DNA of 35,183 bases, taken from NCBI GenBank assembly GCA_022072445.1, contig JAJVHV010000036.1:1-35183 (forward strand), in the 5' to 3' direction. The position numbers and the translations under genes are program-made. Position 1 is the stretch's first letter. The number at the start of each line of letters is the position of its first letter. The DNA is from Phycisphaerae bacterium (GTDB lineage: Bacteria > Planctomycetota > Phycisphaerae > UBA1845 > Fen-1342). The notes beneath the pieces are model-generated. The model saw only the letters and a program-made list of their open reading frames with translations, did not search any database and had not been told where the DNA came from. Below, piece after piece: positions 1 to 35,183 of this stretch.

Positions 1-2
1 CA

Positions 3-1001
3 GCCGCGCGTGCCGGTGATGGGCATCGCGCCGCCGCCGCGGTCGCCGCGCCGCCCGTGCACACGGGTCCGGTGCCGGCGGCGCCGGCGGTGCGCAAGCT
101 GGCGCGGGAGATGAGCGTCGACATCAATCTTGTGAGCGGGAGCGGCCCGAGCGGCCGAATCCTGCGCGAAGACGTCGAGCGTTTTTCGCTCGGGCATCGT
201 GGGGCTGCGCCCGCAGCCCGCGGTGAGAGCGCGCCCGGCGCCGCCGGCGGCGCCGAGATCGCGCTGCCGCCGGCCGATCTACCCGATTTCTCCCAGTGGG
301 GCCCGGTCCGCCGCGTTCAGGCGTCGCAGATTCGCAAGACCATCGCGCGGCAGATGGTCCGCTCGTGGCTCAGCGTGACGCGCGTCACGCACAGCGACGT
401 GGCCGACATCACCGAGGTCGAGGCCAATCGCAAGCGGCTGAACGAGCAGCTCAAGGAGGGTCAGCCGAAGATGACGATGACGGCCATCGTGCTGAAGGCC
501 GTCGCCGCCGCGCTGCGCGAGCACGCGATCTTCAATTGCAGCTTCGACGCCGCCGCCGGCGAGATCATCTACAAGGACTACATTCACATCGGCGTCGCCG
601 TCGATACGCCGCGCGGCCTTGTCGTGCCGGTCATACGCGACGTCGACCGGAAAACGCTGCCCGAAGTGGCCGCGGCACTCAACGACGTGGCCGCCCGCAC
701 GCGCGAGTCGAAATTCGAGATCGCCGACCTTCGCGGCGGAACGTTCACGGTGACGAACGTAGGGGCGCTCGGCGGCACCGGATCGACGCCGATGGTCAAT
801 TTTCCCGAGGTCGCGATTCTGGCGTTGGGAAAGGCTTCGCTTCAGCCGGCGGTGCGCAACGGCCAGATCGTGCCGCGGTTTCTGCTGCCCCTGGCACTCT
901 CGTTCGACCATCGCGTCGTCGACGGGGCCGACGCCGCCCGCTTCACGCGCGACGTCATCGAGATGCTCGAAAACCCGCTGCGGCTGATCAGCTTCGCCTG
1001 A
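3..1001 (+). CDS. 2-oxoacid dehydrogenase E2 acyltransferase, 5'-truncated by the window edge
   Basis: This is the dihydrolipoamide acyltransferase (E2) core of a pyruvate or branched-chain 2-oxoacid dehydrogenase complex, which transfers the acyl group from lipoyl-lysine to CoA in the cytoplasm. The frame is open to the first base of the window through an Ala/Pro-rich linker, so the N-terminus, including any lipoyl domain, lies upstream. The peripheral E3/E1-binding domain starts at about base 87 (PAVRKLAREM, then SGPSGRILREDV). After a second Ala-rich linker comes the catalytic domain, with the active-site motif HRVVDG near base 910 and a typical C-terminus (MLENPLRLI). It converges on selD, 26 bp away. 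The family is clear. The substrate (pyruvate or branched-chain acids) cannot be decided from this fragment. Confidence 0.93.
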   Translation, partial: AARAGDGHRAAAAVAAPPVHTGPVPAAPAVRKLAREMSVDINLVSGSGPSGRILREDVERFSLGHRGAAPAARGESAPGAAGGAEIALPPADLPDFSQWGPVRRVQASQIRKTIARQMVRSWLSVTRVTHSDVADITEVEANRKRLNEQLKEGQPKMTMTAIVLKAVAAALREHAIFNCSFDAAAGEIIYKDYIHIGVAVDTPRGLVVPVIRDVDRKTLPEVAAALNDVAARTRESKFEIADLRGGTFTVTNVGALGGTGSTPMVNFPEVAILALGKASLQPAVRNGQIVPRFLLPLALSFDHRVVDGADAARFTRDVIEMLENPLRLISFA

Positions 1002-1027
1002 GAACGGTCCGCAGGCGGCGCGGTCCG

Positions 1028-2080
1028 CTATGGAACGATGCGCACCCGCGCCGCTTGATCCGCCCCGATCTCGCCGATGACCGCCGCGCAGCTCGCGCCG
1101 CGCGCCGCGAGCTCCCGGCACAGCGCGTCGGCCCGCTCGCCGGCGACGCTCAACAGCAGCCCGCCCGAGGTCTGCGCGTCGAGCATGACGCCGGCGAGCG
1201 CTTCCTCGACCTCCGCGTCGATCAGCAACGCCTCTCCCAGATAGGTCTGCGCGCCGTGCGCCACGCGTGTCAGCACGCCGCCGCGCGCCAGCTCCAGCGT
1301 GCGGGCCATCAGCGGAACGCGGGCCGCGTGCAGCGTGATGGCGACGTGGCTGGCGGCGGCGATTTCCGCCGCGTGACCCACCAGCCCAAAGCCCGTTACG
1401 TCGGTGCAGGCATTCACGCCGACCGCCAGCGCGGCGTCGCGCGCCGCCTGGTTCAGCGCGGTCATGACCGCCACCGCTTCGCGCAGCTCCTCGGCGGCGA
1501 TCAGGCCCTTTTTAGCCGCCGTGGTCAGCACGCCGCTGCCCAGCGGCTTGGTGAGCACCAGCACGTCGCCGGGGCGAGCGCCGGCGTTGGTCAGGATTCG
1601 TCGTGGATGGACGCGGCCCGTCACGGCCAGTCCGTACTTGACCTCCGCGTCGCGCACGCTGTGCCCGCCGACGATCACCGCCCCCGCCGCGTGCACCACG
1701 TCCGCGCCGCCGCGCAGAATCTCGACCAGCACCTCGTAGGGCAGCTCCTTGTCGGGGAATCCGACGATGTTGAGCGCCGTCAGCGGCTCGCCGCCCATCG
1801 CGTACACGTCGGACAGGGCGTTGGCCGCGGCAATTCGCCCGAAATCAAACGGATCGTCCACCAGCGGCGGGAAAAAGTCGGTCGTCTGAACCAGCGCCAG
1901 CTCGTCGGAAATGCGAAACACCCCCGCGTCGTCGAACGTCTCCGTTCCGACGAGCAGGTCCGGGTGTCGCTCGGGAGTGAGCTGGCGCAGCACGTGCGCC
2001 ATGCCGGCTTGCGGCAGCTTGCCCGCTCAGCCGGCGCACGAGGCGTAGTCGGTCAGCCTCTTTTTTCGCGACTCGTTCAC
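1028..2080 (-). CDS. selD: Selenide, water dikinase (selenophosphate synthetase), selenocysteine-containing
   Basis: SelD makes selenophosphate from selenide and ATP, the selenium donor for tRNA-Sec and selenouridine. An ordinary gene call would start at the ATG at 2002 and give 324 aa. That form lacks the N-terminal catalytic motif. Reading further upstream in the same frame gives TDYASCAG, then UGA at 2027-2029, then AGKLPQAG, which matches the family motif in which Cys or Sec precedes the catalytic Lys. UGA therefore most likely encodes Sec (residue 18), with Lys21 following. The start is placed at GTG 2078-2080, preceded by AGGA and giving an N-terminus like NESRKKRLTDY; the product is 350 aa. 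Other family marks are QTTDFFPP, the ANALSDVYAMGG segment and VGGHSV. It converges on the E2 gene. The cell should also carry selA, selB and selC. Confidence 0.93.
2002..2016 (-). promoter_or_regulatory. Candidate bacterial SECIS hairpin
   Basis: Eleven nucleotides after the UGA, the mRNA can form a perfect 5-bp stem (UGCCG with CGGCA) around a 5-nt loop CAAGC. The position just downstream of the Sec codon is right for a SelB-binding bSECIS. The stem is short and the loop starts a little closer to the UGA than most, so the exact fold is uncertain. The misleading ATG at 2002 begins at the last base of this hairpin. Confidence 0.4.
2027..2029 (-). other. In-frame UGA read as selenocysteine in selD
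   Basis: The UGA sits exactly where SelD proteins carry catalytic Cys or Sec, between CAG and AGK. The frame is open on both sides, and the conserved TDYASCAG lies upstream. This is recoding rather than a true stop, unless the gene has decayed. Confidence 0.88.
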
Positions 2081-2120
2081 GTGGAGGTCCTGAAAAACCC
2101 GCGCGGCGGCCGTCGCCGTA

Positions 2121-3257
2121 TCACGGCGCGCTGGCCGGCGCGCTTGCCGGTGCGGAAGTCGGCCCGGGCGGTGGCATGCCTTCGTCCTCGTCGGGAATCG
2201 TCACGCCATAGATCACGATATCCGCCGCCCCGCGGTCCTCGCGGCGAAAGGCGAGATTGGCGTCTTCGGCGGCGCGGTAGGTGATGCTCCGCACGCGATC
2301 GTGCGGGCGACGTTTGCGAATGAACTGCTGCGTCGCCCCGTTCCGCTCGACGTGGAAGCAGCCCACGACGAGCATGACGCGTTCCTGCGGATGCAGCCGG
2401 CGATATCGAACCAACGAATCCGACATCGTGTTATCCCACAGAAGCTGCGCGCGGTAGCCGCGCTCCAGCCGGGCTTCGGCATCGTCTCCTGGCGCGCCCG
2501 CCGCCGCGCTTGCCGGCGCCGAGGCCGGCGCGCTGGCGGGCGAAGGCCCGACGCCTGCGTGAGTCTTCATCACTTCCGCGAATCGCTCGCGATACCCGCC
2601 CGCGACATAGCGGAACTGGCTCGGAACCAGCCCGCGGTCGGCGGTGCCGAGCGTCTCGCGGAACGCGTCGTAATCGCCGCCTGCCGACCGGAAGGCGCGC
2701 AGCATCCGCCGCGGCGCGTTTGCTGCAATAACCGGAATCGCCCCCGCGCGACAATACTCGATCAGCGGCCGGTGCGCCAGCAGATAAGCCTGGTTCTGTC
2801 GCGCGGCCTTTCGAAATTCGCCCTCACTCACGCGACCGGCAAGATACGCGTCGAGCGTCGTCTGAGTGTCGGTCTCGAAGAACTCCATCGCCAATGCGAC
2901 CGGCCGGTCGTGCTGCGCCAGCCCATGCAGAAGCTGAGCCTCGATCTGGTTGCAGATCGCGTTCGAATGCTGCTCGCCGAACAGCACCACGTCGGCGGCG
3001 CTGCACCGCGCCACTACCGCCGCAAACGACAGCGGCGCACCGGTACGGCCGTCGTACGCGGCGAACTGCCGGAAGAGCGCCGCGTTTCCGCCCGCCTCGC
3101 GCCACAGCGTCGGCCGCGCCACTCCCTGGCAGCCGGCGCTGCCGCCCGCTGCCGCGGCCAGCAGGAGTGCGAACGCGGCCTGCGACCCCCTGCGCGGGCG
3201 CGCCGCACGCGCAAGATTCGAAGAACGACGGGAAGTTACGCGAATGTGTCGGGCCAT
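2121..3257 (-). CDS. ChaN/Tiki-family (haem-binding uptake) lipoprotein
   Basis: This is a predicted exported lipoprotein of the ChaN-like, Tiki-superfamily group (DUF399). Members bind haem or act as metal-dependent hydrolases; the substrate here is unknown. A basic N-terminus is followed by a hydrophobic stretch (AAFALLLAAAAGG) and a lipobox-like SAGC with the Cys near residue 43. Family marks are LFGEQHSNAICNQIEAQLL (about residues 92-110), AMEFFETDTQ, the QNQAYLLAHRPLIEYCR segment with IPVIAANAPRR, and VVGCFHVERNGA near residue 295. Two low-complexity Ser-Ala-Pro-Ala runs are present, one internal and one at the C-terminus. The ATG at 3257 lies inside the end of surE (22-bp overlap), which suggests translational coupling. 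The n-region is long, so a later start remains possible. Confidence 0.85.
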   Translation of the reverse strand: MARHIRVTSRRSSNLARAARPRRGSQAAFALLLAAAAGGSAGCQGVARPTLWREAGGNAALFRQFAAYDGRTGAPLSFAAVVARCSAADVVLFGEQHSNAICNQIEAQLLHGLAQHDRPVALAMEFFETDTQTTLDAYLAGRVSEGEFRKAARQNQAYLLAHRPLIEYCRAGAIPVIAANAPRRMLRAFRSAGGDYDAFRETLGTADRGLVPSQFRYVAGGYRERFAEVMKTHAGVGPSPASAPASAPASAAAGAPGDDAEARLERGYRAQLLWDNTMSDSLVRYRRLHPQERVMLVVGCFHVERNGATQQFIRKRRPHDRVRSITYRAAEDANLAFRREDRGAADIVIYGVTIPDEDEGMPPPGPTSAPASAPASAP

Positions 3258-4012
3258 GGGATTTCCGCAGTGCGCGCCATCGCGGCGCGGTCGGTCATGT
3301 CAAAACGCAGCGGCGTCACGGTGACAAAGCCGGATTTCATCGCGTGATAATCGCTGTCCGGCTCCTGGTCGGCCTTCGGAAAGCGGCCGTCCAGCCAATA
3401 GACCGTCCCGCCCCGCGCGTCCGTCTGTTTGTAGTAATACTCTTCCATCGTCAGCGTCGCCTGCGGGCAGACGCGCAGCCCGCGCGGCGGACCCGCGTCC
3501 AGCGCCGGAATGTTCACGTTCAGGCACGCGCCGCGCGGCGGCTTGCCGGCGATGTACGCGTCGAAAATACGCCGCGCGATGGCGCCCGCCCGGTGAAAAT
3601 CCAGCTCTTCCGAGAGCTCCAGCGAGAATGCGATCGATGGCACGCCGAAAAACGCCCCCTCGACCGCGCCGGCCACCGTGCCGCTGTAAAGCACGTTGAT
3701 CGCCGTGTTGGCCCCCGCGTTGATCCCGCTCACCACCACGTCCGGCCGGGCCTCCAGCAGCTCGTGCATCGCCAGCTTCACGCAGTCCGCCGGCCGTCCG
3801 TCCACGCTCCAGCCGTAGAACACGTTGTTCACGTGCACGCGGTGGACGTAGATCGGCGTCTTGACCGAGATCGCGTGGCCGACCGCCGACTGCGTCGTCT
3901 CGGGCGCCACGACTTCCACCTCGCCCGCGCCGCGCAGCGCCACGTACATGGCTTCGATTCCCGGCGCCATGATGCCGTCGTCATTCACCAGCAGGATCCG
4001 CATCGGTGGCAT
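3236..4012 (-). CDS. surE: 5'/3'-nucleotidase SurE
   Basis: SurE is a cytosolic metal-dependent nucleoside-monophosphate phosphatase linked to stress and stationary phase. The protein is 258 aa, normal for the family. The signature MRILLVNDDGI, with its metal-binding Asp pair, is at the N-terminus. Further marks are APETTQSAVGHAIS, VDGRPADCVKLA, and VVSGINAGANTAINVLYSGTV. The open frame starts at MPP; the fourth codon (ATG at 4003) fits the family start better, and no strong ribosome-binding site separates the two. It is the first gene of a two-gene minus-strand operon with the ChaN-like lipoprotein. It diverges from the zinc-ribbon gene at 4072, with less than 100 bp between starts for both promoters. 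Confidence 0.95.
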   Translation of the reverse strand: MPPMRILLVNDDGIMAPGIEAMYVALRGAGEVEVVAPETTQSAVGHAISVKTPIYVHRVHVNNVFYGWSVDGRPADCVKLAMHELLEARPDVVVSGINAGANTAINVLYSGTVAGAVEGAFFGVPSIAFSLELSEELDFHRAGAIARRIFDAYIAGKPPRGACLNVNIPALDAGPPRGLRVCPQATLTMEEYYYKQTDARGGTVYWLDGRFPKADQEPDSDYHAMKSGFVTVTPLRFDMTDRAAMARTAEIPWPDTFA

Positions 4013-4071
4013 TGTAGCGGGGAATGTCGGCGACTATAAATGCCGCGCCACACGGGTCCGGAGGTCGTGAA

Positions 4072-4791
4072 GTGCCGAGCGATCCTTATTGCGGCAACTG
4101 CGGCTATTCCCTGGTCGGCCTGACCGAATCCAGCAAGTGCCCCGAGTGCGGTAAGCCGCTCGTCGAGGTCCTGCAGCGCGGACGACCGTTCTTTCGCGGC
4201 GGCCGGCGCTTCCGCAGCGAACTGCACGTCTTCGGTCTGCCGCTCGTTGACGTCGCGCTCGGGCCGCATGGCGATGAGCTGACCGGTAAGGCCCGCGGCA
4301 TCATCGCCGTCGGCGACTCCGCCCGCGGCTGGCTGGCCATCGGCGGCCGCGCCGTCGGATTCATCGCCATCGGCGGCGTGGCCATCGGTTTCGTCTCGAT
4401 CGGCGGCCTGGCGATCGGATTGCTCACCGCTTTGGGCGGCGGCGCCATCGGTGGACTCTGCTGGGGCGGCGGAAGCGTCGGCGCGGTCGCGCACGGCGGC
4501 GGTGCGCTCGGATTCGTCGCCGAGGGAGGCGGCGCGGTCGGATACTACGCCCGCGGCGGCGGAGCCTACGGCCGGCACGTCATCAGCATGCAAACCGGCC
4601 AACGCGATCCCGACGCGACCGTGTTCTTCATGGACTGGCAATGGCTGGTCGGCGCCGGGCCGCGCGGCTCCGTCGCCGACATGACGACCTTCGTCGGCTG
4701 GATTCTGACGGTCGACTTCGCCCTGGCGCTGCTTCTGTCGCTCGTCGTGACGCTCCGCCTCTGGCCGCAGCGCGCCAGCCGGTCCGGCTGA
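4072..4791 (+). CDS. Zinc-ribbon protein with iterated Gly-Ala-Ile-Gly repeats
   Basis: No named family is recognised with confidence. A 239-aa protein begins with a zinc ribbon (YCGNCGYSLVGL...CPECGKP, residues about 6-33). A central region from about residue 80 to 170 is built of a short repeat of the form GG-x-A-(I/V)-G-F. The repeat then turns more polar and Gly-rich (GGGALGFVAEGGGAVG). One hydrophobic helix lies near the C-terminus (FVGWILTVDFALALLLSLVV) followed by a basic tail. The start is GTG 4072, seven bases after a perfect GGAGG at 4060-4064; the longer open frame from ATG 4024 lacks such a site. The same zinc-ribbon signature occurs in the membrane protein at 13722-14588. The regular repeats suggest a stacked or membrane-associated structure; function unknown. 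Confidence 0.75.
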   Translation: MPSDPYCGNCGYSLVGLTESSKCPECGKPLVEVLQRGRPFFRGGRRFRSELHVFGLPLVDVALGPHGDELTGKARGIIAVGDSARGWLAIGGRAVGFIAIGGVAIGFVSIGGLAIGLLTALGGGAIGGLCWGGGSVGAVAHGGGALGFVAEGGGAVGYYARGGGAYGRHVISMQTGQRDPDATVFFMDWQWLVGAGPRGSVADMTTFVGWILTVDFALALLLSLVVTLRLWPQRASRSG

Positions 4792-4890
4792 TCGCGTCGC
4801 GCGCCGGGCGTCTCGTTGCTCCAGGTCCGGTTGGGCGGAGTCGTCAATGTGGGACGGAGCCGTCAGGCTGGGGCGGAGTCGTCCGGGTGG

Positions 4891-4909
4891 GGCGGGTCTC
4901 CAACCCGCC
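4891..4909. terminator. GC-rich hairpin between convergent genes
   Basis: Perfect 7-bp arms GGCGGGT and ACCCGCC enclose a 5-nt loop. The hairpin lies between the end of the plus-strand zinc-ribbon gene and the end of the minus-strand antitoxin gene. There is no T-run, so it may be a bidirectional pause or Rho-assisted terminator. The preceding 60 bases contain short direct repeats of GGCGGAGTCGTC, so it may instead be part of a dispersed repeat. Confidence 0.4.
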
Positions 4910-4925
4910 GCCGTATTGCCTCTCC

Positions 4926-5264
4926 TCACGCCGGCGTCAGCCGGATGTCCAGACGCTGCCCAAGTGCGGCCGCGATGCGTTGGAGCATCGTGAGCGAGTG
5001 CCCGTTGTACTCAGCGTCCTCAAGGCGTGCGATGACAGGCTGTTTTGTGCCGACACGCTCTGCAAGCTCGGCCTGCGTGAGGCCGGCCTTTTGCCGTGCG
5101 TCGTAGAGCATCTCCGCGACCTTCGCGTTGATGGTCGCGTCCGCAATCATCTGGCGGAGCTTCTCATCGCCTCCGGTGATGCGGTCGATGATGTGCAGGG
5201 CGTTCGCAGTGCGACGCCTACCCGACCGGCTCGGTGTACGTGTGCTTCTTCGGGTCTTTTTCAT
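4926..5264 (-). CDS. HigA-type XRE antitoxin
   Basis: This is a 112-aa helix-turn-helix protein of the HigA-like antitoxin group. It should bind the adjacent toxin and repress the shared promoter. After a basic N-terminus comes NAKVAEMLYDARQKAGLT, then the HTH (QAELAERVGTKQPVIARLEDAEY, about residues 72-94) and the typical HSLTMLQRIAAALG segment. It is the downstream gene of a toxin-first pair, overlapping the toxin by 47 bp in another frame. That order is usual for higBA and supports coupled translation. The pair lies between housekeeping genes and the repeat-bracketed ATPase cassette. Confidence 0.88.
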   Translation of the reverse strand: MKKTRRSTRTPSRSGRRRTANALHIIDRITGGDEKLRQMIADATINAKVAEMLYDARQKAGLTQAELAERVGTKQPVIARLEDAEYNGHSLTMLQRIAAALGQRLDIRLTPA

Positions 5265-5601
5265 AGAGCCTTCGCCTCTGAATCGCTCGCTCGATGTCGA
5301 TGGCCGGCACCACGTCTTCTTTCGTCAGGGCGTGAGCGAGAATCGCCACGTTCTGCCCATGAAAGAAATACAGGATGCGGTAGTTCACGCGGCCTCGCTT
5401 CGCTCGAAGCTCGTAAATCTTGTCCCGCAAATAGTCGGCCGTCGGCCGCCTCAGTGCATGTCCTTCATCGGCCAGCCGCCTTATCGCGGCAACGCAATTC
5501 GCGTAGGCTACCTGGTCACGCGAACGCAGCTCCTCAAGCCAACGCACGACCGGAGCCTCGCCCGGCCTATCCTGATAGAAGAACACCGTCGTACGAGGCA
5601 C
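5218..5601 (-). CDS. HigB-type (phage Gp49-like, RelE-superfamily) toxin
   Basis: The 127-aa protein belongs to the Gp49-like/HigB group of RelE-fold toxins, which are expected to cleave mRNA on the ribosome. Marks are the N-terminal PVVRWLEELRSRDQ, a central helix with RRPTADYLRDKIYELRAKRGRVNYRILYFFHGQNV (about residues 52-86), and the characteristic AILAHALTKED end of the core. The basic residues and Tyr of YELRAKRGRVNYR occupy the usual catalytic region. Its 3' end contains the start of the antitoxin gene. No operator was identified upstream. The region from 5602 to 5704 is A/T-richer and probably holds the promoter. Confidence 0.87.
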   Translation of the reverse strand: MPRTTVFFYQDRPGEAPVVRWLEELRSRDQVAYANCVAAIRRLADEGHALRRPTADYLRDKIYELRAKRGRVNYRILYFFHGQNVAILAHALTKEDVVPAIDIERAIQRRRLYEKDPKKHTYTEPVG

Positions 5602-5704
5602 CGCGGCACTCCTGAATTATAACAATATTGCTATGGCGGGTCAAGCCGACCCTGCGGCGTGTTTATCGCACGTCGGCGGCATGGGCAAGCGAGGGCGTCG
5701 CCCA

Positions 5705-5779
5705 AAGGCCGTCGTCGTCGGGTTCTCGCCCCATCGAGGCCGGCAGGCCCTCGGAACCCGACCCGCACAGCCGGGCGGC
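5705..5779. repeat. Direct repeat copy A flanking the ATPase cassette
   Basis: This 75-bp segment recurs almost exactly at 9367-9442. The first 56 bases differ at three positions, and the last ~20 align with an indel. Within it, GTCGGGTTC (5717-5725) pairs with GAACCCGAC (5754-5762), and inner GGCC arms pair around GGCA (5738-5749), so it can form a nested hairpin. It lies just past the 3' end of the ImmA/IrrE gene. The remainder of the 200-bp gap up to the toxin start shows no gene. Confidence 0.85.
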
Positions 5780-5801
5780 TGGATTCAACCATCCGAGCAG
5801 G

Positions 5802-6563
5802 CTAACGGATGTCGGGCTTGTCCGGCCGAAGCACGCTGAGCCCGAAGAACTGGAAGAGACGGTTCGCAACGTCGAGCCGGATGTTCTCACGCGTCCCGTT
5901 CAGGAAACGATTCAGTGCCGATTGGTCCACGCCGGCACGAAGCGATATCTGATTGACGCTAAGGCCACTGGCCTTCGCTGCAAGGCGGATGTGCTCGGCA
6001 ATGCCGACGGCTCGGCGGGGTTCGACGGTCTTCCGCCGAGCCGCTCTGCGGTGCCTCGCTCCCTTGCCATAATCGACCAACTCGACACGTCCCTGCCGGA
6101 GAGCCTCAAGCGTAGCGTGAGCAAGCTGCGGCCGCGACCATTCCAAAGCCTCACGGTCCAGCTTTGATGCCTTGCCCAGCCGCACTGCCTTGTCGATGCA
6201 GTAGGCGACGTACTTTCGTGCCCTATCCGTCTCCCTCTTCGGAACAGCTACGCCATGCCGACGAAGAGCGTCATGTGCATAGAGTTCCGCTTCCAACTCC
6301 CGGCGGTGCGACGGCTTTGAGCCGACATGATTAAGAGCGATGTGGGCACACTCGTGGGCGAGGATGTACAAACGTCGCCGGGTTGTCGGGTCGGGACAGG
6401 TGACGTGTTGCCTTTTCGGCCAAGCACGTCCTCGAAGCCCGCTGGTGTGAAACTCCCATGTCTGGCAACCGGCCTCTTTCAGGATTGCGAGGCCGATTTC
6501 GCGAAATCGCTCGGCTGCATCCCTCCTGGCTTGTTCAAGTTCGACGGCGTTTCTTTCCCTCAC
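5802..6563 (-). CDS. ImmA/IrrE-type zinc metallopeptidase with C-terminal XRE HTH
   Basis: This is a predicted cytosolic peptidase of the ImmA/IrrE (COG2856) group. Known members cleave partner repressors in response to DNA damage or mobile-element cues. The 253-aa protein has the zinc site HECAH (about residues 70-74, in YILAHECAHIALNH) and a downstream acidic helix RRELEAELYAHDAL that supplies the expected third ligand. An XRE-type HTH lies at about residues 190-235 (AAKASGLSVNQISLRAGVDQSALNRFLNG). Peptidase first and HTH last is the reverse of the order I regard as common. The start is GTG at 6563 without a clear Shine-Dalgarno site, so it is uncertain. It is the last gene of a three-gene cassette behind the SMC-like ATPase, 82 bp away. 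It may be effector, regulator or both. Confidence 0.85.
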   Translation of the reverse strand: MRERNAVELEQARRDAAERFREIGLAILKEAGCQTWEFHTSGLRGRAWPKRQHVTCPDPTTRRRLYILAHECAHIALNHVGSKPSHRRELEAELYAHDALRRHGVAVPKRETDRARKYVAYCIDKAVRLGKASKLDREALEWSRPQLAHATLEALRQGRVELVDYGKGARHRRAARRKTVEPRRAVGIAEHIRLAAKASGLSVNQISLRAGVDQSALNRFLNGTRENIRLDVANRLFQFFGLSVLRPDKPDIR

Positions 6564-6573
6564 ACAGTCACAT

Positions 6574-6589
6574 TAGGCCAAACGGCCTA
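6574..6589. promoter_or_regulatory. Palindrome, candidate HTH operator
   Basis: TAGGCC and GGCCTA face each other across AAAC in the 82-bp gap between the ATPase stop and the peptidase start, ending 11 bases before the GTG. There is no T-run, which argues against an intrinsic terminator. The peptidase carries an XRE domain, so autoregulation here is plausible, but this is inference. Confidence 0.4.
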
Positions 6590-6645
6590 GGATTGTCAAG
6601 CTAGCTCTTCTACCCTTCGCGAAGAGGCTCAAAACCTAGTCGCGT

Positions 6646-9099
6646 CTATTTCCCCGGCTTCGTCAGGTTAAGCGATACCTTGAGGCACTCACATCGGACC
6701 GCCTCTTCTAGCCCCCTTCGAGGTGACACGTGCAGCCACGACCCGCAGGCTGGGCACATGAGACACGCCAAGAGGTCCTTGTAGGCGGCGACGACAGGCT
6801 CGAAGTCTTGCCGCACAAACTCAGCCCAAGCGTTGTAATGCACAGCCGAATTCACGGCCCAGTTCTCGACATTGCTCCTCGTTGTGCATTCCGAAAACCG
6901 ATGCTTGTAGTCTGCGATGGCCTTCTTTGCGTCCTCGTTTTTCCACGCCTGAGTCGAGTCGGCCGCCTTTCCCAACAAGGCCTTAAAGCGACTTACGACA
7001 TTCGGCAGTAATTCCCCAAGCTCATGTCCGCCTTCAAGCCTATGGGGAGTGGATGCACCAAGATTGGAAGCCAATTCATGTGAAACGAACTCAAGGTGCC
7101 GCCGCAACACCGCCGCCGCTTCGGACACCTCTTCCTTCGCGAGCTGTTCCGCAATCTTCTCCCAGACATCCTTTGACTCATCGACAAGCGGGCCGTGGTC
7201 AACCGTCCAGCTACGGAAAGTGACGCAGGACGCCTTGTTGACGATGCCGGCGGACCGCATCTGGTGAAACCAAGCCTGCTCATGGGTGGTAATAACGAAC
7301 TGAGTGTGCGGAAATTGAGTCTTGAGGAGATTGCATAATTCCTTGCGGTGCTGATTATCGACTGACATTACAACGTCATCCAATACTGCAAGAGAGAAGC
7401 TCTCTCCAAGAAGACGCTTCATCAAGGCGAAATAAAGACACAGGCCCATTCCGTCTTGATGGCCCTCGCTATGATATGCTCCAGGCGGAAACAGGCCTCG
7501 TTTGTGAAAATCGACCATCAACTCAAGCTTCCCTTCTGACGGAGAGAGTTTCGCTGTAAACTCGCCCTCATCATCGTGGTTAATGAGCCGATACAAACCA
7601 GCGAATGACTCCTGCACCTCGTTATAGAGGTCGCTTAGCACCTGTTCCGCGGCATCACAGTAGGCCTTGTAAGCCGCCGCGGCTATCTTCGCCGCCCGAG
7701 CCATCTTCTCTTCGTGGCGACGGGCCTTTTGCAACGCATCAAGGCGTTCCTGGGCAACGATAAGAAAGGTATGTGCCTGTACCACGGCTGAACGGTCTGG
7801 CAATGCGTCAACCGCCGTATCCAAGCGTGCGAGTGCATCAATCGCTTTCTTCGGCGGTTTGTGCCAATCGCCCGATAGTTGGAGCCGAGCGGACTCCGCA
7901 CCTTCGGTAGTCTGGACTGTCGTTTTCAGCTCCGACAAACCCGCATGCCAATCCTTAAGTGCCTGCCCTGAGAGCTCGTCCTTGAGGGCGACTGCCGCCT
8001 TCTGTACAACGGCGACGAGTGACACAACGGAATCGATGTCGGCAGAGACGGTCTGTTTGGCGAGACGCAGCTCTTGCTCTACGGCCTCGGCTGCTTGTGA
8101 CTGTTTGAGTTTCGTTTGGAGGTGAGCACGTAGTTCGTCAATATTCCACTCCGTATCACATAGGGGACACGCCTCCTCCGTTGCGTAGTCAAGGCCGGTC
8201 TGAAAGAACGCACGACGTTGCAGAGTCGTCAGTAGAGTCGGCTCGGCCTTTATCTTGTCGAGGCATATCAATAGTTGGGCCGCCGAAGTGGTCTTTGGGT
8301 CCTGAGACTTACTCACGCGAGCAGTCAACTCACGAACGTCCCGAAGGGTCGTGTCACGATTGATTCGCTCCGATTCCACACGGGCGTCCGGGACTCCTTC
8401 CTTAAGTGAAGTCTCGGCGGTCAATTCGGTTAAGGGCTTTAATCCCAATGCTGCACGATGCTTATTCGCGGCAGTGATGATATCGGCCGCTACAAGCTTC
8501 GGTAAGTCAAAGTGCCGTCGCAACGTGTCGGCGGCCGAGTTACTCGACGCCTGTGCCTCTGTGTATTTGTTCCCGGCACGATTGGAAGCTGTTTTCAGTG
8601 TGGCCCTAGCTTGGCTGATTGAGTCGAGGCGAAGCAGTGTCTGAACGTCTTTTGACCTGCTCGTAGCCTCGGTGAGGATTAGCTTGATAATCTGCCGCCG
8701 GGTCAGGGTTATTTCAGGGTGCTCCGCGACGGTGGCTAGGACCGTTTGTATGTCGCTGTCGGCGGGAGTAATGTCGGGTTCAGTTGGTTTCTTGGCTTTG
8801 CGAACAATCGTCGCATGCTTATTCAGCGTAAGCAGATATACCTTCAGACGCACAAAGGCTGCATCGGGATAATCACGAGCATCGACGTGCGGCCCGTGCG
8901 TCTTGACCGTGAGGCCGGCCGTGCCCTTGCCAGACAGCCGAGTCATGTCGCCGGTCAGGCCAAACTCGATGGCGTCCACGACACCGCTTTTTCCAGACCC
9001 GTTGGGACCCTGAATCGCGAACGATTTGCGGTTCATGGCGAGTGTTAGCTTGCGGATTCCACGAAGCTCTTCGATGTGAACTTCTTCAAGCTGAATCAC
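6646..9099 (-). CDS. SMC/Rad50-like ABC ATPase with zinc hook and C-terminal zinc-ribbon extension
   Basis: The 817-aa ATPase has a Walker A motif GPNGSGKS about 30 residues from the start (preceded by IEELRGIRKLTLAMN). Coiled-coil segments flank a central CPLC zinc-hook-like motif (near residue 320, TEEACPLCDTEWN). A signature-like segment (HSEGHQDGMGLCLYFALMKRLLG) leads to Walker B (LAVLDDVVMSVD) and the H-loop region (FVITTHEQAWF). About 220 residues follow that are not part of the ATPase head. They are helical and end in CPACGSWLHV...CEC. The start is GTG 9099, with GGAGGGG just upstream. It overlaps the preceding small gene by 14 bp, so they are translationally coupled. Base composition is visibly less G+C-rich than the flanks, suggesting transfer. 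RloC, PtuA and Lamassu LmuB are related in architecture, but no specific family is claimed. Confidence 0.85.
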   Translation of the reverse strand: MIQLEEVHIEELRGIRKLTLAMNRKSFAIQGPNGSGKSGVVDAIEFGLTGDMTRLSGKGTAGLTVKTHGPHVDARDYPDAAFVRLKVYLLTLNKHATIVRKAKKPTEPDITPADSDIQTVLATVAEHPEITLTRRQIIKLILTEATSRSKDVQTLLRLDSISQARATLKTASNRAGNKYTEAQASSNSAADTLRRHFDLPKLVAADIITAANKHRAALGLKPLTELTAETSLKEGVPDARVESERINRDTTLRDVRELTARVSKSQDPKTTSAAQLLICLDKIKAEPTLLTTLQRRAFFQTGLDYATEEACPLCDTEWNIDELRAHLQTKLKQSQAAEAVEQELRLAKQTVSADIDSVVSLVAVVQKAAVALKDELSGQALKDWHAGLSELKTTVQTTEGAESARLQLSGDWHKPPKKAIDALARLDTAVDALPDRSAVVQAHTFLIVAQERLDALQKARRHEEKMARAAKIAAAAYKAYCDAAEQVLSDLYNEVQESFAGLYRLINHDDEGEFTAKLSPSEGKLELMVDFHKRGLFPPGAYHSEGHQDGMGLCLYFALMKRLLGESFSLAVLDDVVMSVDNQHRKELCNLLKTQFPHTQFVITTHEQAWFHQMRSAGIVNKASCVTFRSWTVDHGPLVDESKDVWEKIAEQLAKEEVSEAAAVLRRHLEFVSHELASNLGASTPHRLEGGHELGELLPNVVSRFKALLGKAADSTQAWKNEDAKKAIADYKHRFSECTTRSNVENWAVNSAVHYNAWAEFVRQDFEPVVAAYKDLLACLMCPACGSWLHVSPRRGLEEAVRCECLKVSLNLTKPGK

Positions 9100-9277
9100 G
9101 GGACCCCTCCGCGTACTTCTCAAAAAGTGCGACGAGCGTTTCAGCTTTCTGCGGCTTTGTGTCGGCGAGTAGTTTCTTGAGTTCGCCAGCGGCTTCGACG
9201 TAGGAGGCATCCGCCGCAATGAGGGCCTGGGCGAAATTCTCAGCCACGCGAGCCGTTATGTTGGCTGCATCAGTCAT
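9086..9277 (-). CDS. Small helical protein, first gene of the ATPase cassette
   Basis: This 63-aa protein begins MTDAANITARVAENFAQAL and is predicted to be almost entirely helical, with Ala/Lys/Glu-rich heptad-like spacing (AGELKKLLADTKPQKAETLVALFEKYAEG). The start at ATG 9277 is supported by GAGG a few bases upstream. An upstream in-frame extension to 9337 is possible but lacks support. Its 3' end overlaps the ATPase GTG by 14 bp. The tight coupling suggests a stoichiometric partner of the ATPase, in the way small subunits accompany SMC-like defence ATPases. I do not recognise the family. Confidence 0.72.
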   Translation of the reverse strand: MTDAANITARVAENFAQALIAADASYVEAAGELKKLLADTKPQKAETLVALFEKYAEGSRDSA

Positions 9278-9366
9278 CGTCGCCTCACCGCTTGAGGGGG
9301 TTCGAGTGAATACTACCCTAGCTTGCCCGCCCCGCACAGGTTCCGCTCGTCGATGGTCTGCCGTCT

Positions 9367-9442
9367 AAGGCCGTCGCCGTCGGGTTCTCGCCCCGTCGAG
9401 GCCGGCAGGCCCTTGGAACCCGATGACGCACGGCCGGGCGGC
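9367..9442. repeat. Direct repeat copy B flanking the ATPase cassette
   Basis: This is the second copy of the repeat at 5705-5779, in the same orientation and about 3.66 kb away. The stem is kept: GTCGGGTTC (9379-9387) with GAACCCGA (9416-9423), plus inner GGCC arms. Differences lie mostly in loops and at the end. It sits between the cassette's first gene and the 3' end of uvrC, about 40 bases from the uvrC stop. Confidence 0.85.
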
Positions 9443-9483
9443 CGCACGCGGCAGGCAGCCGCTCCCCGATGGCGCATCCAGAT

Positions 9484-10977
9484 CTAAGCCTCATCGCCCG
9501 GCGGCACCTGCGACTCATCGCCTTCCACCCGCCGCTCGCGGCGCTTTCTCAACCGCGACGCGTCGCGCGGCAACGCCGCCGCCCGCGGCGGGCGCCGGCC
9601 CTGCTTCACTTCTTCGTCGAAAACGCGCTTGCGCCGCAGGATGTGATGGTAGTGCTGGCCGAAACGATGCGACTCGTCTCGAATCTGCTGCACGAGGCGC
9701 AGCGCTTCGTTATTCCGCGACAGGCGCAGCGGCTCGCTGCGTGCCTGCACGTAGACCAGTTCCTCGCGCTTCGCCAGCGAAATGACCATCGCCGGCTTGC
9801 CGGGCCGCCCACCCTCCGCCTCGACCGCGCGGTGCATCATCTCGAACGCCTCCAGCGCCGCGTGAAGCTGCCCGAGGCCGCCGTCGATCAGGATCACGTC
9901 TGGAAAGAGCGCCTCGCTGCTGGCCGCCTGGCGATAACGCCGCGCGATCACTTCGCGGATCATCGCGTAGTCGTCCACGCCCGCGACGGTCTTGATCCGA
10001 TAGCGCCGGTAGCCGCTCTTGAAGGGGCGGCCGTCGATGAAGCACACCAGCGAACCCACCGACTCCTCGCCCTGCAGCGTCGCGATGTCGATGCCCTCGA
10101 TGATCCGCGGCGGGTCGGGCAGGTCGAGCAGCTTCCCGAGTTTATCCAGACCGGCCCGCGGATCGACGTAGAACACCTCGGGCTGCACGTCCGCATCGAC
10201 GTCGCCGCTCAGCGACAGCGCGCCGATCGCCTTGATCCGATCGCGCAGCACCGCCGCCTGTTCGTAATCCTTGGCCTCCGCGGCCTGCTGCATCTCGCGC
10301 GTCATCTGCCTGACAAGCGTGCTGCGCTTACTGCGCAGCAATTGCCGCAGGCGGCGGATGTCCTCGCCATAGGCCTCCGCCGAAATGAGGTCGGCGCACG
10401 GGGCCGTGCACTGGTGGATCGAGTGCAGCAGGCAGGGCCGGAAAGAACGGCGCGACTCGTCGTCCTTGCGGATCTCCAGCTCGCACGTTCGGAATTTGAA
10501 CACCCGCTGCAGCGCGTTCACCGCGTCGCGCAGCCCGCTGGCGCTGGTGAACGGCCCATAAAGCTTCACGCCCTTCCGCCGCGGGGCGCGCGTCACGAAC
10601 ACGCCCGGAAAGTCGTCGCCGGTGGTGATCTCCAGATACGGAAACGACTTGTCGTCCTTGAGCCGCTCGTTGAAGGGCGGCTGGATGTCCTTGATGAGGC
10701 GATTTTCGCGGAGCAGGGCGTCGACTTCGGTCTCGCAGTCCAGAAAATCAATGTCCTGCACCAGCGCCGCCATGTGCGCGACTTCCGGACCACGGCTCGA
10801 CAGCAGGTCGGCCGAGTCCTGGAAATAGCTCGAGACGCGCGAGCGCAGGTCGCGCGCTTTGCCCACGTAAAGCACGCGCCCGTCGCCATCCTTCATCAGG
10901 TAGACGCCGGGCGTCTTCGGAAAGTGACCGATCTTCTCGCGCAGCCGCGCGATGCGTGCCTCGTCGGGTTTCGGCAT
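9484..10977 (-). CDS. uvrC: Excinuclease ABC subunit UvrC lacking the C-terminal HhH domain
   Basis: UvrC makes both incisions in nucleotide excision repair after loading by UvrB. The 497-aa protein starts with a GIY-YIG nuclease (TPGVYLMKDGDGRVLYVGKA, about residues 22-41). Next come the cysteine region (CLLHSIHQCTAPC), a UVR motif for UvrB binding (AAEAKDYEQAAVLRDRIKAI, near residue 235), and the RNase-H-like 5'-incision domain (IIEGIDIATLQGEESVGS, DVILIDGGLGQ, RDESHRFGQHYH). It stops soon after RRKRVFDEE in a basic, low-complexity tail. The tandem helix-hairpin-helix that normally makes UvrC about 600 aa is missing. The 3' end adjoins repeat copy B. Truncation by insertion or lineage-specific loss are both possible; both nuclease sites look intact. 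Confidence 0.94.
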   Translation of the reverse strand: MPKPDEARIARLREKIGHFPKTPGVYLMKDGDGRVLYVGKARDLRSRVSSYFQDSADLLSSRGPEVAHMAALVQDIDFLDCETEVDALLRENRLIKDIQPPFNERLKDDKSFPYLEITTGDDFPGVFVTRAPRRKGVKLYGPFTSASGLRDAVNALQRVFKFRTCELEIRKDDESRRSFRPCLLHSIHQCTAPCADLISAEAYGEDIRRLRQLLRSKRSTLVRQMTREMQQAAEAKDYEQAAVLRDRIKAIGALSLSGDVDADVQPEVFYVDPRAGLDKLGKLLDLPDPPRIIEGIDIATLQGEESVGSLVCFIDGRPFKSGYRRYRIKTVAGVDDYAMIREVIARRYRQAASSEALFPDVILIDGGLGQLHAALEAFEMMHRAVEAEGGRPGKPAMVISLAKREELVYVQARSEPLRLSRNNEALRLVQQIRDESHRFGQHYHHILRRKRVFDEEVKQGRRPPRAAALPRDASRLRKRRERRVEGDESQVPPGDEA

Positions 10978-11020
10978 GTCGGCATTATAGCGCCGCGCCG
11001 CGCGCCGCCCGCCGCCCGCG

Positions 11021-11428
11021 TCACACGCCGTCGGCTCCGCGGACCCCGCGCAGCCGCGCGTAAACCACGCCGTCGCGGACCCGCGCCTCGTAGCTGCGCA
11101 ACCTCACGCTCGCATTATGCACACACGCCGCGGTCCGCAGATCGAACTGCCACTGATGCCACGGACACGCGACGATCGACCCTCGGACAACGCCGCCGGC
11201 GAGGTTGCCGTGCGCGTGCGGACATGCGTTATCGGTGACGATAAGCGTGTCGGCGACTCGGAATATCGCCAATTCATATCCGGGAACGCTTACGAACGTC
11301 CCGGTCTCCGTCGGATTCAGCCTCTCAACCGGCAACAGCGCCACCCAGCCGCCCTCACCGTCGCCGCCACGCATGAAATCGGCCCATTGACGCCATCGCC
11401 CGTTGGCCCAGAACACGCCCGAACGCAT
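11021..11428 (-). CDS. Rieske [2Fe-2S] ferredoxin-like protein
   Basis: The 135-aa protein has the Rieske cluster motifs CPHAHGNLAGG and CPWHQWQFD (C-x-H and C-x-x-H, about residues 67-90). They follow a typical lead of PVERLNPTETGTFVSV and ELAIFRVADTLIVTDNA. It resembles small NirD-like or dioxygenase-ferredoxin-like Rieske proteins that pass electrons in the cytosol. No partner reductase or oxygenase is adjacent, so the electron acceptor is unknown. The start may instead be the internal ATG at 11374 (MRGGDGEGG); neither has a convincing ribosome-binding site. It diverges from the Hc1-like gene. Confidence 0.88.
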   Translation of the reverse strand: MRSGVFWANGRWRQWADFMRGGDGEGGWVALLPVERLNPTETGTFVSVPGYELAIFRVADTLIVTDNACPHAHGNLAGGVVRGSIVACPWHQWQFDLRTAACVHNASVRLRSYEARVRDGVVYARLRGVRGADGV

Positions 11429-11561
11429 TTGCGTCTTGAAATATACGCCCGCGGGCGTTAATAACCGCGATTCAGGCCAGGCACGCGCGAAAGCCTAGCG
11501 ACGGGTGTCGCATTTGCAAGCGCCCAGACAGGCCGCCGGTTGACGCGGCAGGGAGAGCAAT

Positions 11562-11750
11562 ATGGAGGAGTACCAGAATCTCCGGCGACTCGTGGAAGAA
11601 GTCGCGGAAGACGTGGCGAAGGCGGCCGGGGGCAATAAGGCGGCCGGGACGCGCGTCCGGAAAGTGATGCAGGACATCAAGAACACGGCCCAGGAAGTCC
11701 GCAAGAAGATCCTTGGATCGCGGAGCGACGCGCCGGCGCCTCAGAAGTGA
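11562..11750 (+). CDS. Histone H1-like (Hc1-type) DNA-binding protein
   Basis: This is a 62-aa lysine-rich protein with the segment KAAGTRVRKVMQDIKNTAQEVRKKIL. It resembles the conserved part of chlamydial Hc1 and its planctomycete relatives, which compact the nucleoid. It has an acidic N-terminal helix (EEYQNLRRLVEEVAEDVAKAAGG) and a short basic C-terminus, with no long Lys/Ala-rich tail. AGGGAGAG lies upstream of the ATG. It is probably monocistronic; the FabZ-like gene follows about 120 bp later. Confidence 0.75.
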   Translation: MEEYQNLRRLVEEVAEDVAKAAGGNKAAGTRVRKVMQDIKNTAQEVRKKILGSRSDAPAPQK

Positions 11751-11867
11751 CGTGCGGCGGAGCTGGGCAGCGTCGAGGATATGGGTCCGTCTGGTTGAAT
11801 CCGTCCATTCGTGCGGGGCGGCCATGGTTTGGCCAGCCCCGTTCTGTTTTTCGACAGGTGTAGTCGT

Positions 11868-12344
11868 ATGCCGCCGCCCGTGATTCTCGACCCCGCGACG
11901 CTTCGCGACGCGCCCTGCCTTGTCTCCAAGTCCGGAATTGGAGAGCTTAACCCGCATCGCCACGAATTCGCGCTGCTCGACGGCATCGTACACAAGGACC
12001 TGCCCTCGGGCATTATCGCCGGATATATGGACGTGCGAACGGACGACTGGTGGGTGCGCGGGCACATTCCGGGGCGACCGTTGCTTCCGGGCGTGCTGAT
12101 GATCGAGGCGGCCGCGCAGCTCGCGAGTTTCGGGACGAAGCTTCTCGGCCCGGACGAAGTGGGGTTTGTCGGGTTTGGGGGGCTGGAGCAGGTCAAGTTT
12201 CGCGAGACGGTTGAGCCGCCGGCGCGACTTTTGATCGTCGCGCGCGTGCGCGAACTTCGTCCGCGGCGGACGATCTGGGACACGCAGGGGTTCGTTGGCA
12301 CGAAGATGGCGTTCGAGGCGGTCATTATCGGAATGCGTGTCTAG
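11868..12344 (+). CDS. FabZ-like beta-hydroxyacyl-ACP dehydratase
   Basis: This is a hot-dog-fold dehydratase of the FabA/FabZ group, acting in fatty-acid or polyketide-type acyl chain elongation. Motifs are NPHRHEFALLDGI near the N-terminus and GHIPGRPLLPGVLMIEAAAQLASF around residues 62-85, which holds the catalytic His and helix. This is followed by GFGGLEQVKFRETVEP. The chosen start, ATG 11868 (MPPPVILDP), gives 158 aa, close to FabZ length. The longer open frame from 11811 adds 19 residues without family support. It lies 17 bp upstream of the UvrC-like gene and may be co-transcribed. Planctomycetes carry several FabZ paralogues, so this need not be the main fatty-acid enzyme. Confidence 0.87.
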   Translation: MPPPVILDPATLRDAPCLVSKSGIGELNPHRHEFALLDGIVHKDLPSGIIAGYMDVRTDDWWVRGHIPGRPLLPGVLMIEAAAQLASFGTKLLGPDEVGFVGFGGLEQVKFRETVEPPARLLIVARVRELRPRRTIWDTQGFVGTKMAFEAVIIGMRV

Positions 12345-12361
12345 GGGCGGCGGCGGACGGC

Positions 12362-13570
12362 ATGCCCGCGGAAACGGACTGGCGCCTGCTCCTGCCGCGG
12401 CACCATACGGGGAACGCCGCATCCGCCGCCGACGGCGCCGCGGCGCGGGCCGCGGTTTATGTGCTGCTGGACGAACACGACCGGCCGATCCAACTGGCGC
12501 TGACGCACGATCTACGTCGTTTGCTGCGCAGCCGGCTCGCGCAAGCTGATGCCGAACCGCAGCGCCGCCGCGTCGAACTCGGCGCGATCGTGCGTGGCGT
12601 GCGCTGGTGCGAGTGTGCCACGGGGCTGGAAGCGCGCTGGAGGTATCTTCAGATTGCCCGACTGATGTATCCGCGCCTCTACCGCCGGCAACTGCCGTTC
12701 GGGCCGGCGTGGTTTCTGCACGTTGACTGGTCGGAACGTGTGCCGGACATCCGCGCGACGGATCGCGTGTGGCAGGGCTCGGGCGAGTGGCTCGGTCCGT
12801 GGAGCGACCGCGCGACGTGCCAGCGGGCCGTCGAGGGGCTGTGGGACCTGTTCGATCTGTGTCGTTATCCCAACGAGGTGCGCCGCTATCCCGAAGGGAA
12901 GCGCTGCCAGTATGCCGAAATGGGCCGCTGCGACGCGCCCTGCGACGGCAGCGCCGAGATCCGCCACTACCACGATCGCTGCCGCGCCGCGTGGGCGTTC
13001 GCCGGCGGAAACGGCGAGAACGCCGACGGCCGCCGCGCGATCATCGGACGCTGGATCGAGCGGGCCACCGACGCGATGCGCCGCGCCGCCGACGAGCGGC
13101 GTTTCGAGCGAGCCGCGCAAATTCGCTCGCAGATCCAGTTCGCCGAGACGTGGAAGCGCGGGTGGGCGGCGCTGCCGACCCGCGAGCAGGCGCTGCGGAT
13201 GGTGCTGGCGCTGCCGGTGCCGCGGCGGCGGCAGTGGCAGATCTGCCGGTTTGATCGCGGGCGGTTTGACGTCGGCGGCGCGGTGAAGACCGGTGAGCTG
13301 GCCCGGGCGATCGCAACCGGCGCCGCCGACATCGACGCATCGGCGGGGGGCGAGGCGGCGCCGCGCACCGCGCCGCCAGAGGCAACCAATGACTCGGCCG
13401 AAGCCCGCATGGAGGCGACCTGGCTGCTGTCGCACTTCTTGAATCACAGCGAGGCGGGCGCGGCGATCGTGGCGTGGTTAAGCGAGCGGCCCGCGAACGG
13501 CGACTGGTCGGGGCTGGTCGAGCGGCGATTGAGTGGAATCCGCGCGCGGCCGCCGGCGCCGCTAGTGTAG
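12362..13570 (+). CDS. UvrC-like protein with degenerate GIY-YIG region
   Basis: This 402-aa protein is alignable by eye with the UvrC in this window. The N-terminal AVYVLLDEHDRPIQLALTHDLRRLL lines up with the GIY-YIG segment VYLMKDGDGRVLYVGKARDL of UvrC, but the YVG-K core has become QLAL-T. The middle matches the UvrC linker: GPWSDRATCQRAVEGLWDLFDLC, then RCQYAEMGRCDAPCDG, and a UVR-like helix (MRRAADERRFERAAQIRSQI). The C-terminal third shows none of the RNase-H-like catalytic motifs and has an Ala-rich insert. It may be a non-catalytic UvrB-binding protein or an accessory to the shortened UvrC; both are inference. It ends inside the inverted-repeat element at 13562, which supplies its stop codon. 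Confidence 0.7.
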   Translation: MPAETDWRLLLPRHHTGNAASAADGAAARAAVYVLLDEHDRPIQLALTHDLRRLLRSRLAQADAEPQRRRVELGAIVRGVRWCECATGLEARWRYLQIARLMYPRLYRRQLPFGPAWFLHVDWSERVPDIRATDRVWQGSGEWLGPWSDRATCQRAVEGLWDLFDLCRYPNEVRRYPEGKRCQYAEMGRCDAPCDGSAEIRHYHDRCRAAWAFAGGNGENADGRRAIIGRWIERATDAMRRAADERRFERAAQIRSQIQFAETWKRGWAALPTREQALRMVLALPVPRRRQWQICRFDRGRFDVGGAVKTGELARAIATGAADIDASAGGEAAPRTAPPEATNDSAEARMEATWLLSHFLNHSEAGAAIVAWLSERPANGDWSGLVERRLSGIRARPPAPLV

Positions 13571-13725
13571 TGCCTCAGAAATGCCGTGCGGTATTCCGAA
13601 GGGGAGCATTGGCCTCCGGGCGGTCCGCATCGGCCTCCGGCCAGTGCGGACGGCGTTTCGCACCGGCCAGAGGCCGATGCTCCCCGAACCGAATCGGACG
13701 CAATATTTCTGAGGCAGTACACTAG
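13562..13725. repeat. 164-bp inverted-repeat element (MITE-like)
   Basis: The outer 21 bases of each end (starting CTAGTGTA) match as an inverted repeat with one mismatch. A second paired block further in (GGGGAGCAT-GGCCTC) has one mismatch, and an inner hairpin GTCCGCA...TGCGGAC fills the centre. No protein is encoded. The TAG in the left end stops the UvrC-like gene, and the TAG in the right end stops the convergent membrane-protein gene. The CTAG at both outer ends could be a palindromic target site. It may equally be a strong bidirectional transcription barrier. Confidence 0.8.
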
Positions 13726-14588
13726 AAGGGCAGGACGTCGAACCAGCGATCAATGAGCGCGAGGATCGACATGGCGACGTAGTCGATGTGCAGCACGAAG
13801 AGCAGCAGCAACCCCAGCGCCAGGAAGACGCTGGCGAGAATCGCGGGCCGGCGTCGCCATGACGCCAGGCGGCAGCGGTGATGGAAGATGACCGCCAGGC
13901 CGGCCGACCAGAGCAGGAGCTGCGGCGCCCAGAGAAAGCGATCGTCGTCGACGAAATACTCAAGCGCCTGGTAGGGTGCTCGCTCGAAAAGCATGTCGCC
14001 GAGTTCCTCGAGCGTGACGACCGGCGGGCCGCAGACGAACTCGGTGGCGACGATCGCGGTCGTGTAGAACCCGACGCACAGCCAGAACCCCAGCGTCCGG
14101 CGCCAGGCTCCGCGGCGGGCCGGATCGAGCAGCGCCAGAAGCACCGTCTGCACCAGGATGTAGACGGCGGCGGTGAGCACCCAGGTGGTGAGAAACCAGA
14201 GTTCGTCCGGGCTTTGGACGATGAGGACGATCGAGCCCGGCACGAAGCAGAGCAGCGCGAAGACCAGGCCGAGCGAGAGCGACGCGCAGCGGTTGATCTG
14301 CCGGGCGAACACCCACGGGGCGAAGAGCACCGTGGCGCAGGTGATGAAGAACGCCGGCGCGCGAAACCAGCCGCGGGCGGCCTCCCAGGCGATGAGCGGC
14401 TGGCGCTGGGCGGCGGCGAGCCGCTCGGCGAGGTCGAACGGCCGGCCGCATTCGGGGCAACGGGCTTCGCTCAGGCCGCTCAGGTCATAGTCGCAGAACA
14501 CGCACCGCGGGTGTGCGTCGTCGGTGCGGGCAGTCGTGGGGGCAGTCTCGCCTGTCGGATCGCGCTGGTCGTGACTCACGGCGGCCAT
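13722..14588 (-). CDS. Zinc-ribbon integral membrane protein
   Basis: This 288-aa protein has no recognised function. After a Thr/Asp-rich start, a zinc ribbon CVFCDYDLSGLSEARCPECG lies at about residues 29-48. About five or six hydrophobic helices follow (for example AFFITCATVLFAPWVFA, LGLVFALLCFVPGSIVLIV, WVLTAAVYILVQTVLLAL, PAILASVFLALGLLLLFVL). The C-x2-C-x-Y-x-L-x-GL pattern is shared with the protein at 4072-4791 and recurs in planctomycete membrane proteins. The stop codon lies inside the inverted-repeat element. It is followed upstream by the frameshifted MauE-like gene after a 106-bp gap. Confidence 0.75.
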   Translation of the reverse strand: MAAVSHDQRDPTGETAPTTARTDDAHPRCVFCDYDLSGLSEARCPECGRPFDLAERLAAAQRQPLIAWEAARGWFRAPAFFITCATVLFAPWVFARQINRCASLSLGLVFALLCFVPGSIVLIVQSPDELWFLTTWVLTAAVYILVQTVLLALLDPARRGAWRRTLGFWLCVGFYTTAIVATEFVCGPPVVTLEELGDMLFERAPYQALEYFVDDDRFLWAPQLLLWSAGLAVIFHHRCRLASWRRRPAILASVFLALGLLLLFVLHIDYVAMSILALIDRWFDVLPF

Positions 14589-14694
14589 GTTCGGCGCTGC
14601 GTATCAAAATCGCCAGAGGAGGTGGATTCGCGCGGCCGGGCGGTCGCGCTCGGCGGCGCTTCGTGCTTCGATGGGCGTGCGTGCGGGAAGGGCG

Positions 14695-15218
14695 TTAGGA
14701 GCGAGTGCTCCCGTTATCGCCGACGAGCCCCGAAGCGTCGCGCCACAGTTTTGGCCTGGCGAAATCGGTGCTCGAGCTGAAGAGCAGCGCTGTCGAGCCG
14801 ATCGCCATCGCCGTTGAGACGGCGGCGAGCAACGCGTGAACGCCGCTGGATGCGTGGGTGATGAGGATCCCGGCGCACCCGCAAGGAACAACCGTGCCCG
14901 CGGCCAGCGCGTACACGTGAAAACCTGCGAACGCCGTGGACAGGCAGAGCGTGGTCGAGCAGGTCAGCACCGAGGCGATGTTTGTGGCGAGCAGCAGTGC
15001 CAAGGCGATCTCGAGGCCGGGAAGGCCATACGCAAACGGTTTGACGAGCGAATCGGAATCAACCCGATGCCCGAAAGTAGCCGCTCAAAGGGAACGGCGA
15101 GCAGCAGCTTCGCCCCACCGGTCCACGCGAGGACGATCGCGATGCACACTCGCACGAGTTGTGACCAGCGTGGCAAGCACGAAGCTACGCTATTGCCAGA
15201 TGTCGTCTCCATCGCCAC
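14695..15218 (-). pseudogene. MauE/DoxX-like membrane protein, single-base frameshift
   Basis: Two overlapping frames together give one protein. The first (15218 to about 15056) reads MAMETTSGNSVASC...IAIVLAWTGGAKLLLAVPFERLLSGIGLIP. Moving by one base near 15055-15057 continues as DSLVKPFAYGLPGLEIALALLL...AGTVVPCGCAG in the second frame, which ends at 14695. The combined pattern (an early TM helix with GGAKL, an LPGLEIALALLL helix and a late CGC) is that of the MauE/DoxX-like family. Members support disulfide or redox chemistry of exported proteins. One missing base explains the break. It may be a real mutation or an assembly error. The start overlaps the end of the upstream gene (15185) by 34 bp. 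Confidence 0.75.
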
Positions 15219-16279
15219 ACCCCGACGACCACCGCAGTCACCACCAACGCCGCGGATGTGATGTAATAGAAGGCGCTGCGACGGAGCGTCAGGGTTCTGG
15301 CCGACGCGTCACGAGCCGCGGCGGCCGCCTTGATGGCTTCCAACTGCGCGGTGCGTTCCTGCGGTGTCCACTTCTCGTAGTGCAGTGTCTTTCCGTTAGT
15401 GCCTACAGTCCTGGTGAAGAGATTCACTTCGTCCACGACCAGGACGTTCGTCTCCGGGATGGCCAGTTTCAGCGACGCCTTCGTCAGCGTCGGCTCGGTC
15501 CGAATGGCGCCTGCCCGATAGTGGTACACTTGCCAGCGCCAATTCGGTTCGTCGGGCCTTCGCATCGCCAGCACCGCCTCACGGATTGCATGCGAGCCCG
15601 CCACAACCTGACTCTCGATCGTTCGCAGAGTCCACTCGATCCGCTTGTTCGCCTTGGGAACGCGGATCGCAAGCCGCACCTCAATCGGCAGCCAGTCGCG
15701 CGTCGGATCAAGGGTGGCCGTCAGCATCCACGGTGACCTCTCCGAGAGCGGGCCTGCCGACACGATGACTCCGGCGGTCGCCCGTTCCACCCTCGCGATG
15801 GGCGCCCGCCGCATCGCGTCGACAAGGTTTTCGGCAAGATCACAGGTTTGGTCGAGTTCGAGACAGGTGCGCAGCGGAGTCCCGCCGCCGATCATCCATC
15901 GATCGCGATCAATCGTGACACTCCAGCGATCCGCCTGCGTATCGCGGGTCTTGTTCACGTGTACGCCGTCGATCCAACTGTGCTGCACGTCGCGGTGGTA
16001 GTGGAGCGGCCCGGTCCAGGCAAGCCGGAAATCGGGGCGTAATACCCACGCGCGACAGTGCAGAACTGGCGCCTGTCTCTCGGGAGCCCAAGCGGCATCA
16101 CGCCACTGGGCTTGATCGAACGGATCGCTGGAGGCGTCCGCCGTGTACTCGCCCCAGTCGTATTCGACGTACAAGCGGTTCAGACGGACCAGGCGCTGCT
16201 CCAACGCGGCGGTGACACTCTCGACGGAGTCCTCTTGCAAGGCCACGAGCAGCGCCAGCAGTGCTGTGGATGCGAGCAT
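15185..16279 (-). CDS. Exported or membrane-anchored protein of unknown function
   Basis: The 364-aa protein is not recognised. It has a short hydrophobic N-terminus (MLASTALLALLVALQEDS) that looks like a signal peptide. A long beta-rich, Trp/Arg-rich body (for example DWGEYTADAS, WRWQVYHYRAG, NVLVVDEVNLFTRTVG) contains a predicted helical linker (QERTAQLEAIKAAAAARDA). A single C-terminal membrane segment (AFYYITSAALVVTAVVVGVW) is followed by Arg/His residues. The topology suggests a periplasmic domain anchored at its C-terminus. It lies between pseudopilin-type genes and the MauE-like gene, all on the minus strand, so a joint role in the envelope is possible but unproven. Confidence 0.7.
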   Translation of the reverse strand: MLASTALLALLVALQEDSVESVTAALEQRLVRLNRLYVEYDWGEYTADASSDPFDQAQWRDAAWAPERQAPVLHCRAWVLRPDFRLAWTGPLHYHRDVQHSWIDGVHVNKTRDTQADRWSVTIDRDRWMIGGGTPLRTCLELDQTCDLAENLVDAMRRAPIARVERATAGVIVSAGPLSERSPWMLTATLDPTRDWLPIEVRLAIRVPKANKRIEWTLRTIESQVVAGSHAIREAVLAMRRPDEPNWRWQVYHYRAGAIRTEPTLTKASLKLAIPETNVLVVDEVNLFTRTVGTNGKTLHYEKWTPQERTAQLEAIKAAAAARDASARTLTLRRSAFYYITSAALVVTAVVVGVWRWRRHLAIA

Positions 16280-16405
16280 GGCGTTTCACGGATTCGGCGG
16301 AATCTGATCCGGCTCGTACTTCGGCTGCGGACAGGGCGTTTCGGGGCTGTCATTCCCCGTGCAGACCAACCTGTGGAGCGAATCACTCCAGAGGCAATAG
16401 TCTGA

Positions 16406-16921
16406 TCACTGTCGTGGGTCGGGCCACCACCTCGGGCCCGCCCACAGGACAGCCTCGCTTTGCCCAGGGATCGACTTGCACACCGCGTGTCCATCGGCAA
16501 AAAGAATGCCGTAGCGCTCGCCGTGTGGGCCCCAGTACGGCAGCCACAACGGCAGTTCCTCGCCGTCGTAAGGCCACGGGTAGTCATTCTCATCCGACAG
16601 ATCGGCCGCTGCCGGGTCGGTCGCGTTTGCGAAGCGGCCGCTCAACAGGTTGTACTGGACGTCGTAACAGAGAACCAAGCGGCCGGTGTGCGACCACTTG
16701 CTGCGCGACGCGATGTGGACCGGCCCGTCAGGCTCGACCTCGCGATGATCCAGTCCCAAGGCGCGCGCATTGCCGACGTAGCTGGTCGCTTGCTGTGGAC
16801 AGTTCCACACAGTGCCGAGGCCGCCTGGGGTTTCCGCCCAGCGTCCCACCGTGATATCCCAACCGATCTGCTTGCCGCGCTCCCAGTGGAAATCCGCCCG
16901 AAGCATGACCGGTGCGAGCAC
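16406..16921 (-). CDS. Pseudopilin C-terminal body lacking the prepilin N-terminus (possible remnant)
   Basis: The 171-aa frame carries the back half of a planctomycete pseudopilin: VWNCPQQATSYVGNARALG, then HIASRSKWSHTG, and the exact C-terminal H-X9-DG motif in HGERYGILFADGHA. The FTLIELLVV membrane helix expected at the front is absent. The frame is the same as that of the intact pseudopilin upstream, which ends with TAA at 16952, only 30 bases before this frame's GTG. It also continues in frame after its own TGA for about 39 codons to another stop just before 16279. It may be a remnant of a second pseudopilin after a deletion, or a separately translated fragment. No good ribosome-binding site is seen. 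Confidence 0.55.
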   Translation of the reverse strand: MLAPVMLRADFHWERGKQIGWDITVGRWAETPGGLGTVWNCPQQATSYVGNARALGLDHREVEPDGPVHIASRSKWSHTGRLVLCYDVQYNLLSGRFANATDPAAADLSDENDYPWPYDGEELPLWLPYWGPHGERYGILFADGHAVCKSIPGQSEAVLWAGPRWWPDPRQ

Positions 16922-16951
16922 GGAAGCCGACCGAAGTGCGCCTGTGCTGCG

Positions 16952-17803
16952 TTACTGGTTCAGCCCCTTGGCGGCGCCGCTCTTGAGGTAGCCGAAGCGC
17001 GGATTGGGGTTCTCCCAGCTCCCGGCACTGACGATGCGGCCGTCGGTCAGCTCGTAGTAGACCTTCCACGCGGTGAGCGGGGTGGGGTTCTTCTGGAAGG
17101 CGCGCATCGTGCCGCTGCCGTCGGCGTGGGCGATGGCGCCCTTGCCGCGGTGGCGGTCGGCGATCTCATCGACGTTGCACCAGGCGCTGTCGAGAAACTC
17201 GGCCAGCCGGAAACGCTCGTCTTCTTCGACGATCATCCAGGGCGAGGCGTGGCCGGTCGCCTTGTTCCAGTCCTTCAGGTCGTTCCAGCTTGAGTCGAAC
17301 GTCTCGGGGAAGCGCGTGCGGACGAGCAACTCGACCGGCGCTCCGGTCAGCATGACCGGCGCGGTGTAGCTGTAGGGTGGCTTCTCAAACGCTTGAGTAC
17401 CCTTGTCAACGAGTTTCGTGAGCGCGTCCTCGGGGCATTTATAGACGCCGGGCTGCTCGCCAACGAATTTGAAGATCGTGCCGGACATGGGCACGTACTT
17501 CTTGACATTGGTGAGATTGGTCCAGCTATTGGTGTCGCTGCGCGTGCCGAGCCAGCACCAGGTGCGGGCCTGGCCGGTCCAGCCCTTGAAGGTGGTCGTG
17601 TCGTACCCGCTGCCCGGCAGATAGCCGCCCGACTCGACACTGTAGGCGATCCAGCCGAGACCGAGCTGGCGCATGTTGCTCATGCAGACGCTCTCGCGAG
17701 CCTGCTTCTTGGCGGCGTTGAGGGCCGGCAGAAGCAGCGCGATCAGCACGGCGATGATGGCGACGACGACGAGCAGTTCGATCAGCGTGAAGGCGCGTTT
17801 CAT
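16952..17803 (-). CDS. Type II secretion-like pseudopilin (prepilin N-terminus, H-X9-DG)
   Basis: The 283-aa protein begins [20 protein letters not shown], a class III prepilin signal cut before Phe by a prepilin peptidase; the helix then anchors the protein in the inner membrane. The body includes [21 protein letters not shown] and a CPEDAL segment. It ends with an exact H-X9-DG motif in [12 protein letters not shown]. Start ATG 17803 has GGGAG eight bases upstream, so the longer frame to 17890 is rejected. It is the first gene of the minus-strand group extending to 14695, divergent from the zinc-ribbon gene at 18139. It probably belongs to a planctomycete T2SS-like pseudopilus or is a surface protein. 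Confidence 0.9.
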
Positions 17804-18138
17804 CGCGGCACTCCCGTACCCCTGGACGTTCGAGCTCCCAGTATCCTTCGGCCGCAAGATTCTAATGGCTTGCGTGCCCCTCGACAGCATGCAACTGGCG
17901 CGCCGCGGGTGATCGGGAGGCGGGCAGAAGCATGCGATTCCGAGGGCGCGGGGAGTGCAGCGGGAGCAGGCAGTACACGGAGTGCGGGCGAGGCCACGTG
18001 GTGCGTGGGAGTGCAGCCGAGGGCGGCTGCTCTACACGTGGTCTCTTATCGGACGTTATATGTGTCGGAAAGCAGCCGGCCGGTCGGGCCGAAAAGTCGG
18101 TAGCGTCGGCGGGCGGCTGCCGGCAGGAGAGGCGGACC
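17804..18138. promoter_or_regulatory. Divergent intergenic region, no gene seen
   Basis: About 335 bp separate the divergent pseudopilin and zinc-ribbon genes and should hold both promoters; no convincing -35/-10 pair stands out. It includes a 27-bp motif at 18014-18040 (CAGCCGAGGGCGGC, then CTACACGTG) that recurs at 28765-28791, and whose reverse complement start appears at 28710 and 28739. Confidence 0.5.
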
Positions 18139-18627
18139 ATGAATTGCAGTAATTGCGGCGCGGCGATGCGGTATCTGGAGAATCGGCGGCGGTTCGTGTG
18201 TGATTATTGCGCCTCCGTCTGCCGCACGGACGCCCTCAGCGACGGGATCCTCCCGATGGCCGCCGACGTGGAGCAAAGCTGCCCGGTGTGCGATGTCCGA
18301 CTGGCGGCTGGGGTGATGGATGGGGTCGAAGTGCGGCATTGCGAGCGCTGCCATGGCGTGTTGACGTCGCATGACCGGTTCGCGGACATCGTGCGGCGGC
18401 GGCGGCAGGCGTTCGTCGGAGAGCGGCCGACGGCAGCGCCAATCGACCCACGAGAGTTGGAGCGCGAGGTGCGGTGCCCAAGCTGTCAGACGCGGATGGA
18501 GACGCATCCGTACTATGGTCCGGGCAACGTGGTGATCGACACTTGCGCGGGATGCGGCGTGGTCTGGCTGGATGGGGGTGAGCTGGGCTCGATTGAGCGA
18601 GCTGCCGGGAGCGTGTGGAGGAAGTAG
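18139..18627 (+). CDS. Triple zinc-ribbon (zf-TFIIB-like) protein
   Basis: This 162-aa cytosolic protein is built from three zinc-binding units: CSNCGAAM...CDYCASV (residues 3-26), CPVCDVRL...CERCHGVL (about 54-77), and CPSCQTRM...CAGCGVVWLDGGEL (about 115-150). The last unit, with CxxCGxxWLDxGE, is the hallmark of the zf-TFIIB family of small bacterial proteins, which are nucleic-acid or protein binding. ATG 18139 follows AGGAGAGG, which decides the start over the longer frame from 17932. It is probably a single gene, followed by repeat arrays. Confidence 0.85.
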   Translation: MNCSNCGAAMRYLENRRRFVCDYCASVCRTDALSDGILPMAADVEQSCPVCDVRLAAGVMDGVEVRHCERCHGVLTSHDRFADIVRRRRQAFVGERPTAAPIDPRELEREVRCPSCQTRMETHPYYGPGNVVIDTCAGCGVVWLDGGELGSIERAAGSVWRK

Positions 18628-18678
18628 GGGAGCCCCGACGCTGAACGGGTGCTCCCAATCGCTTCGTGCGTGAGTGCC

Positions 18679-18866
18679 GTTCCCAGCCGAGCCCCGAGTT
18701 GCGTTCCCAGCCGACTCCGAGTTGCGTTCCCGGCCGACTCCGCTTTGCGTTCCCAGCCGACTCCGCTTTGCGTTCCCAGCCGACTCCGCGTTGCGTTCCC
18801 GGCCGACTCCGAGTTGCGTTCCCGGCCGACTCCGAGTTGCGTTCCCGGCCGACTCCGCGTCGCGTT
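18679..18866. repeat. Tandem array, ~23-bp unit
   Basis: Eight imperfect head-to-tail units begin GTTCCCAGCCGACTCCG or GTTCCCGGCCGACTCCG and end AGTTGC, CTTTGC or CGTTGC. The first unit is 24 bp with GAGCCCC in place of GACTCC. The array runs directly into the 33-bp core at 18867. It is open in several frames, but only because a 23/24-bp repeat lacks stops; no gene is called. Confidence 0.9.
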
Positions 18867-19025
18867 CCCAGCCGAGCCCCGACCGTAAGGGAGGGGTTCA
18901 ACCGAAAGTTGCCATCGTTGAACTCACAATGTCGTTGCCCGCCGATCGGAGCTGACGCCGAACTTCGCCGAGTCCGTCGGCGTCTGTCGTTCGAACCCCT
19001 CCCTTACGGTCGGGGCTCGGCTGGG
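18867..19025. repeat. 33-bp core element in inverted pair
   Basis: The 33 bases at 18867-18899 (starting CCCAGCCGAGCCCCGACC) recur exactly as the reverse complement at 18993-19025, separated by 93 bp of non-repetitive sequence. A 30/33 copy lies at 27160-27192. The pair could form a long stem. Each core arm runs outward into its own tandem array. Confidence 0.9.
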
Positions 19026-19303
19026 GGCGCCCGCTACGGTCGGGGCTCGGCTGGGGGCGCCCGCTACGGTCGGGGCTCGGCTGGGGGCGCCCGCTACGGT
19101 CGGGGCTCGGCTGGGGGCGCCCGCTACGGTCGGGGCTCGGCTGGGGGCGCCCACTACGGTCGGGGCTCGGCTGGGGGCGCCCGCTACGGTCGGGGCTCGG
19201 CTGGGGGCGCCCGCTACGGTCGGGGCTCGGCTGGGGGCGCCCACTACGGTCGGGGCTCGGCTGGGGGCGCCCGCTACGGTCGGGGCTCGGCTGGGGGCGC
19301 CCC
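19021..19303. repeat. Tandem array, exact 30-bp unit
   Basis: Nine complete units start CTGGGGGCGCCC and end GGTCGGGGCTCGG, followed by a tenth degenerate one. The fifth and eighth units carry ACT instead of GCT; all others are identical. The unit includes the last 20 bases of the 33-bp core plus a GGCGCCCGCT linker. It lies 50 bp upstream of moxR and could affect its transcription. The open frames through it are repeat artefacts. Confidence 0.95.
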
Positions 19304-19354
19304 ACACGGGCGGGGGCGGCGGACAGTTCGCGGCGCGTCGGATAAGATGGTTTC

Positions 19355-20329
19355 ATGGAGACGACGGGGCCGCCGGCCACGGTTGCGGATGTGGAACAGA
19401 TTTACGCCGAGCTGGCTCGGCTGCGCGCCAATATTGAGAGCGTTTTTCTTGGCAAGCCGCAGACCGTCACGCAGGTGCTGATCGGGCTGATCGGACAGGG
19501 GCACCTGCTGATTGAAGACGTGCCGGGCGTCGGCAAGACGGTGCTGGCTCGCTCACTGGCGCGGAGCATCGACTGCTCATTCTCGCGCATCCAGATGACG
19601 CCCGACCTGCTGCCGAGCGACATCCTGGGTGTGTCGATCTACAACGAGAAGCAGGCGACGTTCGACTTCAAGCGCGGGCCGATCTTCTCCAACGTCATCC
19701 TGGCCGACGAAATCAACCGGACGACGCCGCGGACGCAATCGGCGTTGCTGGAGGCGATGGCGGAGGGGCAGGTCAGCATCGACGGGCGGACGCTGCCGCT
19801 GGATCAGCCGTTCGTGGTGATCGCCACGCAAAATCCGTTTGAATTCGAGGGGACCTATTATCTGCCGGAGAATCAGCTCGACCGCTTCATGCTGCGGGTG
19901 GAGGTGGGCTATCCCGATCCGGCCAGCGAGCTGCGCATCCTGCGCGAGCGGCCGGCGCAGACGGCGCTGGAACAGCTTGAGCCGGCGATGACGGCCGGCG
20001 ACGTGGTGCGCGTGCAGCACTACGTGCGCGAGGTGCGCGTGGACGAATCGGTGCTGGCGTATCTCATGGAGATCGTCCGCGCGACGCGCTCGCATGAGCA
20101 CGTCGAGGTCGGCGTCTCGACGCGCGGCGCGCAGCACCTGCTGCGGGCGGCGCAGGCCGCGGCGGTCCTGGACGGGCGTGACTACGTCGTGCCCGACGAT
20201 CTGAAGCAACTGGCACTGCCGGTCTGCGCGCACCGGCTGGTGAGCCGCAGCTTTCTTTCCGACGGACAAATCTCCAGCGGGCGCGAGGTGATCTCCGAGC
20301 TGCTGGAGCGGAATCCGGCGCCCGACTGA
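19355..20329 (+). CDS. MoxR-family AAA+ ATPase
   Basis: This 324-aa AAA+ chaperone-like ATPase of the MoxR group is thought to mature or activate partner proteins. Motifs are Walker A (EDVPGVGKTVLARSLA, about residues 54-69), the MTPDLLPSDILG segment, Walker B (NVILADEINRTTPRTQSALLEAM), sensor 1 (FVVIATQNPFEFEGTYYLPENQLDRFML), and the C-terminal lid with VSTRGAQHLLRAAQ and VPDDLKQLALPVCAHRLV. It is the first gene of an operon with DUF58 and transglutaminase genes, 35 bp before the next start. That trio is widely conserved, and the MoxR/DUF58 pair is usually inferred to act on envelope proteins. Confidence 0.95.
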   Translation: METTGPPATVADVEQIYAELARLRANIESVFLGKPQTVTQVLIGLIGQGHLLIEDVPGVGKTVLARSLARSIDCSFSRIQMTPDLLPSDILGVSIYNEKQATFDFKRGPIFSNVILADEINRTTPRTQSALLEAMAEGQVSIDGRTLPLDQPFVVIATQNPFEFEGTYYLPENQLDRFMLRVEVGYPDPASELRILRERPAQTALEQLEPAMTAGDVVRVQHYVREVRVDESVLAYLMEIVRATRSHEHVEVGVSTRGAQHLLRAAQAAAVLDGRDYVVPDDLKQLALPVCAHRLVSRSFLSDGQISSGREVISELLERNPAPD

Positions 20330-20364
20330 CGGTCGTCGCGGCAAACGCGGGAGGTTCAGCCACG

Positions 20365-21588
20365 ATGCTACATCCGCGGCCCACCATCACGGCTCGGCTC
20401 GGACCGCCGCGCGGCGGCGTCGGGCGGGCGGCGTCTTCGCTGACCGCGGGCGGGGCGATGTTCATCGGGGCGTCGCTGGTGATCGGGCTGGCGGCGATCA
20501 ACGCCAGCATCAACCTGCTGTTTCTGCTGTTTGGGATGCTGATCGGCGTGATGCTGGTGAGCGGAAGGTTGGCACGCCGCTGCCTGCGGCGCGCCACCGT
20601 GACGCGCGAAGCGCCGGACGCGGTCGTCGCGGGGCGGCCGTTCACGGTGCGCTACCGCGTGAGCAATGCGCGGCCGCGCGGCGCGGCGCACTCGCTGCGC
20701 ATCCGCGAGCGGGTGCGCTGTGGCGCGGAAGTGCTCCAGCTCGAGGGTTACCTGGCGGTCGTCCCGGCCGGCGCGGTCGAGTGTCTCGACGTGCAGGTCG
20801 TGCCGCCCGGGCGCGGCGTGCTGCAATTCGATCGCGTGCGGCTCTCGACGCGTTTCCCGTTCGGCCTCTTCGCGCAGCGGCTCGACGTGGCGGCGGAACA
20901 CGCGACCACGGTCTACCCTGCGCTGCTGCATCTTCGCCGGCAACTGGCGCGGGCCCCGGACCATCGCATGCGGCAAGCGACGGCCTCGCGCGAGCACGTC
21001 CGCGGCGGCGACGAGTTTTACGGGCTGCGCGAGTACCGCAACGGCGACAATCTGCGCTGGATTCACTGGCGGCGCAGCGCGCGGATGGGCAAGCTGCTGG
21101 TGCGCGAGATGGTTGATCCGCGGCCGAGCAGCATCATGGTCGTGCTCGATCCGGGGAGGGCCGCCGCGACCCCGATCGACCGCGAACGAGCCATCAGCGC
21201 CGCCGGCACGATCATTTGCCACGCGCTGGAGGAGGGATTTCGCGCCGGTCTGGTGGTTCTGACGCGCTCGCCGGTGGTGATTCCGCCGACGGCCGGCCGC
21301 GGCTTGAGGGCGAAGTTTCTGTCCAAGCTGGCGGCGATCGAGATGGCCTCGCCGGCGGACGTGGCGGCGTCGCTGGCGGAACAGCGCTGGCCGGCGCACT
21401 GGCGCTGCCGGTGTGTGCTGGTCGGGCCGGTCTCAGACGAATCGCTCTGGCAGACGGCCAACGTCCTGCGCGGGCGCAGCGCCGGGCTGGACGTCGTGAC
21501 GGCAGCCGACAGCGAGTTTGCCAACTGGTTTCAGACGCGCGGCGCCGGCGAGCCGCGCGTGGCCGCGGGCGCGGGAGACGACGATTGA
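20365..21588 (+). CDS. DUF58 (vWA-like) membrane-associated protein
   Basis: This 407-aa protein of the DUF58 family pairs with MoxR ATPases. Two adjacent hydrophobic segments near residues 30-60 (GAMFIGASLVIGLAAINAS and INLLFLLFGMLIGVMLVSG) anchor it. A beta-rich region is followed by the DUF58 signature DEFYGLREYRNGDNLRWIHWRRSARMGKLLVREM (about residues 216-250), and then the vWA-like strand SIMVVLDPG. The C-terminus becomes polar and ends at TGA 21586-21588, which overlaps the TTG start of the transglutaminase gene. That is strong evidence for coupled translation. AGG and GGAG lie 10-15 bases before the ATG. Confidence 0.93.
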   Translation: MLHPRPTITARLGPPRGGVGRAASSLTAGGAMFIGASLVIGLAAINASINLLFLLFGMLIGVMLVSGRLARRCLRRATVTREAPDAVVAGRPFTVRYRVSNARPRGAAHSLRIRERVRCGAEVLQLEGYLAVVPAGAVECLDVQVVPPGRGVLQFDRVRLSTRFPFGLFAQRLDVAAEHATTVYPALLHLRRQLARAPDHRMRQATASREHVRGGDEFYGLREYRNGDNLRWIHWRRSARMGKLLVREMVDPRPSSIMVVLDPGRAAATPIDRERAISAAGTIICHALEEGFRAGLVVLTRSPVVIPPTAGRGLRAKFLSKLAAIEMASPADVAASLAEQRWPAHWRCRCVLVGPVSDESLWQTANVLRGRSAGLDVVTAADSEFANWFQTRGAGEPRVAAGAGDDD

Positions 21589-23885
21589 GCCAGACGCCGG
21601 CCGCGACAAACGGCGAATCCGCGGCGGTACCGGCCGACCCGCCGTCGTATCGGCTCGGGCTGGTGGGCATGAGTCTGTGCGGGGCGCTGTCGGTTGGGTC
21701 GTCCGAATTCTCGATTGCGCCGCTGAAAGTGGGGATTCTGATCGGCCTGACGCTGGTGGTGGGGGTGGCGGTGCTCGTTCGGCACCGGACGGCGCGCGGA
21801 CTGATCGGCCGCGTGATCGCGTCGTTGGCGGCGGCGGCGGCGCTGATGGCGACGGCCTACGAGATTCAGGGCTGGAACATTCCGGCGGTGCTGGCGCTGT
21901 CGCACTTCTTCAACGTGATCGTCATCATCAAGCTGCTCGATCAGCGCACGGCACGGGACGACGCCGAGCTGCTGGTCGCCTCGCTCTTCATGCTCGTGGT
22001 CGGGGGGATCGTCAGCGGTCACCTGACCTACGGGGCGTACCTGGTCGGCTATCTCATCCTCGGCGTGCACACCATCACGCTGCTGCACATCAAGCACGAG
22101 CGCGAGCGCATCGGGCACCTGAGCGGCCGCAGTTTGGCGGGCGGGCGTGTCTTCGCCGCCAGCGTGGACCGGCTTCAACACGCGCCCGGCGGCGTCATGC
22201 TGCCGACGTTGACGCTCGGGCTGGTCACCGCGGTGTCGGTGTTCCTGCTCTGCCCGCGGCTGAGCACGGGCATTTTCGGCCACTCGGCGACGCCACTGAG
22301 TCTTTCCGTGACCGGATTCGCCGAGCGCGTGCGTTTCGGCGACATCAGCGAAATCAAGAAAAGCCAGCGGCCGGTGATGCGCGTCGAGCTGTTGATCAAT
22401 GGCGAATCGGTCGGCTCGCCGGGGCTTCAGCTTTATTACCGCGGGACGACGCTCGACCTGTACGACGGGCGCGAGTGGTACGCGTCGCGGCCATCGTCGT
22501 TTCAGCCGGCGCGGCCGCGTGGTCCCATGATCGCGGGTTTCCGGCCCGGGCCGGCTGACAACCTGCTCGAGCAGCGGATCACGCTGAGTGCGTCAGCGAC
22601 GAATCACCTGTTCGCTGTGTACGTTCCATATGACGTCGATCTGCCGGGCGATATGAACTTGCTGTATCGCCCGGGGGATCGGGCGCTGCTGCTGCCGGAC
22701 CGTCCGCGCGATGGCATTACCTATTCGGTGCGCAGCGTGACGCGCTCGACGCCGCGGCTCGCGGCGCGCCTGAGCGAGGACGCGAGGTCGGCGGGGCGCG
22801 GTCCGCGCAACGTGCCGTGGCGCGGCATCCGTGCCCCGGCGCCGATTCCGCCGATCGATCAGGTCGTCTCCGCGCGCGTGCAGCAGTACGTGCGCGACCT
22901 GCTGTCCGACTCGCCGCCGGCCACTGACGCGCCGGGCCGCCGGGCCGTCGCCGAGCGGATCTGCAACCACCTGCTGTCCGACCGCTTCTCGTACTCGCTG
23001 GACCGTTCGGACGTGGATCGCCGGGCCGAATCGACCGAGGACTTTCTGTTCCGCCGCCGTCGCGGGCACTGCGAGTACTTCGCCTCCGCGATGGCGGTGA
23101 TGTGTCAGTTGGCCGGGCTGCAAGCGCGGGTCGTCAACGGCTATCGCGGGGGCGAATGGAACGCGGCGGGCGGGTACTACATCGTCGCGTCGCAGGACGC
23201 GCACAGTTGGGTGGAAGTCGAGCTGGACGACGGCGATTGGGCCCTGTTTGACCCGACGCCCGGCAGCGTCAACGTGAACCGGGCCGACGACTCGCTGCTC
23301 AGCACGGTGATGAGTATTTTCGGCCACCTGCAAGTGCTCTGGGCCGACGTCGTCGTCTCGTACAGCGCCGCGAGCCGGGAAAACCTGATCGCCAATTTCC
23401 GCGACTGGCTCGCCGGCCTGGGCAAGCAGGGCAGCCTCGGGCGCGAAATCGTGTACGCCGCCCGCGAGCTGCTGCTCGGGCCCGAGGGCCTGGCGCTGCG
23501 CTACCGGCTGATGTACTGGGCGACCATCGCGCTGTGCCTCTTCGCCGCTTTCATGGCCATGAGGCTCGCGTCACGCCCGCTCCGCAGATTGTGGCGGCGC
23601 GTGAAACGCATCGGCGGCCAGCCCAGACGCCGGCCGGCGGCCGAGCTGTTCTACCTGCGCACGCTCGAGACGCTGGCCGAATTGGGGCATCGCAAGGAGG
23701 CGTCGGCAACGCCGTTGGAATTCACCAGCCGGCTCGCGGAGCGCGAAGAGCGCTTTGCCGAGTTGCCGCTCCTGGCCCGAGAGTACTACCGCGTGCATTT
23801 CGGGGCACGGCCGCTCTCGCGCGAGCAGCGCCGCCGGATCGATCGCATCCTGGCTCGGCTTTCAGCGCCGCCGCCGGCCGGCTGA
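21585..23885 (+). CDS. TgpA-like membrane transglutaminase
   Basis: The 766-aa protein resembles TgpA. An N-terminal block of about six membrane helices (GLVGMSLCGALSVGS to VMLPTLTLGLVTAVSVFLLCP) is followed by a periplasmic transglutaminase-like domain with the Cys-His-Asp set: RRGHCEYFASAMAVMC, then QDAHSWVEVEL, then WALFDPTPG. Next come another membrane helix (YWATIALCLFAAFMAMRL) and a cytosolic DUF4129-like tail (ELFYLRTLETLAELGHRKEASATPLEF). The start is TTG 21585 in TTGA, sharing bases with the DUF58 stop, with GGGAG upstream. The ORF could be extended to 21216, but that would run antisense-like through DUF58. It likely acts on envelope proteins or peptides. Confidence 0.93.
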   Translation: MSQTPAATNGESAAVPADPPSYRLGLVGMSLCGALSVGSSEFSIAPLKVGILIGLTLVVGVAVLVRHRTARGLIGRVIASLAAAAALMATAYEIQGWNIPAVLALSHFFNVIVIIKLLDQRTARDDAELLVASLFMLVVGGIVSGHLTYGAYLVGYLILGVHTITLLHIKHERERIGHLSGRSLAGGRVFAASVDRLQHAPGGVMLPTLTLGLVTAVSVFLLCPRLSTGIFGHSATPLSLSVTGFAERVRFGDISEIKKSQRPVMRVELLINGESVGSPGLQLYYRGTTLDLYDGREWYASRPSSFQPARPRGPMIAGFRPGPADNLLEQRITLSASATNHLFAVYVPYDVDLPGDMNLLYRPGDRALLLPDRPRDGITYSVRSVTRSTPRLAARLSEDARSAGRGPRNVPWRGIRAPAPIPPIDQVVSARVQQYVRDLLSDSPPATDAPGRRAVAERICNHLLSDRFSYSLDRSDVDRRAESTEDFLFRRRRGHCEYFASAMAVMCQLAGLQARVVNGYRGGEWNAAGGYYIVASQDAHSWVEVELDDGDWALFDPTPGSVNVNRADDSLLSTVMSIFGHLQVLWADVVVSYSAASRENLIANFRDWLAGLGKQGSLGREIVYAARELLLGPEGLALRYRLMYWATIALCLFAAFMAMRLASRPLRRLWRRVKRIGGQPRRRPAAELFYLRTLETLAELGHRKEASATPLEFTSRLAEREERFAELPLLAREYYRVHFGARPLSREQRRRIDRILARLSAPPPAG

Positions 23886-23896
23886 CGCACCGCGGC

Positions 23897-24760
23897 TCAG
23901 CACGCTCCGGCCAGAATCGCATCGAGTAGCTGCGCGACGCCGTGCTCGTCGTTCGTGCCGGTCAGCCTGCCGGCGGCGGCCTTGACGGCGGGCTGCGCGT
24001 TGCCCATCGCGATGCCCACGCCGGCGTGCGTGATCATCGGTATGTCGTTCATGTCGTCGCCGACGGCCGCCGTGCGGCGCGGGTCGATGTTCCAGCGGCG
24101 ACAGAGCTTGAGCACACCGGACCACTTGTTGACGGCGGGCGCGAAGCACTCGATCACGGTGAGCGAGTAGACCGGCGCGCGGATGACGTTGAAGGCGACT
24201 TGGCCGCGATGCTTGGCGGCGAAATCGAGCGCCATCGTTTCCAGCGCGTCAATCTCATCGATGATCGAGATGCGCGCCGGAGGCGTCAGCCCGTTGGAGG
24301 GCCACGGACGGGCGTCGACGCGGCATGGCGCCATCTGGAGCCAGCGGTCGTACGCCGCGTGCCGCCGCGGGCCATCGAACACGTAGCCGTCGCGACCCTC
24401 GCGGTCGCGGTCGTTCAGCCACAGGACGGCGTAGCCGCGGGCCTGAAACCAGTCGGTGGCGCGCTGCGCGGTATCGAGCGTCATCGGCTCGTACTCGATC
24501 GTGCGGTCGGCCGCGAGGTCGGTCACGATGGCACCGGAGACGGTGACGGATGCGTCGAGATCGAGTCCGATCTCGGACATCACGGCGCGCGTTTCGGGCA
24601 GGCTGCGGCCCGTGCACAGCACGATGCGGATACCGGCCTGGTGCGCGCGGTGCAGCGCCGCGCGGTTCTCGGGCGAGACGACGTGCCGCGTGTTCAGCAG
24701 CGTGCCGTCCAGGTCGATCGCAACCAGCGAGCGAAGCAGCGAGTCGGTCCTGCGGATCAT
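23897..24760 (-). CDS. Cof-type HAD-superfamily phosphatase
   Basis: This 287-aa cytosolic haloacid-dehalogenase-type hydrolase is of the Cof (IIB) class, which typically dephosphorylates sugar phosphates or related metabolites. Motif I is VAIDLDGTLLNT (nucleophile Asp), motif II IVLCTGRSLPE, and motif IV AVGDDMNDIPMI, followed by GVGIAMGNAQPAVKAAA. The C2-type cap lies between motifs II and III. The start is ATG 24760, which overlaps the stop of the acetyltransferase gene as ATGA, with GGAG upstream. The frame continues upstream but that part overlaps GNAT. It converges on the transglutaminase with an 11-bp gap. Confidence 0.93.
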   Translation of the reverse strand: MIRRTDSLLRSLVAIDLDGTLLNTRHVVSPENRAALHRAHQAGIRIVLCTGRSLPETRAVMSEIGLDLDASVTVSGAIVTDLAADRTIEYEPMTLDTAQRATDWFQARGYAVLWLNDRDREGRDGYVFDGPRRHAAYDRWLQMAPCRVDARPWPSNGLTPPARISIIDEIDALETMALDFAAKHRGQVAFNVIRAPVYSLTVIECFAPAVNKWSGVLKLCRRWNIDPRRTAAVGDDMNDIPMITHAGVGIAMGNAQPAVKAAAGRLTGTNDEHGVAQLLDAILAGAC

Positions 24761-25341
24761 CCCGGCTCCGGCGACGCCCCGGCGCTCGCCGCGGCAGAAA
24801 CGAGCCAGTTGGCCCGGGGGAGCTCGTAGAATTGCAGCGTCAGATTGTGAAATCGATCCGTCAGGCCGAGGAGCCGCATACCCAGCCGCAGCGCCACGCG
24901 GCTGGAGCGCACGTTGTCGGGATCGACGATGGCGTAAATGCTGTCCAGTCCGAGGGTCGTAAAGCCGTGTCGCAGCGCCGCGCCGCCCGCCTCGGTCGCG
25001 TAGCCGCAGCCCCAGACGCGCCGCGCGAGATGCCACCCGACCTCGACGCGCGGATCGTCGGGCAGCGGCTTGAGAAGCACGAGGCCGACCATCTCGCCGC
25101 TGGATTTCTCCAGGATCGGCCAGGAGCCCATTCCCGGCGGCTGCTTGCGGTTGCGCTCCTGGATCGCCGCGATCCGCTGCCGCATCTCATCGACGGTCTG
25201 AACGAACGCCTGTGGGATGAAGTGCACGACCTCGCGGTCATTGTAGATCAGAAACGCCGCCTCCGCGTCGTCCTCACGCCACGGCCGCGCCAGCAGTCGC
25301 GGCGAATCGAACACCTGTTCGGCTCCGCATGATTCGATCAT
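24757..25341 (-). CDS. GNAT-family N-acetyltransferase (RimJ/RimL-like)
   Basis: A 194-aa GNAT protein begins MIESCGAEQVFDSPRLLARPW. It has the RimJ/RimL-like pattern: LLARPWREDDAEAAFLIYND, then PILEKSSGEMVGLVLLKPL, VEVGWHLARRVWGCGYATEAGGAAL (acetyl-CoA-binding turn R/Q-x-x-G-x-G/A), and VDPDNVRSSRVALRLGMRLLG. The substrate is unknown. The start at 25341 is chosen because homology begins there; AAGGAG lies 12 bases upstream. A longer frame to 25461 adds 40 residues of no clear family character. It is coupled to the HAD gene by ATGA and divergent from pckA. Confidence 0.88.
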   Translation of the reverse strand: MIESCGAEQVFDSPRLLARPWREDDAEAAFLIYNDREVVHFIPQAFVQTVDEMRQRIAAIQERNRKQPPGMGSWPILEKSSGEMVGLVLLKPLPDDPRVEVGWHLARRVWGCGYATEAGGAALRHGFTTLGLDSIYAIVDPDNVRSSRVALRLGMRLLGLTDRFHNLTLQFYELPRANWLVSAAASAGASPEPG

Positions 25342-25459
25342 CTGCGGCGACAGCTCCTTTTCCGCGGCGAGGCGTTTCGGCTTGACCCCCAGCGCCGGCC
25401 GGTCAGAATAGTAGCTTGGGCTGTCTGTTGCAAATCGTGCCTGGTGAGAGACGCGTTTC

Positions 25460-27046
25460 ATGACCGAGTTTGATCTGCGAAGCTACGGAATCCAGGTGCC
25501 GCGCGTCTGCCGCAATTTTCCGCCGTCGAAGCTCTACACCGAGGCGATCCATCACGAGCGCGGCAGCCGCATTTCGGACCGCGGAGCGCTGATCGCGTAT
25601 TCCGGGGCGAAGACCGGCCGTTCGCCGAAGGACAAGCGCATCGTCTCCGACGCCCGCTCCAAGGACGACATCTGGTGGGGCGCGGTCAATGTGCCGATCG
25701 AGCCGGCGGCGTTCGCCGCCAACCGCGAGCTAGCGGTCAATTTTCTAAACACGCGCGACATGCTCTACTGCGTCGACGGGTTTGCGGGCTGGGATCCGGC
25801 GCATCGTCTCAAGATCCGCGTGATCTGCGCGCGGCCGTACCACGCACTCTTCATCTACCAGATGCTCATCCGCCCCAGCCCCGCCGAGCTGGCCGCGTTC
25901 GGCAAGCCCGACTACGTGATCTACAACGCCGGAGAGTTTCCGGCGAACCGGCACGTGCCGGGCATTACTTCGAGCACCAGCGTCTCGCTGAGCTTCGAAG
26001 AAGGCGAGATGGTGATCCTGGGAACGGAATACGCCGGCGAGATGAAGAAGGGCGTCTTCACGATCATGAACTACCTGATGCCGAAGCGCGGCGTGCTGAG
26101 CATGCACTGCTCGGCGACGGCGGAGCGGCACGACGGGTCGTCGACGCTGCTGTTCGGTCTTTCGGGCACCGGCAAGACGACGCTCTCGGCAGATCCGAAG
26201 CGACTGCTGGTCGGCGACGACGAGCACTGCTGGACCGAGTCGGGCGTCTTCAACATCGAGGGCGGCTGCTACGCGAAAGCGATCAACCTGAGCGAAGAGT
26301 CGGAGCCCGATATCTTTCGCGCCCTGCGCTTCGGCGCCGTGCTCGAAAACGTCGAGGTGAACGACGTTGACCACAGCGTCGTGTTCAGCAGCTCGCGCAT
26401 TACCGAGAACACGCGCGGCGCCTACCCGATCGAGTACATCCCCAACGCAAAGATTCCCTGCGTCGCCGGCCATCCGCGGCACATCATCTTCCTCACCTGT
26501 GACGCGTTTGGCGTCCTCCCGCCGGTCAGCCGTCTTTCGCCCGAGCACGCCATGTATCACTTCATCAGCGGGTACACCGCCAAGGTGGCCGGCACCGAAG
26601 TGGGTGTCACTGAGCCGCAGGCGACCTTCTCACCGTGCTTCGGCGGACCGTTCCTCGTTCTGCATCCGGCCCGTTACGCAGAAATGCTGGCCGAGCGGAT
26701 GAAGAAGCACCAGGCGAAGGTGTGGCTGGTCAACACCGGCTGGAGCGGCGGCGGTTACGGCGTCGGCGCGCGGGTCAAGCTCTCGTACACCCGGGCCATC
26801 ATCGACGCGATTCACGCTGGCTCGCTCGCGGGTGTGCGCACGGTGCGCGACGCGACTTTCGGCTTCGACACGATCGCCGAGTGCCCCAACGTGCCGGCGG
26901 ACATCCTCACGCCGCGCAACGTCTGGAAGGACAAGAGCGGATACGATGCGGGCGCGCGGAAGCTGGCGGGGCTCTTCGTCGAGAATTTCAAGAAGTACGA
27001 GGTCGGCGCCAGCCCGGAAGTCCGGGCCGCCGGTCCGCGGGCGTAA
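25460..27046 (+). CDS. pckA: Phosphoenolpyruvate carboxykinase (ATP)
   Basis: ATP-dependent PEP carboxykinase converts oxaloacetate and ATP to PEP, CO2 and ADP, the entry to gluconeogenesis. The 528-aa length is typical. Motifs are SGAKTGRSPKDKRIV near residue 50, MKKGVFTIMNYLMPKRGVLSMHCSA, the P-loop GLSGTGKTTLSADP (about residue 234), the metal site VGDDEHCW, ITENTRGAYPIEYIPN, and the YTAKVAGTE segment. Cys replaces the usual Gly in the DDEH-W motif, which is probably harmless. ATG 25460 has only a weak GAGAG upstream. It diverges from the GNAT gene, and the ~120-bp gap should hold its promoter. Confidence 0.97.
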   Translation: MTEFDLRSYGIQVPRVCRNFPPSKLYTEAIHHERGSRISDRGALIAYSGAKTGRSPKDKRIVSDARSKDDIWWGAVNVPIEPAAFAANRELAVNFLNTRDMLYCVDGFAGWDPAHRLKIRVICARPYHALFIYQMLIRPSPAELAAFGKPDYVIYNAGEFPANRHVPGITSSTSVSLSFEEGEMVILGTEYAGEMKKGVFTIMNYLMPKRGVLSMHCSATAERHDGSSTLLFGLSGTGKTTLSADPKRLLVGDDEHCWTESGVFNIEGGCYAKAINLSEESEPDIFRALRFGAVLENVEVNDVDHSVVFSSSRITENTRGAYPIEYIPNAKIPCVAGHPRHIIFLTCDAFGVLPPVSRLSPEHAMYHFISGYTAKVAGTEVGVTEPQATFSPCFGGPFLVLHPARYAEMLAERMKKHQAKVWLVNTGWSGGGYGVGARVKLSYTRAIIDAIHAGSLAGVRTVRDATFGFDTIAECPNVPADILTPRNVWKDKSGYDAGARKLAGLFVENFKKYEVGASPEVRAAGPRA

Positions 27047-27089
27047 GCTCCGGCGCAGGCAAACAACCTATCCAAACCGCAGTGGCAGC

Positions 27090-27192
27090 AACGCGCCGCC
27101 GAGCGCCGCGCCCAGCCGAGCGACGCGCCGCCGAGCGACGCGCCCAGCCGAGCGACGCGCCCAGCCGAGCCCCGAGCGTCAGCGAGGGGTTC
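27090..27192. repeat. Degenerate array plus 33-bp core copy
   Basis: Short units of the form CCGAGCGACGCGCCCAG or CCGAGCGACGCGCCG repeat from 27090, then lead into a 33-bp core (27160-27192) that matches the one at 18867 in 30 of 33 positions. The order array-then-core is the same as at 18679-18899. The surrounding gap 27047-27424 shows no gene; 27220-27424 shows nothing else identifiable, and presumably holds the sigma-factor promoter. Confidence 0.85.
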
Positions 27193-27433
27193 GACCGGAG
27201 TGCGCCCCCGGGACTCGGCGATAAGGTCCCCACCCCAACCCGCAGCGGCAGCGACGGGCCGTCGAGCAGCGCCCCAAATCCCCGCAATCAAACCCGTCGC
27301 TCCTGCGTCTACCATGTTGACGGCCGAACCAGGCGCCGCCGGGCAGGCGGGCCGATCGGCGACAGCGTGACCAGGCCGCAGCGCGGGCGAGCGCCGCCCG
27401 GCGCGATCGGCGGGCGCGCCCCGCGTGGAATCA

Positions 27434-27940
27434 ATGACGACGACGCCCGAGGAGCTCGACGACCTCGTGCAGCGAGGCTACCGCTTCGCGTACGCGCTGA
27501 CGCACGATGCCGCGCGCGCCGAAGATCTGCTCCAGGACGCCTGGGTCAGCGTGTTATCGGCCCGCGGACCGTGGACGTGCGCGTATCTGCTCGCGGCGAT
27601 TCGCAGCCGCTTCGTCGACCTGTCGCGGCGCCAGCGCGGCGCGCCGTTCGCGCCGCTGAATGCCGACGAGATTCAGGATCACTCGGATGATCATGGCAGC
27701 CCGCGCGATGCCGAGAGCGATCAGTTGGAGGGCGAATTCGCCGATTCGGACCAGCTCGCGGCCGCCTTGGGGTGGCTGCGCGTCGAAGAGCGGGCGGTGA
27801 TCTACCTGTGGGCCGTCGAGGAGTTCACCGCACAGAAAATCGCCGAGTTCCTTGGCTGGCCGCGCGGCACCGTGCTGAGCCTGATGCATCGCGCGCGGCG
27901 ACGGCTGCGCGACTGGGCCGCGCAGCGCAGTGGAGCCTGA
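27434..27940 (+). CDS. ECF-type RNA polymerase sigma factor
   Basis: This 168-aa extracytoplasmic-function sigma factor has region 2 (EELDDLVQRGYRFAYALTHDAARAEDLLQDAWV, about residues 6-38, with a short WTCAYLLAAIRSRFVDLSRR that fits regions 2.3-2.4). Region 4 spans about residues 112-165 (LGWLRVEERAVIYLWAVEEFTAQKIAEFLGWPRGTVLSLMHRARRRLRDW). An acidic linker separates them. ATG 27434 is chosen; an in-frame GTG at 27425 is also possible. The membrane-anchored thioredoxin-like protein follows after 8 bp and is likely its partner regulator. Target promoters cannot be read from this window. Confidence 0.9.
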   Translation: MTTTPEELDDLVQRGYRFAYALTHDAARAEDLLQDAWVSVLSARGPWTCAYLLAAIRSRFVDLSRRQRGAPFAPLNADEIQDHSDDHGSPRDAESDQLEGEFADSDQLAAALGWLRVEERAVIYLWAVEEFTAQKIAEFLGWPRGTVLSLMHRARRRLRDWAAQRSGA

Positions 27941-27948
27941 GACTGACC

Positions 27949-28689
27949 ATGCTGAAACGGCAGATTCAAGACTATTACCGGAGCCTGCGGCCGTCGCCCG
28001 CGACCGGCGAGCGGCTGCGAAAGTCCGCGTCTGCCGCATCGCCCGCGGACTTCGTCGCCGCACCGCCCGCGGACTTCGTCGCCGCATCGCCCGCGGACTT
28101 CGTCGCCGCACCGCCCGCGGAACCGGCCGCCGCGCTGCGGCCTGCCGCGGCGCAGCGGCGGCCCGGTTTCGGCTTGGCCCTGTTTGCGGCGGCGGCCGTC
28201 CTGGCGGTGTTCGCCATCGGCTACAGCACCGGCCGCCGCGGCACGCCACCCGCGGGCGGAGTGCCGCCGCCTGGCCCGGCGATCGCGCTGACCGACGGGC
28301 CGCCGCCCGCCTCGACGCGGCCGAGCCTCGAGCCGCGGCTGGTGCTCTTCAAGATGCACGCCGACTGGTGCCCGCGCAGTCCGAAAGTCGCGCCGATCTT
28401 TCAGGAACTGGGCGAGAAATTCGCCAACGAGCCGGTGCTCTTTGTGACATTCGACATCACCGACGCGCCGCGCCAGCGACAGGCCATGCTGCTCGCAAAA
28501 TCGCTGGGAATCCTCGACCAGATCGGTGATCACCGCGGCGAGATGATCCGCATGGAGCCGGGGCTGATCCGCCTCGTCGATCGTCACGCCGCCGAGATCG
28601 TCTGCACGCTCCGCGAGCGCGGCGAACAGCCCGAGTTCGAAGCGGCCCTGGCTCACGTGCTGCCGCGCCAGCCGCGCGGCGAGCCGTAG
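27949..28689 (+). CDS. Membrane protein with periplasmic monothiol thioredoxin-like domain (putative anti-sigma)
   Basis: The 246-aa protein has a short cytosolic N-terminus (MLKRQIQDYYRSLRPSPATGERLRK), then a three-fold repeat of SPADFVAA/PPADFVAA (about residues 30-58, encoded by exact 24-bp DNA repeats near 28040-28118). A single membrane helix (GFGLALFAAAAVLAVFAIGYS) and a Pro-rich linker follow. The outer domain looks like thioredoxin: LVLFKMHADWCPRSPKVAPIFQELGEKF, then LFVTFDITDAPRQRQAMLLAKSLGI. The active site reads WCPRS, so it has one cysteine, not CxxC. The tight spacing after the sigma gene and the topology suggest an anti-sigma factor or sensor; no ZAS zinc motif is present. Redox sensing is inference. 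Confidence 0.72.
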   Translation: MLKRQIQDYYRSLRPSPATGERLRKSASAASPADFVAAPPADFVAASPADFVAAPPAEPAAALRPAAAQRRPGFGLALFAAAAVLAVFAIGYSTGRRGTPPAGGVPPPGPAIALTDGPPPASTRPSLEPRLVLFKMHADWCPRSPKVAPIFQELGEKFANEPVLFVTFDITDAPRQRQAMLLAKSLGILDQIGDHRGEMIRMEPGLIRLVDRHAAEIVCTLRERGEQPEFEAALAHVLPRQPRGEP

Positions 28690-28738
28690 CGCCGATTTGT
28701 GCTGCCTGAGCCGCCCTCGGCTGAGACCGTGTGGGTTG

Positions 28739-28778
28739 GCCGCCCTCGGCTGAGACCCGTCGCACAGCCGTGGGCGGC
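28739..28778. terminator. Strong hairpin downstream of the sigma/anti-sigma genes
   Basis: GCCGCCCTCGGCTG (28739-28752) pairs with CAGCCGTGGGCGGC (28765-28778) across a 12-nt loop, with one mismatch in 14. A further copy of the left arm lies at 28710-28723. No T-run follows. The motif also occurs at 18014, so it is a dispersed element that may serve as a terminator here. Confidence 0.45.
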
Positions 28779-28845
28779 GGTGCTACACGTGCGACCCGTT
28801 CAGCGACTGTGCCTCAAGTGCAACCCACGTTCAGGAGCTCTCGAA

Positions 28846-30093
28846 ATGTCCCATAGCCTCACCGTGCCGACCATCCGCTGCCTGGCAATCCTGCTCCACG
28901 CGTCCGCCGCACTGACCGCCTGCGCCCAGCTTCAGCTCTCGCGTGTCACTCCCACGCCGCGACTCACCAGCCAGATCTTCGGATATTCCGTCGCCACCGA
29001 CGGCCCCAACGTCGTCGTCTCGGCGCCCTACGAGTCGGCCGGGGCGGCATACGTCTTCAGACGCTCGGCCGCCGGCGGCTGGGTCCAGACACAGCGCATC
29101 CTCCCGCCGCAGGCCGTCTCCGGCGACGCGTTCGCCCTGGGCGTAGCGCTCGACGGCAACTTCCTGCTGTGCGGCGCGCCCGGCCGGACGGTGGGGGGCG
29201 TGGACGATTGCGGCGCCGTGTTCGTGCTGAAACCCGTCAACGGCGTCTGGACCGTCGCCACGACGCTTTCCGCCGGCGATCCCGTCGCTTTCGGCCGCTT
29301 CGGCGAACAGCTCGGCTTTCGTGGCAGCGTCATGGTCACCGCCGCGTGGGAGTTCGGCGAGCCGGCGATGAACTCGTCCGACGCGCGCGTCGCGTACGTC
29401 TTCGAGCGCTCGAGCGGCACGTGGCAGCAGACCGCGCGGCTCGCCATGCCCGACGACTACAACGCCGGCTTTAACGGCAGCACGTCGGTCGCGACCGACG
29501 GCGTTCGCATCGTCGTCGCCGGCACCGAGGGCTGGCCCGTCGCCTCCGGCGTGGGCGCGGCATACGTGTACGAGAAGATCGCCGGCGCGTGGCAACTGTC
29601 GGCGACGCTGACACCGAGCGATCTGCCGGCCGCGGCCGAGTTCGGCAAATCGGTCGCCATCGCCGGCGGCCGTATTGCGATCGGCGCGTGGGAGGACACC
29701 ATCGACGGCCGAGCCTCCGCCGGCTCGGTCTACGTGTACGAGCTTCTGGGCGGCACGTGGACGCAGGTGCACAAGCTGACGCATCCGTCGCCCGAAGTCG
29801 GCGACCGCTTCGGCACCGCCGTCGCCCTCGCGGGGCGCACGCTGGTGGTGGGCGCCTACACCGATGACACGGCGGCGGGCGCGGGCGCCGGAACGGCGCA
29901 TGTTATTCATCTGCTCGACAGCGGCCCCAGCGCAGCGCTGCCGCTGGTCGGCGCCGATACTGAGGCCGGCGACCTGTTCGGCTGGTCGGTGGCGCTACGC
30001 GGCGATCGCGCCGTGGTGGGTGCCCCGTTCGAGACGATGAACCGCGGCGCGGGCTACATCTTCCGCGTCGCCTCGCCGCTCGGCGGACCCTGA
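28846..30093 (+). CDS. Secreted FG-GAP repeat beta-propeller protein
   Basis: The 415-aa protein has a signal peptide (CLAILLHASAALTACAQ, near residues 12-28, with a possible lipid-modified Cys in LTAC). About seven integrin-alpha-like FG-GAP blades follow. Each has the pattern G-x-S/A-V-A-x-D/G-G, then V-V-S/G-A-P/Y, then G-A-A/G-Y-V-F/Y: FGYSVATDGPNVVVSAPYES, FALGVALDGNFLLCGAP, FGKSVAIAGGRIAIGAWED, FGTAVALAGRTLVVGAY, and FGWSVALRGDRAVVGAPFE. It should form an extracellular propeller for adhesion or ligand binding. ATG 28846 follows AGGAG by nine bases, which rejects the longer frame. It is probably monocistronic. Confidence 0.9.
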   Translation: MSHSLTVPTIRCLAILLHASAALTACAQLQLSRVTPTPRLTSQIFGYSVATDGPNVVVSAPYESAGAAYVFRRSAAGGWVQTQRILPPQAVSGDAFALGVALDGNFLLCGAPGRTVGGVDDCGAVFVLKPVNGVWTVATTLSAGDPVAFGRFGEQLGFRGSVMVTAAWEFGEPAMNSSDARVAYVFERSSGTWQQTARLAMPDDYNAGFNGSTSVATDGVRIVVAGTEGWPVASGVGAAYVYEKIAGAWQLSATLTPSDLPAAAEFGKSVAIAGGRIAIGAWEDTIDGRASAGSVYVYELLGGTWTQVHKLTHPSPEVGDRFGTAVALAGRTLVVGAYTDDTAAGAGAGTAHVIHLLDSGPSAALPLVGADTEAGDLFGWSVALRGDRAVVGAPFETMNRGAGYIFRVASPLGGP

Positions 30094-30246
30094 GAGTGAC
30101 GAAACAAGACGGGCACGAAGCCGCGAAACGGCGAAATGACGAACCGACGGAGCAACGAAGCCGCCTGTGGGCGCGGGATTCGGCTGGGGACAGCACGGCT
30201 CTGAGCTGAGGGCGCGCGACGTGAGGTGTGCGACGCGGGGGCGCGA

Positions 30247-30564
30247 CTAGAAGTCGTCGTCGTCGTCGTCGACTTCGAGCTCGCTGTCGTCGTCATATTC
30301 TTCAAGTTCTTCGTCCAGGTCTTCCTCGACGTCGTCGTCCTCTTCCTCGAATTCTTCGTCGTCGTCGACTTCAGCGTCGTCTTCTTCCTCGTCGTCTCCC
30401 CGGGCGCAGCGCGGCTCGAGGTGAAAGGAGCTGCCGGGGTCGGAATCGAGCAGAACGTGAGCGAGGCGACGTCCCCAGTAGTCGGCGAGCAGCGACTCGA
30501 TGCGCGATTCGAGCAACGCCACGCGAAGCACTTCGCAGCGTGCGTTCAGCGATTGGGCGGACAT
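30247..30564 (-). CDS. Small protein with extreme acidic tail
   Basis: The 105-aa protein starts MSAQSLNARCEVLRVALLESRIESLLADYWG, a helical head of about 45 residues. A Gly/Arg hinge follows, then a tail of about 50 residues almost wholly Asp and Glu (GDDEEEDDAEVDDDEEF to the C-terminal DDDDDDF). ATG 30564 with AGGAG seven bases upstream supports translation and rules out the longer frame to 30756. The plus-strand frame over the same bases is its shadow. Acidic tails of this kind occur on DNA-mimic, histone-chaperone-like or cation-binding proteins; no function is assigned. It is convergent with the FG-GAP gene; the gap 30094-30246 shows no gene. Confidence 0.72.
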   Translation of the reverse strand: MSAQSLNARCEVLRVALLESRIESLLADYWGRRLAHVLLDSDPGSSFHLEPRCARGDDEEEDDAEVDDDEEFEEEDDDVEEDLDEELEEYDDDSELEVDDDDDDF

Positions 30565-30917
30565 CTGTTGGCTCCTTGAGACAGAGAACACGCGGCGAAG
30601 CATAGTAGCGGGCGGCGAATCGTCAAGCGGGAAAACGGGGGACAGCGCGGAATTTTCGGCGTGATCGCAACTCCTTTGGCGGGCGCAAGTTCGGCGCGGG
30701 AGGCGTCCGATATTCGCGCGATGGTTTGTGCGGGGTGACGCGGTGGGAGTGGGCACTCGCTTGCGTTTCGTGCTCCGACGGCGCTTCGGGGTCGGGTGGG
30801 CGCTGGTTGCGCGAGGGGTTGGCGCACTTGCACGCGTTTCGTGCTCGGATGCTGCGTCGTGCTCAGTGGCGCTTCGCCTTGTCTGAAGGCGTAGAATGTT
30901 GCCACTCGGAGAAGGTG
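30565..30917. other. Intergenic region, no gene seen
   Basis: About 350 bp separate the divergent acidic-protein and DNRLRE genes. It contains a 13-bp direct repeat GCGTTTCGTGCTC, 71 bp apart (30763 and 30834), and presumably both promoters. Long frames through it lack start support. Confidence 0.4.
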
Positions 30918-33900
30918 ATGCGACTCAGGCGTGTTTCGTTCGGGCGGAAACCAGAACTCGTCGCCGCGCTGATTGCCGGATTGCTTGCGGCGGCGGCCGA
31001 CGCTACGGCGTGGCCACGGAGGGCCGATGCTACTGGCGACGGAGGGGCGCAGGATGAGGCGGGCCGCCGCGTGGTCTGCCGGGTGACGGCGGATACGACG
31101 CTGGTGGCAACGCCGGCGGACCGCAACGTGAACGCCGGTAAGCTCGACCGGCTGCACGCGAGCGCGACGGAGCGCTACGCGCTGCTCAAGTTCGATTTGT
31201 CGCGGCTTGAGGGCTACGAAATTGTCTCGGCGGAGCTGCGTTTGCGGCGCGCGGATGAGCAGTTGGCGCGCGTCGGGCTGAGCACGGTGGCCGGCGACTG
31301 GGAGGAAGGGACGGGCCACGGCTGGACGCACGGGGCCAAGCCGGGGGAGGCGCATCCAAGCACGCTCGATGAAGCCGAGGGCGGGGCGACGTATTCCTAT
31401 GCGGTGTTTCGCCGCGATCCGCAGAGGGCGCGGCCGTGGGCGTTTCCCGGCAGCGATTTTGCTGACGTGTCGTTTGGCGCCGGTGGGTCGCGCTGGGTGA
31501 CGGCGGCGGCGCGGCTGGACGTGGCGAGCGGTGCGATCGTCATCGACGTGCCGCCGGAGCTGCTGACCGCGGTGACGCTGGGCGTACAGCCGGGCGGGCT
31601 GTGTGTGGCGGACGATTTTCATCGCGCCGGTCCGCGGCCGACGGTGCATGCGCGCGAGTCGCAATATCCACCGGTGCTGCTGGTGACCGTGCGGCCGCGC
31701 GGCGATCGGCCGGCCGAGCCGCCGAGGTCGCTGGCGATTCGGTCGGACGCGCTGGGGCTGGAGTGGCTGACGTTCGAGGCGCCGCGCGCCCTGGGGTTTG
31801 AGGCGTACCTGGCGACGGAGCCGGTGCGCTCGGCGCAGGACCTGGACGGGGCCGAGCAGTTGCCGACCTGGGCGATGCCGGCGCCCGGTGAAGGTGCGCG
31901 GCGGATTCTGCTGTCGCACCATCATCAGAGCCAGCATCGGCACGTTGCGGTGCGGACGTGCGAAGCGTCCGGGGTCTGGTCGGCGCCGGTCTCGATTGAG
32001 CTGCCGCCGCTGCCGAGCGTGAAGCTCTCGGTTGCGGCGCCGACGCTGGAGCGGCACGCGCTGCCGATTCGGATGGAGCGTCCGTTCACGTGCCAGGAAG
32101 ACATTTCGATCAGCCGTGACGGACGCTACATGCGCGTCGAGCCCGAGTGCTGGTGGGACCCGCTTTCCGGTCCAGTTCGATTGCAGGCGGGGCGCAACGA
32201 GTTCGTGGCGTTTCAGGTCATTCTGGCGGGCGAAGCCGGGACGTACGCGTTGGAAACGTCGCCATGGGAGTCACCCGGGCTGGCGGAGCCGGCGCCGCAG
32301 ATTCGGCTCTACCGGGCACACTATCCGCGGCTGCGGCTGGGTAATGAAAAGTATGTGCCCGAGATCGCCGTGCCAATCGCGGCGAGCGAACCGCTGAAAC
32401 TGGCGCTGGAGATTGGGCCCGAGCAGGGCGACGCGGCCAAGGCGCCGCGGCCCGACGATACGGCGGCCTCGGAAGCTGCGCGAGCCGGACCGCCCGCGCC
32501 GCAGGCGTCGGCCTTTCACGCCCAGGCGATCCACGTGGAGTGTCGGGTGCCGCATCATGCGCCGCGCGGCGTCTGGCGGACGCGCGTGTCGGTGACGCGC
32601 GATGGAGCGAAGGTGCTCGACACGCCGGTGGAACTGGAGGTGGTCGACGCGGAGCTGTCCGACGCGCTGAGCTTCCAGGTGAGCCTGACGGTCGCCCCGT
32701 CGAACAATGCGGCGGCGCGTGAGGGTGGCGTGGCGGGGAGCATTGACTGGGAGTGGTTCTATGCGCTGCACCGGATGGCGCATGAGCATCGCGCTACGGC
32801 GGCGGTGCTGCCGTATTCGGCCCAGGGTGCTCCGTTGCCGGACTTCGCGCCGATCGTCGTGCAGTCGGCCAGCGGGCAGGAGCTGATCTGGGACGAGTGG
32901 GATCGGCGATTCGGGCGGCTGTTCGACGGCTCGCTGTTTCGCTCGCTGCCGCGCGAAGGCGTTCCGGTACAGCACTTCATACTGCCGCTGAATGAGAGCT
33001 GGCCGTCGGCGGCGGAATGGTCGAAGGCCGCGCCGCGGGCGGCGCTGGCCGAGCGGTACCACCCGCGGCCAACCTGGTTCGAGGGCGGGCGCGCCGCGAG
33101 TAATCCGCCGCTGCAATCATATCTGGCGTGGCCGCCGGCGTTGTCGAACGCGGCGGGCTATCAGCACGAGGCGTCGGCGTTGGTGCGCGCTTTCGCGGCG
33201 CACATTGCACAGCAGGGGTGGAAGGACACGCGCTTTCAGATTTTCCTGAATCCGCGGCTGCATTCGCGGCGCTCGCTGTCGTGGTTCCGCGTTCCCGACC
33301 CGGAGATTCGTGACGACATTCTGGGGCTGCGGGCGTTGCTGGCGCCGTTTCGCGCGGCGCTCGGTCCGGGGCGCGGCGCGGCGCTCGACGTGCGGGCGGA
33401 TATGGCATGGGCAAACCTGCCGCGGGAGTCGCTCGACGGAATGCTGGATGTCTGCGGGTTGGGCGTCGGGTTGTTTGAGAAGAACGACCTGGTGGTGACG
33501 TCGGGAAACCGCTTCGGCGAGGTATGGTCGGACACGGGCGATGTGGCGCCGCAGCTTGGCTGGAACGCCGTGCTGCGCTGGGCGTGGTCGGCGCGGATGG
33601 CGGGCGCCAAGGGTCTGATCCTGTCGGATGCGTGGGGCGCGGGGCGCGACTGGGAGCTGGCGTCGGAGAATGCGATCCTGCTGCCCGCTGCGACGCCGGC
33701 GCAGGGAGCCGTGTTCGCATCGCTGCGGCTGAAGGCGCTGCGGCGCGCGCAACAGGACATGGAGTGGCTGGAGGCACGGATCGCGCGGAGCCGGGCGGCG
33801 GGGATCGCCGAAGGCTATGAGCTGGCGACCGTGGCGCGCGAGTTGATCACGCGTGCGAAAGCGCGTTTTCCGGAGCGGACGACGCTGCTGCCGCTGCTGA

Positions 33901-33965
33901 AGTGGGATCGCAATCTGGACACGGTGGCGCTGGAGGAGGTCCGGCGCGGATTGCGACAGCGATAG
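30918..33965 (+). CDS. Exported DNRLRE-domain protein with DUF4091-like (glycoside-hydrolase-type) C-terminus
   Basis: The 1015-aa protein begins MRLRRVSFGRKPELVAALIAGLLAAAADATA, a signal peptide. Residues about 35-210 look like a DNRLRE beta-sandwich: DTTLVATPADRNVNAGK, YALLKFDLSRLEGYEIVSAELRLRRAD, then TVAGDWEEGTGHGW. A linker domain leads to a region from about 470 (VRLQAGRNEFVAFQVILAGEAG) with a second sandwich. A presumed TIM-barrel part follows (DWEWFYALHRMAHEHRATAAVLPYS, HFILPLNESWPS), ending in a DUF4091-like tail (ASENAILLPA...SLRLKALRRAQQDMEWLEARI). The fold suggests cell-surface carbohydrate binding or hydrolysis; catalytic acids are not identified. ATG 30918 follows GGAGAAGG; the frame upstream to 30726 is non-coding in character. 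Confidence 0.8.
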   Translation: MRLRRVSFGRKPELVAALIAGLLAAAADATAWPRRADATGDGGAQDEAGRRVVCRVTADTTLVATPADRNVNAGKLDRLHASATERYALLKFDLSRLEGYEIVSAELRLRRADEQLARVGLSTVAGDWEEGTGHGWTHGAKPGEAHPSTLDEAEGGATYSYAVFRRDPQRARPWAFPGSDFADVSFGAGGSRWVTAAARLDVASGAIVIDVPPELLTAVTLGVQPGGLCVADDFHRAGPRPTVHARESQYPPVLLVTVRPRGDRPAEPPRSLAIRSDALGLEWLTFEAPRALGFEAYLATEPVRSAQDLDGAEQLPTWAMPAPGEGARRILLSHHHQSQHRHVAVRTCEASGVWSAPVSIELPPLPSVKLSVAAPTLERHALPIRMERPFTCQEDISISRDGRYMRVEPECWWDPLSGPVRLQAGRNEFVAFQVILAGEAGTYALETSPWESPGLAEPAPQIRLYRAHYPRLRLGNEKYVPEIAVPIAASEPLKLALEIGPEQGDAAKAPRPDDTAASEAARAGPPAPQASAFHAQAIHVECRVPHHAPRGVWRTRVSVTRDGAKVLDTPVELEVVDAELSDALSFQVSLTVAPSNNAAAREGGVAGSIDWEWFYALHRMAHEHRATAAVLPYSAQGAPLPDFAPIVVQSASGQELIWDEWDRRFGRLFDGSLFRSLPREGVPVQHFILPLNESWPSAAEWSKAAPRAALAERYHPRPTWFEGGRAASNPPLQSYLAWPPALSNAAGYQHEASALVRAFAAHIAQQGWKDTRFQIFLNPRLHSRRSLSWFRVPDPEIRDDILGLRALLAPFRAALGPGRGAALDVRADMAWANLPRESLDGMLDVCGLGVGLFEKNDLVVTSGNRFGEVWSDTGDVAPQLGWNAVLRWAWSARMAGAKGLILSDAWGAGRDWELASENAILLPAATPAQGAVFASLRLKALRRAQQDMEWLEARIARSRAAGIAEGYELATVARELITRAKARFPERTTLLPLLKWDRNLDTVALEEVRRGLRQR

Positions 33966-34529
33966 CGGAAACGACTCTCCAGCCGAAGCGGGAAAAGTCG
34001 CGGTCAACGCCCCAGAGAAGCCGGCGAAACGGAATCGCGCACCGCTGCCGGTTGCCGCTGGCGCTCATGTGCTGTGAAAACGACCGAAAACAATTGCCGT
34101 GCGCGGGTTTCCGGTGTAGACTTCATTATCGCTCCACCACACCCGCCGCGATGATCGTCTCATTCTTGGCGCAGCGCGGCGGTCTTCTGTGGCGGGTGTT
34201 GCTGCGGCGCGCGGAGATTCGGCGACGCTGGCGCGAGCGCCGATGTGCGCACAGACGGCCCGTCCGAGCCCCAAGCGCCAGCGCGCGGGCGTTCCTCGAT
34301 ACACGCGCTGCGGTTGCTGGCGTCTCTGGATGCGCCGATCTTCTCTGGGGAATACAGGGGTACACGGGCTGTGGCTATCGAACCGGGCGCGTCGGGAGCA
34401 CTGGCTCTCGGACGCCGGCCCGGTTGTGGTGTTGCTTCGTGCGGCGCTGGCGCGGCCGCGCGAGACGTTCGCGCGTGTGAACGCAGCGGCATCGCCCCTC
34501 CACCGCACTCTACCCACGGAGGAATCGCA
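33966..34529. other. Long intergenic region, no supported gene
   Basis: About 560 bp contain several overlapping open frames on both strands, none with a good start, a family match or consistent codon use. Near 34264-34300 lies a sequence resembling the 33-bp core (CCGAGCCCCAAGCGCCAGCG), a further diverged relative of the dispersed family. The promoter of the secreted-protein gene should lie in the last 150 bases. Confidence 0.5.
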
Positions 34530-34913
34530 ATGACACACAGACAGAAGTTGGGGATCATGCTGCTGGCGCTGGCGCTACTGCCGGGGGTGGTGCTGGGGGC
34601 GACGTTTGCCTGGACGGGCGGCGGCGCGGATGACGATTGGGATACGTGCAGCAACTGGACGGTCACGGGCATTCCGGCGTGCTACCCGAGCGCGAGTGGC
34701 GACGACGTGTCGATCGGCTACAACGCGAGCGGGTGGAGCGTCAATCTCATCAGTGAGCAGATTGACGATTTCACGATCGACTCGGATGTTGCATTCGACA
34801 GTGCGACGGGCAGCGATGTCACGCTGGTCGCGAGCACGGTCACCATCGCCGCCACGAATGGCGAGTCGATCGTGACGGTGACCAGCGACGCCAGCATCAA
34901 GGCGGAGGATTGA
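34530..34913 (+). CDS. Small secreted protein with W-x-G...NW motif
   Basis: The 127-aa protein has a clear signal peptide (KLGIMLLALALLPGVVLGA, cleavage near residue 24), then FAWTGGGADDDWDTCSNWTVTG. This is the start of the W-G...W-NW motif common in planctomycete and autotransporter-like secreted beta proteins. The rest is beta-strand-rich and Thr/Ser/Val-rich (DDFTIDSDVAFDSATGSDVTLVASTVTI). It ends abruptly in ASIKAED. Family relatives are usually long beta-helix proteins, so this may be the first short segment of such a protein. ATG 34530 follows GGAGG. The stop is immediately followed by the next gene's ATG. Confidence 0.78.
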   Translation: MTHRQKLGIMLLALALLPGVVLGATFAWTGGGADDDWDTCSNWTVTGIPACYPSASGDDVSIGYNASGWSVNLISEQIDDFTIDSDVAFDSATGSDVTLVASTVTIAATNGESIVTVTSDASIKAED

Positions 34914-35183
34914 ATGGACGGAGCGAATCGTCGAGCTCGATTGTCCATCCTGTGGCGGCAGTCACCGGCAGGATTCGGAATACTCGTGGCGCTGGCTTTC
35001 AGCGGAAGCGCGACGGCGCAGGTTCCGCCGGGGTACAAGGTCGTGGTGGTGACCGAGTCGCCGGAGTACGACAGCAGACCACGGATCAACAACCGCGGGC
35101 AGATCGTGTTCCTGCGGCGGTATGACATCAACGATCGCTACACGCAGGAGATCATGCTGTATGACGACGGGCAACTCATACGG
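34914..35183 (+). CDS. Secreted protein, 3'-truncated by the window edge
   Basis: The frame begins with ATG 34914, directly after the TGA of the preceding gene, with GGCGGAGGA upstream. Ninety codons are present and the frame is open to the last base. A basic start (MDGANRRARLSILWRQ) leads to a signal peptide (FGILVALAFSGSATAQ). Then comes VPPGYKVVVVTESPEYDSRPRINNRGQIVFLRRYD. INNRGQIVF is typical of repeated beta-propeller-like units in secreted planctomycete proteins. The two genes look co-transcribed. Full identity needs the downstream sequence. Confidence 0.75.
   Translation, partial: MDGANRRARLSILWRQSPAGFGILVALAFSGSATAQVPPGYKVVVVTESPEYDSRPRINNRGQIVFLRRYDINDRYTQEIMLYDDGQLIR

Follow-up and report, generated by a model that had tools for sequence, protein, structure and literature searches.

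The window, that is, the whole stretch of DNA analysed here (35,183 nucleotides of a Phycisphaerae bacterium, contig JAJVHV010000036.1 of assembly GCA_022072445.1), contains three copies of a 33-bp core, each adjoining a tandem array. Two copies form an inverted pair that lies between a zinc-ribbon gene on one side and a MoxR-type AAA gene on the other, and the third is also intergenic, with PEPCK and a sigma-factor gene as its neighbours. The arrays were delimited with TRF, and the features are as follows, where the foot is the 5' end of the hairpin described below.

18678–18875, + strand: left array, 23-bp unit × 8.6, on the foot (5') side of the + core and overlapping its first bases; the unit reuses CCCAGCCGA of the core
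18867–18899, + strand: 33-bp core, foot CCGA and hairpin with stem CCCC/GGGG, G·A/A·G step, inner 2-bp stem and loop GTAA
18900–18992, no strand: 93-bp spacer separating the two inverted hairpins, without a transposase gene
18993–19025, − strand: 33-bp core, inverted copy, foot outward
19005–19302, − strand: right array, 30-bp unit × 9.9, on the foot (5') side of the − core; 21 core bases in the unit
27087–27170, + strand: third array, 17-bp unit × 5.2, on the foot side of the third core; 11 core bases in the unit
27160–27192, + strand: third core, 30 of 33 positions as in the first, with a compensatory change of C-G to G-C in the inner stem; it starts 113 bases past the PEPCK stop

Comparison of the copies confirmed the initial annotation, in that the two 33-mers of the pair are identical in sequence and mutually inverted and the third differs from the copy at 18867 at three positions. 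When up to 3 mismatches were allowed, a 28-base part of the core was found at 3 places in the window and at 0 across 100 shuffles. The proposal that each unit consists of the end of the core and a linker also held, with 9, 21 and 11 core bases reused per unit in the 23-, 30- and 17-bp arrays, all starting at the 5' end of the core. As had been described, the three arrays lie on the same side of their cores, which is the 5' side on the hairpin strand, and those of the inverted pair run outward from it. A CRISPR array was rejected as an explanation of the window arrays, the units of which repeat whole, linker included. A scan of the window against Rfam gave 0 matches at the gathering score, and a tRNA scan of the window found none. 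Two more tandem repeats in the window, at 28028–28133 (24 bp × 3.9, within a long open frame) and at 30307–30397 (15 bp × 6.1), have no core.

The core hairpin and class 3 transposases

Read 5' to 3', the plan of the core is a foot CC-GA(G), a stem CCCC/GGGG, a G·A/A·G step, an inner stem of 2 bp and a loop GTNA. The stem covaries across 31 distinct copies from the genome, with 160 of 186 cells pairing compared to a shuffle mean of 139.6 and maximum of 151; the covarying changes are CCCC/GGGG to CCGC/GCGG and, in the inner stem, C-G to G-C. The foot was conserved, CC preceding GA in 143 of 146 genome copies. The folding energy was weakly better than that of shuffles (z −1.05 to −1.90), which is weak evidence by itself. 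Across the genome of 5.25 Mb the core pattern occurs at 372 places at ≤2 mismatches (168 on the + and 204 on the − strand), with 0 places for the reversed-pattern control, and the CCGC/GCGG form of the core at 132 places at ≤1 mismatch, the exact ones being also within the 372. Hairpin copies were seen in the first 300 bases of contigs 7, 12, 27 and 46, so that the assembly seems to be broken at these elements and the true copy number is probably higher.

The CCGA foot agrees with that published for the class 3 TnpA_Y1 transposases, to which the accessible part of PMC6006769 ascribes 'atypical secondary structures' with a CnGA foot. The GTAG or CGTC tag of the REP superfamilies was absent from the palindrome end, as judged by the foot letters of the 146 genome copies. 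A text search of the literature with the hairpin letters listed matches that look unrelated by title. Named genomes were scanned with five class 3 sequences, giving 307 relatives of which the best 80 were used; counts over these named loci use 79, one with a match of 682 bases (L153) having been left out. Among the best 80 of 307, the closest named relatives of the class 3 transposases were mostly in Planctomycetota. Hairpins of the same plan, with any complementary stem, were then counted within about 300 bp of the class 3 genes. At the 79 named loci (from the best 80 of 307), 34 upstream hairpins pointed feet-out and 7 feet-in, while downstream these numbers were 30 and 16, and feet-out hairpins were present at both gene ends in 20 of the 79. 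Only 12 hairpins of the plan were found in 527,933 background bases, so that about 1 would be expected near the genes. A model of the class 3 TnpA (54 rows, pLDDT 84.7) was compared with the PDB, and all 28 of 28 matches at E ≤ 0.001 were IS200, IS608, ISDra2 or TnpA_REP structures. The core is therefore best explained, from the evidence of sequence, as the recognition hairpin of a class 3 TnpA_Y1 (HUH, IS200/REP-like) transposase system, with binding and cleavage by TnpA putative; this identity had been missed by the initial annotation.

Three loci carry near-identical class 3 genes and similar hairpins on contigs labelled as different proteobacteria (L202, from a MAG labelled Legionella sp., L180 and L203), reflecting either transfer or a binning error.

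The arrangement of the window pair recurs in this genome. Neighbouring hairpins on opposite strands within 260 bp of one another, at spacings of 80–206 bp, were feet-out in 17 pairs and feet-in in 5; a single cluster (L058) contains 6 of the feet-out and all 5 feet-in pairs, leaving 11 feet-out and 0 feet-in elsewhere. The window pair was aligned with 15 other feet-out pairs, L058 being left out and the core rule slightly different, and was 76–83% identical to three of these (L042, L063 and L049) and 58–64% identical to the other twelve. Since feet-out pairs recur and align with it, the window pair, two inverted hairpins with feet outward and 93 bp between them, is best read as a REPIN-like element that has no transposase.

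Foot-side arrays and their origin

The arrays were surveyed in 48 stretches, comprising ~3% of the genome, which were chosen to include the first 100 places on the list as well as the Y1 loci and the copies in the window. These stretches contained 143 cores at ≤3 mismatches, of which 58 were solitary, having no same-strand core within 160 bp. A 5' (foot-side) array was present at 24 of the solitary cores and a 3' array at 0; at 1 the array ran through the core and 33 had none. The 24 arrays come from 16 stretches and are not all independent. Over all 143 cores there were 44 with a 5' array and 1 with a 3' array, this core having a 5' array as well, while 429 random sites in the same stretches gave 8 and 7, respectively. 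The arrays at the 24 solitary cores end between core positions −7 and +19, where the rule permitted up to +26, indicating that the 3' arm of the hairpin is left out of the arrays. Sharing between the unit and the 5' end of the core exceeded the 95th percentile of shuffled units in 25 of the 44 foot-side arrays and did not in 19. In the 10 arrays long enough for the comparison, similarity between neighbouring units was higher for the inner than for the outer units in 8 and lower in 1. The whole core, too, is repeated in tandem in this genome, with periods of 68–69, 107–109 and about 139–149 bp. The hairpin is linked to one-sided tandem growth in this genome, and the link is reproducible.

Near the named class 3 genes of other genomes, where the array-side count covered all 80 loci, 99 solitary hairpins were found, with a 5' array at 11, a 3' array at 7, arrays on both sides at 1, running through at 2 and no array at 78. 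Four relatives (G004, G007, G016 and G037; 20 loci, 33 cores) had an array at 0 of 22 solitary cores and a 5' array at 1 of 11 clustered cores, and the feet of their cores are unlike the foot of this genome. Hairpins of two of these relatives (G007 and G016, at L021, L022, L024, L027 and L030) have a foot ATCA or similar and form tight inverted pairs ~35–50 bp apart, without arrays. The one-sidedness of the arrays is not general but holds at the solitary cores of this genome. The claim that arrays always grow on the same side is accordingly retained for these cores and given up for other genomes, where arrays near class 3 genes lie on either side, the very observation that the initial annotation had named as speaking against its claim. 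Its suggestion of local amplification seeded by a dispersed element fared better, agreeing with the locus-specific linkers, the 24:0 ratio at solitary cores and the sharing of core bases in 25 of 44 arrays, and disagreeing with the other 19.

The account preferred here, to which a probability of roughly 0.7 is given, combines a class 3 hairpin, a REPIN-like window pair moved in trans and arrays formed by tandem duplication through stalled synthesis. Copies without a transposase, such as the window pair, would presumably have been moved in trans as single-stranded DNA by a class 3 TnpA, and the only two intact class 3 proteins found in the genome are located in frame inside alaS. After insertion, the adjacent flank together with the foot and the 5' arm may have been duplicated in tandem at the 5' edge of the hairpin, so that the linker of each array would be specific to its place and represent the original flank. 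The likeliest cause of this duplication would be DNA synthesis that stalls and slips at the hairpin. A simple stall at one edge does not predict the either-side arrays near class 3 genes elsewhere (11 vs 7), and the 33 of 58 solitary cores that have no array, as well as the 19 of 44 arrays in which sharing between unit and core stays within the reach of shuffled units, count against the account.

The arrays could alternatively be made by the transposase itself, if TnpA, guided by CnGA, nicked 5' of the hairpin and the 3'-OH primed repeated re-synthesis of foot and linker. The 3'-OH left by HUH enzymes can serve as a primer for replication, and cleavage by TnpA_REP falls on the 5' or the 3' side of the hairpin, according to the portion of PMC8266576 available; the foot is repeated in many units and arrays border intact transposase inserts. 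However, a transposase gene is not adjacent at most of the array loci read and the foot is not clearly repeated in the units of 19 of 44 arrays, making this route unlikely. A chance association, in which a dispersed repeat happens to neighbour unrelated tandem repeats of the ordinary kind and unequal recombination shaped both, would suit a genome that is GC-rich, rich in tandem repeats and in possession of whole-core tandem arrays. It is highly improbable given that 5' arrays occur at 44 of 143 cores vs 8 of 429 random sites, where they are not one-sided, and that the units share the 5' end of the core in 25 of 44 arrays. The chances are similarly slim that the hairpins spread because they serve mainly as RNA elements, namely terminators or stabilisers of mRNA, or as small RNAs. 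The window copies are intergenic, as are most REPs, which lie near the 3' ends of genes according to the text seen of PMC3733652, but the window has no Rfam match, copies are also located inside open frames, and the same hairpin plan marks the ends of transposase genes in many genomes.

Transposases in frame inside other genes

The intact class 3 transposases found in this genome have an unusual location. This genome gave 10 matches to Y1_Tnp and, with 12 of 76 first-look candidates scored, three matches to the class 3 profile at E ≤ 1e-15. Two are intact (motifs NHVH and YVLEGQ) and are both contained in one open frame of 1686 residues, an alanyl-tRNA synthetase and the only alaS found in the genome; the third, on C5, is partial and belongs to another subfamily. 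Both AlaRS inserts (L064) are bordered by feet-out hairpins, one by the CCCC/GGGG form at 5655 (+) and at 6251, 6344 and 6437 (−), each slightly changed, and the other by the CCGC/GCGG form at 3444 (+) and 4109 (−). PurH and a class I synthetase of this genome (Pfam tRNA-synt_1 and DUF5915; IleRS by reading) also carry Y1 domains in frame, of another type (Y..NP). An AlphaFold model of an AlaRS-transposase fusion (L149, 8 rows) gave a pTM of 0.36, with a pLDDT <50 for residues 296–332 and 484–511 around the insert. A group I intron or IStron at the in-frame inserts was rejected because the frames are continuous, and the Pfam matches of the scanned fusions (thresholds 1e-3 or 1e-5) included no intein or Hint domain. 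A class 3-like frame at L078:3612–4883 (G000 contig 5) has an internal array of ~13–14 residues per unit between the HUH motif and the C-terminal part.

Long frames were read in 27 genomes of the family. PurH contains a Y1 domain in frame in G000, G007, G013, G018 and G024 (in G024 up to the contig end), and in G010, G011, G012 and G016 the Y1 insert was recognised from its HUH motif by eye. Further in-frame Y1 domains were found in IleRS, as identified by reading, of G000, G008, G010, G015, G016 and G019 (the G019 frame containing a run of X), in ValRS of G015 and in GcvP of G015 and G019. By reading, a single PurH site holds two types of transposase, Y..NP in G000 and G024 and class 3-like in G007, G013 and G018, the insert of G018 having lost its HUH motif. 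Two genomes of the same genus differ at this site, with a 243-residue insert carrying the HUH motif in G016 vs 7 residues in G041; G042, G005 and G002 have 8, 11 and 23 residues there, G014 has 50 that lack the motif, and the remaining genomes gave partial frames only. The Y..NP (class 2-like) domains occupy the same places in housekeeping enzymes across several genomes of the family (PurH at L077 and L305–L308, class I synthetases at L081, L118, L122, L125 and L126, GcvP at L123 and L124) and have arrays of their own, with units such as GSIGVPPV or SAKLRFAPPAS.

Among the named class 3 loci (best 80 of 307 relatives), 18 of 79 were embedded, 10 in closed frames and 8 in frames running to a contig end, although this sample leans towards embedded copies since three of the five query rows were themselves embedded. 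The hosts were AlaRS (8), ValRS or other class I synthetases (5), DUF1156 proteins (3) and type ISP restriction enzymes (2). Long frames ending 28 and 3 residues past the domain (L141 and L147) were left uncounted, as was a 676-residue frame in G312 with no host recognisable by eye. When 294 genomes were drawn evenly from the phylum, 36 had class 3 transposases, at 84 places. A recognised host enclosed 4 of the 84 (two in G000, one in G240 and one in G333, a single-contig genome), indicating that most class 3 genes stand alone. The catalytic motifs of 21 embedded copies were largely kept, HxH in 21 of 21 and Y-x4-Q in 19 of 21; of the remaining two, L151 has YVWDQ and L143 is cut by a contig end. 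At 18 of 18 named embedded loci, the strand and frame of the transposase are shared by the listed host matches, which were taken from within 700 bases and numbered up to six on each side; since the queries were embedded hosts, this comparison is blind to insertions in other genes.

A quick tree of 82 rows, in which 34 of 79 inner branches are unresolved and near-copies help to lower the count, needs 5 changes of the embedded label vs ~18.7 in shuffles, with 0 of 500 shuffles as low. The reading suggested by this tree is that embedding belongs to a few lineages and probably did not arise by random capture. Array periods were divisible by three in 53 of 62 cases inside 32 embedded frames vs 15 of 37 other foot-side arrays of this genome; some of the 62 are not next to a hairpin, and repeats in coding sequence often preserve the frame in any case. 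Among the titles listed from the open-licence literature there was no report of whole transposases in frame inside essential genes.

It is proposed tentatively, at slightly less than even odds, that certain transposases of class 3 (and other Y1 transposases) maintain themselves by residing in frame within genes for essential enzymes, in an intein-like manner without splicing and with arrays as linkers. If so, a cell that lost the transposase or acquired a frameshift in it would die, while the enzyme would remain at the service of hundreds of hairpin elements, the window pair among them. Foot arrays inside such genes would grow mostly by multiples of three and surround the transposase domain with flexible linkers. 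Such a way of life would answer the question of what saves single-copy RAYT-like genes from extinction, an answer that could be tested directly on the transposases with intact motifs in AlaRS, ValRS, other class I synthetases and PurH. The fusions would also be a natural case of essential enzymes bearing a foreign enzymatic domain. The repeat itself gains an identity as the DNA mark of a little-studied transposase class, and the embedded transposases are in our view the part most worth following.

Inteins are in-frame residents of essential genes. The embedded transposases have this residence in common with them, and differ in that the Pfam matches hold no intein domain and splicing is not suggested.

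Class 3, CnGA hairpins, REPINs, tandem REPIN clusters and in-frame REP hairpins are all in print, as seen in the consulted parts of PMC6006769, PMC3116915 and PMC3733652. For foot-only arrays no text was found among the matches listed from the open-licence literature, and the word 'tandem' is absent from PMC6006769. The portion of PMC3116915 at hand describes REPINs that resemble the window pair, being units of two inverted hairpins with hundreds of copies and few transposase genes, and it describes tandem REPIN clusters that include flanks. REPINs and RAYTs differ in having a GTAG foot and a class 2 transposase, compared to the CCGA foot and class 3 transposase found here, and the present arrays, unlike the clusters in that text, can consist of foot and linker without a complete hairpin. 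The class 3 TnpA_Y1 of PMC6006769, so far as its available text goes, shares with the present system the NHVH HUH motif, the YV...Q tyrosine motif, CnGA-foot hairpins beside the gene and hundreds of copies; that text is silent on foot-side tandem arrays, class 3 REPIN-like pairs and transposases in frame within other genes. REP hairpins and Rickettsia palindromic elements, which also occur in frame inside genes, are alike as mobile hairpins translated within housekeeping proteins, tRNA synthetases included, and in the accessible part of PMC3733652 it is hairpins alone that are located in the gene, whereas here a whole transposase domain with its catalytic motifs is situated between two hairpins.
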